Assembly (NCBI RefSeq): GCF_002778015.1
Contig: NZ_NJPP01000001.1
Location: 62,262 to 126,261, forward strand
Direction of reading: 5' to 3'
Length of the DNA: 64,000 nucleotides
Source of the DNA: Bartonella tribocorum
GTDB lineage: Bacteria; Pseudomonadota; Alphaproteobacteria; Rhizobiales; Rhizobiaceae
Below the pieces are notes generated by a model, which saw only the letters and a list, made by a program, of their open reading frames with translations, did no database searches and had not been told where the DNA came from. Positions 1-64,000 of the stretch are shown here, piece by piece (within the stretch, counting starts at the first letter, position 1; every line of letters begins with the position of its first letter). The position numbers were made by a program, and so were the translations under genes.

Positions 1-458
<458 letters not shown>

Positions 459-616
459 TTATAAAATTATGCATTCTTTAGCACATGCTTTAAAGGACGT
501 CATGAAAAAATCTACGTGGAATAGTGTATTTATCTTTGACAAAGGTATTATTTTTCGATTAAGCACCATAAAATTTATCTTTTAATGAAATGTAGTTAAT
601 CAAAGAGGCACGGTTT

Positions 617-997
617 ATGGCAAAACAAGAACTTGGAACGAAACGTGTTGATCCAGAAACAGGAAAAAAGTTTTACGATCTAAATCGCGATCCTATTGTG
701 TCACCCTATACAGGAATTTCTTATCCGCGTTCTTATTTTGAGGTTGCGGCAGCTGAAGCAAACAATGAAGAAGAAGTGGATACTGAAGAGCTTGATACAG
801 CCCTTGAAAAGTCTGCTTTTATGCTTCTTGAAGAAGATGATGACGGTTCTAAAGATGACGATCTTCCTGATTTGGAAGATAGTGATGTCGATCTTGGTGA
901 CGACGATGATACATTTTTATCTCACGATGATGACGATGAAGATGATGATGTCACCGATATTCTCGGAGGCGGCGTTTCTAATGATGACGATGCTTAA
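617..997 (+). CDS. TIGR02300 family acidic protein of unknown function
   Basis: This 126-residue protein begins with a conserved N-terminal block (KRVDPETGKKFYDLNRDP, then SPYTG at about residues 34-38) that I recognise as the alphaproteobacterial TIGR02300 family. The second half is extremely acidic, with long runs of Asp and Glu (about residues 54-126), including DDDD stretches. No membrane segment or signal peptide is visible. The function is not known. The N-terminal block resembles a small zinc-ribbon-like fold without its cysteines, but that is only a guess. It lies between aroA, which is divergent, and tRNA-Ala, the usual Rhizobiales neighbourhood. The start is the ATG after AAAGAGGCACGGTTT, which gives a weak ribosome binding site. 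Confidence 0.85.
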   Translation: MAKQELGTKRVDPETGKKFYDLNRDPIVSPYTGISYPRSYFEVAAAEANNEEEVDTEELDTALEKSAFMLLEEDDDGSKDDDLPDLEDSDVDLGDDDDTFLSHDDDDEDDDVTDILGGGVSNDDDA

Positions 998-1102
998 AAG
1001 AAGGCATCTTTTCCGTTGAATGCAAATTCTTCTTGATCTTCAATTTTTCTCGTTTTAAAAAAGTTGGAATTATACTGTCCTTTTGGAAAATTTGTTTTTA
1101 TA

Positions 1103-1178
<76 letters not shown>

Positions 1179-2485
1179 AAATGGCCAGCACTTCCATCAA
1201 GAGAAATCAATCTGAAAAATTTATGTGTTTTGTAAGCTTTGGTCTAATAGTGGACTGTTTGTGTTTCAACGCTATCATAGTGCACTTTTAATCGTTTGTT
1301 AAATTGTAAAATTTTACTTTCATGACAATGAAAAATAAGCCTTTTAATAGAAGTCTTTCTTTAAAGGACAAAATTTGAATCTCCCCCGTTACAGCATTTC
1401 TGCAAAATCATAACATATTGATTATGGATATCTTTTTAAAAGGTGCGAACTACTTCAATAAAGACTTGAGAACAGGATATGCTTCTCAATTATTGCGAAT
1501 CAGAACTTTTTTCGAGTGTTTTTTAACCTTATAAAATGTCCTACTAACTTTAAAAAATTATCTCCCTTAAGCAGCCTTCACCAACTCATTCCTTAAGGTC
1601 TGTTAATAATTAATTAACATATTGATTTGTCACGATAAATTATCTACTATATAAAATAATAATTCCAAACAGTGTAAGCCTCTCTTATCATAACTCCGCA
1701 CATATTGAATCTGTTAAAATTGTTTTCTTGGTATATTATGAGCAAAGTTGAGGTATAGGAGAAAAGCGACGTTATCACAACATTGGAGGGTAGTGTATTA
1801 CTTCACGCTACGAGAAAATTTTGCCTTGAAGATGTATTATATGTAAAGCTGTATATACCTTTCCCCTTAAACGATAGTATCATACAATAAGGTGACTTTT
1901 TTCAATTAAGATGGATAGAAATGCTTCATTTCATAATTAAAATACACTGAGTTTTTTGGTGGGCTGTCATTATTCCTTTATACAAAGCAACATTTTATGA
2001 AATGATGTTCTTTTGTTTAATGCATTTCCCGTTTTTTATATTGAATGTTTGAATGATTTTTATTTTAATTGCTATTTCATACACCGAATAAATAAGAATA
2101 TTCATGTCATAATCAGTCAATAATACGTATAATGAAATCGATATTATATTTTCTGCTTCAATAATTTCTTGTATTTCGTCCAGAGTTAAATGCCAGCACT
2201 AAGTGACAAATCGTGTCTATTGTAAATTATTGAATAAATGTAAATCCTTCATCCACACGAACAATGCTTGCGTTATTGAACAAAGGGAGGCAAAAATATC
2301 GAGAGTATCTTCAAATATATTTGTATATCGCAAAAACTTTCTGCCGTTTGAGTTTATTCTAAAATGTAAAAATTTATTTCATTCGATACTCGGAAAAACA
2401 ACACTATCTTATCACGCCGTAAGAAACTTTTCTCTCGAATAATTTTATCCCATAAATTCTCTAATTGAGATTTTGAGAATCTTTA
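1179..2485. other. gene-free spacer, 1.3 kb
   Basis: This AT-rich stretch follows tRNA-Ala. The only open frame of any size (2203-2442, 79 codons) has no ribosome binding site, low-complexity composition and no family resemblance. I see no RNA gene or clear repeat here. A short stretch near 1980-2010 (ACATTTTATGAAATGATGTT) faintly resembles the decayed integrase copies found elsewhere, but it is too weak to call. Confidence 0.6.
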
Positions 2486-3073
2486 CTAACGCCATCCACA
2501 TTTCCTTAATTGCTGTTCATAAAGGCTCGATATCCTTGCCATGCGCTGTGCTGCCTGTGAAAGCGCAGCACTGACATATCCGTTACTGCGCGCATAAGCA
2601 CCATGCCCCATATGATAATTTAAATAAAGGCTATATGCATCATCAAACCTCACCCCATTGCGTTGAACACTTTGGCGATGATACCAAGCAACAAAATCAG
2701 TAGCATCTGCAAAGTTTGTACGCCGTGCAAAAGACTTTCCTGTAGAGCGAAGATACATTGCCCATGTACTATCAAGTGCTTGAGAATAACCATAAGCTGT
2801 CGATCGACGCTTCCATGGAATAAAACCAAGTAGTTTTTTGCGTGGAGGACGCGCATTATGACGAAAGCCCGATTCCATATTAATGGTTGCAAGGATAATC
2901 GGCATAGGAATTCCATAACGCATTTCTGCTCTTTGAGATGCCTTACCCCAATTATCAAAAAAACCATTTTTTTGTGCTAAAATAGCGCAAGCGTTGTGTA
3001 TGTGGATGGGAGTGGTTGTTGCACACCCCTCTAGCAGAAACACCAATGCCCCTAAAAACAAAAGGTGTCGCAT
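2486..3073 (-). CDS. lytic transglycosylase (SLT domain) lipoprotein
   Basis: This 195-residue protein has a lipoprotein signal: the hydrophobic segment RHLLFLGALVFLLEGC ends in a lipobox, with Cys about residue 17. After that comes a soluble SLT-type domain. ILATINMESGFRHNARP (about residues 60-76) carries the catalytic Glu in the ES context usual for this fold, followed by AYGYSQALDSTW and LNYHMGHGAYAR, which match the conserved GLMQ-like and Y-N-G regions. The expected role is cleavage of peptidoglycan glycan strands from the outer membrane or periplasm. A strong ribosome binding site (GAGGAATAGAGGAT) precedes the ATG. It resembles small single-domain SLT lipoproteins of Rhizobiales. It is next to, but not clearly in an operon with, rmuC. 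Confidence 0.88.
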   Translation of the reverse strand: MRHLLFLGALVFLLEGCATTTPIHIHNACAILAQKNGFFDNWGKASQRAEMRYGIPMPIILATINMESGFRHNARPPRKKLLGFIPWKRRSTAYGYSQALDSTWAMYLRSTGKSFARRTNFADATDFVAWYHRQSVQRNGVRFDDAYSLYLNYHMGHGAYARSNGYVSAALSQAAQRMARISSLYEQQLRKCGWR

Positions 3074-3193
3074 ATCCTCTATTCCTCTCGTTTAAGAAAT
3101 AAAACAAGATAAAGATACTAAAAAATTATTACCAATCAATAAAGAATATGTTATTAACCTATGATTGTTAAGAAGCTCGTTTTACTTTATACT

Positions 3194-4378
3194 TTATTCT
3201 TCATCAACTAAGCGCAACGTTTGCGACTCTGTCGATGTTGTCATTTTTGGTGGTCCAGAATAATTCTCTTTTAATTCGACAGTTTCAATGCGATTTGCCC
3301 GTTTCATAATTTTGGAGGATGATATTAAAATTCCCTCTATATCTTCACCTGCCTTGTGAAAGTGCTTCTGTAGTGCGCGAATACGTGTATCCATTCGTCC
3401 AAAATCTTCCATCAACTTTGCTACTTCTGATTGAATCAAATGCGCTTGTTCACGCATTCGCGCATCTTTCATAATGGTTTGTACAACTTGGACAGAGAGC
3501 ATCAACAAAGATGGTGAAACAATGATCACATGGGCTCTATTGGCCTTTTGTACCAATGGCTCAAAATCCTCATAAATTGTCGCAAAAATTGACTCCGATG
3601 GCACAAAGAGAAAAGCAGTGTCATGGGTTTCTCTAGGAATTAAATATTTTTGCGCAATATCGCGGATATGAACTTCCATATCGGTACGAAATTGGCGTTC
3701 TGCCTCTTTGCGCTCTTGCGCTGATGATGCTTTACGCATTGCATTCCAAGCCTCCAGAGGAAATTTAGCATCAACAACAAGAGAAGGTGCTTTATTGGGC
3801 ATATGAATAAGGCAATCTGGACGTTTTCCATTGGAAAGAACAGCCTGAAAAGCATAAGCATTTGCTGGTAAGGCATCAGCAATAATTGCTTCCATACGCC
3901 CTTGACCAAAAGTACCACGTGTCTGCTTATTGCTTAAAATGGATTGCAGTTGCACAACTTGTCCCGTAAGCGATTGAATGTTATTCTGTGCCGCATCAAT
4001 GACTGCTAAACGCTCTTGTAAACGATTCAAATTTTCATAAGTGGATTTAGTCTGTACTTGAAGTGTTTGACCTAAGCTTGTTGTCATTCCATTGAGTTTT
4101 TCACTGAGTGATTTATTCAATTCGGCTTGCCGTTGACCAAAGATTTCCGCCATCGTTTGCATGCGCCCTTGCATTTCAGCTTGTGTTTTCAGCAAAGTAG
4201 CCATCTGCATTTGTGCTTCACGCGCACGCTCAGCAATTTCATTTTCCAAAAGTGCTTTTTTGCGATGAGAATATATCAGCATAAAAAATGCCAAACAGAC
4301 GAATATAAATAAAAGCAGAGCACTCAGTTTCGTAAAAGACTCTTCTGCAAGTATAAAAGAAAAAAACGAATCAAACAT
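3194..4378 (-). CDS. rmuC: DNA recombination protein RmuC
   Basis: This 394-residue protein has an N-terminal membrane anchor (about residues 16-38), a long coiled coil (about 45-150, rich in Q, E, A and L) and a RmuC domain (about 155-370). The motifs TRGTFGQGRMEAII, KRPDCLIHMPN, LVVDAKFPLEAW and FLFVPSESIFA are typical of the family. The nuclease-like core resembles PD-(D/E)xK folds, and RmuC limits inversions at short inverted repeats in E. coli. Length is normal for the family. Def is divergent, starting 91 bp away. No strong ribosome binding site is seen before the ATG at 4378. Confidence 0.93.
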   Translation of the reverse strand: MFDSFFSFILAEESFTKLSALLLFIFVCLAFFMLIYSHRKKALLENEIAERAREAQMQMATLLKTQAEMQGRMQTMAEIFGQRQAELNKSLSEKLNGMTTSLGQTLQVQTKSTYENLNRLQERLAVIDAAQNNIQSLTGQVVQLQSILSNKQTRGTFGQGRMEAIIADALPANAYAFQAVLSNGKRPDCLIHMPNKAPSLVVDAKFPLEAWNAMRKASSAQERKEAERQFRTDMEVHIRDIAQKYLIPRETHDTAFLFVPSESIFATIYEDFEPLVQKANRAHVIIVSPSLLMLSVQVVQTIMKDARMREQAHLIQSEVAKLMEDFGRMDTRIRALQKHFHKAGEDIEGILISSSKIMKRANRIETVELKENYSGPPKMTTSTESQTLRLVDEE

Positions 4379-4469
4379 AAACAGTAATATAACGCTCTTA
4401 TCGTAAAAAAGCGCAAGAATCCGTTATTCAATATTGACCCATAACAAAGAATTGATTAATCTATTCCCC

Positions 4470-5006
4470 ATGCCAATAAGATCTTTAGTGACTTTACCAG
4501 ATCCGATTTTACGGGAAGTATCCAAACCTGTTGAGCAGGTCGATACAGCTCTTCAGAAGCTTGCGGATGATATGTTGGAAACCATGTATAATGCTAAAGG
4601 CATTGGTCTTGCTGCTGTTCAAATTGGTATACCGCTACGCATGCTGGTCATAGATGTCTCTGGAAATTCTGAAGATGAGCAAAAAAAACCACTTGTTATT
4701 CTCAACCCTGAGATTTTATGGCTTTCAGATGAGCGCAATGTTTACAAAGAAGGCTGTCTTTCTATACCTGACTATTTTGCAGAAGTTGAACGCCCTAAAC
4801 GTCTGCGTATTCGCTATCAAGATCGTGAAGGAAAACAAAAAGAAATTGAAGCAGATGAGCTGTTGGCAACATGTTTACAACATGAAATTGATCATTTAGA
4901 TGGTCGCCTGTTTATCGATCATATTTCAAAGATCAAACGGGATATGGTGATCCGGAAATTTAAAAAACGCGCAAAAGAAAAAACGACGAAAGAAGCAGTT
5001 TTGTAA
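4470..5006 (+). CDS. def: peptide deformylase
   Basis: This is an iron or zinc metalloenzyme that removes the formyl group from the N-terminal Met of new proteins. All three family motifs are present in the 178-residue product: [10 protein letters not shown] (about residues 44-53), EGCLS (metal ligand Cys96) and QHEIDHLDG (metal ligands His138 and His142, catalytic Glu139). I start it at ATG 4470 ([11 protein letters not shown]), which fits the family N-terminus. An upstream TTG at 4434 would add twelve unlikely residues. The TAA overlaps the ATG of fmt (TAATG), so the two are translationally coupled, and truA follows closely. This def-fmt-truA operon is usual in Rhizobiales. Confidence 0.96.
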
Positions 5007-5935
5007 TGGCATTACGGTTAAGTTTTATGGGAACACCAAGTTTTTCTGTTCCCATTTTACATGCTTTGTTAGATGCGGGGCATGATGTTGTCGCCGTTTA
5101 TAGTCAACCGCCTCGCCCAGCAGGACGTCGTGGTCTTAGGCTTATTCCTTCACCTGTGCAAAGTGCAGCAGAAGAAAAATCTATTCCCGTATTTACACCC
5201 CAAACACTTAAAACAGCCGAACAGCAAGCCCAATTTGTAGCACTTTCTGTTGATGCGACTATTGTCGTAGCTTATGGACTGCTGTTACCCAAAGCTATTC
5301 TTGAGACGCCGCGTTTTGGTTGTTTTAATGCCCATGCTTCGCTTTTACCACGGTGGCGTGGTGCAGCACCTATTCAACGTGCAATTATGGCTGGTGATAA
5401 GGAAACAGGGATCATGATCATGAAAATGGATGAAGGGCTTGATACAGGGCCTATTGCTCTTTCTCGCTCCATCCCCATTCCTGATAATACCACCAGTGCT
5501 GAGCTTTCAAACAAACTTTCACATATAGCTGCAGAACTTATGATAGAAACTCTTTCAGTTCTTGAAAAAGGCCAACTTAAACTGACCCCACAATCAGAGA
5601 AAGGCATCACCTATGCTGCTAAAATCAAAAAGGAAGAAACCCGCATTGATTGGACAAAACCAGCAGAGTTTATTCATAGGCATATCTGTGCGCTTTCTCC
5701 CTCTCCTGGTTGCTGGTGCAATATGAATATCGGTGGACAAGAAGAACGTGTAAAAATTCTTGGAAGTCGTTTAACAACAGGGCCTTCTCTTGAAATTGGT
5801 CGAATAGAACCAAATTCTTTGATTATCCATTGCGGACAAGGACGGATAGAAATAACCTCTCTCCAAAGGTCTGGCGGTAAAATTCTTGATAACGCAACCT
5901 TTTTGCGAGGCGCTCACATTTCTTCTGTTTTTTAA
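5006..5935 (+). CDS. fmt: methionyl-tRNA formyltransferase
   Basis: Fmt formylates initiator Met-tRNA from 10-formyl-tetrahydrofolate. The 309-residue protein shows the formyltransferase signature: [17 protein letters not shown] at about residues 107-123, with the catalytic Asn/His and the Asp in MDEGLDTGP. The [10 protein letters not shown] segment near residue 40 matches the loop that binds the acceptor stem. The C-terminal OB-like domain begins near residue 205. It overlaps def by one base and ends one base before truA. Length is normal and nothing is missing. Confidence 0.96.
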
Positions 5936-5936
5936 G

Positions 5937-6680
5937 ATGCCACGTTTTAAACTCACTCTTGAATATGATGGTTCAAATTACGCTGGCTGGCAGCGTCAAG
6001 CAGAACTTCACACGATACAAGGAGCTCTTGAACAAGCGCTTTTTCGCTTTAGTGGCCAACAATTGACCATAACAACAGCAGGACGAACAGACGCAGGGGT
6101 GCACGCTACGGGACAAGTTGCCCATGTTGACTTTGAAAAAAACTGGCATTCTCATACTATCCGTGATGCGCTCAATGCTCTTTTACGTAAACAAAGAGAA
6201 GCGATTTCAATCTTAAATGTAGAAAATGTTCCTGATGACTTTAATGCGCGATTTTCCGCTCTCAAACGCCATTATCTTTTTAAAATTCTCAATCGTCGCT
6301 CTCCACCAGCTCTCAATGCCAAACGCGTATGGTGGATACCAAAGCCTCTTAATGCGCAAGCTATGCATGAAGCTGCGCAAAGGCTTGTCGGAAAACATGA
6401 TTTTACAACTTTCCGTTCAGCACATTGCCAAGCCAAAAGCCCTATACGTACCCTTGAACGCCTCGATGTTCAAAGAGAAGGCGAGGAAATTTTTCTTTAT
6501 GCGCAAGCCCGCTCTTTTTTTCATCATCAAATCCGTTCATTCGCAGGAAGCCTCATGGAAGTGGGTATTGGACGTTGGACAACTCAAGATCTTGAAGAAG
6601 CCCTTCACGCTAAAGATCGTAAACGTTGTGGTGTTGTTGCCCCCCCTTCAGGACTTTATTTAACTAAAGTAGAATATTAA
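5937..6680 (+). CDS. truA: tRNA pseudouridine(38-40) synthase
   Basis: TruA makes pseudouridine at positions 38-40 of the tRNA anticodon arm. The 247-residue product begins [21 protein letters not shown]-like, as the family does. It carries the catalytic motif [10 protein letters not shown] (about residues 47-56, Asp essential), then [12 protein letters not shown] and the C-terminal block [17 protein letters not shown]. The ATG at 5937 begins one base after the fmt stop. An upstream TTG at 5886 lies within fmt and would not fit the family N-terminus. It is the last gene of the def-fmt-truA operon. Confidence 0.95.
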
Positions 6681-6712
6681 CTGTCTCACAAAAATGACTT
6701 TTTCAAAAGCTA

Positions 6713-7582
6713 TCAAGGCAGCTTATAAAAACAACGAATTTCTTCAAAAGCTTCTGCTGCTGTATTAACAAATTTCACAAAATTAACATCACTAGGAGAG
6801 ATTGTACCTTGTGCAGACAGATACTCCAAATTGATAGCATTGTTCCAAAATTCTTTGCCAAACAATAAAATTGGTACCTGTTTCATACGCCCTGTCTGTA
6901 TTAAAGTTAACGTCTCAAACAGTTCATCTAAAGTCCCAAATCCTCCAGGAAAAATAGCTAATGCTTTCGCTCGTACTAAAAAATGCATTTTTCGCATCCC
7001 AAAATAGTGGAAATTAAAACATAAATGCGGCGACACATATGGATTAGGCTCTTGCTCATGGGGTAAAATAATATTCAAGCCAACTGTTGGGGCACCAACA
7101 TCATAAGCACCACGATTTCCCGCCTCCATGATCCCAGGTCCGCCCCCTGTAACAACTACAAATTCACGATATTCTGTTTTCGCCGAATAGAGTGAGCATA
7201 AACGCGCAAACTCTCTTGCTTCATCGTAATGATGTGACATAGCACGCAAATTTTTCTTTTGTGTTTCATTTTTTGCAGCCCACACTTCTTGCCCAGGGGC
7301 AGGAATACGCGCACCACCAAACAAAACAATTGTTGATTGAATATTATATTCTTTAAGTGTTATTTCCGGCTTTAAAAATTCAAGGCCAATACGTTGTGAG
7401 CGTAACTCTGGACGCATCATAAAATCTTGATCGATATAGGCTAAACGATAAGTAGATGAACGCATTTGTGCAGAATTAGAGATTTCATGGATCTGTTGTA
7501 GAGCATCCTTCGTATGAAGAAGCGGTGTCCAATTTTCTTGTTCTTCTTTTCTTTTTTCTTTACAGACTTTTTTCATACACAT
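6713..7582 (-). CDS. LOG family protein (TIGR00730-type, lysine decarboxylase-like fold)
   Basis: This 289-residue Rossmann-fold protein carries the nucleotide-binding signature GGGPGIMEA (about residues 146-154) and the family motif PGGFGTLDE (about 212-220). LOG proteins are phosphoribohydrolases that release bases from nucleoside 5'-monophosphates (cytokinin activation in plants and some bacteria); the bacterial substrate here is unknown. The N-terminal extension of about 90 residues makes it longer than the compact 190-residue LOG type and closer to the longer bacterial subgroup. Two ATGs three codons apart (7582 and 7576) are possible starts, with no strong ribosome binding site. It converges with truA. 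Confidence 0.88.
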   Translation of the reverse strand: MCMKKVCKEKRKEEQENWTPLLHTKDALQQIHEISNSAQMRSSTYRLAYIDQDFMMRPELRSQRIGLEFLKPEITLKEYNIQSTIVLFGGARIPAPGQEVWAAKNETQKKNLRAMSHHYDEAREFARLCSLYSAKTEYREFVVVTGGGPGIMEAGNRGAYDVGAPTVGLNIILPHEQEPNPYVSPHLCFNFHYFGMRKMHFLVRAKALAIFPGGFGTLDELFETLTLIQTGRMKQVPILLFGKEFWNNAINLEYLSAQGTISPSDVNFVKFVNTAAEAFEEIRCFYKLP

Positions 7583-7689
7583 GTTCTACTTTCTCATCGT
7601 TTTATTGACTGAAAACATTTCTTCGCCTAATTTCTAATTTACAGAGAATAAATCTTGAAGCTTTCAACTTACTTAACGGAACTCTCGTC

Positions 7690-8538
7690 ATGGCTCATCT
7701 CACACAACTTGAAATCATCATCGAAAAAGCATTTGATGATTGCGACTCTATCAATACTACCACAAAAGGCGAAATCCGTGAGAGTGTCGAACACATATTA
7801 AATCTTCTTGATAAAGGTGAGATTCGTGTTGCAGAACGACAAAAAAATGGACAATGGCATGTTCATCAATGGTTGAAAAAAGCTGTCCTTCTTTCTTTTC
7901 GCCTCAATCCCATGCAAATTATTGCTGGTGGAATCAATGGAACATATTGGTGGGATAAAGTTCCTTCAAAATTTTCTGGTTGGCAAGAAGATGATTTTCA
8001 AAGCGCTGCTTTTCGTTCCGTTCCCGGAGCGATTGTGCGCCATTCTGCTTATATTGCACAAAACGTTATACTCATGCCATCCTTTATCAATCTTGGTGCT
8101 TTTGTTGATGAGGGCACAATGGTTGATACATGGGCAACCGTTGGTTCTTGCGCACAAATTGGCAAACATGTTCATCTTTCTGGTGGTGTTGGAATCGGAG
8201 GTGTTTTAGAACCACTGCAAGCAAATCCAACCATTATTGAAGATCATTGCTTTATCGGTGCACGCTCTGAGGTTGTTGAAGGCTGTATTATTCGTGAAGG
8301 CGCTGTTTTGGGAATGGGCGTTTTTATTGGAAAATCCACCAAAATTATTGATCGTACAACAGGAGAAATTTTTACTGGTGAAGTCCCTCCCTATTCAGTT
8401 GTTGTATCAGGCTCTCTCCCTGGAAAACCACTCCCGAATGGTGAAGCAGGTCCAAACCTTTATTGTGCTGTTATCGTAAAACGCGTTGATCAAAAGACAA
8501 GAGAGAAAACATCCATTAATGATCTTTTACGTGATTAG
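7690..8538 (+). CDS. dapD: 2,3,4,5-tetrahydropyridine-2,6-dicarboxylate N-succinyltransferase
   Basis: DapD performs the succinylation step in the succinylase route to meso-diaminopimelate and lysine. The 282-residue protein has an N-terminal helical domain and a C-terminal left-handed beta helix. Hexapeptide repeats are visible from about residue 110 to 225 ([53 protein letters not shown]). Length is close to the family norm of about 275-285. The ATG follows CGGAACTCTCGTC. DapE, the later desuccinylase, is encoded at 32.2-33.4 kb. In many Rhizobiales dapD and dapE are adjacent; here they lie about 24 kb apart. Confidence 0.96.
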
Positions 8539-9107
8539 ACACACGGCTGATTTGGAATGATCATTCATTATTTTTCAGCTTGAATAATACCCTAAAAAAC
8601 AAGGATTCTTCCATTTCAAATCTTTTCGTATTGGATCAATCGCTTTCATTTCCTTGCGCATCACAAACGCAGCGATGTTTGGGTAGGATGCCCCTTAATA
8701 AAAGGATAAAAATATCTTTAATGAATTCTCTTAAACACTAAGAGCTGTTGTACCATTTTGAACGCGCGAAGAATATAATGATAGCACCCTGCGTCTTATA
8801 TCACATATAAAGATGATCGTGCCAAATGGATTTTTTTATCATTCACAGAGGCTTTATCGTTATATTTTTTCGAACACTCTTGTGAAATGATGTTAGGTGC
8901 ATTGAGAAATATTTATGTAAAATAAATATGCAACACAAACGTATTTTGTTTAAAGAGTTCTGTTTTACGTAAGCAACATGACACCATGAAAACACTATAC
9001 CCAAAAGTGTGAGTACTGCGCAATTTCCATTAAAAAGCACTCTTGAACAATGGAACAAATCGACAAAAGCAACAGTGAAATTAATGAAGGAAAATACTCT
9101 CTTTGCA
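8539..9107. other. gene-free spacer between dapD and lepA, holding a decayed integrase copy
   Basis: The first part (8540-8720) shows nothing recognisable. From about 8720 to 8935 there is a decayed integrase copy, given as a separate entry. The remainder, up to the lepA stop at 9108, has no supported gene. Confidence 0.6.
8720..8935 (+). repeat. decayed integrase-fragment repeat, copy 1
   Basis: The stretch aligns by eye with the reference copy at 40.81-41.05 kb. ATGAATTCTCTTAAACACTA at 8719 corresponds to ATGAATCGTCTTAAGTGCCA, and AAAGATGATCGTGCCAAATGGA at 8810 to AAAGATAGAGGTGCTCAATG. One frame still reads KDDRAKW, compared with the integrase KDRGAQW. It has multiple stops and indels and is not coding. 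It lies 180 bp after the dapD stop, on the same strand. Confidence 0.55.
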
Positions 9108-10913
9108 TTATTTATTCATTTTGAGCGCTTGAATAAAAGCCGACTGAGGAATTTCTACTTTCCCAAATTGACGCATTCGTTTTTTACCCTCTTTTTGTTT
9201 TTCCAAAAGTTTGCGTTTACGTGTTATATCGCCCCCGTAACATTTTGCTGTTACATCTTTACGCAAAGCACGAATTGTTTCGCGCGCTATAATTTTACCA
9301 CCAATAGCCGCTTGAATCGGAATCTGAAACATATGCTGAGGAATAAGATCTTTCAGTTTTTCGCACATGGAACGCCCACGCTTTTCTGCAATCGTACGGT
9401 GCACAAGCATCGACAATGCATCAATAGGCTCTCCATTCACCAAAATAGACATCTTAACTAAATCCCCTTCTGCATAATCCGTCATCTGATAATCAAAAGA
9501 AGCATAGCCCTTTGAGATTGATTTTAGGCGGTCATAAAAATCAAAAACGACTTCATTCAGTGGTAAATCATACGTCACCATAGCACGCGTTCCAACATAG
9601 GATAAACCAACCTGTATTCCCCGCCGCTCTTGGCACAATTCTAAAATTGATCCAAGATAATTATCAGGAGTCATGATTGTTGCGCGAATCCATGGTTCTT
9701 CGATGGAAGAAATTTTAACTACGTCAGGCATATCTGCTGGATTGTGCAATTCTTTAACAGAACCATCATTCATATTCATGCGATAAACAACCGAAGGTGC
9801 CGTTGCAATTAAATCTAAATTAAACTCACGCTCTAACCGCTCTTGAATAATTTCAAGATGAAGAAGCCCTAGAAAACCACACCGAAAACCAAACCCCAAA
9901 GCCGCTGATGTTTCCATTTCAAAAGAAAAACTTGCATCATTTAAGCGCAATTTACCCATGGCTGCACGCAAATCATCAAAATCAGCAGCATCAATTGGAA
10001 AAAGTCCACAAAAGACAACCGGTTGCGCAGGCTTAAAACCAGGCAAAGCATTTTCACAAGGACAGCGCTCTTCAGTAATCGTATCCCCAACACGTGTATC
10101 TGCTACCTCTTTGATAGAAGCAGTGATAAAACCAATCTCGCCTGGTCCTAATTCATCAACCTGTACCATTTTAGGTGTAAACACACCAACGCGCTCAACC
10201 GGATATTTCGCCCCTGTACCCATCATACGAATGGTTTGGCCTTTTTTTAAAACACCATCTATCACCCGTACCAAAACAATAACGCCAAGATATGCATCAT
10301 ACCAGCTGTCAACCAACAATGCCTTCAAGGGATTTGCAACATCGCCTGTGCGTGGAGGTGGTAATTGTGTAACAATTACCTCCAAAACATCAGGAACACC
10401 CAAACCTGTTTTTGCCGATATTTCTACGGCTTGAGAGGTATCAATGCCTATTACATCTTCAATTTGTTCTTTAACACGTTCAGGTTCTGCTGCTGGAAGA
10501 TCAACTTTATTGAGCACCACAACCAACTCATGAGAATTATCGATGGCTTGATAAACATTTGCCAAAGTCTGTGCCTCTACACCTTGGCTTGCATCCACCA
10601 CCAACAGTGAACCCTCACAAGCTGCTAATGAACGCGAAACCTCATAAGCGAAATCCACATGACCAGGTGTATCCATAAGATTTAGAATATAGGTTTCACC
10701 ATTCTTTGCCTTATAGTGTAAACGGACTGTTTGTGCTTTAATCGTAATCCCACGTTCACGCTCAATATCCATGGAATCGAGCACTTGTTCCTTCATCTCA
10801 CGTGTGTCAAGCCCCCCTGTTATTTGAATCAAACGATCCGCTAAAGTGGACTTGCCGTGATCAATATGCGCCACGATGGAAAAATTACGAATATAATTAC
10901 GATCTATTGTCAT
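9108..10913 (-). CDS. lepA: elongation factor 4 (back-translocating ribosomal GTPase LepA)
   Basis: The 601-residue GTPase shows the full set of G motifs: AHIDHGKST (G1), the switch region around [21 protein letters not shown] (G3) and NKVDLP (G4). Domain II, the EF-G-like domains and the LepA-specific C-terminal domain (ending with [17 protein letters not shown]) follow. LepA acts on the ribosome during elongation or initiation under stress. I use the ATG at 10913 ([12 protein letters not shown]), which matches the family N-terminus; the ATG at 10949 would add 12 residues that do not. It is transcribed alone, with long spacers on both sides. Confidence 0.97.
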
Positions 10914-12225
10914 ATAAGGCGATTTAGCAAAGAATAATACAAAACGCAAAGACCAATTATGCCCTATCGAAAACCTTTCAAAAGAATATTAACCAAAAGA
11001 GCTTCTCAAAACACAACTTCTCATAGCCTAAAAAATAAGACTTTTGTTTACTCAATTAAATACTAAAGGGACTAAAATGATCTCGTTACATTCTTGTTTG
11101 ATGACTCATAGGCTGGATAAGCCAGTATCATCACATACTTTGCCAATCTCCAATGTTGTGACAGTCTTAACACTTGAAAAAGTTTATAATAAGAGGTATG
11201 CTTTTCTTATACAGTTTCTACCCACATGGCCTACCCGCTTATGGCGTGCAAGCAAGTGGTTTGGATCGATTTAACATGAAAAAAATTTCACGGTATTTAG
11301 GATTCTAACCCAATGTAAATAATGCTATATTATCATTATCAATCAATTTTTGTGTGAATATATAGGGGATGCGTGTATTATTTAAATTTTTGATAAAGGT
11401 CGCAAGAAATGCTTTTTTATGTGTATACAATAATCTGCTTTTTCAGAAATATCATGTAAAATGCATGTCGGGAGAGATAATTTTCTTCCCAATATTTAAA
11501 ACTCTAGAAATAGGCTCTATTGCATAGAGTTTTTATGTATTTTTTATACAACTCCTTATCTTCTGCCATTAAAGATAAAAACTCTGAATATCGCGAGCCT
11601 CTTCCCCATGACAAACAGAACCAGTGTGTCGATAAAATCGTTTAAAAAATGAATAAAGATGCTTCATCCTCTTCTCTTTCAAGTGCCACAAGCTATCGTA
11701 ATATTGAGAACAGATAAAGAAAATGCTGGTGCCTTTTATTTTACGTAAAATAGCGATGCTCTCTGGTTTTTATATACTTCACATAGACCACCAATGAGTA
11801 TGGCCTATATTGAGAAAATTGTCTTTTTAAAAAACATGGTAACATTATGGAGAACCGCCGCTTTGGGGATTCTATTTTGCTTGAAAAAATCCCATAAAAA
11901 AACAAAAAAATAACGTGTAGCAATGCAAAATCCTCATTATAGGTATTATTTTCGATGTTTTTTGAAAGTTGTAAAACCAAATTTAAAAATAATAATAAAG
12001 ATGAGGGCTGGTTTTTATTTTTACCCCTTCATACTTTAATTCCATGAAGGTTATTTTCCCTTTTCAGAGGTTAGATAAACAAATACCCCCCTTGCTTTGG
12101 CATACAAAAGCAGGAACAGCTTATAAAGTCTCTTAATCATCTTTATATTTTAAAACAGTCTCAAAAATGAAAACTCTGCAGGCAAAAAATGCATGCAATA
12201 AAATCATCATAAAAAAGGAGCATCG
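10914..12225. other. gene-free spacer, 1.3 kb, with a decayed integrase copy
   Basis: The 76-codon frame at 11044-11274 has an acceptable upstream GGGACTAAA before an internal ATG (11074), but the peptide is unlike any family I know and its composition is not convincing, so I do not call it. The segment 11640-11790 is a decayed integrase copy. The rest is AT-rich with no recognisable RNA gene. Confidence 0.55.
11640..11790 (+). repeat. decayed integrase-fragment repeat, copy 2
   Basis: TTTCAAGTGCCACAAGCTAT at 11676 corresponds to the reference CTTAAGTGCCAAGGGCTGTC, and further on AATGCTGGTGCCTTTTATTT matches GATGGTGCTGGCTTGTTACT. One frame reads ENAGAFYFT then a stop, then NSDALWFLYTSHRP, against the integrase CDGAGLLLHKRKDRGAQWMYRYTLHGRR. 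Only the N-terminal part of the integrase is represented. Confidence 0.55.
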
Positions 12226-13140
12226 CTAATCAACGTTTTCAATTGCTTTATTTTTTTTACGCCATTGTGAAGGTTGTAGTTCAGCAACAATGATCCCAAC
12301 CAGAATAAGCAAGCCACCCAATAAAGCTAAAGGCGATAAATGCTCTCCAGCCAAACGCCCAACGATACCAGCCCACACTGGTTCACCTGCGTAAATGAGT
12401 GTTGCACGCGTAGGAGAAATAGACTTTTGTGCCCAATTCATAGCCAATTGAATAATAGCACTCATTAATGCCAATCCCATACCAATACTAAACCATACCC
12501 ACGAAAATTCAGGAATGCTTTCACCCATAAAAGGCATACAAGCAAATGAAAAAAAACCACTAAAGAATAACTGAATAATGGTTACGCGCCGACTATCAAC
12601 CTTGTTGGCAAAAATTCCGATGAGTATAACTTCTCCAGCAATCGCTAAAGCGCCCAACAAAGTTAAAATTTCGCCTTTTGAAAAATCAAAACTTCCTGGT
12701 TTTTGTCCTGAAACAAGGACAAGTCCAATGAAAGCGAAAACAATACCAACCCAACAGGCAAAACGAGGAGGTTTTTTAAAAACAATCCATTGCAAGATTG
12801 GAACCATTGGAACATAAAGCGCTGTGATAAAAGCCGACTGACTACTAATAATCGTTTGAAGCCCAGCAGCTTGAAAAGCATAACCCAAAAACATGGAGAA
12901 ACCAATTGCCATTCCAGCAAAAACTTCATAAACAGTTATACCTTTTATAGAGCGCCAAAAAATTGCCCCACATATAAGAGATGCAACAATAAAACGAAAT
13001 CCAACAAAAAACAAAGGACCGCTATAGCGTACCGCAATGTGAATGACTAAAAATGTAATCCCCCACAATATTGTTGCAGCAAATATTGCCAATTCTGGTT
13101 TACTTAATAAAGGATATTTAAACTGTTTTATATTCGTCAT
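12226..13140 (-). CDS. DMT superfamily (EamA) permease
   Basis: This 304-residue integral membrane protein shows about ten hydrophobic segments in two EamA repeats. AIFAATILWGITFLVIHIAV begins the first and GALAIAGEVILIGIFANKV begins the second. These permeases export amino acids, metabolites or drugs; the substrate cannot be read from the sequence. The start is set by a strong ribosome binding site (GGAGGAGAAGG) before the ATG at 13140. The ATG at 13197 would overlap argB. With that start the gene lies 34 bp after argB on the same strand and is probably co-transcribed with it. Confidence 0.88.
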   Translation of the reverse strand: MTNIKQFKYPLLSKPELAIFAATILWGITFLVIHIAVRYSGPLFFVGFRFIVASLICGAIFWRSIKGITVYEVFAGMAIGFSMFLGYAFQAAGLQTIISSQSAFITALYVPMVPILQWIVFKKPPRFACWVGIVFAFIGLVLVSGQKPGSFDFSKGEILTLLGALAIAGEVILIGIFANKVDSRRVTIIQLFFSGFFSFACMPFMGESIPEFSWVWFSIGMGLALMSAIIQLAMNWAQKSISPTRATLIYAGEPVWAGIVGRLAGEHLSPLALLGGLLILVGIIVAELQPSQWRKKNKAIENVD

Positions 13141-13174
13141 TAAAGGCCTTCTCCTCCAATTTGCCGTATACAAT

Positions 13175-14080
13175 TTATGAAACAATAAGCGTTCCAACTC
13201 CTTGTTCGGTAAACAGCTCTAGTAAAACAGAATGAGGAGTTTTTCCATTTAAAATGACAACACCTTCCACACCATTTTGAAGGGCTTTCACACAAGTCTC
13301 TACTTTTGGAATCATGCCTCCTGAAATTGTTCCATTTTTAATAAGTTTTTCAGCTTCAGAAACTGTCAATTCTTTTAAAAGTTTGCCTTGTTTATCCAAA
13401 ACACCAGGAACGTCCGTGAGGAATAAAAGACGTTTAGCTTCTAATGCACCAGCAATAGCTCCAGCAAAAATATCAGCATTAATATTATAGGTTTTACCAT
13501 CCCGACCTGGAGCCACAGGAGCAAGAACCGGTATCATTTCAGAACAGGCTAAAAGATCCAGCAATGTACGATCAACTTCAATAGGTTCACCAACAAACCC
13601 CAAATCTAGAACACGTTCAATATGCGAATCAGGATCAATGACAGTTCTATAAGCCTTCTCGGCAAAAACCATATTGCCATCCTTGCCACACAGCCCTATT
13701 GCCCATTCACCCTCAGCATTGATGAGAGCAACAATTTCCTTATTTATGGAACCCGCCAAAACCATTTCAACCACTTCAACGATCCGCTCATCGGTGACCC
13801 GTAAACCGTTTTCAAATCGTGATTCAATTCCCATTTTCATTAAAATTTCAGCAATTTGAGGCCCACCACCATGAACAACAACAGGATTAATCCCCGATTG
13901 CTTTAATAGAGCAATATCACGCGCAAATGCTCGTCCCAAAGCAGGATCACCCATAGCATGACCGCCATATTTTACCACAACCGTTTCATTTTCGTATTTT
14001 TGCATATAAGGTAAAGCAGACGATAAAAATGCTGCTTGTTTTTCCAAAACATCAACAGCACTGTTTTTAGCATTATCCAT
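13175..14080 (-). CDS. argB: acetylglutamate kinase
   Basis: ArgB phosphorylates N-acetylglutamate, the second step of arginine (ornithine) synthesis. The 301-residue protein has the amino-acid-kinase fold, with [10 protein letters not shown] (about residues 35-44), VHGGGPQI (about 69-76), the acetylglutamate-binding stretch, [17 protein letters not shown] and the C-terminal [10 protein letters not shown] motif. The N-terminal segment before the first strand resembles the arm of arginine-inhibited hexameric enzymes. A GAGGCTC site precedes the ATG. It is followed by the DMT permease gene. Confidence 0.96.
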
Positions 14081-15481
14081 TAATAGAGCCTCCTCATCAC
14101 TTTTTATTATCTCTTAGTGAAATTTAGGAAAAGTGAAAACAATAAAACAAAGCTTTACTCTATCCATCCCCCTGAAAATCATCAATCTTCCTTCAAATTA
14201 CGAAAAAATAATAACGAGATGAAACAAGAAAACAAATTTCTTAAAAAGTTAACAGCGAAAAATTAAACAAAATAAGCGCAAAAAATGTCATGATTTTATG
14301 TATAGAATCGAAGAATAAAATTTTTAAGCTACGCTGCACAGTCAACTCATTCGTTCACCCTCATGGATACTTAACAATGAATAGGAATATATACAACCAT
14401 TGATTTTATGAGATAAAAATAAAATTAACATATCACCGACATAGAAATCGCTCAACAGCTCTATTTATATTTTACCTAGAATTGAACATTCGAAAATATC
14501 AATTAAATAATTTATGAAAATGCGCATTTTAGAGAATTATAAGAAACTGATTTATAATAATCATTTATCTTTTTATATCGTAAATAAAAGATTTGAATAT
14601 AAGAATATTTTGTTATTTTAACTTTCAAATTCCAAACTAATAAAAACCACCGGCTTTCACCTTAAAAATGAAATTGGTATATAAATACCATATAAAGCTT
14701 ACAATACAATTGACTTATAAGCACAATCTAGCGTTATACGAATAAAATCGCTCATACTTTAAAGGAAGAAACATTTAAGACTATAAAAAATACCGCTTAT
14801 ACAATCAGTAATGAGAGGTTATATCATTGGGAAAAGATGGAAACCCAATAGCTTCTTTAGCCTTATTTGATAAGAGCTTGTCATTTTACAGTTTTATTAT
14901 GGATCTTTAAAAGGAGTTTTGAGTGAACAAATCATAAAAAAGAAAGATAAATACAAAAATTTTGAATGCTTGGCTTCTGCCTTTCCTTTAAAGAAGAAGG
15001 TAGTTTAGAGATTTTGTCTATAAATAATCTGAATTTTTACCGAGCTGGTTCTACCTGATGACTGCTTGTGGAGTTTACTCACATAAGATTCTACGAACAA
15101 GCCTAATAACCACACATCTCTAAAAACGCTTCTCAATGTACAAGAGCTGGCCTGCCTTGTATCGCAGCTTTAAATGATGATATTTCACGCACAACATGAC
15201 AAATCCAATTACGATAACACTGGAAATATCATCAGCCATTCAATTGCATGCCTTATATGGATAAGCCCTTTTTAAAATATTATAGACACTCAAAATGAAG
15301 ACTTATCCATAAAATTCATGAAATGTTAAAAACTCTCAGCAGTAGGAATTACCCTAAACTAATTGTCTTTCTCTTTTCTTTTCAAGTAAAAAGAAGGCTT
15401 TCAAAAGACGATGAGATAATAAAAAGCTTAATAAACCTTCACAAAGTGTTTCCTAATTTATTTTGAAAACATTCACATTTT
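14081..15481. other. gene-free spacer, 1.4 kb
   Basis: No open frame of convincing length or composition is present between argB and dnaJ. The segment 15035-15130 shares a clear repeat with 39595-39690 (separate entry). AAAAAATACCGCTTATACAA at 14786 is similar to segments at 19073 and 40066 that begin other integrase-fragment copies, so this spacer may hold a very old copy. Confidence 0.55.
15035..15105 (+). repeat. dispersed repeat of unknown type, copy A
   Basis: CGAGCTGGTTCTACCTGATG followed by TACGAACAAGCCT matches CGAGTTGGTTCTACCTAATA followed by TTAACGAACAAGCCC at 39603 over about 65 bp with roughly three quarters identity by eye. A third, weaker match (GATTCACTTA ... GAATATTCACCAG) lies near 52000-52050. 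No protein is visible. It may be another part of the integrase-bearing element, since copy B lies just upstream of the integrase cluster. Confidence 0.5.
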
Positions 15482-16624
15482 TTAACCAGAAATATTTTCA
15501 AAAAATTCTTTCATACGGGAGAAAAAACCATGTGATTGCGGTGAATTTTCATGATTTGAAAGCTTTTCAAATTTTTGTAATAATTCACGTTGCTCTTGCG
15601 TAAGTTTTTGCGGTGTCTCAATCGTGATATGGATGTAAAGGTCACCTCTTGCTTGCTGACGGCGCAACATAGGCATACCTTTGCCTTTAAGGCGGAATTG
15701 ACATCCATTTTGTGTCCCTTCAGGGATCTTAACACGTGCTTTAACACCATCAAGATCAGAAACTTCAAACTCTCCTCCTAAAGCTGCTGTGACCATTGAA
15801 ATAGGAACGCGACAGTGAAGATCTACCCCTTCTCGCTGAAAAAATTCATGTGGTTTAACGGAAAGGAAAATATAAAGATCACCATTAGGACCACCCCGAA
15901 TACCAGCATTTCCCTCACCAGAAAGACGAATACGTGTTCCATCTTCAATACCAGCTGGAACATTCACGCTCAATGAACGTTTTTTCTCTATGTGCCGTGT
16001 CCCACGACATTTTGGGCATGGATCCGTAATCGTTTCACCACGTCCATGACATGTATGACATGTTCGCTCAATAGAAAAGAAACCTTGGGCAGCACGCACT
16101 CGACCAGATCCATGACATGTTCCACAAACTTGCGGCTTAGAGCCCTTTTTCGCTCCTGAACCTTCACAAACATCGCATGTAACGGAGCTAGGAATATTAA
16201 TTTCTACAGTTTTTCCTGAAAATGCCTCTTCTAAGGACACTTCCATATTATAACTCAGATCTGCACCACGTTCGCGACCATCACCACGCTTACGGTGCCC
16301 ACCTCCCATAATCTCACCAAAAAAATCTTCAAAAATATCGGCAAATCCACCACCGGCAGCAAAACCGCTAAAGGGATTTCCTCCCCCTTGACCACCGCTA
16401 TTTTCAAAGGCCGCATGACCAAACCTGTCATAAGCAGCACGCTTTTGGGGATCTTTAAGAACTTCATAGGCCTCGCCAATTTCTTTGAATTTTCGCTCTG
16501 CCTCTTTATCCCCGGCATTGCGATCAGGATGATATTGCATTGCCAACTTACGAAAAGCAGATTTCAATTTTTTATCATCACATTCACGAGTCACGCCAAG
16601 AATTTCATAATAATCAACCTTCAT
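15482..16624 (-). CDS. dnaJ: molecular chaperone DnaJ (Hsp40)
   Basis: DnaJ stimulates the ATPase of DnaK and delivers unfolded clients. The 380-residue protein has the complete layout: J domain with HPD at about residues 32-34, a Gly/Phe-rich region (about 75-115, [18 protein letters not shown]), four CxxCxGxG-type zinc repeats ([32 protein letters not shown]; about 145-205) and the C-terminal substrate-binding domain. Two ATGs are adjacent (16627 and 16624); I use the second because it matches the family start MKVDYYE. It lies downstream of dnaK on the same strand. Confidence 0.96.
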
Positions 16625-16722
16625 CATGTATTCCTGATAGTTTTTCTGTCATCCATCTTTATGGATAATATCGCTTTTAATTTATATTGTTAGCAACAAA
16701 GTTGCAACTTATCTCCAATAAT

Positions 16723-16755
16723 AAAGCCCAGCCTTATATTTCAAAGGCCGGGTTT
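16723..16755 (-). terminator. probable attenuator or terminator between dnaK and dnaJ
   Basis: On the minus strand AAACCCGGCC and GGCTGGGCTTT form a stem of about ten pairs with one bulge, enclosing a 12-nt loop, followed by the T-rich tail TTTATTATT. It lies 28 bp past the dnaK stop, so it probably ends or trims the dnaK transcript and reduces dnaJ read-through. Confidence 0.65.
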
Positions 16756-16782
16756 ATAAATTAATCAACACATAGGCTGACA

Positions 16783-18675
16783 CTATTTCTTCTTATCATT
16801 AACTTCTTCAAAATCAGCATCGACAACATCATCATTCTTTGTCTCTGTTTCAGTGTCAGCGCTCGCTGCTTGTGAAGCTTCATACATAGCTTGCCCAAGA
16901 TTCATACTAACTTCAGCTAATTTTTGCATCTTTGTTGTTACTTCTTCAGTGTCACTGCCTTCAAGCGCAGATTTCAAATCAGATATTGCTGTTTCAATCT
17001 GTCCCTTTTCTTCAACCGATACTTTATCGCCATATTCATTGAGCGATTTTTCTGTTGAATGAATAAGAGCCTCTGCTTGATTTTTAGCTTCAACACCTTC
17101 ACGGCGTTTTTTATCCTCAGCTGCATGCTCTTCTGCATCCTTTACCATTTTTTCAATATCAGAATCACTTAAACCACCTGATGCTTGAATACGAATTTGA
17201 TGTTCTTTACCCGTTCCCTTATCTTTGGCTGAAACATTAACAATACCATTCGCATCAATATCAAAAGTAACTTCAATTTGAGGTATACCACGCGGTGCTG
17301 GAGGAATACCAACAAGATCAAATTGAGCCAATAACTTATTATCACTTGCCATTTCCCGTTCACCTTGGAAAACACGAATCGTCACAGCACTCTGGTTATC
17401 ATCAGCTGTTGAAAAAACTTGCGACTTTTTCGTTGGGATCGTGGTATTGCGCTCAATAAGGCGTGTGAAAACCCCACCCAAAGTTTCGATACCCAAAGAT
17501 AAAGGTGTCACATCTAGCAACAATACATCTTTGACATCGCCTTGCAACACACCACCTTGTATGGCAGCACCCATAGCAACCACTTCATCAGGATTTACGC
17601 CTTTGTGTGGATCCTTGCCAAAAAAGCTCTGCACAACTTGCTGAATCTTGGGCATACGTGTCATACCGCCCACTAAAACAACTTCATCAATCTCACCAGC
17701 TTTTAATCCAGCATCTTTCAACGCAGCTTTACAAGGCTCAATGGTACGCTGCACTAAATCGTCAACCAGAGATTCAAATTTTGCCCGAGTCAATTTCATT
17801 GTTAAGTGCTTGGGACCTGACTGATCTGCCGTAATAAATGGCAAATTGATTTCTGTTTGTTGTGATGACGAAAGCTCTATTTTTGCTTTTTCTGCTGCTT
17901 CTTTTAAGCGCTGTAAAGCGAGTTTATCATTTTTCAGATCAATTCCTTGCTCTTTTTTGAACTCATCTGCAAAATAGCCAACCAAGCGCATGTCAAAGTC
18001 TTCACCCCCTAAGAATGTATCTCCATTGGTTGACTTAACTTCAAAAACGCCATCTCCAATTTCAAGCACTGAAATATCAAATGTACCACCACCAAGGTCG
18101 TAAACAGCAATCGTTTTTCCGTCTTTTTTATCCAAACCATAAGCTAAAGCAGCAGCAGTCGGCTCATTAATAATTCGTAAAACTTCAAGTCCAGCAATTT
18201 TACCCGCATCTTTAGTCGCTTGACGTTGCGCATCATTAAAATAAGCAGGAACCGTAATAACTGCTTGCTCAACTTTTTCACCAAGATAAGATTCAGCTGT
18301 TTCCTTCATCTTCTGCAAAATCATTGCTGAAATTTGTGATGGAGAATATTTCTTACCCGCTTCTTCAACCCATGCATCGCCATTATCACCTTTAACGATT
18401 TTATAAGGTACAAGCGCTTTATCTTTTTCAACCATAGGATCATCAAAACGACGCCCTATCAAACGTTTCACTGCAAAAACTGTCCCTTCAGGATTTGTTA
18501 CTGCCTGCCGTTTAGCAGGCTGTCCAACAAGTCGCTCTCCTCCATCAGTAAAAGCAACAACGGAAGGTGTTGTTCGCGCTCCTTCTGAGTTTTCGATAAC
18601 CTTTGCGTTTTTGCCATCCATAACAGCCACACAAGAGTTCGTTGTCCCCAAATCAATACCAATTACTTTTGCCAT
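16783..18675 (-). CDS. dnaK: molecular chaperone DnaK (Hsp70)
   Basis: The 630-residue chaperone begins [18 protein letters not shown], the ATP-phosphate-binding signature. It has [12 protein letters not shown]-type (here [12 protein letters not shown]) and [14 protein letters not shown] signatures, the interdomain linker [13 protein letters not shown], and the substrate-binding and lid domains, ending in an acidic tail [17 protein letters not shown] start it at 18675 behind GGAGATTATAAT; the ATG at 18696 would add MLNGDYN, which is not seen in the family. It is followed by dnaJ, the standard arrangement. I see no CIRCE element upstream, so control by the heat-shock sigma factor is the more likely mechanism. 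Confidence 0.97.
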
Positions 18676-19611
18676 ATTATAATCTCCATTCAGCAAGCTA
18701 TCTCAACCTTCATAAAGCATCTTTTTAAGATAACTCCTCACAACACTCAAAGCCCGTATATTGCTTCAAGCAACCATAAAATAATAATAAACCGCAAGTC
18801 GCAACAAGCCTCGCTGCCTCGTATATAAGAACAGGATTTTATTGCTACAAGAGAATAATGAGAGAAACATCTCCAAAATAAAAAATTTCTTTTAAAATAG
18901 GCATTCTAATAACACATAAATCTCATACTTATGAGAGAGTCGAGGTCATAATATACTTTTCTTGCAATTCTCAACAAATATATCTGTCTATAAAAATAAT
19001 AAGGAGAGTAATTGCACACGCATTCTTGATCTCTCATCACTCATTAAGAAATCCTGACATAAAAGATTTTTAAAAATACCGCTTAAAGACGAATAACTTA
19101 TATCACAAATATTATAACATATTACAAAACTTCTTGAGACTAAATATGCTTATATTGATAAAGATATCAAATCTATCGATCTTCTCTCAAAAACTTGCCT
19201 TTCAATAACCTCATCATTCATTGCTATTTAAAAGCTGCGCTTTAAATTCATCGAAAAAGCTTTTTCTTAACTGTATATGCTGAAATTGAAAATATATTAA
19301 AATGCCTCTCTATACACGCTTTAAAGTGCCAATAGTTGTCGTAATATTAAGAATATATGATCTTTATATATTGTATCTTTATCTAGTAAAACAGTGGGGC
19401 ACCATAAATTTTTATCATTTACAAATAATGTTGAGAGATATTTCGTCTTTGTAAATATTATTTTTTCCTTTAAGGCAAAAGAATTTTATGATTTTTATTT
19501 TCATATTTAAATCAATTTTATTTTAGCAATTCTTTGCTTTATTTTAAATAAAAATTCTTCTAATAATAAAAAGACATTCAAAGTGTGAATCCTATGAAGG
19601 AGGATAACTCA
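18676..19611. other. gene-free spacer with a decayed integrase copy
   Basis: No gene is supported between dnaK and the copper chaperone. The dnaK promoter must lie in 18680-18850. The segment 19290-19460 is a decayed integrase copy. AAAAATACCGCTTAAAGACG at 19073 may mark an older one. Confidence 0.55.
19290..19460 (+). repeat. decayed integrase-fragment repeat, copy 3
   Basis: AAAATGCCTCTCTATACACG and CTTTAAAGTGCCAATAGTTG at 19299-19338 match the reference AAAATGGCTCTTATGAATCG and TCTTAAGTGCCAAGGGCTG. Further on AGTGGGGCACCATAAATTTT and ATGTTGAGAGATATTTC continue the match. It is heavily decayed and has no open frame. Confidence 0.5.
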
Positions 19612-20166
19612 ATGGTGATATCTATGGTTAAAAAAATCACAAGTCTCATCTTTAAGAATACAATACATGCGCAATATTCATACAAAAAGGTTATCGCAAA
19701 TATTGTGTGTGCTCTTCTCTTTTCTGGTATAATCCTACCAGCAAGTGCCCAACAATATAAACTTGGTGACATAGAAATTCTCAATCCTTGGGCACGCGAA
19801 ACGCCTAAAGGTGTAAAAGTGAGTAGCGGTTATCTCTATATTATCAATCACAGTAATACCCCAGACCGTTTAGTGTCTATTTCCACAAATGGCGTAAAAA
19901 CAACAGAAATTCATACGATGACAGTTGTTAATGATATTATGAAAATGGAAAAAATGCACAATGGCATTGAAATTCCAGGAAATGGCGAAGTCACACTTAA
20001 GCCGGGTGGTAATCATATTATGTTTATGGGACTTTCACAACCATTCACGCTAGGTGATAAAATTAGCGCAAAATTGACATTTGAAAACGCAGGAACTATT
20101 AATGTGGATTTCTCTGTAAACGCTACGAAAACAACCTTTCCCTCTAAATCAACCCATGCTCACTAA
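19612..20166 (+). CDS. periplasmic copper chaperone, PCu(A)C family
   Basis: The 184-residue product has a long N-terminal signal sequence ending around PASAQQ (a Sec signal with cleavage after ASA near residue 48), then a small cupredoxin-like PCu(A)C domain. The metal-binding residues HTM ... MKMEKM and HIMFMGL are present, matching the family pattern of paired His and Met ligands. Such proteins deliver Cu(I) to cytochrome oxidase (CuA or CuB assembly). A strong ribosome binding site (AAGGAGG) lies 8 bases before the ATG at 19612, so the earlier ATGs at 19585 and 19594 are not used. The C-terminus ends with a short His tail (THAH). A terminator follows. It is a single-gene unit. Confidence 0.9.
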   Translation: MVISMVKKITSLIFKNTIHAQYSYKKVIANIVCALLFSGIILPASAQQYKLGDIEILNPWARETPKGVKVSSGYLYIINHSNTPDRLVSISTNGVKTTEIHTMTVVNDIMKMEKMHNGIEIPGNGEVTLKPGGNHIMFMGLSQPFTLGDKISAKLTFENAGTINVDFSVNATKTTFPSKSTHAH

Positions 20167-20206
20167 GCTCTTTTTGATAAATATACATTGTTATAAAATG
20201 AAAATG

Positions 20207-20241
20207 AAGAAGCGTGAATTTTTTACGCTTCTTATTTTTTT
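20207..20241 (+). terminator. Rho-independent terminator after the copper chaperone gene
   Basis: AAGAAGCGT pairs perfectly with ACGCTTCTT (9 bp) around a 9-nt loop, followed by ATTTTTTT. It lies 40 bp after the stop codon. Because the neighbouring BON-LysM gene converges, the hairpin could serve both strands, although the T-run favours the plus strand. Confidence 0.88.
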
Positions 20242-20281
20242 AATGCCATAACATAAGCAAAAAATTATCCTCTTTGATGCG

Positions 20282-20737
20282 TTAAATATGGTTAATTTCA
20301 GGAATACGCAAAACTTGTCCAGGGTAAATTTTATCAGGAGATTTTAGCATTGGTTTATTGGCTTCGAAAATAAATGTGTTTTTATTCCCTTGCCCTTTTC
20401 CATAAACCTCTTCAGCAATTTTCCAAAGATTATCACCAGATTTAACCTCATAAAAACGAGAAGTTCTTCCAGGCATCGTATCTACAACCTTTACTTTCTC
20501 AACATCTACAGAAGAAATACCTTGTGAATTGCCAACAACCAGAAGTGCTTTTTCAAGTGTTTCCCTATCTGGAACCTCACCGCTTAAAACAGCTTTACCG
20601 TCTTCAACTTGAATATTGATTTTTTCTGTAGCGAGTTGAAAATGATCAAATGCGGCCTTAAAGTCTTTTTCTTTTGGTTCATTGTCCCCAATACCTAACT
20701 TTTCTCCTACTGTCTTAATAAAATTAAAAAATCCCAT
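20282..20737 (-). CDS. BON and LysM domain protein (YgaU/Kbp-like)
   Basis: This 151-residue protein has a BON domain (about residues 32-86: KINIQVEDGKAVLSGEVPDRETLEKAL) and a C-terminal LysM domain (about 95-148: YEVKSGDNLWKIAEEVYG ... IYPGQVLRIP). It resembles E. coli YgaU (Kbp), a small potassium-binding protein. There is no signal peptide, so the protein is probably cytoplasmic despite the LysM fold. The start is set by a strong site (GGAGGTCACC) before the ATG at 20737; the longer frame upstream is not needed. It is convergent with the copper chaperone gene. Confidence 0.9.
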   Translation of the reverse strand: MGFFNFIKTVGEKLGIGDNEPKEKDFKAAFDHFQLATEKINIQVEDGKAVLSGEVPDRETLEKALLVVGNSQGISSVDVEKVKVVDTMPGRTSRFYEVKSGDNLWKIAEEVYGKGQGNKNTFIFEANKPMLKSPDKIYPGQVLRIPEINHI

Positions 20738-21122
20738 GGTGACCTCCTTTCGTATAGCAGAGACAAATTTTTGTGCATATATTGCCACATTCTTGCCTTT
20801 GCTCTTAAAACACATAGGCGAATTTTCTAAACTTCAACAAAAAACTAAACTATGTTCAATTATGAGACAAAGATAATAACAAATTTTGTAATAAACCTTG
20901 ATAAAAGAGTCTTTACGGAAATTTTCTCTCAAATGAAGGGATCTTAATAGACGTGAAAACATTATAAATTATGAAAGCAAAACAAGATTTTACAAGAATG
21001 ACAAAAGGGTTTTTACTTTGCTACAATTTGTATCATATTTGTTTTGCAAAAAAAATGTGAACTCCCATATAAATAAAGTGTGAGTAATTTGCTACCACAG
21101 CAATAGAAAGGTCTAAGAAACC
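20738..21122. promoter_or_regulatory. divergent control region between the BON-LysM gene and batR
   Basis: This 385-bp gap must hold the promoters for both divergent genes. I see no gene, inverted repeat or riboswitch. In many Rhizobiales pckA occupies this side of the chvI homologue; no trace of it is visible here. Confidence 0.45.
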
Positions 21123-21845
21123 ATGAAAGATACACCAACAATCACGCAAACGATTGTACTTGTTGATGATGATCGCAATATGTTGACATCTCTATCTTTT
21201 GCGCTTGAGACAGAAGGATATCGGGTTGAAAGCTATACAGATGGAGCATCTGCACTCAAGGGTCTCACACTGCACCCCCCACACTTAGCTATTTTTGATA
21301 TTAAAATGCCCCGAATGGATGGGATGGAGCTCTTGCGTCGTTTACGACAAAAATCTGATCTTCCAGTTATTTTTCTCACCTCTAAAGATGATGAAATTGA
21401 TGAATTATTTGGACTCAAAATGGGAGCTGATGATTTTATTACTAAACCTTTTTCCCAACGTCTTCTCATTGAGCGCGTGAAAGCTATTTTGCGCCGTTCC
21501 AATGCGCGTAATCAGCCACTTGCTACAGGAACTTCTTCCACCTCTTCTCTTAAACGCGGAGATCTTGTGATGGACCAAGAACGTCACACCTGTACATGGA
21601 AAGATAAACCTGTTATTTTAACTGTTACGGAATTTTTGATTCTGCAAACCTTAGCACAAAGACCAGGAGTTGTAAAAAGTCGTGATGCTTTAATGGATGC
21701 TGCCTATAGTGATCAAGTCTACGTAGATGATCGCACCATTGATAGCCACATTAAACGTCTGCGTAAAAAATTTAAACAAGTAGATGATGATTTTGCAATG
21801 ATTGAAACACTTTATGGTGTAGGTTATCGTTTTCACGAGGTATAA
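21123..21845 (+). CDS. batR: OmpR-type response regulator BatR (ChvI homologue)
   Basis: This 240-residue regulator has a receiver domain with the acidic pocket DDD (15-17), phospho-acceptor Asp59 in [10 protein letters not shown], and Lys108 in FITKPFS. A winged-helix DNA-binding domain follows (about 145-238, [20 protein letters not shown] ... [16 protein letters not shown]). It matches Rhizobiales ChvI. In Bartonella the pair is named BatR/BatS; published work links it to pH sensing and control of the VirB/D4 type IV secretion system. BatS follows after 24 bp on the same strand, then hprK and PTS genes, as in other Rhizobiales. Confidence 0.93.
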
Positions 21846-21869
21846 AACTTCTTTGTCGCAAAAATTTGA

Positions 21870-23666
21870 ATGGCAATCAAATCGATGACAGAAAATTTTC
21901 AATTGAAAGCTCTTAAAAAAAACACCTCTAACGGTATATTCTCAGAACCATTGCTTATATTTACTCGTTTGCATTTTCGAACGCGACGTCTCTTTAGACA
22001 ATTGCTTTTTTCCAGTCTCACACGACGCATTGTTATATTAAACATTGCTGCCCTTGCCGTTCTGGTTACAAGCATTTTATACCTTAACCAATTTCGCGAT
22101 GGTTTAATTGACGCAAAAATTAAAAGTTTATGCATTCAAGGAACAATTATGGCTGGGGCTATTGCTGCTTCTGCAACAATCGATACAAATTCCATATTTA
22201 TTGACCCTCAAAAACTCTTAGAGTTACAGACTGGTGAAAGCGTTACACCTGCCCCTCAATCAACAGACTCTTGGGATTTCCCCATTAACCCTGAGCAAGT
22301 TGCCCCTCTTTTTCGACATCTCCTCACCCCTCAAACGACAAGAGCACGTATTTATGATCGTGACGCTACTTTACTTCTTGATTCGCAGGTTCTTTATTCT
22401 AGTGGACAAGTTTTTAGCTACGATTTACCTCCTCTTAAAAAAGAACAAAACATGTGGGATCGCTTGACTGCATGGTATTCAAACACATTTTATGGCAAAG
22501 GTATGGATCTTAATACAGAACAAACAAAAAACCGTAGTATTGCTCATCCAGAAGTATACCAAGCATTAAAAGGATCTCTCTCTACTACCCAAAAACGCAA
22601 CAGAAACGGTCAACTCGTTATTTCTGTTGCCATTCCTGTTCAACGTTATCGTGCAGTGGTTGGCGCCCTTCTTCTTTCAACCACTGGTTCTGATATTGAT
22701 AACATTGTAAAGGCTGAAAGACTGGTTATATTTAAAGTCTTTGCCGTTGTAGGCAGCGTCCTTTTGGTTCTTTCGCTCTTTTTAGCCCATACGATTGCCC
22801 ATCCATTAAGCAGATTATCTGCCTCTGCTAACCGAGTGCGCAATGGCAATAATCAGCGTGTAGAAATTCCCGATTTTTCAATGCGTGAAGATGAAATTGG
22901 CCATCTTTCAACCTCTATTCGTGACATGACAAATGCTCTTTATATGCGTATTGAAGCCATTGAACGTTTTGCTGCTGATGTAAGCCACGAATTAAAAAAT
23001 CCACTCACTTCTCTGCGCAGTGCTGTGGAAACCCTCCCTCTAGCTAAAAATGAAGAAGCACAAGAAAAATTACTTGAAATTATTCAACATGATGTGCGCC
23101 GTCTTGATCGATTGATTACAGATATTTCTGATGCATCGCGGCTCGATGCAGAGCTTGCACGAGAAACCGCAGAGATCGTTGATATGACACCACTTTTAGA
23201 AAGTCTTGTTCAAGCCGTTCAAGAAGTATATCGCAATGCACAAACCATTGATGTAAGTCTTAATATTATCCCACGCCCTCATGGAAAAGCTTATCTTGTG
23301 TTGGGACATGAGCTCCGTTTAGGGCAAGTGATTTCAAATATTCTTGAAAATGCACGTTCCTTTATTCCCTGTGATCGTGGCAAAATTTGTATCACTATGA
23401 AAAATCATGCTTCAACCCTTATTCTAACCATCGAAGACAATGGCTCCGGTATTCGTGCAGAGAGTATTGAACGTATTTTTGAGCGTTTTTATACTGATCG
23501 ACCAAACGAAGATGCTTTTGGACAAAACTCTGGACTTGGGCTTTCTATTAGTCGGCAAATCATCGAAGCCCATAATGGAACCATTACAGCTGAAAATATT
23601 ATTGATCCGGCACTTGGAAAACGAACTGGTGCACGTTTTGTTATTATGCTTCCCCTCATTAAATAA
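21870..23666 (+). CDS. batS: sensor histidine kinase BatS (ChvG homologue)
   Basis: This 598-residue membrane kinase has one transmembrane segment at about 54-74, a periplasmic sensor region (about 75-282), a second transmembrane segment at about 286-308, a HAMP domain, a HisKA domain with the phospho-acceptor His373 in ADVSHELKNPLTS, and an ATPase domain with N box NILENARSF, G1 IEDNGSGI and G2 GLGLSISRQIIEAHNG. It resembles ChvG, which responds to acid in Agrobacterium. The ATG at 21870 or the in-frame ATG at 21885 could be the start; neither has a strong ribosome binding site. It is co-transcribed with batR and probably with hprK, only 23 bp downstream. Confidence 0.93.
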   Translation: MAIKSMTENFQLKALKKNTSNGIFSEPLLIFTRLHFRTRRLFRQLLFSSLTRRIVILNIAALAVLVTSILYLNQFRDGLIDAKIKSLCIQGTIMAGAIAASATIDTNSIFIDPQKLLELQTGESVTPAPQSTDSWDFPINPEQVAPLFRHLLTPQTTRARIYDRDATLLLDSQVLYSSGQVFSYDLPPLKKEQNMWDRLTAWYSNTFYGKGMDLNTEQTKNRSIAHPEVYQALKGSLSTTQKRNRNGQLVISVAIPVQRYRAVVGALLLSTTGSDIDNIVKAERLVIFKVFAVVGSVLLVLSLFLAHTIAHPLSRLSASANRVRNGNNQRVEIPDFSMREDEIGHLSTSIRDMTNALYMRIEAIERFAADVSHELKNPLTSLRSAVETLPLAKNEEAQEKLLEIIQHDVRRLDRLITDISDASRLDAELARETAEIVDMTPLLESLVQAVQEVYRNAQTIDVSLNIIPRPHGKAYLVLGHELRLGQVISNILENARSFIPCDRGKICITMKNHASTLILTIEDNGSGIRAESIERIFERFYTDRPNEDAFGQNSGLGLSISRQIIEAHNGTITAENIIDPALGKRTGARFVIMLPLIK

Positions 23667-23689
23667 ATCTTTTGTCCAAAGTAAAAGGT

Positions 23690-24154
23690 ATGAAAAAAAA
23701 ATGTGAAATACTCCACGCAAATTGCCTTCAACTGGGTGGAAAGGGGCTGTTAATTATAGGTCCATCGGGATCAGGGAAATCAACCCTCACCCTCTCTCTG
23801 CTCGACCGTGCTGAGTGGTCAAAACGTGAAGCGAAACTTATTAGTGATGATTATACAATGCTGCGTGCGGAAAATGGAAAACTTCACGGATACACTCCTG
23901 ACAACTTACAGGGCGGTATCGAGATTCGTGGTGTTGGTCTTTATATGATAGAATTCCAAAATCAAACAACTATTGATTGTATTGTTTTCCTCGGTCCCCA
24001 ATATGAACGTTTTTCCACAAATAAAACTTTTCAATTTGAAGATTTGCAGATTCCTCTTTTAAAGCTTCCCTCGCTCCGTGAAGCCGATTGTACAGCCATT
24101 TGTCAAGCTATTGAAGCATTTTTGTTTAGAAAAATATGGCGTAAACCTGTCTAA
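23690..24154 (+). CDS. hprK: HPr kinase/phosphorylase, short alphaproteobacterial form
   Basis: This 154-residue protein is only the C-terminal catalytic domain of HPr kinase. Walker A GPSGSGKS lies at about residues 24-31, the LISDDY motif at about 50-55 and GGIEIRGVGLY at about 77-87. The N-terminal domain of Firmicutes HprK is missing, which is normal in Rhizobiales. It would phosphorylate a Ser of HPr (present in the HPr encoded at 24705) and link nitrogen-type PTS signalling to the neighbouring BatRS pair. The start is uncertain: an ATG at 23690 follows AAAGGT very closely, and an in-frame TTG at 23672 is the alternative. It lies 23 bp after batS. Confidence 0.88.
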   Translation: MKKKCEILHANCLQLGGKGLLIIGPSGSGKSTLTLSLLDRAEWSKREAKLISDDYTMLRAENGKLHGYTPDNLQGGIEIRGVGLYMIEFQNQTTIDCIVFLGPQYERFSTNKTFQFEDLQIPLLKLPSLREADCTAICQAIEAFLFRKIWRKPV

Positions 24155-24288
24155 TTTTTTCTAAAGATAAAAAAATCATACTTTTTGCCTTTTTTTTGCA
24201 AATTTTTCTTGGCAGCAAGATAAAGCATTGTAAAATGTCTTTCCCACCAATATGGTTGGATCTTATTAGTTAACAGGAGTTTGCGTAA

Positions 24289-24687
24289 ATGATTGGACTC
24301 GTGCTTGTAACGCACGGTGAGCTGGCTGTCGAATTTTTACATGCCGTGGAACATGTTGTTGGAACACAAGAAAAGTTCGCAACAATATGCGTTTATCCCG
24401 ATGACGATATAGATCAGCGCCGAGGTGATATTATAGCCGCAGTAACCGATACAAATACAGATCATGGCGTCATTATATTGACAGATGTGTTCGGTGGAAC
24501 ACCATCAAATATAGCTATTCCTGCTATTGAAAAGGGACGGGTTGAAATGATTGCGGGGGTCAATTTGCCTATGCTTATTAAATTGATTTCTATTCGCAAA
24601 TGTCCTGATATCTCATTATCAGACGCGTTAAGAATAGCGCAAGAAGCAGGGCGTAAATATATTAATGTACCAAGTATGATTTTATAG
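24289..24687 (+). CDS. PTS mannose-type EIIA component
   Basis: This 132-residue single-domain EIIA of the mannose family carries the phosphorylated His9 in LVTHGELA and the DVFGGTPSN motif (about residues 66-74). There is no EIIB or EIIC partner in the window, so it is likely a regulatory rather than a sugar-transporting PTS. In Rhizobiales the equivalent manX/ptsM gene sits between hprK and ptsH, exactly as here. A good ribosome binding site (AGGAG) precedes the ATG. The next gene, HPr, starts 17 bp later. Confidence 0.92.
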   Translation: MIGLVLVTHGELAVEFLHAVEHVVGTQEKFATICVYPDDDIDQRRGDIIAAVTDTNTDHGVIILTDVFGGTPSNIAIPAIEKGRVEMIAGVNLPMLIKLISIRKCPDISLSDALRIAQEAGRKYINVPSMIL

Positions 24688-24704
24688 CGGATGGTAAAAT
24701 ATTG

Positions 24705-24998
24705 ATGCTTTCTAAAGACACCCTCCCATGTATAAGCCGCCATTTCAATATCTGTAATAAACGTGGATTGCATGCAAGGGCTTCTGCAAAATTTGTACAA
24801 ACTGTTGACAATTTTAACGCCACTGTTGAAGTTGAAAAGGATGGAAAAATTGTTGGTGGATCATCAATTATGGGACTTATGATGCTAGCGGCTTCGTCGG
24901 GATGTAACCTCACCATTCGTGTTTCAGGACCAGAAGCAACAGATGCTCTTAATGCTCTTGAACAGCTCATCAATAATAATTTTGGAGAGGAAAACTAG
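24705..24998 (+). CDS. ptsH: phosphocarrier protein HPr
   Basis: The 97-residue HPr carries the active-site His in RGLHARAS (His24) and the regulatory Ser in GGSSIMGLMML (about Ser54), so both the EI site and the HprK site are intact. The ATG at 24705 is preferred over the TTG at 24702. In Rhizobiales ahcY often follows; here the gene ends at a 630-bp spacer. It completes the batR-batS-hprK-EIIA-HPr run. There is no EI gene in the window. Confidence 0.92.
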   Translation: MLSKDTLPCISRHFNICNKRGLHARASAKFVQTVDNFNATVEVEKDGKIVGGSSIMGLMMLAASSGCNLTIRVSGPEATDALNALEQLINNNFGEEN

Positions 24999-25627
24999 CA
25001 CTTTTTCGCTATAAACTAAAAATGATAAACCTTAGAAAATAAGAACTTCCGTCATTATATTGAATTTTGTTTGCTTTTCCCGTTTTTATGCCAATATTCA
25101 TATCCACTGTAAGCTGGCACAATTATTATATTGTCATAATTGTATTATGCAGATTTTTTTCTTTTTTTCCTCACATTATTTGGAATAATTTAAATAGTTG
25201 TTGCCCATTATAGCTGCTATCATGCTTCATATTTATGGTGAAATCTTTACAAGAAAGAAAAACTTTTACCCCTCCCCAAATAGCTAACTTTTAAAATACT
25301 TTAAAAATATAAAAGTAAGCACATCATAAGGAATTTTTTAATTTTCTTTATCTTCAGCTAAACTTTTTGTATTTGTAGAGAGAAAATACACGTACCCTTC
25401 TACCACACATCTTCGCGACAAAACACATATGAATAAGGTTATCATTGTTCGCATAAATATTTTTTTAAATTTCATAAGCTTTATGAACTCAATGCAATAA
25501 TTATAGGGAAAACGTTTTTTAGACATTATTTTTCTACACAATTGCCTTATCCTTATTGGTGTATCTATCTTTATTATTATCCGCCATTGTGCTTGCAGTG
25601 GCATTTTTTTACTTTAAGGAGATAACC
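24999..25627. other. gene-free spacer before the broken thpR
   Basis: No gene is supported. ahcY, which follows ptsH in related genomes, is absent. Reading frame continues upstream of the thpR remnant from TTG 25556 through a hydrophobic stretch (about residues 3-20), but this probably reflects chance, since the family start lies at 25628. Confidence 0.5.
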
Positions 25628-26166
25628 ATATCTCGTCTATTTAGTGCCCTTCAAATTCCCCAACAAACAACACAACAACTTATATCGTTGCAAAATGGCT
25701 TACCAAATGCGCAATGGATCAATCCGCAAAATTTTCACGTTACTTTGTCTTTTTTCGGTGAAGTTGAAAGTGCTATAGCAGATGCAATTATGCACGCCTT
25801 TGACACAATAAAGCTCCCCCTTTTATGCTACAAATGAAAAGTTTTGACATTTTTTGTTCAGAAAACGCTCCACATTCTCTTGTTATTCGCATTGAACCTT
25901 GTGAAACTCTCAATCTTTTACATGAAAAAATGCAATGTGTTCGTAACCATTTAAGACTAACGCCTGATGAAAAACAATTTACTCCACATATTACTGTTGC
26001 GCGACTGCTCGATATTAACCCCGAAGATCTTCCTCTTTATCTGTCCTCTCGGGATGATTTTTCATTTCCTCCTTTTGAAGTTGATCATTTTGTTTTATTT
26101 TCATCGCCATCTCCCTCAAGTGATGCACCATATATTGTAAAAGGGAGTTGGCCACTTCAAAGATAA
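25628..26166 (+). pseudogene. thpR: RNA 2',3'-cyclic phosphodiesterase (2H family), frameshifted
   Basis: The two frames together make a full-length 2H phosphodiesterase of about 178 residues: SRLFSALQIP at the N-terminus, the first HxT motif FHVTLSFFGEV, and, in the other frame, the second motif FTPHITVARL. The break is at a run of five C at 25816-25820. One additional C restores KLPPFMLQMKSFD, so a single-base deletion explains it. The expected start position, behind AAGGAGATAACC, is ATA (25628) rather than ATG, so the start codon also appears lost. These enzymes are non-essential in E. coli. Sequencing error could explain the frameshift but not also the start. Confidence 0.8.
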
Positions 26167-26188
26167 AAGGGTGTTTGTAACACCCTTT
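26166..26188. terminator. convergent hairpin between thpR and grpE
   Basis: AAAGGGTGTT pairs perfectly with AACACCCTTT (10 bp) around a 3-nt loop, directly at the thpR stop codon. There is no good T-run on the plus strand. On the minus strand the tail after the stem is TATCTTTGAAG, which is partly U-rich. It could act as a weak terminator for either gene or as an mRNA stabiliser. Confidence 0.5.
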
Positions 26189-26258
26189 AAAGCTCTTTCA
26201 GAAAAAACCTCATACATGCGAAATCGCAAGGATTTCTGCATTTTACGTTGGAATCTTG

Positions 26259-26927
26259 TTATTCATGTGAAGCCTTATCAATTTCAACAGAAGCTTCTTT
26301 TTTTCCTCCTTTGGCCACACCCACTATAGCTGGACGTAAAACCCTTTCTCCTATAATATAACCGGCTTGAACCACTTGTTGAACAGTATTATCGGGAACA
26401 TCGGCATTAGGAATTTCAAACATCGCTTGATGAAAGTGGGGATCAAATTTTTGCCCCTCTGGATGAATTTTTTGCACTCCATGACGCTCTAAAGCTGCCA
26501 TCATAGCGCGCTCCGTCATTTCAACACCTTCTGCCAATGATTTCAAACCAGCATCACTCTCCCGTGCACCTTCTGGAATCGCTTCCAAAGCACGATTGAG
26601 ATTGTCAGAAACAGATAACATATCCCGTGCAAAATTAGCAATGGAATAAGCCCTTGCATCCGTTACATCACGTGCGGTACGGCGTCGAAGATTTTCCATA
26701 TCGGCAACAAGACGCAAAAGCTGATCTTTCAGATCTTTATTTTCATTCTGCAAAGACGCCAAAAGATCAACCTCATTACTTTCTTCTTCAACGTCTCCGG
26801 GCGCCTCTGTTTTATGTGTTTTTAAAAATTCATCCGCTGCTTGTTTAAGTGTATTACGATCAGTGGGATTTTTTAAATCGCAATTTTCAAATGAAGCGTC
26901 AGTAAATTTGTTTTTTTCATCAGACAT
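26259..26927 (-). CDS. grpE: nucleotide exchange factor GrpE
   Basis: GrpE exchanges ADP for ATP on DnaK. The 222-residue protein has an acidic N-terminal tail, a long coiled-coil region (about residues 55-110: [33 protein letters not shown]), and a C-terminal beta domain with [19 protein letters not shown] and [19 protein letters not shown], the family signature. It follows hrcA on the same strand with a 126-bp gap. Its partner DnaK lies about 8 kb away. Confidence 0.95.
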
Positions 26928-27052
26928 AAAAATTCTATTCCTTCATAAGATTCGTTATTCTCGATATCGAAATTTTACAGACAAAAATCAAGGGGTATTG
27001 ATGTATATTAATACAATGAGCTTTTAGTGCACAAATACTTACTTGCATCGTT

Positions 27053-28123
27053 TTAACGCAATAACTGTGTCACAAGTTGAGCTGTATAATCAACCATGGG
27101 CACAATCCTAGCATAATTAAGCCGTGTAGGACCAATAACGCCTAAAGCACCAATGACTCTTTGTTGTGAATCACGGTAAGGTGCTACGACTAAAGAAGAA
27201 CCAGAAAGTGAAAATAATTTATTTTCTGAACCAATAAAAATTCGAACCCCTGAACCTTCATCCGTTAAATCGAGAAGCTGTGCCATACTCTCACGCGTTT
27301 CAAGATCATCAAACAAATGGCGTAATCGTTCTAAATCTTCTTCTGCTTTCACATCTTCAAGCAAATTACTACGTCCACGAACAATAAGGTGTATTTTATG
27401 ATCAGCACCTTCTCCTCCCCAAAGAGCTAATCCCGTTTCAACAAGATGATGTGATAAATCATCAAGTGCAGCCCGTGTTTGTGCGCACAGACAAGCAATT
27501 TCTCCTTTAGCTTCACTCAATGTACGTCCTTGAATATGGGCATTGAGAAAATTCGTTGCTTCTGTCAATTGTGCATGGGTAACCCCTTCTGGCAAATGAA
27601 CAATACGATTTTCAACCTCACCTTGTTGAGTCACCAAAACGGCAAGAGCGTGCTCCCTATCAAGGCGCACAAATTCAATATGTTTCAATGTTCCTTCTTG
27701 TTTTGTTGCGAGAACAAGCCCTGCCCCACGCGAGAGATCTGAAAGAACTCGGCTTGCTTGAACAAGAAAATGTTCAACCGATTGTGCATGACCAGCCTCT
27801 TTGACTTGCATTTCAATATTTTCTCGCTCCTCGTTTGGCAAATCACCTGCTTCCATAAATGCATCAACAAAAAAGCGTAAACCCGATTGGGTTGGCATTC
27901 GCCCTGCTGAAACATGCGGTGCATAAATCAAACCGAGATGTTCAAGATCACTCATCACATTGCGAATCGTCGCAGGTGATAATGTCTGTTGCAAAAGGCG
28001 CGAAAGATTGCGTGATCCTACAGGTTCACCATCATTAAGATAGGCTTCAACAATATGGCGAAAAATATCACGCGAACGTTCATCAAGATATCTTAGTTCA
28101 TTGTCAATAGTTGTGCGCTTCAT
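27053..28123 (-). CDS. hrcA: heat-inducible transcription repressor HrcA
   Basis: HrcA represses groESL-type operons through CIRCE operators. The 356-residue protein has an N-terminal winged helix (about residues 3-75: LDERSRDIFRHIVEAYLNDGEPVGSRNLSRLL ... SPATIRNVMSDLEHLG) followed by a GAF-like domain and the C-terminal segment VIGALGVIGPTRLNYARIVPMVDYTA, all typical. The ATG at 28123 is the probable start. I find no CIRCE operator in the window, so its targets lie elsewhere. grpE is downstream, and rdgB is divergent after a 745-bp spacer in which related genomes carry rph. Confidence 0.95.
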   Translation of the reverse strand: MKRTTIDNELRYLDERSRDIFRHIVEAYLNDGEPVGSRNLSRLLQQTLSPATIRNVMSDLEHLGLIYAPHVSAGRMPTQSGLRFFVDAFMEAGDLPNEERENIEMQVKEAGHAQSVEHFLVQASRVLSDLSRGAGLVLATKQEGTLKHIEFVRLDREHALAVLVTQQGEVENRIVHLPEGVTHAQLTEATNFLNAHIQGRTLSEAKGEIACLCAQTRAALDDLSHHLVETGLALWGGEGADHKIHLIVRGRSNLLEDVKAEEDLERLRHLFDDLETRESMAQLLDLTDEGSGVRIFIGSENKLFSLSGSSLVVAPYRDSQQRVIGALGVIGPTRLNYARIVPMVDYTAQLVTQLLR

Positions 28124-28868
28124 CACAATTGTTTCACTACCTAAAAAATACTCTTCTCTTATATAAGTTTTGCAAAGGTTTGGTCAAATAACCTAAAATA
28201 ATATAAAAATATACTATCCTATTGCGCTATAAAACACCATCTTTTAGAGTGATGATACAAGGCATATAAATTATACAAGAGATTTTTTATTCGAGTGTAT
28301 GATTGGATGTTTAAGACAAAAATTGGTCTTTTTTGAGGATTTACCAAGAGAAGCTCGATTGTTTACAAAACATTATAGCTTGACAGCAGATTTTGCATCA
28401 ATTTATTTTTTTAGAGGGCTTAAGGCCTTTTTAAAGACTTTTATCATTTTTACCACCAAACTCTGATTTTTACAGTTTTTCGCTCTTTGGAGCAATTTTA
28501 AATGTCAAAACTCATTTTGACAAAACACGCATCTAATGCTGAAAAATAGTCATCAAAACAATAAATTATAAAGCACTCCTCCCTAACCCAACCTTTTCCC
28601 GCTTAATGCAAAACCTATTGTCAAACGACAACCACCGTGAGTAGACTATCGGATTTTTACCATAAAAAAGCTCTCATAAAAAAATCGTTTTTCATATCTT
28701 TTTAATCGTTGTCTTCAAAACAATACGAAAAATTTTATTTGAAGAAAATATCATAAAATGTGTAAAATAACTGTATCATGTAAAATCGAGCAGAATATGT
28801 GTATATGAGCGTTTAAGCTGGTTTTTAGCACTAAAATAGTTCCCCCTTTCATTTTTGGAGCAATCTAT
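28124..28868. other. gene-free spacer where rph would be expected
   Basis: Related Rhizobiales carry rph (RNase PH, about 715 bp) between hrcA and rdgB. The gap here is about that size, but I see no RNase PH motif on either strand. One short frame, ATG 28502 behind GGAGCAATTTTA, reads 15 codons (MSKLILTKH...); its leader resembles the GGAGCAATCTAT leader of rdgB and may be a small duplication. Nothing else is supported. Confidence 0.55.
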
Positions 28869-29516
28869 ATGAGAAGCATAGCAGATAAAAAACTTGTCAT
28901 TGCTACACATAACACCGGCAAATTACATGAAATCACCGCTTTGGTTGCACCTTTTGGTTTAATAATACAATCAGCAAAAGAGTTTGGCTTACCAGAACCA
29001 AAAGAAACAGGAACAACATTTGAAGAAAATGCTTATATTAAAGCTTTTTCAGCAGCAAAGAAAACAGGACTTCCTGCTCTTTCTGATGATTCAGGCTTAG
29101 AGGTAGATGCATTGGGTGGTGCGCCGGGCGTTTATACAGCTGATTGGGCAATTCAAACCGATGGTACACGTGATTTTCCAAAAGCGATGCAAAAAATAGA
29201 AGATGAACTCCAAAAAATCGGAGCACAAGAAAAGAGCCAACGAAAATGCCGTTTTATATCCGTCATTTGCATTGCATGGCCTGATAACCACACAGATTAT
29301 TTCCGTGGATGCGTTGAAGGAACATTCATTTGGCCTCCACGAGGAGATAAAGGCTTTGGCTTTGATCCTATTTTTTTACCAGATGGTTATGAAAATACCT
29401 TTGGAGAAATGTCAACAGAGCAAAAACACAGCTGGCAACACAATGATATTCCTCCTCTTTCACATCGCGCACGGGCTTTTAAACTTTTGGCAGACAACCT
29501 TTTGGCATTTTCATGA
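28869..29516 (+). CDS. rdgB: non-canonical purine NTP pyrophosphatase (RdgB/HAM1)
   Basis: RdgB hydrolyses ITP, dITP and XTP to keep them out of nucleic acids. The 215-residue protein has [15 protein letters not shown] (about residues 9-23), the [23 protein letters not shown] block (about 70-95) and [20 protein letters not shown] (about 155-175), followed by SHRARAF, all diagnostic. A GGAG site lies 9 bases before the ATG. It overlaps hemW by four bases (ATGA), so the two are translationally coupled. Confidence 0.96.
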
Positions 29517-30712
29517 ATGAACCTTTTGGCATTTACATTCATTGGCCCTTTTGTGCAGCAAAATGTCCCTATTGTGACTTTAATTCACATGTTCGCCTCC
29601 ATGGTGTTGATCAACCACGTTTTGTCACCGCCTTTGAGCGCGAAATAGAAACGCAATACCCTAAAATAGGTCCACGTCATATTACGAGTATTTTTATTGG
29701 TGGGGGAACCCCCTCTCTTATGGAACCGCAAACTGTTGATGCCCTCTTGCAAGCACTGGCAAGAAAGTGGATACTTGATGATAAAGTTGAAATTACATTA
29801 GAAGCGAATCCATCCAGTGTGGAAGCAGAACGTTTTCGCGGATACCGTGCGGCAGGTGTTAATCGCTTATCTCTAGGGGTACAAGCGCTTAATGATAGAG
29901 CATTGCGCAAACTTGGCCAACTTCATAATGTGGAGCAAGCTCTTTATGCCATTGCTTTAGCACGGCAAATTTTTCCACGCTTATCCTTTGATCTCATCTA
30001 TGCGCGCCCCGAACAAACCCTTGTACAATGGAAATCTGAACTTGTACAAGCCATTGATTTGGCAGCCGATCATCTTTCTCTTTATCAATTGACAATCGAA
30101 GAAGGAACCGCCTTTAAACGACTTCATGATGCAGGAAGGCTTATCCTCCCTCCATCAGAGCGAGCAGCAGATATGTATCATCTTACCCAAGAAATAACAG
30201 CTCTGTATGGGCTTCCAGCCTATGAAATCTCAAACCATGCCATGCCTGGTGCTGAATCAGCACACAACCTTCTTTATTGGCGTTATCACCAATATGCTGG
30301 CTTTGGTCCAGGAGCACACGGGCGTTTCATTGAGAACATACCGAATCATTCTTCCACATTTTCAAAAACATCTTTATCACACCTTGAAAACCGTAAACGT
30401 TATGTCACAATCAATGAAAAGCATCCCGAACAGTGGCTTGAATTGGTCGAAAAAACAGGACATGGCTGTATTGAAACAGAACGATTAACCACTGAGCAAC
30501 AGGCAAATGAAATGCTCATTATGGGTTTACGCCTTTGCGAAGGATTGGAACTGACACGCTATGAAACCTTAAGCCCCAAACGCATCCCAATGGAAAAACT
30601 TATCGATTTACAACACCAAGAATTGGTAGAAATGGTGGATAACCAACGCTTAAAAGCGACAACGAAAGGACGCATTGTTCTTGATCACATTATCAGCCAA
30701 CTTGCAAATTAA
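29513..30712 (+). CDS. hemW: radical SAM heme chaperone HemW
   Basis: This 399-residue radical SAM protein has the CxxxCxxC iron-sulfur motif [11 protein letters not shown] near residue 15, then GGGTPSL near residue 61, and the C-terminal HemW domain ([15 protein letters not shown]). The CxxC-DF pattern with no further Cys marks HemW rather than the true oxygen-independent coproporphyrinogen oxidase HemN. HemW inserts or traffics heme to respiratory enzymes. It overlaps rdgB. A decayed integrase copy begins right after its stop. Confidence 0.93.
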
Positions 30713-32232
30713 CGCTTTTATAACAACACATTGATTTTAATAACTGTTATCATTTTTCATAGCAAAAGTGAGACCCCAATGTCGTAAGATTTTTTCATTT
30801 TAAAACTGTGAATATATTAATTATAATCATTCACTTACCCCCTAAAAAGTAGGAAAATTTTTAAATAAAAACTATTAAAAAGACGTAAAATGCTTTTTAT
30901 GAACAGCTTCAAATGCCAAAAGCTATCACAATATTTTGAGCTAAAAAGTCTATGATGGTCTCTTTTTTCATAAGTGTAAAGAGAATGATGCCCTATAGAT
31001 TTTATATTACACTCTTCATAAGCGCCGTTGAATGTAACAAACATTGAAAGAGTTTTTTAAACAAGTACGTGAATGCACAATACAAGAATATATTGTTTTT
31101 CATAAAAGCCGTAGCCCCATTACAGAACGAGAAAAATAAGCAAAAGCACATCAATCTTCATGTTTTAAAAAATATTTCTAGATATTTTTTAAAACTGTAA
31201 AACTGAATAAAGAGATAGAAGACAACGATAAGCGTTTGTTTTTCTGCCTTTATAGCTTTTTATTCCCCCCCAATGAGGCGTCTGTTTTAGAAATTACAAA
31301 AAACAGATATACACACAACACTTTTATCCTATCTTGGAATATAAAAGCCGTTTTAGAAAAGAACATACTGAACTAATATTTATTTGCAACATGCTGCTTT
31401 ATGCTTGATATTGATTTATAGGGTACAGAACAAACTTTCTTAAATAAACAATGCACTAAAATTAAAAATATACGAAATATCGACCGGCATTGCTTTATTC
31501 GCTAGCGAAAATGACATCAACCACATATCATCTCACTTGTATGCATACATGCTTATGAGCTCCTATAGATGTCCTCTAGGTTATTTTATAAAGAAAATCG
31601 AGAATAATAAATTTTGGGCTAAAAAGACCAATGGGATGCTACAGAAGAATTTTTCATGTATCTTTATTATCAGAAATATCAAAGAGCTGATTGAATAATC
31701 TTACCTTACACCTTGTCATGATTTTTTCTGTAACGCAGATTCTTTTGGGTAAAAAGAGCATGAAAAAATAGATGAGATAAAATAAACTTGAAGCGTGTTT
31801 CTGTCGATTTTACTCTAAGAGGCGTTCATTGAAACTAAGAATGCTTTTTATAAGAGTGCGAAAACATATTAAGATATATTTAGAAAAGAAGCATATTCTT
31901 ATATGTCTTTATAGCTTTAACCTGTCATCACATCAATCGTGACATAACGTTGATTGTTTTCCATAGATAAATTGCGCGTTAATTTTCTCCCTATACCCTA
32001 AGGAACAAACATTCCGACCCCAATCTTGGGTATAAACAGCTCTCCTTCTTAAAACAGCTTTTACTTGATTTGCCACTTCTGTGATTTACTGAACTAAAAA
32101 GGCCTTACGAGCAAAATTCCAGCTTAAGAATTCTCACCACGGACTTTAAAACCACTTAATACATTAACTCCCTCAAATGATAATGTTTTATGGCAACAAA
32201 AGGATTTTATAACAAAACAAGATAAAGAATAT
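30713..32232. other. gene-free spacer, 1.5 kb, starting with an integrase-fragment repeat
   Basis: The first 350 bp hold a decayed copy of the integrase element. The remaining 1.1 kb up to the dapE stop has no supported gene or RNA. Its composition is AT-rich and broken by stops on both strands. Confidence 0.55.
30718..31065 (+). repeat. decayed integrase-fragment repeat, copy 4 (leader plus body)
   Basis: The leader (30724-30830: ATTGATTTTAATAACTGTTA, then CAATGTCGTAAGATTTTTTC) matches the leader of the reference copy at 40641-40760. The body follows: CTTCAAATGCCAAAAGCTAT at 30907, TATGATGGTCTCTTTTTTCA at 30951, and CTTCATAAGCGCCGTTGAAT at 31013, which aligns with CTTCACGGACGGCGCCGTGA. It starts only a few bases after the hemW stop. 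Confidence 0.6.
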
Positions 32233-33405
32233 TTATGCAAAAAAATCAACAATAAAGCGCTCATAAATAGCAGTAAGCGTTTCTACTGCATCGAGGGCGA
32301 TACATTCATCTACCATATGCATCGTTTGCCCTAGTAAGCCAAATTCAACCACGGGGCAATAATCTTTAATAAATCGCGCATCTGAAGTTCCACCAGACGT
32401 GGAACACTCTGGTAAACTCCCTGTTACACTTTTAATAGCCTTGGATAAAACCTGAATAAGTTTATCATTTTTGGTCAAAAAAACATCCCCTAAACTTGGA
32501 ATCCATTCAAGCTGATAAAAGGGATATTGATCACTATTATTTTTTGCTTCTACCAAAGCAAGACGCTTTTCAATTTCCCCCATCAATGTTTCTTTTGTCC
32601 AAAGATCATTGTAGCGTATATTAAAACGAACCGTTGTCTGCGCTGGAATAACATTGACCGCCAAATTACCGGTATCGATGGTTGTTAGCTCTAAATTACT
32701 GGGTTGAAAATTCTCTGTCCCTTGATCTAAAACAGTTTGTGTCAACGCTTGAATAAGCTTACTTGCCAAAGGCAAAGGATTGGCAGCCCGCTCTGGAAAA
32801 GCAACATGACCTTGGCGACCTTTCACGGTCATGATACCAGAAATCGATCCGCGGCGACCAATTTTGATCACATCACCAACAGTCTTGACGCTTGTTGGTT
32901 CTCCCACAAGAGCCGCCGTCCATTTTTCACCTTTTTTTTCTGCCCATTTGAGAAGTTTGACCGTACCATTAATAGCAGGCCCCTCTTCATCACCAGTAAT
33001 TAAAAGGCTTACCCTTCCTTGAATGGACCGTTTCTCAAGAACTCGCGCTAGAGCCGCAATAAAACAAGCGATACCACCTTTCATATCAACAGCACCACGC
33101 CCATATAATTTCCCGTGATCTATAACAGCTTCAAAAGGTGGATAAGTCCAATCTTCCAATGCACCTGGCGGTACGACATCCGTATGACCCGCAAACATAA
33201 GATGAGGTCCTTCGCTTCCCATTTTTGCATAAAGATTTTCAACATTATCTGTATTTTTATCCGTAAAAATAGGGCGCTCGACATGAAACCCCATTTTTTT
33301 CAAAAATTGTTCCAAAGTTGATAAAGCCCCCGCTTCACGAGGTGTAACAGAAGGACAACGAATAAGTGCCTGTAATAGTTGAAGTGGATCTGTAAGAACA
33401 GGCAT
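32233..33405 (-). CDS. dapE: succinyl-diaminopimelate desuccinylase
   Basis: DapE is a dizinc hydrolase that releases LL-diaminopimelate in lysine and peptidoglycan synthesis. The 390-residue M20 protein shows [11 protein letters not shown] (about residues 70-80), [10 protein letters not shown] (about 102-111), [12 protein letters not shown] (about 137-148), the dimerisation domain, and the C-terminal [11 protein letters not shown] and HMVDECI motifs with the last metal ligand. The start is set by GGGGAGG six bases before ATG 33405; the ATG at 33420 would overlap that site. A 222-bp gap with a hairpin separates it from the gene upstream. Confidence 0.96.
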
Positions 33406-33482
33406 AAAAAACCTCCCCATTTGTTATAAATCATCGGAACTTAAGGTTATTACGCTGAATGATAAAAAAGATAAAGCAAAAA

Positions 33483-33540
33483 CATTGAAGACACTCAGCA
33501 AACCAAGCAGGGGAGGACAATCGTGCTGAGAGCTTCAATG
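33483..33540 (-). ncRNA. terminator-like hairpin, possible small RNA or leader element upstream of dapE
   Basis: CATTGAAG pairs with CTTCAATG (8 bp) and, after a small internal loop, CTCAGCA pairs with TGCTGAG (7 bp). On the minus strand the loop of about 23 nt contains CCTCCCC, an anti-Shine-Dalgarno sequence. The stem is followed directly by TTTTTGCTTTATCTTTTTT, so it looks like a 3'-terminal sRNA hairpin read on the minus strand. It is 78 bp upstream of the dapE start and 87 bp after the YgjP-like gene. It could instead be the terminator of that gene. Confidence 0.5.
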
Positions 33541-33627
33541 GCTTCCTCATCATGCATGACAAAGCACACACACAACGAAACACTTAACAAAAAGTTCCGT
33601 TAAATATTGCTTTCATTGGAAAGTTTT

Positions 33628-34374
33628 TTACACCTCTAATTTATATGAATCGAAATTAATGGTGTGCAGTCTGGGAGAATTTTCTTTCAACCAAGCACGA
33701 TATGTTTTACTATCAGGGCAAAGTTTCTCACAAAGAGCCCAAAATCTTGGTCCATGATTCATTTCAACAAGATGCGCAACTTCATGGGCAACAACATACT
33801 CAACAACCTCTTTTGGTGCCATAACAAGGCGCCAAGAAAAAGAAAGACGCTTATCAATTGAACAAGATCCCCAACGACTTCTCGTATCTTTATAGCAAAT
33901 GGATTTAACTTTTCGCTCTACCTGATGAGCATAATGTGCCACCAAAGGTGTTATAATGAGTGCTGCTTGTTTTTTAAAAAAATCAGCAATGCGTCTTGGG
34001 AGATATTCTATTTGACCATAAACAATAATTTTAGGTTCTTGCTCTGCATCTGCTGTAACAATTTCTGTTACCCCACGCCCTTCTCTATGCTTGATGGTAT
34101 AGGAAACACCCAAAAAAGGTATCGTTGCCCCCTCTTGGAGATAAGCATTTTCTTGAGAAATTTGTACACGAGCAAGACGTGCCTCAATCCAAGACCGATT
34201 TTTTTCAATAAAGCTGTCAACTGTACAAAGACTTATCGCTGGCGGCGTTGTTACACGAATCTCTTGACTTCTGGCATCAACACGTAAGGTAAGACGGCAC
34301 GCGCACTTATTTTCCCGCACTCTTATAGGAATAGCGCGATTAGAAAAAATAAAATGCTTTACAGAAATGCTCAT
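33628..34374 (-). CDS. YgjP-like (DUF45, SprT-related) zinc metallopeptidase
   Basis: This 248-residue protein ends with the metalloprotease motif VVAHEVAHLVEMNHGPRFW (HExxH plus the downstream His, about residues 195-213), preceded by the family sequence DTRSRWGSCS (about 164-173). The domain is DUF45 (YgjP). These proteins are cytoplasmic and their substrates are unknown; a recent idea is a role in DNA or protein quality control, which I only note. It lies 32 bp after the alpha/beta hydrolase gene on the same strand. The ATG at 34374 is the probable start. Confidence 0.88.
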   Translation of the reverse strand: MSISVKHFIFSNRAIPIRVRENKCACRLTLRVDARSQEIRVTTPPAISLCTVDSFIEKNRSWIEARLARVQISQENAYLQEGATIPFLGVSYTIKHREGRGVTEIVTADAEQEPKIIVYGQIEYLPRRIADFFKKQAALIITPLVAHYAHQVERKVKSICYKDTRSRWGSCSIDKRLSFSWRLVMAPKEVVEYVVAHEVAHLVEMNHGPRFWALCEKLCPDSKTYRAWLKENSPRLHTINFDSYKLEV

Positions 34375-34406
34375 CTATTTATCTTCATCATCAATAAATA
34401 GTCCCC

Positions 34407-35186
34407 TTATTTTGCATTAATCTGATTAATCAAAGATCTCAAGGCTGTTTCCAAACAATCTAAATCTTGTGGACGAGAAAAACGGTGATCTGCATCACGC
34501 ACAAGTGTCAATGTTACGTCATGAAGAGGTAAATGATCAAGTAAAGTCAGTGTATGCTGATAGGGTATCTTATCGTCTTCCATCCCTTGTAGAATATGAA
34601 TTGGACAACCAACATCAATAAATCCTTGCATGACACAATTTTCGCGTCCATCTTCAATCAATTTTTTTGTAAAGGGCATCGGCTCTTCATCACCAACAGC
34701 GGGTCGTTCAATATAGCCTTTTTCTTCCAAAATTTTCCATTCTTCTGGACCTAATTCTGGTTCCACTAACGTTTGTGTAAAATCAGGCGCTGGAGCAATC
34801 AATATCATACCAGCAAGCTTTTGATTTTTCTTTGCTAGCATCATAGCAAGCTTTAGCGCAATCCACCCCCCCATAGAGGAACCAACCAAAATTTGTGGCC
34901 CCTCACAATAGGTTTCAAAAGTTGCTAAACTTTCGCTCACCCAACGTGAAATCGTTCCTTGAAAAAAATCCCCTTCAGATTCCCCATGGCCAGAGTAATC
35001 AAAACGTAAACAAGACAAATCATTCTTTTGAGCAAACTGATCAACCAACGTTGCTTTACTTCCCAACATATCGGATTGATAGCCATGAAGCCAAACCAAA
35101 CCTGGAGAGTGGTGACCCTTGCGATGGCGCACTGCAAGAGCGGTATTCTCAAACGAAAAAAATTGGCAAGGAATATTTTGATTCAT
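34407..35186 (-). CDS. alpha/beta hydrolase (serine esterase type)
   Basis: This 259-residue hydrolase has the nucleophile elbow GSSMGG (about residues 98-103), with Ser as nucleophile and the acid and His residues in the C-terminal region (LQGMEDDKIPY and DADHRFSRPQD). No signal peptide is present. The substrate is unknown; the fold resembles acyl-protein thioesterases or carboxylesterases. GGAGG nine bases before ATG 35186 sets the start. It is divergent from infC, an arrangement seen in related Rhizobiales. Confidence 0.85.
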   Translation of the reverse strand: MNQNIPCQFFSFENTALAVRHRKGHHSPGLVWLHGYQSDMLGSKATLVDQFAQKNDLSCLRFDYSGHGESEGDFFQGTISRWVSESLATFETYCEGPQILVGSSMGGWIALKLAMMLAKKNQKLAGMILIAPAPDFTQTLVEPELGPEEWKILEEKGYIERPAVGDEEPMPFTKKLIEDGRENCVMQGFIDVGCPIHILQGMEDDKIPYQHTLTLLDHLPLHDVTLTLVRDADHRFSRPQDLDCLETALRSLINQINAK

Positions 35187-35352
35187 GATTCTTTTCCTCC
35201 ATAAAAACAATTTCTTTAAATCTTAAGAGAAAAAACTTTTATAATCTAAATCACTTAAAAAAGTAATAAATTAAATAATGAAAAAGCACGAATTATGGTT
35301 GTTTTTATGAGCATAATTGTATATTAAATTAACTGTAGTTGAATTAAAATTA

Positions 35353-35368
35353 AGGAGCATAAACCATT
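35353..35368 (+). promoter_or_regulatory. ribosome binding site and AUU start of infC
   Basis: AAGGAG followed by eight bases leads to ATT at 35366, in frame with the infC ATG at 35384. The ribosome binding site is correctly spaced for the ATT, not for the ATG (26 bases away). This matches the rare AUU start of infC that gives autoregulation by IF-3 in other bacteria. Confidence 0.8.
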
Positions 35369-35902
35369 CGTAAACCGTTTAAAATGACACCTACCCAAAA
35401 AGACGGACCACGTTCAAATCATGATATTCGAGCACCTCATGTTCAGCTTATCAATGATGAAGGACAACATCAGGGGGTTGTTGCAATACAAGAGGCTCTT
35501 GCTATGGCTGCAGATGCAGGGCTCGATTTGGTTGAGATTGTACCAAATGCGGAACCGCCCGTATGTAAAATCATCGATTTGGGTAAATTAAAGTATCAAA
35601 CTCAAAAAAAAGCCGCTGAAACACGTAAAAAACAAAAAGTCATCGAAATTAAAGAGATTAAGATGCGCCCAAATGTTGATGTTCATGATTATGGAGTCAA
35701 GCTCAAAGCTGTTCATCGCTTTATTGATCATGGTGATAAAGTAAAGGTTACTTTGCGTTTTCGTGGTCGTGAGATGGCTCACCAAGATCTTGGATTAAAA
35801 CTTCTTCAGCGCGTGAAAGAAGATACAAGTGAAATTGCCAAAATTGAATTGGAGCCAAAACTTGAAGGACGGCAAATGATGATGGTGATCGCACCTAAAT
35901 AG
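35366..35902 (+). CDS. infC: translation initiation factor IF-3
   Basis: IF-3 prevents 50S association and checks the start codon. Starting at the AUU, the product is 178 residues. N-terminal residues read [21 protein letters not shown], where the (R)RPFK-type start is familiar from Rhizobiales IF-3. The N domain carries VQLINDEGQ and [17 protein letters not shown]-like ([13 protein letters not shown]) motifs; the C domain contains [19 protein letters not shown] and [12 protein letters not shown]. Known IF-3 genes use AUU so that excess IF-3 lowers its own translation. A hairpin terminator follows the stop. rpmI and rplT, which follow infC in many bacteria, are not adjacent. Confidence 0.95.
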
Positions 35903-35963
35903 TTTTTCATTGGAATAATATCTGTGTAAAACTCATTAAAATGAGCCGATAGTGGTTATTTAG

Positions 35964-35993
35964 AAGCACCATAGAGAATTTTGTGGTGCTTTT
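35964..35993 (+). terminator. Rho-independent terminator after infC
   Basis: AAGCACCA pairs with TGGTGCTT (8 bp, perfect) around a 12-nt loop, followed by TTTT, 62 bp after the infC stop. Confidence 0.75.
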
Positions 35994-36044
35994 AATGTTT
36001 TATGTAATGTGTATAGAGCCTTTTAAGAGTTTAATAATACTTTA

Positions 36045-36355
36045 TTGATTTATAATAAGAATTTGTTATTTTATATATTATATTTCACATATTAAATGAA
36101 AAAGAGTGAATATCGTAAAATCTTCTCATTTCAGGTTTTCTTATTCATAAAATCCAACAAAAAATCATTTGTTTGTACATCACAAACAGAGACAGTATGT
36201 AAAATATTAAATAAAGTAGAAGTGTCTTTTGTGAACCATTTCAAATGCCAAAACTATCATAATATGAAAACTGGTAAAGGAACGAGAGTGTTGACTTAAA
36301 CTTTCATAACCGTAAAAATAATGCATTGCCATCCTCACCTGTTGCTTGCAATGGA
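36045..36355 (+). repeat. decayed integrase-fragment repeat, copy 5 (leader plus body)
   Basis: The leader (ATTGATTTATAATAAGAATT, then AGAGTGAATATCGTAAAATC) matches the reference leader, which reads GAATATCGTAAGATTCTCTT. The body follows with TTTCAAATGCCAAAACTATC at 36239, AAACTGGTAAAGGAACGAGA at 36264 and CTTTCATAACCGTAAAAATA at 36301, which matches ACTTCATAAGCGTAAAGATA. Confidence 0.6.
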
Positions 36356-36360
36356 AACAT

Positions 36361-36665
36361 ACTGATTTATAAAGATATTTATTGTTTTGCATATTGAATT
36401 AAGAGTCCCAAATACCGTAGGGCTCTTTTATTTCAGATCTCTCTCCTGTTGAATCAATCCAAATCACCTGCTTGCGTATTACAAGCGGAAAGAGCCCGTG
36501 TGCATAAAAACTGTACAAGTAAAATGCCTCTTATGAATCGTCTCGAGTGCCAAGGGCTGAGCAACACGCACAAGCTAGCAAAGTGTGTGATGGTGCCAGC
36601 TTGTTCTTTCATAAGCGTAAAAATGGGGGTGCTTAATAACAACACTTTACCAAAAAACATTCGAT
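36361..36665 (+). repeat. integrase-fragment repeat, copy 6 (leader plus body)
   Basis: This is the second-best preserved copy. The leader has a terminator-like hairpin (AAGAGTCCC with GGGCTCTTTT). The body reads in one frame PRAEQHAQASKVCDGASLFF then HKRKNGGA and a stop, against PRAVAQHPRTGKVCDGAGLL then LHKRKDRGAQW at 40835. DNA identity over 36529-36640 is clearly high. It directly follows copy 5. Confidence 0.75.
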
Positions 36666-37125
36666 AAGCCAGTGGATAATCAGTTTATTTTTTCAAATAA
36701 GATATTATCTCCTCGTTACAAATTCCCCCTTATTATCCACTCTGTTGTCAGTATTCTCAGCAACTTTAGCCGCTATCCTTTTTAAAGATAGATCGTTTTG
36801 TTGATTCATAACCAAAGCCTTTAAAAAAATTTTTATTTCATTGGTTTTAATCCAACCTTCTGAATGTAAGAAGATAAAGCGGATACGCAACGTTATAGGA
36901 TGAAAATGATGTATTTTTAAATACTCAAAGCATGAAAAACTCCTTGTTTGATATTTTACATGGCGTTGAATAGAATAACCTATTAAATGATAATTTATAT
37001 TTTTGTTCCTTGAACAAGAGAAAAAATATTATAGAATTTCCTCATTTCAAATCTTCTCAATATGGCATCAAAAAAATATTCGCTTGCCCATCATAGGTAG
37101 TGGCATCATCTTCATAGAAAGAAGT

Positions 37126-37280
37126 CATAATCCTCTTATGAAACTTTTCAAACAACCAGGGAACAGTTGCCAATATCCGAATGCCAATAGAGTTATGGTA
37201 TCAGCTTATATCTTATTAAGTAAAATAATGGTGCACAGACCATTTATGGAGAATTTTACGTATACAGACGCCATCTCATG
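37126..37280 (+). repeat. decayed integrase-fragment repeat, copy 7 (weak)
   Basis: CCTCTTATGAAACTTTTCAA at 37133 and TTATGGTATCAGCTTATATC at 37194, followed by AGTAAAATAATGGTGCACAG, resemble the order of the reference body. Similarity is lower than in other copies. It lies just upstream of the ABC exporter gene and may include its promoter region. Confidence 0.4.
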
Positions 37281-37393
37281 AAGGCATATGATCTGTATTG
37301 AAAAAAGCTCTTTTTGTAAAAAAGATAAAGGGGCTTTTTAATTAAGAGTGCTTCAATATTGCATAAAATAACGAGAGAATATAGAAACACTTC

Positions 37394-39160
37394 ATGGCTC
37401 GAAAAAAACTTTCCTCTTTTGATAAACATCTTATCATCCGCCTTTTGCGAGAAAATTTTTATAAACATGCGCATTGGTATAGTGCAGCTATTATATCAAT
37501 GATCATCATTTCCGGTACAACTGCAACCAGTGCATGGATTATGCGTGATGTTGTTAATTATATTATTGATGCGCAGAATTTTGCTATGATCGCTTTTATT
37601 TCTAGCTTCATTGCTTTTATCTTTATTCTTAAAGGGATTGCAACTTTTGCCCAAACTTACTTTTTAAGCAAAGCAGGCAACAGTATCATTGCTGAACAAC
37701 AGCGCAAAATTTATGCGCGTCTTATGGAACAAGGAGTCTCTTTTTATCATAATAACACTTCATCTGATTTGCTTGTTCGCGTCACCCATAATGCGACAGC
37801 CGTACGCAATATCCTTGATACTATTATCACAACTTTTGTACGTGATTTGCTTTCTGTTAGTGGACTGTTGCTTGTCATGTTTATGCAAAATTTTGTGTTA
37901 ATCTCTATTACTTTAATCGTAGGACCACTGGCTTTTTTAGGCGTTCGAATGGCTTTAAAACGCGTTCGCCGCCTTATGGAAAAAGAACTTCATTCACTTG
38001 GTGAAATTATCAAAATCGTACAGGAAACGGCTATTGGCATTCGAGTCATCAAGGCTTTTTCACTAGAAGAAGTCATGAAAAAAAGGATGGACCAAGCCAT
38101 TTGTGATGTTGAAAAACAAACAAACAATATTGCAACACTTGAAGCTATTACCAATCCGATTATGGAAACACTCACAGGTATCGCCATTGCAGGTATTATC
38201 TTTTTTTCTGGTTACCTTGCAACCCAACGCGCAGGTGTTCAAGGTGAATTTATGTCTTTTATTGTTGCTTTACTTTTAGCTTATGAACCCGCAAAAAGAC
38301 TAGCAAATGTCCGTGTCAAAATTGAATCTGGCTTGGTCAATATCCGTACAATGTTTGAAATACTCGATCGTCCCCTTACAATTATAGAACATAAAGAAGC
38401 TAAAGATCTGAATAAAACACAAGGATCAATTCATTTCGAACATGTTTCTTTTGCATACACTGATAACAAAATGGTATTGAAAGACATCAATCTAGAAATA
38501 GAAGCTGGAAAAATGACAGCGTTCGTGGGGCCATCTGGTTCAGGAAAGTCAACCCTTATCAACCTTATTATGCGCCTCTATGACCCCACAAAAGGACGCA
38601 TATTGATTAATAATCAAGACATACGCTACACGACATTTCGTTCTCTGAGAAACCTGATGGCCTATGTAGGGCAGGATACTTTTCTCTTTCAAGGAACCGT
38701 TAAATATAATATTGGGCTTGGAAAAGAAGGCGCTCGTGATGATGAAATTATCGAAGCAGCAAAAACAGCAAATGCTCATGATTTTATTATGAATTTGCCA
38801 AATGGTTATGATACGCAGATAGGCGATAATGGCTGTAATCTTTCAGGGGGACAAAAGCAACGACTCGCTATCGCTAGAGCAATGATTCATGATAGTGAAA
38901 TTCTCATTCTTGATGAAGCAACAAGTGCGCTTGATTCACATACAGAAGCACAAATTAATGAAGCCATTCACAACCTTACCAAAGGACGCACAACGATCAT
39001 TATTGCTCATCGCCTTTCAACAATTGCTCGTGCCCATAAAATCGTGGTCATACAAAATGGACAACTAATTGAACAAGGGACTCAGAAAGAATTGCTCGCA
39101 AAAGAACATGGATTTTATAAAAAACTTCATAATATTCAGTTCAAAAAACACACGTCCTAA
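37394..39160 (+). CDS. ABC exporter, fused permease and ATPase (MsbA-like)
   Basis: This 588-residue half-transporter has six membrane segments in the first 330 residues and a C-terminal ATPase with Walker A GPSGSGKST (about residues 378-386), Q-loop VGQDTFLF, signature LSGGQKQR (about 482-489), Walker B ILILDEATSALD (about 502-513) and H-loop IIAHRLSTI. It is complete. The closest group is lipid/multidrug exporters (MsbA, LmrA); lipid A export is possible but cannot be proved. No strong ribosome binding site is seen before the ATG. No partner gene is adjacent. Confidence 0.9.
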   Translation: MARKKLSSFDKHLIIRLLRENFYKHAHWYSAAIISMIIISGTTATSAWIMRDVVNYIIDAQNFAMIAFISSFIAFIFILKGIATFAQTYFLSKAGNSIIAEQQRKIYARLMEQGVSFYHNNTSSDLLVRVTHNATAVRNILDTIITTFVRDLLSVSGLLLVMFMQNFVLISITLIVGPLAFLGVRMALKRVRRLMEKELHSLGEIIKIVQETAIGIRVIKAFSLEEVMKKRMDQAICDVEKQTNNIATLEAITNPIMETLTGIAIAGIIFFSGYLATQRAGVQGEFMSFIVALLLAYEPAKRLANVRVKIESGLVNIRTMFEILDRPLTIIEHKEAKDLNKTQGSIHFEHVSFAYTDNKMVLKDINLEIEAGKMTAFVGPSGSGKSTLINLIMRLYDPTKGRILINNQDIRYTTFRSLRNLMAYVGQDTFLFQGTVKYNIGLGKEGARDDEIIEAAKTANAHDFIMNLPNGYDTQIGDNGCNLSGGQKQRLAIARAMIHDSEILILDEATSALDSHTEAQINEAIHNLTKGRTTIIIAHRLSTIARAHKIVVIQNGQLIEQGTQKELLAKEHGFYKKLHNIQFKKHTS

Positions 39161-40040
39161 TTTCCAGATATTTAAATCAGATTTGAAATCACAAATGAAT
39201 AGAAGGTAATGCCCCATTTGTAAAAACAGACATATTACCAAGAAAAAGTATTACTTTAATCAAGAATTGGCAAAGAATTTACGGTTTGTTGAGAATAAAC
39301 TTCTTGGATTTCAATGAAAACTAAAAGCGCTAACCACTATTTTGTTGAATGCAATTGCATTTTAACAATAAAATTTCAAGAACCTCCTCCTTTACTCAAA
39401 CAGGTTTTGAAACATTCGTAAGTATCATGAATTCTAAAAAAGAAAGCGTATCAAGTTATTTTAAAATTGCCACGAAAAAGGAGAAATTTAGAGTGATGCT
39501 ACCTATATCCGCATTTATCCCTCCACTGAAATTTTTTCCCCCTCATATCTCAAAGGATAAAAATTCCTATCCAATTTGATCTGTAAAAATCCAGCCTCTT
39601 ATCGAGTTGGTTCTACCTAATAACGACTTATGTGATTCACTTATGCAAAGTTTAACGAACAAGCCCACCCCTAAATATTCATCACGTGCTTTCAAAAACA
39701 CTTGATCAAAGAAACTTACAATGCCTTATAGCGCCATACCTCACGGTCTTTTATGTTACAACAGGACAAGCTGACACTTATAGATACACTCAAGCCGAAA
39801 AGAAAAAAATTTCTTTTCTTTCTAGCCGCTTAAATAGAAAAATACGACGTGTAACTTTGATAAATATTTTTACAAAAAATATCTTTATATATATTAAGAT
39901 ATTGAATTATAATAATTTTATTATTTTTCATCTCAGTGTAAAAGATACAAAGTTATTTGCTTATTTCTTCTTTACATTTACGATGAAACAATCAAAAGCA
40001 CTTGTTGTACGTTATACAAACATTGTTGTATCTATAAAAA
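39161..40040. other. gene-free spacer after the ABC exporter
   Basis: Two frames (39349-39579 and 39686-40123) have no ribosome binding site and no family resemblance; the second runs into an integrase-fragment repeat. The segment 39595-39690 is copy B of the dispersed repeat also present at 15035-15105. Confidence 0.55.
39595..39690 (+). repeat. dispersed repeat of unknown type, copy B
   Basis: CGAGTTGGTTCTACCTAATA at 39603 and AACGAACAAGCCCACCCC at 39654 match the segment at 15041-15103 over about 65 bp. It lies about 350 bp upstream of the integrase cluster. Confidence 0.5.
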
Positions 40041-40440
40041 TGCTTAAGATAAGCAATAAAAATACCGCTACGCTTTCAAGTGCAAGAGATATCGGCAGAT
40101 ATGAGAAGCTGAAAATAGAGTGATAATGCTAACTTATACCTTTATTGATAACGATAGTACGAATTTCGTACCATTCATAAGAGATACTGTATATCATTTC
40201 ACAAGCAGTATTGTGAAAGAGACTCAAGCGTACACGGAAAAATGTTTCTTTAAAACAAGCCCATGAATTGGCAACATATATGGTGTCATATTTCAGGGTG
40301 TTCTATTTGAGAAATTGTTCGTTATAAGAAAAGTAATCTCCTTAAAAAAACGATGAACAAAAATGTACATAGGCATTTTTATTATTAAAAAATATTGCGT
40401 TAAATGCGTTTGAAAATGAAATCGATATCTTATGAATCCT
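40040..40440 (+). repeat. decayed integrase-fragment repeat, copy 8 (plus strand)
   Basis: CGCTTTCAAGTGCAAGAGAT at 40072 corresponds to the start of the body; TTAAAACAAGCCCATGAATT at 40251 matches ATTAAAACAAGCCCATGAAA at 41000; and AAAAATATTGCGTTAAATGC at 40387 matches AAAAGACATTGCTCTAGATG at 41117. This copy therefore extends further downstream in the integrase than most, into the region after the N-terminal domain. Confidence 0.65.
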
Positions 40441-40640
40441 ACACTTTCCTCACGCTTTTGTTTATCGCCTTCTTTAATGGAGACACGTCCTTCACATGAA
40501 ATAGAAATGCCACCCAGTTGCAAATTCATGGGCTTGTTTTAAAGAGATGTCTCTCAACGTTCTCCCAAGCCCATTTCGCAATAACGTGTATGAATTGTAC
40601 AACGATCAATCCATTGAGCCCCTACATCTTTACGATACAA
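40440..40640 (-). repeat. inverted integrase-fragment copy 9 (minus strand)
   Basis: Read on the minus strand from 40640, it gives RKDVGAQW, then TRYCEMGLG, then after a frameshift SLKQAHEFA, and finally CEGRVSIKEGDKQKREE in the frame that ends at 40430. This matches the plus-strand integrase RKDRGAQW, RRREIGLG, SLKQAHETA and CEGRDIIQEREKQKCE. It is sandwiched between two plus-strand copies, so insertion or inversion has occurred. Confidence 0.75.
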
Positions 40641-40811
40641 GATATTAATTTATAATGATAATTCACTGTTTTGCATGTTGAATGAGAGTCTCGAATATCG
40701 TAAGATTCTCTTATTTCAAAGCTGTTTATCTTGAATCAATCAAAACCTCTCATTTGCACATAACAAGTGGGATGAGTGTGTGGATCAAATTTGTATAGAC
40801 AAGAACTAAAA
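40641..40811 (+). repeat. leader of the integrase element, best copy, with terminator-like hairpin
   Basis: The AT-rich leader runs from AATTTATAATGATAATTCAC to TTGAATCAATCAAAACCTCT. It contains GAGAGTC paired with GATTCTC around CTCGAATATCGTA-type sequence, followed by TTATTT. Similar leaders stand before the integrase fragments at 30.7, 36.05, 36.36, 58.84 and 61.51 kb, and inverted at 41.41-41.52 kb. The hairpin could work as a terminator. Confidence 0.7.
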
Positions 40812-41265
40812 ATGGCTCTTATGAATCGTCTTAAGTGCCAAGGGCTGTCGCACAACACCCACGAACTGGCAAAGTGTGTGATGGTGCTGGCTTGTTACTT
40901 CATAAGCGTAAAGATAGAGGTGCTCAATGGATGTACCGTTATACCCTTCACGGACGGCGCCGTGAAATAGGCTTGGGTATTTTAAGAGATCTCTCATTAA
41001 AACAAGCCCATGAAACTGCAATAAAATGGTGTTCTGTTTTGTGTGAAGGGCGTGACATTATTCAAGAACGTGAAAAACAAAAATGTGAGGCAATAAAGTA
41101 ATCTCCATTATTATTTAAAAGACATTGCTCTAGATGCTTTTGAAAGTCGTAAAACTGAATTAAAAGGTGATGGTAAAAATGGGAACTGGTTTTCTCCCTT
41201 GCGGCTTTACATGTTCCCTAAATTAGGCTGCTTTCCCGTTTCAGAAATTCACGCTTATGGAATAA
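40812..41265 (+). pseudogene. tyrosine-recombinase integrase, P4 type, N-terminal remnant
   Basis: Three frame segments rebuild the N-terminal half of a P4-type phage integrase: MALMNRL at 40812, then GKVCDGAGLLLHKRKDRGAQWMYRYTLHGRRREIGLG in the frame from 40835 (the DUF4102 arm-binding domain, with DGAGL and the GLG motif), continuing to SLKQAHETA and CEGRDIIQEREKQK, and after a shift near 41101 DIALDAFESRKTELKG and LYMFPKLGCFPVSEI (the SAM-like core-binding domain). The catalytic domain with R, H and Y is absent. It carries at least two frameshifts and is certainly inactive. It is the reference for the repeats listed here. Confidence 0.85.
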
Positions 41266-41404
41266 CAAACCGGCACCATTCACAATATTCTGCCAGCCCC
41301 CAATGCGACAAGCCCTTAGCTCTCGAGAGGGTTCATAAGAAGCATTTTGAGGCATGTCTTAATCGTTTTTATCTACGCGGGGTTTCCCTACTTGTAACAT
41401 GAAA

Positions 41405-41520
41405 ACGAATAGTTTTGATTGATTCAATATAAGAGAATCTTATGATATTAAAAATTATCATTCAAGTTGAATAACAATAAACTATCCTTTATAAATCAAT
41501 ATATTGCATGAGTTATACTC
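41405..41520 (-). repeat. inverted leader copy flanking the integrase remnant
   Basis: The reverse complement reads TTGATTTATAAAGGATAGTT, then CATAAGATTCTCTTATATTG and AATCAATCAAAACT, the same order as in the leader at 40641-40760. The two leaders thus form imperfect inverted repeats of about 100 bp around the integrase remnant. The 260 bp from here to the tamB stop hold nothing I can identify. Confidence 0.65.
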
Positions 41521-41783
41521 TTTAGACAACAGCATGAAATGGACTTGAAAAAGGGTTTAAATATTTCTTTAAAATAAATATAGATCAGCAAAATAACATA
41601 CTCTCTTTTGTGAAGATTTTACCTTTTTAGAAGTATGTCATAAACAAAAAATCAAAGATTCTAGATGGTTCTCTTCATACCGCAATAAAACACTGCTTCT
41701 TTAAGAGAATTAATAATCTATGCTTCCTTCCCTAAACTTAGAAATGGGAGACAAAGCACAAAGAATTTTTTTAACCTTAATTT

Positions 41784-44700
41784 TTAGTAGTCTCTTTCAT
41801 AAAAGAGACCAATACTAGAATTGTGTTCATTTCCTATAGAACCTTTAGCTTTGAGATGACGCGAAATATCTAAATTAATTGTCCCTTTCGTCGTTCCATC
41901 AGACCCTGCTTCAAAGCCTAAATAAATGTTATTGTGTATGTAGCGTCCAATACGTAAACCTGTATTACCCTTTTCATTCACAATAACATCAAGATCATCA
42001 AGCCCAATTTTAGTTCGTAGAGTGTTCAACAAAGATGTATTAGAAGCACCCGCAAGATCAGCTGCTGCTGCCGCAAGTTGAGCAATCTGAAATGGTGATA
42101 ATTCATTAAGAGAGCGCTTAAAAATCAATCGCGCTAAAATCTCATCCTGTGGCAAATTCGGTTGTGAAGAAAAATTAATATCAATATTATCAATTGTTCC
42201 ACTTACGGTCACAGTGACGTGAATGCCACCACTGTTATTGTTGGTTACAAAATAAACCGTAGGATTAAGATTACCGCTAAAACTTGCTTGTCCTTGATCA
42301 AAATTAAGACGTTGTGAAAGAATATCAAAACGTCCACGAATCATTCTAAATTCACCAACTGGATGCACATCATTTAATGGACCTGCTAAATTAATGCGTC
42401 CTCCCAATTCAGCATCTAACCCTTTTCCCCGTACAAAAAATTGATTGCGTGCTGTAATATGCATATTTGATAGCACAACAGATGAAGATTCTTGCGTGAC
42501 ATTATGGCTTTTACTCGTATTCTTAACCTCAGCACGCTCAAGTGTTTTTTGAATCGATTGGGGTAAATTCTTATTTTTTACATCAAAAAACTTAGCATTT
42601 TTAAAATGATCTGGAACAAGAATTTCAGCTTTTTCAACGATGATATCACCACCAATAACAAGATTATTTAGAAAATGACCTTTCATTGTCATCTCACCTG
42701 ACAATGTTGCAAGCAACATAGAACCATCATTATAATTGGCATTATCAAGATGAAAGATCAAATCAGTCTCTAAATTATTAGAGATACGACCTGAAGCAGA
42801 TATTCCCCCCCCCTCAAACGAAGAAGCTGAAGCTTTCTCTATCAGAATATGATCGCCATTTAATTTGCCTTCAAGTATTATATTATTCAATCCTATATTG
42901 GTTTTTGAATCAAAAAAGCTACCATCACCTATAGAAATATTTCCAATAAATTGTGGCTTTGATAATGCACCATTAAGAGCTGTATCAACTCTTGCTGTAC
43001 CCGTTATATTTGCGCCACGCTTAGCTAATAAGAGATTAACAAAATCAAGAGGCATTATCCCTTTAACGTTTAATTTTGCCTCTAAACCACTAAGAGAAAC
43101 AGGACCATGGATGGAAAGATCTAATCCTTTATCTCCTGTCGCTATCATATTTTCAATATGAAATGTTGATTGTTTATAAAAACCACGAGCATTTATATTA
43201 ATTGACATCGGTCCTTTAGGCGTCATAGCAGTTAAACTTTGACTAGAAAGCTCAAAATGAGTAGATGGATTCTTCATTGTCCCACCAATATCAACTTTGC
43301 CTATCATCGTTCCATCAAGCGCTTGTCCTGCAATAAAACTATTCGCTAAACGTGCAGATAAATTTTGCAAATTAATATGAAGATCTAGCTTATCTTTCTT
43401 TAAAGACACACGCCCCTGAGCTTGTGCTTGTACGTCTTCTCCTGTTAAATTTGCATTCAAAGTAAGGTTTTGATCTAAGGTTTTCCCCTTAGCAGAAAGC
43501 GAAAAAGGCATAATTTTTTTATCTTGAAGAGCAACGGTTGTCAGCCCCTCACCTTTTATATCATAGGTTATATCAGGTTTTTTCAAATGACCACGAATCA
43601 TAACCTGTCCTGTTATACTCCCTGCTGCCCCAAGATCGGATTTCCATAGATTGGCTAAAGTCGCAGGAAGAGCATTCATTGTAAGCTGCAAATTCAAGGT
43701 ATCTTGAATATTCCCTGCAAGGACAATGTTGCCTCCATTTATTGAAATTCCTAATTCATTGATTGCTACCCCATCTTTATCAAAAATAATTATCGATGGT
43801 TTTGGCAATGTTGCATGAAAATGGTGTTGTTTTAAATCTATGGCTTCAATTTGCACTTCTCGTTTTAAGCCTTCTGGAAGTTCCACAGCCATTACACGAC
43901 CAGAAAGATGAGTCTTGAGAGTGTCATGCACCATCGCTTGGACAGTAAAAGCCGTTTGTCCATTATTTCTATTGGCCTTAGCATTTAAACGATTAACCAT
44001 TATAAAAGGTGTTTGGATATGTTCTGCATTGATAACACCTTCAAATTGAGTCGTACCAAAAGGATCAAATATATCAGCATCTATTGCCAGTTCTTTTATT
44101 TTATTCTTGGCAAAATTCAAATGATTAACATGCGCCTTCACATGAGCTTTTTGTCTGCCATTTTGTTCATCAAAAATAAAATCTCCTTTTATTTTTCCAC
44201 TCCCATCCTGCAAAAATAACGCTGAAAGTACTGAAATATCATCGGCATCAATATGCAACGCTCCTTTCAAAAAACCTCCAAATTCTTGAGAAAGATTACC
44301 CGTTATTTTTGCATTTTTTCCTCTAATATCAATATTTTCAAGCTTCCGAATTTTATGAGAATCTTTAAAAGAAGCAGATAAATGTAAAGGTTTCTCAGCA
44401 AAAGTTCCTTCACCTTTTATAGCTCCTGTTAAAGAAATCGTCGGTGCTGTATTATCCATAAGTGCCTCTATATTAAACGTTGTGTTTTGAAGCTTTTTTC
44501 CCACAACTAACGCTTCAGCAATATGAGCACTTGTATTTAGTTTTATATGGCTATTGCGCCCTCTCGCTGTTCCTTGAATTTTAAGGGATCCGCTTATTTT
44601 CGGGTCTAATTTGGCGAGATCAGATATTTGAGCAGATAAATCCATTTTAGCGCTTTCATTTGAAAAATAGCCATTCGCCTTGATGTTTGTATATTGATTT

Positions 44701-46430
44701 TTCAAATTCAAATGACGTAAAATGAAGCCCGTTGTATTTCGAGCAGCACTCCCTGAAAGAGTGATATTTCCTTCAAATAAACGATCAAAGGAATGCATAC
44801 CCGTTTTCATATTGTCAGCCATTCCTGATAATTTTAGATCAAAAATGCCGCTCAATAAGCCGATCGTTCCTTTGGCTTTAATATCTGCACTACCAGAGAG
44901 CGGTTGTTTACTGAAAACTTCCAAAGGAGCTAATATTTGGGCTTTTAAACCAAGATCACCTTTAAAAACAAAATGCTCCATTGACCCTTTTAACCAAGAA
45001 GAAAAACCCTGTGCCGTAACACTAAAATCATGAATCAAAATTGGTTTATTCGAAACAATATCCGTATCTAAATGCACATGAACTGCTTGGCTTAAATTTT
45101 CTATTAACTCTCCCTTAATCTTTTTAACCCCTTGAAGCGTTCCATTAACTTGAACACCAACATGACGAGAAGCTACATTATCAAGATTTTCACTTACTCC
45201 CCCCATATCAAAAACTGCATCGCGAATATAAATATTTTTATTGTTCAAATGGTGTACAACCAACCGCCCATTCCAAGATTGTTGCCCTTCGCGACCATAA
45301 TCAATGTTCAAAGCGAAAGTATTCGCAGATTTTGGCGCTTCCGATATAGATAAATGATCAGAATCCTTTTCATTATCAAGAGCCATTTTTCCATCAATAA
45401 AAAGCCGCCGCAAAAATCCATCAGCTGTTATTTCAGCATTGGCTAAAACATTCATTTCTTTGCTTTGAATAACCATCTGATCAAGATGTGTCACCCCCTC
45501 TTTTGTCCTCCTTGCCCCTGCTTTCAATGTTATATCAGACTTTAAAATATCACGATATTGAGAAGGCATTAAAGGACCCAATCTACCCTCTAGTTTCGTA
45601 GAAAAAGTGTGTCCTTCTGAAACACTTGCAAGAATAACATTACCCTTTAAAATAGAATGATGATCGGCTTCTAAAGAAAGTTTGATAACCAAATCATCAA
45701 AAGTACCATCACCTTTAATGGCGAGATTTAATGCTGTGCGTTTTTCAATGTTAAAAATATTTGCCAAAATACCATTTTGAGGTTCATTAGCAGAGATATC
45801 AATTTGAGCTCTACGATTGCTCTCAGATATCTTGGTGAGAATAGAAAAAGAACCCGGTGCATCTAAACGATGCGCCGCTATATCAACATCAAAATTACCA
45901 CTTGCCAAAGTGAAATTTCCTTCTAAGGATATGTCAGTAGAAAAACCAAAAAGATTTTGTTCAAACGTCACATGCCGCACTGTAAACGTATTGATAGAAA
46001 GAGCAAGCGGCAATTTTGGGAGAGAAAACCGCCCCGTCTCAAGGGAAGAAACAAGAGAAGAATTGCCTTGCGGTTTGCGTAAAAATGTAATCTGTTCTGC
46101 CGAAAGCTGATTAATATCCATCCGCCCTTTTAGCAACGCTAGACGATTCCAATCCATTTTAGCATTGGTAATTTTAAGCCAAATCCCCTTTTTATCGCTG
46201 ATAGTAATAGCATCAATTGATGTTTGAGAAGACAGCGCTCCTTGCATATTATGTAAACGAACTTGACGATTAGGTGTTGAAAGCTTGCGTTCAATTAAAG
46301 AAACAAACCATGAACGATCCTCTGTTTTCATTTCACTAGAGGAAAATCCTCTCTGCGCAAAAATAAAACCACCCACTCCCAAAAATAAAAGTCCAAAGAA
46401 GAAAGCCGATAAACGTACACCTTTTTTCAT
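41784..46430 (-). CDS. tamB: translocation and assembly module protein TamB (AsmA/DUF490 family)
   Basis: This 1548-residue protein has an N-terminal membrane anchor (about residues 7-27), then a very long beta-rich region of repeats such as LSGxL and NITLSGSA, as in lipid-transporting AsmA-like proteins, and a C-terminal DUF490 domain ending GLFYERDY. TamB spans the periplasm and, with TamA, supports outer membrane protein or lipid transport. Its ATG overlaps the TAA of tamA (TAATG), so the pair is translationally coupled. Length is within the large range of the family. Confidence 0.92.
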   Translation of the reverse strand: MKKGVRLSAFFFGLLFLGVGGFIFAQRGFSSSEMKTEDRSWFVSLIERKLSTPNRQVRLHNMQGALSSQTSIDAITISDKKGIWLKITNAKMDWNRLALLKGRMDINQLSAEQITFLRKPQGNSSLVSSLETGRFSLPKLPLALSINTFTVRHVTFEQNLFGFSTDISLEGNFTLASGNFDVDIAAHRLDAPGSFSILTKISESNRRAQIDISANEPQNGILANIFNIEKRTALNLAIKGDGTFDDLVIKLSLEADHHSILKGNVILASVSEGHTFSTKLEGRLGPLMPSQYRDILKSDITLKAGARRTKEGVTHLDQMVIQSKEMNVLANAEITADGFLRRLFIDGKMALDNEKDSDHLSISEAPKSANTFALNIDYGREGQQSWNGRLVVHHLNNKNIYIRDAVFDMGGVSENLDNVASRHVGVQVNGTLQGVKKIKGELIENLSQAVHVHLDTDIVSNKPILIHDFSVTAQGFSSWLKGSMEHFVFKGDLGLKAQILAPLEVFSKQPLSGSADIKAKGTIGLLSGIFDLKLSGMADNMKTGMHSFDRLFEGNITLSGSAARNTTGFILRHLNLKNQYTNIKANGYFSNESAKMDLSAQISDLAKLDPKISGSLKIQGTARGRNSHIKLNTSAHIAEALVVGKKLQNTTFNIEALMDNTAPTISLTGAIKGEGTFAEKPLHLSASFKDSHKIRKLENIDIRGKNAKITGNLSQEFGGFLKGALHIDADDISVLSALFLQDGSGKIKGDFIFDEQNGRQKAHVKAHVNHLNFAKNKIKELAIDADIFDPFGTTQFEGVINAEHIQTPFIMVNRLNAKANRNNGQTAFTVQAMVHDTLKTHLSGRVMAVELPEGLKREVQIEAIDLKQHHFHATLPKPSIIIFDKDGVAINELGISINGGNIVLAGNIQDTLNLQLTMNALPATLANLWKSDLGAAGSITGQVMIRGHLKKPDITYDIKGEGLTTVALQDKKIMPFSLSAKGKTLDQNLTLNANLTGEDVQAQAQGRVSLKKDKLDLHINLQNLSARLANSFIAGQALDGTMIGKVDIGGTMKNPSTHFELSSQSLTAMTPKGPMSININARGFYKQSTFHIENMIATGDKGLDLSIHGPVSLSGLEAKLNVKGIMPLDFVNLLLAKRGANITGTARVDTALNGALSKPQFIGNISIGDGSFFDSKTNIGLNNIILEGKLNGDHILIEKASASSFEGGGISASGRISNNLETDLIFHLDNANYNDGSMLLATLSGEMTMKGHFLNNLVIGGDIIVEKAEILVPDHFKNAKFFDVKNKNLPQSIQKTLERAEVKNTSKSHNVTQESSSVVLSNMHITARNQFFVRGKGLDAELGGRINLAGPLNDVHPVGEFRMIRGRFDILSQRLNFDQGQASFSGNLNPTVYFVTNNNSGGIHVTVTVSGTIDNIDINFSSQPNLPQDEILARLIFKRSLNELSPFQIAQLAAAAADLAGASNTSLLNTLRTKIGLDDLDVIVNEKGNTGLRIGRYIHNNIYLGFEAGSDGTTKGTINLDISRHLKAKGSIGNEHNSSIGLFYERDY

Positions 46431-48394
46431 TAAAATGCTTGCCCTATACCCACATAAAAACCAATGCGAGGATCACCCTGCTCTCTCTTTAAAGGAAAGG
46501 CTAAATCAACCCGTAAAGGACCAAGACCCGTCATATAGCGGCCTCCTATACCGGCTCCCCATTTAATTTTTTGAGAAAAATCAAATTGAGCCTTTTCCCC
46601 TACCAGACCTCCATCAAGAAAACTGACAAATCCTATTTTATCATTTAAAGAAACACGCAATTCTGCCGATCCCTCAATAAGCGCCCGTCCACCAACAACC
46701 GCATCATTTTTCGTTTTGATACCAATATTGCGATAAGCATAACCACGAACAGAGCCCCCACCACCAGCAAAAAAGAGCGTATCCGCAGGAACAGATGCTT
46801 TATCACTCCCAAGAATTGTACCAAGCTTTGCCCGTGCCGCAAAAACAAAACGATTCTCTTCATCTAGCGCCCAATAAGAACGGCCTTCTGCCGTTACTTT
46901 TGCAACAAAGTTGCTAAAACGCGCCTCATAAAAGGGCTCAACGAGAACTTCACCATATAAACCTTTTGTTGCATTGAATTTATTATTACGACTATCGTAA
47001 ATCAAACCGATAGGAAGACCAATTGTTGTAAAATTACGGTTCCCAAAATAGATATCACGTGTGTAACCATTTGAAACTTCTACAGCAGCTTGTCCCGATA
47101 GATTATTATTGAAAATATGCGTAATCCCTAATTTCGCTTTTATGGCTTTTGTTGTATAATTTTCTAGAATATCTTGCTGTATTTTGAATTCTGATCTGAA
47201 GTCTGTATCAGGATTAATTACACCAGGCTTTATAAATGTGCTCCCAAAAAGATAATCAAAATTTTTAAAATTATACGATTGTTTTTTGTTGCCGCCAACA
47301 CCATTTATTTTTGTCTCAATTTTAAGAACCTCTGCATGACCAAAAAGATTGTTATGCATCCAATAAGCTTCAAAACCAGCACCATCTAATGTTGAATAAC
47401 CCCCCCCTAAACCAAAACGACGCGGTTTACGTTCTTGTACAACAAGCGTAAGCGATAAACTGCCATCTGGGTTAATGGTATCAGCCTCACGTATATTGAT
47501 AGCACGAAAAACACCAAGGCGCGCAAGACGTTCATTGGCCTTAGCTAACGCATCGGAATCATATTCTTGGCCTAGCTTTAATCCAGTCATCCATGCGATA
47601 TAAGCCGAATCTAAACGTGGTTCTTTACTTATATTACGTACAGTTAGCGGACCATAATAAGCCTTTTGTCCAGGATCAACAACAATCCGTCCTTCAACAC
47701 GCAACGCAGCATGATCAGCTACGATCTCACTCTTTATAATTTTAGCTTTAGCATAACCTTGTTGACGCCATCCTTCTACCGCCCATTTCTCTGCTTTCAA
47801 AATAGTTTCAGATTTGGCGATAGCGCCGACTTTATAGCCTAATTCTTCAAGTGTGGGCATTTTATGCGCTTTACGTTTTTCATAGGGCACTATTTTATCA
47901 ATATTTGCAATACTAAAAACATATTGAGGCCCAGCATTAATCGTAATAACGATATTGGATTGTACTGGAAGTTGCGTTACCGGACTTAAATCAGCAGCTT
48001 CTAAACCATTAATTTTAATACTAATAACACCACCATAGCGTCCATCAGCATAAAGAGCAGAAAGAATAGCCCGATAATCTGAACGTGCTTTGGCTAATAA
48101 GCCAGAAGAACTCGCAGATGCTTTCTCTTTATCTGCAAAAAGAGAAGAGACAGATTTAACTATTTTTATACCTTTTACTGGCGCCCCTGGTGGAGTAACA
48201 ATATCAACTTTATAAAATCTCTTTGTACTTTGGACATCCTGTGAAGAAGAATTTGTTTTCTTTTGACCAAAAAGAGGGATGCCGAAAAAATTAAATGCGG
48301 CAAGGGGCTGTGGAAAAGCAAAAGCAAAACACAAGCCTATAAATACACAGCGTAAAGTTCCTGATTTTAACAAAACTCTTATCTGGTCTACCAT
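46430..48394 (-). CDS. tamA: outer membrane assembly factor TamA (BamA/Omp85 family)
   Basis: The 654-residue precursor has a signal peptide (about residues 1-33, ending QPLAAFN), three POTRA-like domains (about 50-330) and a 16-strand Omp85 barrel ending in the typical C-terminal aromatic (GIGQAF). The RGYAYRN motif near residue 555 is the VRGY lid-lock sequence of Omp85 proteins. It is the outer membrane partner of TamB. The gene precedes tamB with a one-base overlap. Confidence 0.93.
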   Translation of the reverse strand: MVDQIRVLLKSGTLRCVFIGLCFAFAFPQPLAAFNFFGIPLFGQKKTNSSSQDVQSTKRFYKVDIVTPPGAPVKGIKIVKSVSSLFADKEKASASSSGLLAKARSDYRAILSALYADGRYGGVISIKINGLEAADLSPVTQLPVQSNIVITINAGPQYVFSIANIDKIVPYEKRKAHKMPTLEELGYKVGAIAKSETILKAEKWAVEGWRQQGYAKAKIIKSEIVADHAALRVEGRIVVDPGQKAYYGPLTVRNISKEPRLDSAYIAWMTGLKLGQEYDSDALAKANERLARLGVFRAINIREADTINPDGSLSLTLVVQERKPRRFGLGGGYSTLDGAGFEAYWMHNNLFGHAEVLKIETKINGVGGNKKQSYNFKNFDYLFGSTFIKPGVINPDTDFRSEFKIQQDILENYTTKAIKAKLGITHIFNNNLSGQAAVEVSNGYTRDIYFGNRNFTTIGLPIGLIYDSRNNKFNATKGLYGEVLVEPFYEARFSNFVAKVTAEGRSYWALDEENRFVFAARAKLGTILGSDKASVPADTLFFAGGGGSVRGYAYRNIGIKTKNDAVVGGRALIEGSAELRVSLNDKIGFVSFLDGGLVGEKAQFDFSQKIKWGAGIGGRYMTGLGPLRVDLAFPLKREQGDPRIGFYVGIGQAF

Positions 48395-48784
48395 AAATCA
48401 GATACCTACACTTTGCAACTACTACACTTTAAGTAATATAAAATAAGAAAGATAACTACTTTGCATACTTTACACATTTTATAACATCAAATAATACTCT
48501 GCTATACATAACGTCGCTCTCCCCTCATATCTTCACAAAATTATGCTCTGTTATGACACACAAACAGCCTCATTCCTTTTTCTTAACATATTCATTTAGC
48601 TTATTATAAATGTTTTATTGCGCTCCATATTATCATGGTTAAATTTGTACAAATAACTTGCCATGGGAACGCTACAAAACCCTGCCCACGTATATAGATC
48701 TCTCCATTAAAAAAACCATAAAGATGCTTCTTGATTTTTATGTGTAGATATGATTGTCTTTCCAAAATCTAAAGGGGAGAGTAA
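48395..48784. promoter_or_regulatory. divergent intergenic region tamA/comM
   Basis: This 390-bp gap carries the promoters of tamA and of comM. A good ribosome binding site (GGGGAGAG) for comM lies at its end. I see no repeat, hairpin or RNA gene. Confidence 0.5.
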
Positions 48785-50317
48785 ATGATCGCGCGTATTA
48801 CAACCGTTGCTTTTCGCGGTCTAGAAGCAGTCCCTGTCGATGTGCAGGTGATGATTTCGTCCGGTAAAATAGGAATGGCTATTGTTGGACTAGCCGATAA
48901 GGCAATTGCAGAAAGCCGTGAACGTGTACAAGCAGCCCTCCATGCTTGTGGGCTTTCTATGCCGACCAAACGAATTACAATTAATCTTGCACCAGCTGAT
49001 TTGCCTAAAGAGGGATCACATTATGATTTGCCAATTGCCGTAGGCTTAATGCTCGCTATGGGAATCCTCCCTCCCGAAATAGCGCAAGACTATGTCATTT
49101 TAGGTGAATTGTCACTGGATGGTTCACTTACTGCTGTCAATGGCGTTTTACCAGCTGCCATGACAGCTGTCTCTCTCGATAAAGGACTGATTTGTCCCTT
49201 TCAATGTGGACCTGAAGCAGCATGGGCAAATGCTGATATAAATATTCTTGCCCCGGAAACTCTTCTTACTATCGTCAATCATTTTAAAGGAACCCAAATT
49301 CAAAAACGTCCACAACCGCGCCAATATACTATCGAAACTGAACTTCCAGATCTTTGCGAAATCAAAGGACAAAAAACAGCCAAACGTGCCTTAGAAGTTT
49401 GTGCTGCTGGACGCCATAACCTTTTGTTTGTCGGTCCTCCTGGGGCTGGAAAATCTATGTTGGCGCAACGCTTACCTTCTATTTTACCCCCTCTTGATAG
49501 TCGTGAGCTTTTAGATGTTTCTCTGATTGCTTCGATTACAGGAGAAACAGTTAACAATACCATTTCACTTCATTGCCCCTTTCGTTCCCCACATCATTCT
49601 GCTTCCATGGCTGCAATGATTGGTGGGGGGCTTAAAGGACGACCAGGAGAAGTCTCTCTTGCTCATAATGGTGTGTTATTTCTTGATGAATTACCTGAAT
49701 TTTCTCCGCAAGTTCTTGATTCTCTTCGTCAACCTTTAGAAAGTGGAGAATCAGTTATAGCTCGCGCTAATCACCATATCAGTTATCCTGCTCGCTTCCA
49801 ACTCATTGCCGCAATGAATCCTTGCCGATGTGGTATGGCAGGTGAAAAAGGCCATGTCTGTGCTAAAGGAATACGTTGTCAAATCGATTACCAATCCCGT
49901 ATTTCTGGTCCACTGCTCGATCGAATTGATTTACGGATTGATGTTCCTGCTTTAACAGCGATGGACCTTATGCAACCAGAGCAATCAGAAAAAAGCTGCG
50001 ATGTTGCCAAACGCGTCGCGCGATGCCGTACCATTCAAGCCAAACGTTTTGCAACACTAGGGTTTGACCATATCCGAACCAATGGTGATTGCCCTGCTAA
50101 AATTATAGAACAAATTGCCATTCCGGATAAAAGTGCCGCTATACTCTTACGAGATGTAAGTGAAAAAATGCACCTTTCTGCACGTGCTTATCACCGCATT
50201 CTCAAAGTTGCGCGTACAATTGCTGACCTTGATGAAGCCGATAATCTTTCACGCCATCATCTTGCAGAAGCCATCTCTTATCGACTCGGTACGGAAAGAT
50301 TAACAGCTCTTAACTAA
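48785..50317 (+). CDS. comM: YifB/ComM family AAA+ ATPase (Mg-chelatase-like)
   Basis: This 510-residue protein has an N-terminal Lon-protease-like domain (about residues 1-170), a Mg-chelatase AAA+ domain with Walker A GPPGAGKS (about 217-224), Walker B LFLDELPEF, and the Cys cluster MNPCRCG ... CxKGIRC followed by YQSRISGPLLDRIDL. In competent bacteria ComM is a branch-migration helicase that helps integrate transforming DNA; in others its role is unclear. It is complete and preceded by a strong ribosome binding site. Confidence 0.92.
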   Translation: MIARITTVAFRGLEAVPVDVQVMISSGKIGMAIVGLADKAIAESRERVQAALHACGLSMPTKRITINLAPADLPKEGSHYDLPIAVGLMLAMGILPPEIAQDYVILGELSLDGSLTAVNGVLPAAMTAVSLDKGLICPFQCGPEAAWANADINILAPETLLTIVNHFKGTQIQKRPQPRQYTIETELPDLCEIKGQKTAKRALEVCAAGRHNLLFVGPPGAGKSMLAQRLPSILPPLDSRELLDVSLIASITGETVNNTISLHCPFRSPHHSASMAAMIGGGLKGRPGEVSLAHNGVLFLDELPEFSPQVLDSLRQPLESGESVIARANHHISYPARFQLIAAMNPCRCGMAGEKGHVCAKGIRCQIDYQSRISGPLLDRIDLRIDVPALTAMDLMQPEQSEKSCDVAKRVARCRTIQAKRFATLGFDHIRTNGDCPAKIIEQIAIPDKSAAILLRDVSEKMHLSARAYHRILKVARTIADLDEADNLSRHHLAEAISYRLGTERLTALN

Positions 50318-50328
50318 AAAACTGTTCA

Positions 50329-51246
50329 TCAATAAAAACTTATTGGAAAATAACGCAAATAAAGCTCTGTAAGTTTACCATCCTCTTCTAAAGATTTTAG
50401 CGCATAATTGAGGATATCAATCAATTTTTCGTTCTTTTTTGCAACAGCAAGCTGCATTCCTTGCCCCAATAACTGCGGTGCCATATATACTCCTCCAACA
50501 AAATGGCAGCAGTCCACAGATTTTTGATTTTTGAACCATAACGATAATGCAAATCCATCATCAAAAATAAGATCAATTTTATGCTCCTGTAAGGCTTTAT
50601 AGAGCTCTTCCCTCTCTTTAAATCCTTGCCATTGGGCTTTGGGAAAATAATAATGAAAAAGTTTTTCGTGAACACTTTTAGACACAACACCACTGGTTAA
50701 ATGGACCAATTGATCGCTTATTGGCTCATCGAGATTTAACTTTCGAGAAGCAACAAATCGTGCTGGAAAGCGCAAATATGACTTTGTAAAAACAAGATCT
50801 TGCTGCGTTTGATTGGTTTCTTTTAAACCCGCAATAATGACTTCTGCATCACCATTTTTGACATGCTCTACAAGCTCTTTCCAAGGAACCACTTCTACTT
50901 CACAAAATTTTTCTAGTTTTAATTTTAAGCAAATAGCGCGCAATAAATCGATATTATAGCCTACAAGATGCCCCGTTTGATCAAGAAAATTAAAGGGAGG
51001 AAAATCAAAAGTTGTTACAAAACGCAAACGAATGATATCCTTGGTATCGGGTTGTACCAAATGTTCATGTGGATTAAAAAAAGAGGGCAGCTTTCCAGCT
51101 ATTTCAGCCTCCGCGTAATAAGAGGAAAATAGAAATCCTCCTGCTAAAAATAAAATACGAATAAAAATAATGTATCGATTATTGAGTAAAAAATACCGTA
51201 AACGCCGTTGAAGATTTTTCACATAGATAGGTTTTCTTATTTTCAA
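50329..51246 (-). CDS. extracellular solute-binding protein, amino-acid type (SBP family 3)
   Basis: This 305-residue protein has a long basic N-terminus and a hydrophobic segment (about residues 24-44, ILFLAGGFLFSSYYAEAEI) that serves as signal or anchor, then a type-3 periplasmic binding fold: LRFVTTFDFPPFNFLDQTGHLVGYNIDLLRAI, with the usual FPPF..LD....GY..D pattern, and GDAEVIIAGLKET. There is no ABC permease gene nearby, so it is either an orphan binding protein or a sensor. The probable start is TTG 51246 behind GGGGGAGAG; TTG 51267 is another option. It converges with comM. Confidence 0.82.
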   Translation of the reverse strand: MKIRKPIYVKNLQRRLRYFLLNNRYIIFIRILFLAGGFLFSSYYAEAEIAGKLPSFFNPHEHLVQPDTKDIIRLRFVTTFDFPPFNFLDQTGHLVGYNIDLLRAICLKLKLEKFCEVEVVPWKELVEHVKNGDAEVIIAGLKETNQTQQDLVFTKSYLRFPARFVASRKLNLDEPISDQLVHLTSGVVSKSVHEKLFHYYFPKAQWQGFKEREELYKALQEHKIDLIFDDGFALSLWFKNQKSVDCCHFVGGVYMAPQLLGQGMQLAVAKKNEKLIDILNYALKSLEEDGKLTELYLRYFPISFY

Positions 51247-54768
<3,522 letters not shown>

Positions 54769-54789
54769 GATATTCTTTTGTTTTTGGCT

Positions 54790-54822
54790 GTATAAACGTC
54801 GCAGTTTTATACGTTGTTTTTT
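54790..54822 (+). terminator. terminator after gyrB
   Basis: GTATAAA pairs with TTTATAC around a 9-nt loop, followed by GTTGTTTTTT, 22 bp after the stop codon. Confidence 0.65.
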
Positions 54823-54885
54823 CGTATTTGAACTTTACCTTTCTATTTCATTTACGATAAAAGAAAAATAAGGAAGGTCATATAC

Positions 54886-55668
54886 ATGGCAACTGAAACA
54901 GAACGTGTAGGCACCAAAGGGGGTATGGAACACTCTTTTGGTTTTACAAGAGTTGATGAAACACAAAAGCAATCCATGGTAGATGGTGTGTTTCATTCTG
55001 TTGCTGAAAATTATGACAAAATGAACGATATCTTATCCTTAGGGCTACACCGTGTGTGGAAAAATTCTATGGTTGCATGGCTTTCTCCACCGGCGCTTTC
55101 CCATTGGAAAGTTCTTGATGTCGCTGGTGGTACAGGTGATATTGCTTTTCGCATCCTTAATGCTTCACGCCAAAAAGCCCATGCTACGGTGCTTGATATT
55201 AATGGCTCTATGCTCAGCGTTGGCAAACAACGCGCAGAAAAAAATGGTCTTGCCCCTCTGATTGATTTTGTTGAAGCCAATGCAGAACATCTCCCCTTTG
55301 AAGATCAGAGCTTTGACGCTTACACAATTGCTTTTGGAATTCGAAATGTCCCTCATATTGATCAAGCCCTTAGAGAGGCTTTTCGTGTTTTAAAGCCCGG
55401 TGGACGTTTCTTATGTTTAGAATTTTCAAATGTCGAGATGCCTTGGCTCGATAAAATTTATGATCTTTGGTCTTTCCATGCTATCCCTAGGCTGGGTCAA
55501 TTTATTGCAAATGATGGTGATGCTTATCGTTATTTGGTTGAATCTATTCGTAAATTTCCTAAACAAGATGATTTTGCTCATATGATCAAGCAAGCAGGAT
55601 TTTCACGCGTATCGTACCGCAATCTCACCGGTGCAATTGCAGCACTGCATTCAGGTTGGAAAATTTAA
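54886..55668 (+). CDS. ubiE: demethylmenaquinone / 2-methoxy-6-polyprenyl-1,4-benzoquinol methyltransferase
   Basis: UbiE performs the C-methylation step of ubiquinone synthesis. The 260-residue SAM-dependent methyltransferase shows the UbiE signatures [17 protein letters not shown] (about residues 44-60), [15 protein letters not shown] (SAM motif I, about 79-93) and [31 protein letters not shown] (about 151-181). A strong ribosome binding site AAGGAAGG precedes the ATG. ubiB starts 2 bp after its stop. Confidence 0.95.
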
Positions 55669-55670
55669 AA

Positions 55671-57257
55671 ATGGTGCAAATTTCTCCTTACTTTCAATTA
55701 ATGCGTGCAGGATGGATTTTAACACGTGAAGGTGTTTTAAGTGCTCTTCCTCATGATAATCTTCAAGGATTTCCAGCGTTATGTCACCGTATAGCGCGTG
55801 CATTAGCACGACGAAAAACGAAAAAGAAACAGCGATCTGAAAATATTTCGTATGCCATCAATAAGCTTGGACCCTCTTATATAAAACTTGGTCAATTTCT
55901 TGCCACAAGACCTGATATTGTCGGACGGAATGTTGCAGATGATTTGTCACAACTACAAGATCGTGTCCAAACATTTTCTTGCACCGCCGCTATTGCTCAA
56001 ATTGAAAATTCTCTTGGTCGCTCTATTGATGATTTATTCGTAAATTTTTATCCTCCCATTGCCGCTGCTTCTATTGCTCAGGTTCATTCTGCTGAATATA
56101 TTGATGAAACTGGTCATAAGAAAAAATGTGCTGTAAAAGTTATTCGTCCCAATATCAGAGCGCGTTTTGCTAAAGATCTTAGAGGTTTTTATCTCATTGC
56201 GCATTTACAAGAACGTTATATCCCTGCCTCTCGAAGGCTGCGTCCTGTTCGTGTGGTAGATACTTTAGCACAAACAACACGCCTTGAAATGGATTTACGC
56301 TTAGAAGCGGCAGCTATATCTGAAATGGCTGAAAATATTCAACAGGATACAGGTTTTCGAGTTCCACATATTGATTGGGAACGGACAGGGCGTAATGTTC
56401 TCACCATGGAATGGATTGATGGTATAAGAATATCTGAAGTTTCCAAACTTAAAGAAGCTGGTTTTGATCTACAGGCACTTGCGATCACGCTTATTCAATC
56501 TTTTCTACGCCACACATTGCGTGACGGTTTTTTTCATGCCGATATGCACCCTGGTAATTTATTTGTAGACTCAGATGGATGTATTGTTGCTGTCGATCTA
56601 GGCATTACAGGAAGGCTTGGAAAAAAAGAAAAGCATTTTTTGGCTGAAATTCTTTACGGCTTTATTACGCGTGATTACCATCGTGTAGCCCGCGCTCATT
56701 TTGAAGCAGGCTATGTCCCTTCACACCATAATATTGAAAGCTTTGCGCAAGCCAATCGTGCGATTGGTGAACCAATTCACGGACAATCAGCACAAAGCAT
56801 TTCCATGGCTAAGTTGCTCACATTGTTATTTGAAGTCACTGAATTGTTTGACATGAAAACGCGACCCGAACTTCTATTACTGCAAAAAACAATGGTTGTT
56901 GTGGAAGGTGTTGCCCGTACATTAGATCCCAATTTTAATATGTGGAAAGCTTCTGAACCCGTTGTCAGAGAATGGATTGGAAAAAATTTAGGCCCCATAG
57001 GCATTGCAAAAGACTTTAGTGAAGGAGCGCAAGCTCTCTTTTCGCTCGCACGCAAAACACCACAACTGGTACAAAATTTTCAACGGATGGAAGAAGATCT
57101 TAACAAAATCAGAGAAACTGGGTTTAATCTTTCTCCCACAACCCTTAAACGACTCGCTGTTGAACAAAGCCGCACCAACCGTTATGGCCGTTATAGTCTA
57201 TTCATCATTGCATTTTGTTGCGTTTGTCTTACTTTTTATCTTTTTCAACTTTTCTAG
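55671..57257 (+). CDS. ubiB: ubiquinone biosynthesis protein UbiB (ADCK/ABC1 family)
   Basis: UbiB is an atypical protein-kinase-like ATPase required for ubiquinone synthesis. The 528-residue protein has the KxGQ motif in LGPSYIKLGQFLATRPDI (about residues 65-82), an Ala-rich nucleotide loop AAASIAQVHSAE, VKVIRP, the catalytic-loop stretch FFHADMHPGNLFVD and the metal-binding VAVDLG, plus C-terminal membrane segments (ending YSLFIIAFCCVCLTFYLFQLF). ATG 55671 is used; the TTG at 55656 overlaps ubiE and is unlikely. It is part of the ubiE-ubiB-coaBC run. Confidence 0.95.
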   Translation: MVQISPYFQLMRAGWILTREGVLSALPHDNLQGFPALCHRIARALARRKTKKKQRSENISYAINKLGPSYIKLGQFLATRPDIVGRNVADDLSQLQDRVQTFSCTAAIAQIENSLGRSIDDLFVNFYPPIAAASIAQVHSAEYIDETGHKKKCAVKVIRPNIRARFAKDLRGFYLIAHLQERYIPASRRLRPVRVVDTLAQTTRLEMDLRLEAAAISEMAENIQQDTGFRVPHIDWERTGRNVLTMEWIDGIRISEVSKLKEAGFDLQALAITLIQSFLRHTLRDGFFHADMHPGNLFVDSDGCIVAVDLGITGRLGKKEKHFLAEILYGFITRDYHRVARAHFEAGYVPSHHNIESFAQANRAIGEPIHGQSAQSISMAKLLTLLFEVTELFDMKTRPELLLLQKTMVVVEGVARTLDPNFNMWKASEPVVREWIGKNLGPIGIAKDFSEGAQALFSLARKTPQLVQNFQRMEEDLNKIRETGFNLSPTTLKRLAVEQSRTNRYGRYSLFIIAFCCVCLTFYLFQLF

Positions 57258-57326
57258 TCTGCTCAATATGCTAAAAGACATCAATGATGAAATCATTGAA
57301 ATCAGTTTATTTTTTGAAGGTATTTT

Positions 57327-58718
57327 ATGGCTAGTCTTACCATTCGTAACCTCTCTCCTAAAGTTAAAGAAGCTTTGCGCGTGCGTGCCGCGCAAAATAG
57401 CCTTTCTATGGAAGAAGAAGCGCGCCGTCTTTTAAGTAATTCTACCACTTTCACCACACACTCCTCTCATGTCAGCGCAATTGAAGTGCAATCATTGCAA
57501 TCAAAATCACTCCTTCTTATTATTGGTGGAAGTATTGCGGCTTATAAAGCGCTTGATCTCATTCGTCGTTTAAAAGAACGTGGCGCACACTTAAACATTA
57601 TTATGACAAAAGCAGCGCAAAAATTTATTACGCCTTTAGCCGTTGAAGCTCTCAACGGCCATACTGTATATACTGATTTATTTTCACGCGAAGAAGAACA
57701 GGATATTGGACATATCCGCTTAGCACGTGATGCTGATCTCATCATTTTAGCCCCTGCTACAGCCAATCGCATAGCAAAAATAGCCCATGGTATAGGAGAT
57801 GATCTAGCCGATTGCGCCCTTTTAGCAGCACGCTGTCCACTCTTAATTTCCCCAGCCATGAATCCAGCTATGTGGGCGCATCCAGCCACTGTTCGCAATG
57901 TTGCGCAATTGCGCGCAGATGGCGTTCATATTATCGGACCAGAAATCGGAAATATGGCTGAACGTGACGAAACAGGCTATGGACGCATGAGTGAACCCTT
58001 AACCATTGTTGCCGCCATAGAGTCTCTTTTAAATGTCTGTGAAAAGCCTCTCGCTGGCCGCCATTTCATCGTGACCTCTGGCCCTACCCATGAACCAATT
58101 GATCCCGTGCGCTATCTTGCCAATCGGTCTTCAGGTAAACAAGGTCATGCCATTGCAACCGCTCTTGCGCATTTGGGAGCAAAAGTAACACTTATTTGTG
58201 GACCAGTTAATCTTGCAGACCCACAAGGAGTCAAAACTATTCATGTTGAAACAGCACAACAGATGTTACAAGCCGTTCAAGAATCATTGCCTGCTGATGG
58301 TGCCATCTTTGTTGCCGCGGTTTGTGACTGGCGCAGTCAAACGCAATCGTTACACAAAATGAAAAAAAATGCTCATAAAAAACCACCATCCTTGCATATG
58401 GTCGAAAATCCTGACATTTTAGCAACGATTGGACATGCTCCAGACCGCCCCTCATTGGTCATTGGTTTTGCTGCTGAAACATATGATATCATTGCCAATG
58501 CGCAAAAAAAATGCGTCGAAAAAGGGGCTGATTTCATTCTTGCTAATGATGTTTCTCTTCACTCTGATGGCACAAGTGTCATGGGCGCTGACACAAATCA
58601 AGTTTATCTCGTGAGTAAAGAAAAAGTTGAACCATGGCCCCCTATGAGTAAACAACACGTAGCGCAAAAATTAGCAAACATGATCGTATCATTCTTTACC
58701 CCTCCCTCCTCCTCATAA
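57327..58718 (+). CDS. coaBC: CoaBC (phosphopantothenoylcysteine synthetase/decarboxylase) with N-terminal ribbon-helix-helix domain
   Basis: The 463-residue protein carries an N-terminal RHH domain (about residues 1-42: MASLTIRNLSPKVKEALRVR, then AAQNSLSMEEEARRLL), like FitA-type antitoxins, then a linker, then CoaC (about 61-240: IIGGSIAAYK, catalytic His129 in GHIRL, PATAN, PAMNPAMW) and CoaB (about 245-460: TSGPTHEPIDPVRYLANRSSGKQG). The two steps make 4'-phosphopantetheine for CoA. The substrate-clamp segment reads MAERDETGYGRM; the Cys found in E. coli ACGDIGPGRM is missing. No stop or start separates the RHH part from CoaC. It follows ubiB by 69 bp. Confidence 0.93.
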   Translation: MASLTIRNLSPKVKEALRVRAAQNSLSMEEEARRLLSNSTTFTTHSSHVSAIEVQSLQSKSLLLIIGGSIAAYKALDLIRRLKERGAHLNIIMTKAAQKFITPLAVEALNGHTVYTDLFSREEEQDIGHIRLARDADLIILAPATANRIAKIAHGIGDDLADCALLAARCPLLISPAMNPAMWAHPATVRNVAQLRADGVHIIGPEIGNMAERDETGYGRMSEPLTIVAAIESLLNVCEKPLAGRHFIVTSGPTHEPIDPVRYLANRSSGKQGHAIATALAHLGAKVTLICGPVNLADPQGVKTIHVETAQQMLQAVQESLPADGAIFVAAVCDWRSQTQSLHKMKKNAHKKPPSLHMVENPDILATIGHAPDRPSLVIGFAAETYDIIANAQKKCVEKGADFILANDVSLHSDGTSVMGADTNQVYLVSKEKVEPWPPMSKQHVAQKLANMIVSFFTPPSSS

Positions 58719-60711
58719 GGAAAAAACACACCCTTGCAAATAATAACTCTTCAAACACTTTATTAAAACATCTCATAAAATAAGAACTGAACTTCTGAAG
58801 ATACAAAAATGTCTATCCATCTCGAATAGATTATATAACACATTAATTTATAATGATAATCTAGCATTATTCAACGTGAATGAGAATCCCGAATAGCGTA
58901 AGATTCTCTCATGTGAAATCTATGTATATTGAATCAATCAAAACCATTTTCTTGCACATTAGCAAGGATAACCGCAATGAATATAAAACGTTTGAGAACA
59001 GACTACCCCCTATAATAAACTTCAATGTCTAAGGCTTATCGTAACGTTCAGGGTAAGTATATGGTAGTGCAAGCGTACTCTTAAGCATAAAGAGAGTGGT
59101 TGCCCCATAAGTTTTATAGTCTTCATGGGAGCTTTGTCCTTATACAATTCACAGGCGCTATTGCGAAATGGGTGTGACGAGCATTGAGAGATTTTTCTTT
59201 TTCAAATCGCACCTTATCCTAACCTTCATAAAAAATAGAAGCTTTGCATCCCTGTCTCTCCAGCTTATAAAAAAACATATTAGGAACAATCATCTTCCAC
59301 CCTTCAATTTTAAGAAAGCTCTTGCATTGGAGAAAATTCATAAAAAGGCATTTTTTCTTAAATGTTTTTTATCTTCATTTTGGTCCTATTTATAATGTGC
59401 AAACAAATGATTTTGAGTGTTTGATAATAAGAGCAGCTGAAATTAGAAAATATGATAACTTTATTTGGAGCTCTTATTTACTATAAAGATAATGTATTAT
59501 GATTATAAATATTATAAAATCTCAATGCGATTTACAACTTATCTGACAATGGTGCCCGTAAAGAGTATAAACACAATTCATTGAACTACTGTCGATAAAT
59601 TTATAACACAGACACCTTTATTCTTCTCTTCAGTGATTGGATCTTTAAGATTAAGTTTGTGCCCTCCTTTTAACGTACTAAGACAATAAACGAGTATTTG
59701 ATTCATGATGTCTTTACACTATGACGGTTCATAATAAGTGTTTTTATTCCTTTATCAAAAATTTTGTATCCACACACGTATCCCACTTATAAAATGATTT
59801 TTTTGATTTTGACGATGAAGATTTAGAAAATATCCCTATATTTGGAATTCTTATTGAAGTTGAAGATGATAAATTCTCTTCATAAATGAATGGTGTTATT
59901 ATCTAAAAATTATTCGCTCCAATGCACCATTTGTACGAAAAATGCATCAATGAACTCTCACTTTATTGCACTTATAGCTCTTAAAATTCAAAATCTCATC
60001 ATTTTTAATCATCTGTGATATCTCCCTATCCTTGTTTCTTCTCAAAAAACTGCTTGTTATGAACATACGTAAGTTAATCGTTTCAAATTTATTTCTTTTC
60101 CTATTGCAATGTCACATGCGTCACTATATTGATTAAAATCAGAATATTTCCGTAACTAATACATAAATTTTACCCTTATTCCATTAGCCTCGATATTATT
60201 TTAAATAAAAGCGAAAGCCGAAATGCGCCATGCTAAGCAATAGAAAAGTATAGAATATTAGGGATCATGAAAAAAAAATGAGAGATACAGATAAATGAAG
60301 TTAGGCTTCTATACCGGATAAATGAAAATAAAAACTCTCCCCTCAATATATATACTACCATCTTAATTTTTTATATATCATATAGATGCAATAAGCTAAA
60401 CTCTGTACAAAAATATTTAAAAGTCCTTCTACAACAGCTGCTTCTTAAATTCTTTTGTTTTTTTAATCAAAATTTCTACTGATTTAAATTTCACTTTAAA
60501 CGAAAAAGCCTTTGTTATTTTTTATTTTATCCATTCTATAAGAAGAATTTAGCCTGATTTTAATAATATATAAAGATGAAAAATTTCCCTTTTTGCAAGA
60601 TAATATCGATGTATCTCTTTAGTGTTATCGAAAATAGATCTTGTAATTCACAATACATTCTTTAAATATATTTCTTGTTTTTTTTTGCTTCTTTCCTTAC
60701 TTTATTAATCT
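58719..60711. other. gene-free spacer, 2 kb, with an integrase-fragment repeat
   Basis: The first 500 bp hold the decayed integrase element (58830-59205). The frame 59168-59395 overlaps its end. From about 59400 to 60711 I see no gene, RNA or repeat; composition is very AT-rich and both strands are full of stops. Confidence 0.6.
58830..59205 (+). repeat. decayed integrase-fragment repeat (leader plus body)
   Basis: The leader has a perfect 7-bp stem, GAGAATC (58882-58888) with GATTCTC (58902-58908), and ends TTGAATCAATCAAAACCATT. The body follows: GTAAGTATATGGTAGTGCAA at 59055, CTCTTAAGCATAAAGAGAGT at 59079 and TTCACAGGCGCTATTGCGAA at 59149, matching TTCACGGACGGCGCCGTGAA. It starts about 110 bp after the coaBC stop, on the same strand. 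Confidence 0.65.
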
Positions 60712-61431
60712 ATGATTTTTACTGCTGCCTATCGCGCTTTACAACGTCTTTTAACCTCACAATATAGAATTATGATACTGAAAGCATTGGGGGTTACTTT
60801 TTTTGTTCTCGCCATTTTATGGTTGGGTGTGCACCAACTTTTTGTGTCTTACTTTTGGCCTTGGGTTTCTCAATTTCTTCCTGGGTTCCCGAGTTGGGCA
60901 GGGTGGTTGGGATTTAGCATGCTTATCATCTTCAATCTTGGTTTGGCTCTTTTATTGGCTTTTTTTATTGCCCCCATAACAGCTATGATAGGTGGTTTTT
61001 TCATTGACTCTGCTGCTGAAATCATTGAAAAGGAAGATTATCCAAATGAGCCTGTTGGACAAGCTATGTCATTTGGGCGTTCTCTTATCCTCTCCTTTAA
61101 ATTTGTTATTTTAAGCCTTCTTGGTAATGGAATTGCTTTTATTTTATTCTTCATACCAGGTGTTAATTTGATTGCTTTTTATGTTATTAATGGTTATTTG
61201 TTTGGGCATGAATATTTCTTGTTTGCGGCTTACCGTTTTCGAACAGAGCAAGATGCGCGCTCTTTTTTACATACGCATTATACAACGGTTTTTGGCGCTG
61301 GATTATTGATCGCGGTTTTTGTTTCGATTCCCATTCTTAATTTAGCTACACCGCTTTTTGCAGCTGCCTTTATGACACATTTACACAAAATGCTCACCCT
61401 AAAAACCATGACACGCATCACACAAAAATAA
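60712..61431 (+). CDS. CysZ/EI24-type membrane protein
   Basis: This 239-residue membrane protein has about five hydrophobic segments (about residues 22-45, 62-95, 125-160, 195-225). The motifs FFIDSAAEIIE, FIPGVNLIAFYVINGYLFGHEYFLFAAYR match the EI24 domain of CysZ-like sulfate transporters. CysZ takes up sulfate in E. coli; here no cysteine genes are next to it, so the substrate is uncertain. The start is the ATG at 60712, with no clear ribosome binding site. A decayed integrase element follows. Confidence 0.85.
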   Translation: MIFTAAYRALQRLLTSQYRIMILKALGVTFFVLAILWLGVHQLFVSYFWPWVSQFLPGFPSWAGWLGFSMLIIFNLGLALLLAFFIAPITAMIGGFFIDSAAEIIEKEDYPNEPVGQAMSFGRSLILSFKFVILSLLGNGIAFILFFIPGVNLIAFYVINGYLFGHEYFLFAAYRFRTEQDARSFLHTHYTTVFGAGLLIAVFVSIPILNLATPLFAAAFMTHLHKMLTLKTMTRITQK

Positions 61432-62437
61432 TGTTCTTTGAATTTTAGACTTAACAAAACTTATGAGCCCCAAAAGCATAATATAAAATTTTATGCTTGA
61501 GCTTATTTAATTCAATATATTGATTTATAATGATACTTTATCGCTTTACGACATAATTAAAAAACCTAAATATCATAAAGCTTTCTTATTTTACCCATTC
61601 ATGTTGAAACACTAAAAATCGTTTGTTGAAATGTCATAAACGGGGGCAGTTGTGTGGATAAAAGAACTTTTAAAAAGATAAAAATACCTCTCATACCCCC
61701 TCTCAATGCAAGAGTTATTGTTACATTGGAACAGGTAAAGGGTATGATAATATCGGTTTTTACCTTCTATTTCAGTAAAAATGAGGGGACATATGAATTT
61801 TATGCCTTTCATGGAAGGAATATACTCTTCAATAGGCACTATCATGAGATGAATTTTGGGAATATGTGAGACTGTTAAATCTAGCGACGCGTGAATACAC
61901 AATAAAAATTATATTTTTTCAGCGATTTATTTTATGTGAAACGCGCGCACTGTAAGAAGACTGTTTGAAAAAAATCTTGCTCTGCTGTTAGTGTTTCGCT
62001 AACATAACATTATCCGTATCCATTATCTTTAACGGATGAGTGTAGCTTTGTAGGTTTTATATTATAAGGTTTCTTTGCTTTAGAATTGTTGATATTAATG
62101 AGTAATTGGAGAGTTATTTTCATTAAGAGAAAATAAGCCGTTTATTGACCAGCGAAAAAGGTGAATTTTAAGACAAAAATCAAAGAATAAAAATATGTAA
62201 TTTCTCAAAACTTCTGAGAAATTTGTTATAGGGAATACTCTTTGTGCATATAATTTTTATGACATTGGAAATAATTAAAAATAAAAAAACAATGCAGTTA
62301 ATGCTATACGTGCATGAATAAAAGTATTAAATAGACTTGTTTGTTCAGCCGGAAAAGCAAATGTAACTAACCGCTTAAGTTCTATATTCTTTCAAATCAT
62401 GCAACAGATGTGTACTATTTAAAGGAAGGCTATAAAG
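61432..62437. other. gene-free spacer with an integrase-fragment repeat, upstream of accD
   Basis: The element at 61510-61830 is the only recognisable content; frames 61612-61902 on both strands are shadows of it. The accD promoter must lie in 61900-62430; no riboswitch or operator is visible. Confidence 0.55.
61510..61830 (+). repeat. decayed integrase-fragment repeat (leader plus body)
   Basis: The leader begins ATATTGATTTATAATGATAC. The body then reads CTCTCAATGCAAGAGTTATT at 61700, GGAACAGGTAAAGGGTATGA at 61728 and AGTAAAAATGAGGGGACATA at 61774, aligned with GCAAAGTGTGTGATGG, GCGTAAAGATAGAGGTGCTC in the reference. One frame gives GKGYDNIGFYLLFQ and then stops, against GKVCDGAGLLLHKR. Confidence 0.65.
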
Positions 62438-63358
62438 ATGAACTGGATTACAAATTATGTTCGTCCTAAAATTAACTCTATATTGGGACGCCGTGAAATT
62501 CCAGAAAATCTATGGATTAAAGATCCTACCAGTGGTGAAATGATCTTCCATAAAGATCTGGAAGCCAATCAATTTGTGGCTCCCAATTCTGGCTATCATA
62601 TGCGTATCAGTGCCCAAAATCGTCTCATGCATTTTTTTGATGATGGTGTCTATACAGCTCTTGAAAATCCAAAAGTTGTAACAGATCCTTTAAAGTTTCG
62701 CGATGAAAAACGCTATATTGACCGGTTAAAAGATTATCGTTCTAAACTTGGTGTTGATGACAATATTTTAAGTGCAGGCGGTACTATTGAAGGCTTACCA
62801 ATTATTGCAATCGTTCAAGATTTTGCCTTTATGGGGGGGTCTCTCGGTATGGCTTCAGGAGAAGCTATTATCAAAGCTTTTGACACTGCCATTGCGGAAA
62901 GATGCCCTTTGGTTCTTTTTGCTGCTTCTGGTGGTGCACGCATGCAAGAAGGAACACTCTCCTTGATGCAAATGCCCCGTACAACAGTAGCGATTGAAAT
63001 GTTGAAAGAAGCAAAACTTCCCTATATTGTTGTGCTGACCAATCCAACCACCGGTGGTGTTACTGCTTCTTACGCCATGCTTGGTGATATTCACATTGCA
63101 GAACCCGGTGCTATGATTGGTTTTGCTGGTCCGCGTGTGATTCAACAAACGATACGTGAAACCCTACCAGAAGGTTTTCAAAGTAGTGAATATCTGCTCG
63201 ATCATGGTATGGTTGATATGGTTGTATCGCGTTTAGAAATGAAAACAACCATTGCACGTCTTTTACGCTTGATGATGAAACGCCCTGCTGTTGTTAGCCC
63301 TTCCGATCCTTCCCCAACAAATTCTCAAACATCGCTTTCTACAACAAAAGCAGCTTAA
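62438..63358 (+). CDS. accD: acetyl-CoA carboxylase carboxyltransferase subunit beta
   Basis: AccD forms the carboxyltransferase with AccA and starts fatty acid synthesis. The 306-residue protein has the crotonase-like core with [17 protein letters not shown] (about residues 166-182), [35 protein letters not shown] (about 203-237). In contrast with the E. coli protein, the N-terminal zinc ribbon has none of its four Cys: the segment at about 23-52 reads [13 protein letters not shown] ... [11 protein letters not shown]. Loss of most Cys is a Rhizobiales trait; here even the first is gone. A strong ribosome binding site AAGGAAGG precedes the ATG. folC follows. Confidence 0.96.
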
Positions 63359-63362
63359 ATTT

Positions 63363-64000
63363 ATGCCACAAAGCCAAGTACAAAAGGTCGTAGATGGTTT
63401 ACTGAAAAACTATCCGAAAAAATTTAACCTTTCTTTAGAGCGTATTGTTCACCTTTTGGAGCTTCTTGGTAACCCACATTTAAAACTTGGCCCCATTATT
63501 CACATCGCTGGAACAAATGGCAAAGGATCGGCTTCAGCAATTTGTCGTGCTCTTTTGGAAAGTGCTGGATACTGTGTTCATGTCTATAGTTCACCTCATC
63601 TCGTCAATTGGAATGAACGCTGCCGGTTAGGTCAAAAAGGAGGTGGTCAATTTGTCACAGAGAGCCAATTGGCTGAAACAATCCGTAAAATTATAAAAGT
63701 AAATCGTCAACAGCCAATTACTATTTTTGAAATTTTTACAGCCGCTGCCTTTATGCTATTTAATACACATCCAGCTGATGTTGTTATCTTAGAAGTTGGG
63801 TTGGGAGGACGTTTTGATGCTACCAATGTCATTAAAAAACCAGCTGTATCGCTTATTATGCCCATTGATTATGATCATGAGATCTTTCTTGGAAATACAA
63901 TTGCCCAAATCGCTTTTCAAAAAGGGGGGATTATAAAACCAAACGTTCCAGTGGTTATCGGAAAGCAAAATTATGAAGAAACTCTTGCTACTTTAATACC
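63363..64000 (+). CDS. folC: bifunctional folylpolyglutamate synthase/dihydrofolate synthase, N-terminal part
   Basis: The first 212 codons are present; the gene runs off the right edge. FolC adds glutamate to dihydropteroate and to folates. The Mur-ligase-type P-loop HIAGTNGKGSASA (about residues 47-59) is clear, followed by YSSPHLVNWNERCRL, EIFTAAAFMLF and the EVGLGGRFDATNVI block (about 141-154), all typical. It starts 4 bp after the accD stop at ATG 63363, so accD and folC form an operon, the usual Rhizobiales order. Confidence 0.95.
   Translation, partial: MPQSQVQKVVDGLLKNYPKKFNLSLERIVHLLELLGNPHLKLGPIIHIAGTNGKGSASAICRALLESAGYCVHVYSSPHLVNWNERCRLGQKGGGQFVTESQLAETIRKIIKVNRQQPITIFEIFTAAAFMLFNTHPADVVILEVGLGGRFDATNVIKKPAVSLIMPIDYDHEIFLGNTIAQIAFQKGGIIKPNVPVVIGKQNYEETLATLI

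Follow-up and report, generated by a model that had tools for sequence, protein, structure and literature searches.

A predicted EcfG-dependent small RNA with a C-rich loop, restricted to part of the genus Bartonella

We analysed a stretch of 64,000 nucleotides from Bartonella tribocorum, called the window in the following, in which an intergenic gap of ~220 bases on the minus strand separates a YgjP-like metallopeptidase gene from dapE and contains a terminator-like hairpin. The downstream M20 peptidase gene (33405–32233), found in 71 of 71 Bartonella genomes, is presumably dapE, the name given to it in the original prediction for this locus. Its mechanical open reading frame starts at 33420 and abuts the ribosome binding site of the gene; a start at 33405 is likelier. 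The features of the gap and its neighbours are:

33628–34374, minus strand: YgjP-like metallopeptidase gene, the upstream neighbour (Pfam PF01863, 8e-60)
33574–33598, minus strand: EcfG-type (general stress sigma factor) promoter by motif match, with GGAAC (33598–33594), 16 bases and CGTT (33577–33574)
33463–33568, minus strand: predicted small RNA gene, span of covariance model R1 (alignments A1/A2)
33541–33565, minus strand: possible 5′ hairpin H1 from folding, GCUUU g UCAU, loop GCAUG, AUGA g GAAGC
33483–33540, minus strand: 3′ hairpin H2 from sequence and folding, 8 + 7 pairs, terminator-like
33510–33516, minus strand: C-rich loop CCUCCCC (DNA CCTCCCC) with the conserved core UCCCC, predicted to be unpaired (sequence, folding)
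33464–33482, minus strand: U-rich tail TTTTTGCTTTATCTTTTTT, conserved
33447–33476, minus strand: probable dapE promoter, a conserved block with CTTTAT (33476–33471), 18 bases and TAATAA (33452–33447)
33412–33418, minus strand: dapE ribosome binding site GGGGAGG, ahead of the ATG at 33405
32233–33405, minus strand: dapE (M20 peptidase family), the downstream neighbour (Pfam Peptidase_M20 1.5e-40, M20_dimer 1e-24)

Read from 33540 to 33483 on the minus strand, hairpin H2 consists of CATTGAAG ct CTCAGCA, the loop CGATTGTCCTCCCCTGCTTGGTT and TGCTGAG tgt CTTCAATG. The original prediction had described a two-part stem of 8 + 7 base pairs and a CCTCCCC loop followed by a U-rich tail, and our analysis bears out both, with the loop motif at 33516–33510. 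For the 81-nt hairpin piece, the folding energy is −23.6 kcal/mol, compared to −13.65 kcal/mol for shuffled sequences (s.d. 2.5, n = 200; z −3.98), and 1 of 200 shuffles is as good. Within the loop, UCCCC is predicted to be unpaired with a probability of 0.91–0.98 in the window sequence and of 0.75–1.0 in the four relatives folded. The sequence of the U-rich tail is compatible with a terminator; the hairpin is absent from the output of the terminator scan, which was restricted to loops of 3–8.

The sequence GGAACTTTTTGTTAAGTGTTTCGTT at 33598–33574 directly precedes the predicted RNA and is an exact match to GGAAC-N16/17-CGTT, here with the spacer of 16 bases. The form GGAAC-N16-CGTT has been published as the EcfG1 motif of Rhizobium etli (PMC3892343). 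The loose pattern GGAAC-N16/17-YRTT is not enriched in the B. tribocorum genome (96 matches vs 201 for the reversed-pattern control). Therefore, the case for a promoter rests on position, T tract and conservation. The pattern GGAACTTTTT-N11-YRTT has three matches in the same genome (reversed-pattern control, one), which lie in the dapE gap, before nepR-ecfG and inside a 347-aa open reading frame. Across the 71 genus genomes it occurs 122 times vs 37 for the control: 65 sites are located before nepR (65 genomes), 34 in the dapE gap (34 genomes) and 23 elsewhere. Every one of the 42 genomes matched by the covariance model retains GGAAC in the gap. In the 40 of 48 loci that were parsed, the GGAACTTTTT block has a majority frequency of 0.98; the three 10-base blocks upstream of it reach 0.67, 0.64 and 0.82 and the one downstream 0.72. 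The −10 part varies among these 40 loci (CGTT in 17, CATT in 15, TGTT in 5, TATT in 2, another sequence in 1), and the nepR promoter likewise carries TATT or CATT at this position. A sigma-70 scan listed no minus-strand site for the RNA between 33540 and 33640.

The NepR family was detected by a family model in 69 of the 71 genus genomes, including that of B. tribocorum, where nepR is found on contig C43 beside open reading frames that resemble a kinase, phyR and ecfG. The genome contains the NepR-PhyR-EcfG system, of which only NepR was identified by family model. Among the EcfG-type sites elsewhere in the genus, L128/L135 precede what we assume to be a Dps-like gene and L131/L136 a presumed small lipoprotein-like gene; in these other Bartonella, the two genes are candidate members of the stress regulon. 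Genomes G048 (locus L043) and G047 (locus L048) keep the EcfG-type site, which is followed by a different terminator-like hairpin devoid of the C-rich loop; here, the predicted promoter outlives the RNA body.

The predicted RNA would start ~6 bases after CGTT and end in the U tract at ~33475–33464. Its length would be roughly 95–105 nt, with the hairpin apparently forming the 3′ half of a compact gene. We carried out the covariance search in other Bartonella species that the original prediction had proposed, using model R1 built from 35 sequences. Of the 71 Bartonella genomes, 42 gave a match, with one copy each; 35 of these 42 had contributed to the model, and both loop and stem are conserved. 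The RNA was found in B. elizabethae, B. tribocorum, B. grahamii, B. queenslandensis, B. vinsonii, B. koehlerae, B. taylorii, B. callosciuri and others. Genome G023 is probably that of B. henselae Houston-1, so that B. henselae is probably a carrier. R1 gave no match in B. bacilliformis Ver097 (G008), B. clarridgeiae (G015) and B. rochalimae (G037), nor in the larger, divergent genomes G003, G004, G014, G044–G046 and G057–G064. Among 151 family genomes, searched with stricter filters under which weak matches may be lost, only the B. tribocorum genome itself matched. In Rfam 15, only a tRNA exceeded the threshold in the window, and the segment 33300–33750 yielded only a chance match (E 2.6). No description of a Bartonella small RNA under an EcfG-type sigma factor was found in the papers searched; dapE is unmentioned in the main texts of PMC7717549, PMC5387305 and PMC3595295, whose supplementary tables may hold an unnamed entry. 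PMC7717549 presents a small-RNA catalogue of B. bacilliformis, which could not include the RNA if its strain resembles Ver097.

By DNA search, the gap has a counterpart in 48 of the 71 genus genomes, with five of the matches spanning just 23–60 bases around the tail and the block that follows it. Conservation was profiled by column in 40 of these 48 loci (L043 and L048 are included; L008, L023, L027 and L040, with the RNA, and L044–L047, without it, are omitted). The majority frequency is 0.64–0.67 over the first 20 bases after ygjP, 0.77–0.83 in the 5′ part of the RNA, 0.89–0.98 in hairpin, loop and tail, and 0.64–0.72 from the dapE promoter block to the ribosome site of that gene. The core UCCCC is nearly invariant, and the two bases ahead of it are C or T depending on the species. 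Of the exposed CCUCC loop that had originally been proposed, the C-rich loop is retained in this comparison; the motif CCUCC itself is not conserved and gives way to UCCCC as the core. The same profile bears on another reading, according to which the hairpin is a mere terminator of the upstream ygjP-like gene and its C-rich loop has arisen by chance. The ygjP-like gene does end close by, at 33628, and two genomes without the RNA (G029 and G038) show, as read by eye, another hairpin and T run in the gap. However, a terminator does not require the sequence of its loop to be conserved; here, hairpin, loop and tail are better conserved than the bases just after ygjP, and a conserved EcfG-type site is placed between the ygjP-like gene and the hairpin. 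We consider this explanation unlikely.

Folding and covariation were evaluated for both parts of the RNA. In alignment A2, H2 is paired in 100% of cells with almost no variation, i.e. it is conserved without covariation. Because H2 is nearly invariant, covariation is uninformative for or against it. Folded alone, the 5′ part reaches −3 kcal/mol or better in 43 of the 44 loci, with a mean z of −2.7 relative to letter shuffles. For H1 in the register of the window, 85.5% of cells are paired, and 15 of 500 shuffles reach its two-sided changes and 91 of 500 its score; in the register of the other lineage, 88.0% of cells are paired and 104 of 500 shuffles reach the score. We dropped H1 as a covarying hairpin, since direct counts gave weak support in both registers. 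H1 is not formed in two of the five sequences folded whole (L022 and L031), where its 5′ strand engages the U-rich tail. The top helix score (0.305) belongs to H1 in the register of the other lineage; a competing helix between GAGGA (33548–33544) and UCCUC of the loop (33517–33513) scores 0.297. This helix is the best-supported covariation in the RNA: 96% of cells are paired, compared to 64–75% in slid controls, and 1 of 500 shuffles is as high, with two-sided changes that trace back to one strongly varying column pair in related sequences. It was rejected as the main structure, because it shares bases with H1 and would require a linker of 3 bases to bridge the stem of 15 pairs, which is hardly feasible. 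GAGGA-UCCUC may represent a competing fold that masks the C-rich loop.

Could the locus instead encode a small protein, or an RNA of dual function? The frame MHDEEAIEALSTIVLPCLVC is present, with small changes, in the window and in 13 relatives. Against it stand the first ATG of the other lineage, which opens different frames, a one-base gap inside the frame and, by eye, the lack of a ribosome site before it. We regard a small protein gene or a dual-function RNA in some species as very improbable, and a coding reading of the RNA as a whole was rejected, given that the alignments hold no conserved frame.

The relationship between the hairpin and dapE required separate consideration. EcfG-type site, hairpin and dapE follow one another in this order on the same strand, an arrangement consistent with an EcfG-driven dapE mRNA in which hairpin and U tract form a leader attenuator and the loop may cover the dapE ribosome site. 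The original prediction had offered such pairing within one mRNA as one of its two readings, based on the complementarity of the dapE site GGGGAGG to CCTCCCC. We find this 7-base match in the B. tribocorum genome, with a duplex energy of −15.9 kcal/mol that is equalled by 2 of 37 leaders in the window. In addition, dapE is one of 5 open reading frames of at least 85 aa among the 25 GGGGAGG-ATG sites listed, and over 39 species the dapE leaders pair with the loop better than shuffled leaders do (mean longest run 5.03 vs 4.01 ± 0.14), as expected of any G-rich site.

Three lines of comparison nevertheless argue against an attenuator: (i) a promoter-like block located between hairpin and dapE, (ii) the course of the complementarity across species and (iii) the predicted folding of long leaders. 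For the first, the sequence following the hairpin, CTTTATCTTTTTTATCATTCAGCGTAATAA, contains a CTTTATC-like block that is found 62–72 bases ahead of the dapE start in 57 listed loci, a list that omits L004, where the block is present too. Of the 57 loci, 14 (from 13 genomes) lack both the EcfG site and the hairpin and still keep the block; it went undetected in the set of 14 genomes that are larger and divergent (L059–L072). The conserved block at 33476–33447 is, as judged from its sequence, the probable promoter of dapE itself, although it is a weak sigma-70 match and was not listed by the sigma-70 scan. If the block is the dapE promoter, the dapE mRNA would normally not include the hairpin, and the U tract would overlap the −35 region. 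For the second, the comparison of loop and dapE site, for which 39 of 41 species sequences were parsed (L043 and L048 were dropped), gives a longest Watson–Crick run of 4 in 16 species, 5 in 9, 6 in 11 and 7 in 3. The mean run of 5.03 obtained with the loop of each species itself is close to the 4.88 ± 0.11 obtained with swapped loops, and 38 of 300 permutations are as high. We therefore rejected dapE as a conserved target, its complementarity not being kept across species and the own loop pairing no better than swapped ones. For the third, the folding of the dapE leader, proposed earlier as a check, was performed, and long-leader folds pair the dapE site elsewhere. Finally, the mean duplex energy of loops with dapE (−9.0 kcal/mol) is weaker than with nepR (−13.6), comM (−18.5) or argB (−10.8). 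Pairing of loop and dapE site within a single mRNA thus did not withstand the comparison across species, and we hold the attenuator to be improbable.

Two observations on dapE records stand apart from this question. In G042 (Bartonella sp. AR 15-3), the dapE region occurs twice (C1:1535364-1535668 and 1549202-1549507), with a partial, stop-containing comM copy nearby, which looks like a local duplication. Record L225 is labelled Bacillus subtilis SK6B4, and a protein encoded in it shares 59% identity with the B. tribocorum dapE product, a level also seen in Rhizobiales records; the assembly is probably mislabelled or contaminated.

For a small RNA acting in trans, the question arises which ribosome binding sites the loop would meet. 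AGGGGR sites before ATG number 263 in the B. tribocorum genome (G000) vs 143 for the reversed-pattern control, and GGGGAGG-N3-10-ATG has 32 matches vs 17; loci were retrieved for 30 of these, 28 entered the analysis of reading frames and 25 were listed. G-rich ribosome sites are common, so that no target is singled out. The mean duplex energies given above were calculated with the loop of each species itself (nepR, n = 42; dapE, n = 39; comM and argB, n = 30 each), comM and argB being compared in 30 of 71 genomes. The latter two genes carry names assigned from resemblance.

Among these candidates, nepR shows a pattern that accompanies the RNA. Its ribosome site contains a run of at least 5 G in 41 of 42 RNA carriers (e.g. 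leader L121:4353-4382), the exception being B. tribocorum itself with 4 G, and at most 4 G in 23 of the 26 genomes without the RNA that were parsed (G064 was not). A long G run occurs without the RNA in G006, G047 and G048, and one ancestral change may account for the long run in RNA carriers. Watson–Crick runs between loop and nepR measure just 5–7, and in B. tribocorum 5 of 37 window leaders, as well as dapE (−15.9 kcal/mol), equal or beat nepR (−13.3 kcal/mol). A feedback could be envisaged in which the UCCCC(U) loop of a lineage-specific, EcfG-dependent small RNA pairs with the nepR ribosome site, lowers the anti-sigma factor and prolongs the stress response; we rate this proposal as doubtful.

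Taken over the whole locus, we consider it likely that the hairpin is the end of an EcfG-dependent small-RNA gene whose product acts in a GsrN-like manner on G-rich ribosome sites. The other reading of the original prediction, namely a small RNA exposing a C-rich loop, is well supported at the sequence level by the EcfG-type promoter, the compact conserved RNA, the terminator-like end and the occurrence in 42 of 71 genomes. Promoter and conserved RNA body together constitute good sequence evidence, to which the predicted open loop and the separate promoter-like block for dapE are added. In the proposed mechanism, stress would end the inhibition by NepR of EcfG, a sigma factor named RpoE in Bartonella, and RNA polymerase would initiate just past GGAAC-N16-CGTT (33598–33574). 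EcfG-dependent transcription would proceed for ~95–105 nt and stop at the hairpin and U tract. In the finished RNA, the 5′ region may form a small hairpin, and the large 3′ hairpin would present UCCCC open in its loop. In trans, the loop could then base-pair with other mRNAs, at their G-rich ribosome binding sites or in their leaders, and alter the translation or stability of these messages. Many Bartonella species probably make the RNA under stress.

Bartonella alternates between arthropod vector and mammal, and the general stress sigma factor has been implicated in this switch; B. quintana phyR is reported to be up 4-fold at 28 °C (PMC3595295). If confirmed, the RNA would add a post-transcriptional arm to the Bartonella stress response, as GsrN does in Caulobacter, and would offer one short gene for deletion experiments. 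As an EcfG-dependent, C-loop small RNA predicted for part of the genus, it would in addition be specific to a lineage; the genomes of B. bacilliformis, B. clarridgeiae and B. rochalimae that were searched gave no match.

Several described RNAs invite comparison. The Brt RNAs of Bartonella henselae (194–203 nt, nine copies, before trp regulator genes; PMC5387305) are likewise Bartonella-specific intergenic RNAs upstream of a gene, whereas the RNA predicted here comprises ~100 nt and is present in a single copy before dapE. Bsr6 of Brucella abortus is reported as an RpoE1-dependent small RNA with an RpoE1 box in its promoter (PMC12772402). By description, the predicted RNA would share the sigma-factor system and the promoter box with Bsr6, and R1 finds nothing outside Bartonella in the family genomes drawn. 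ReC64 of Rhizobium etli, an EcfG1-dependent non-coding RNA of 88 nt (PMC3892343), resembles the Bartonella RNA in its GGAAC-N16-CGTT promoter and in size. It differs in its position downstream of phyR-tcrY, and none of the 150 other family genomes drawn is matched by R1. GsrN of Caulobacter crescentus is a sigma-T/EcfG-dependent small RNA with an exposed C-rich loop and G-rich mRNA targets (Tien et al. 2018, PMC5869019). In GsrN, the C-rich loop is a 5′ loop; in the Bartonella RNA it is predicted to be open, yet is placed within the 3′ terminator hairpin. The Bartonella gene lies between the ygjP-like gene and dapE on contig C1, apart from the stress-response locus on C43 (6,215 bases), where the only loose-pattern EcfG site is that of nepR; proximity to the ecfG-phyR locus, a predictor of gsrN homologues, is thus not seen. 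We do not claim membership in GsrN proper, given the opposite position of the loop in the RNA and a locus not found near ecfG. The gsrN gene of C. crescentus is also distal to the stress-regulator genes, and both systems combine an EcfG-type promoter with a short RNA whose C-rich loop is expected to pair with G-rich mRNA sites. The likeness is one of proposed mechanism, by which GsrN is the closest system.
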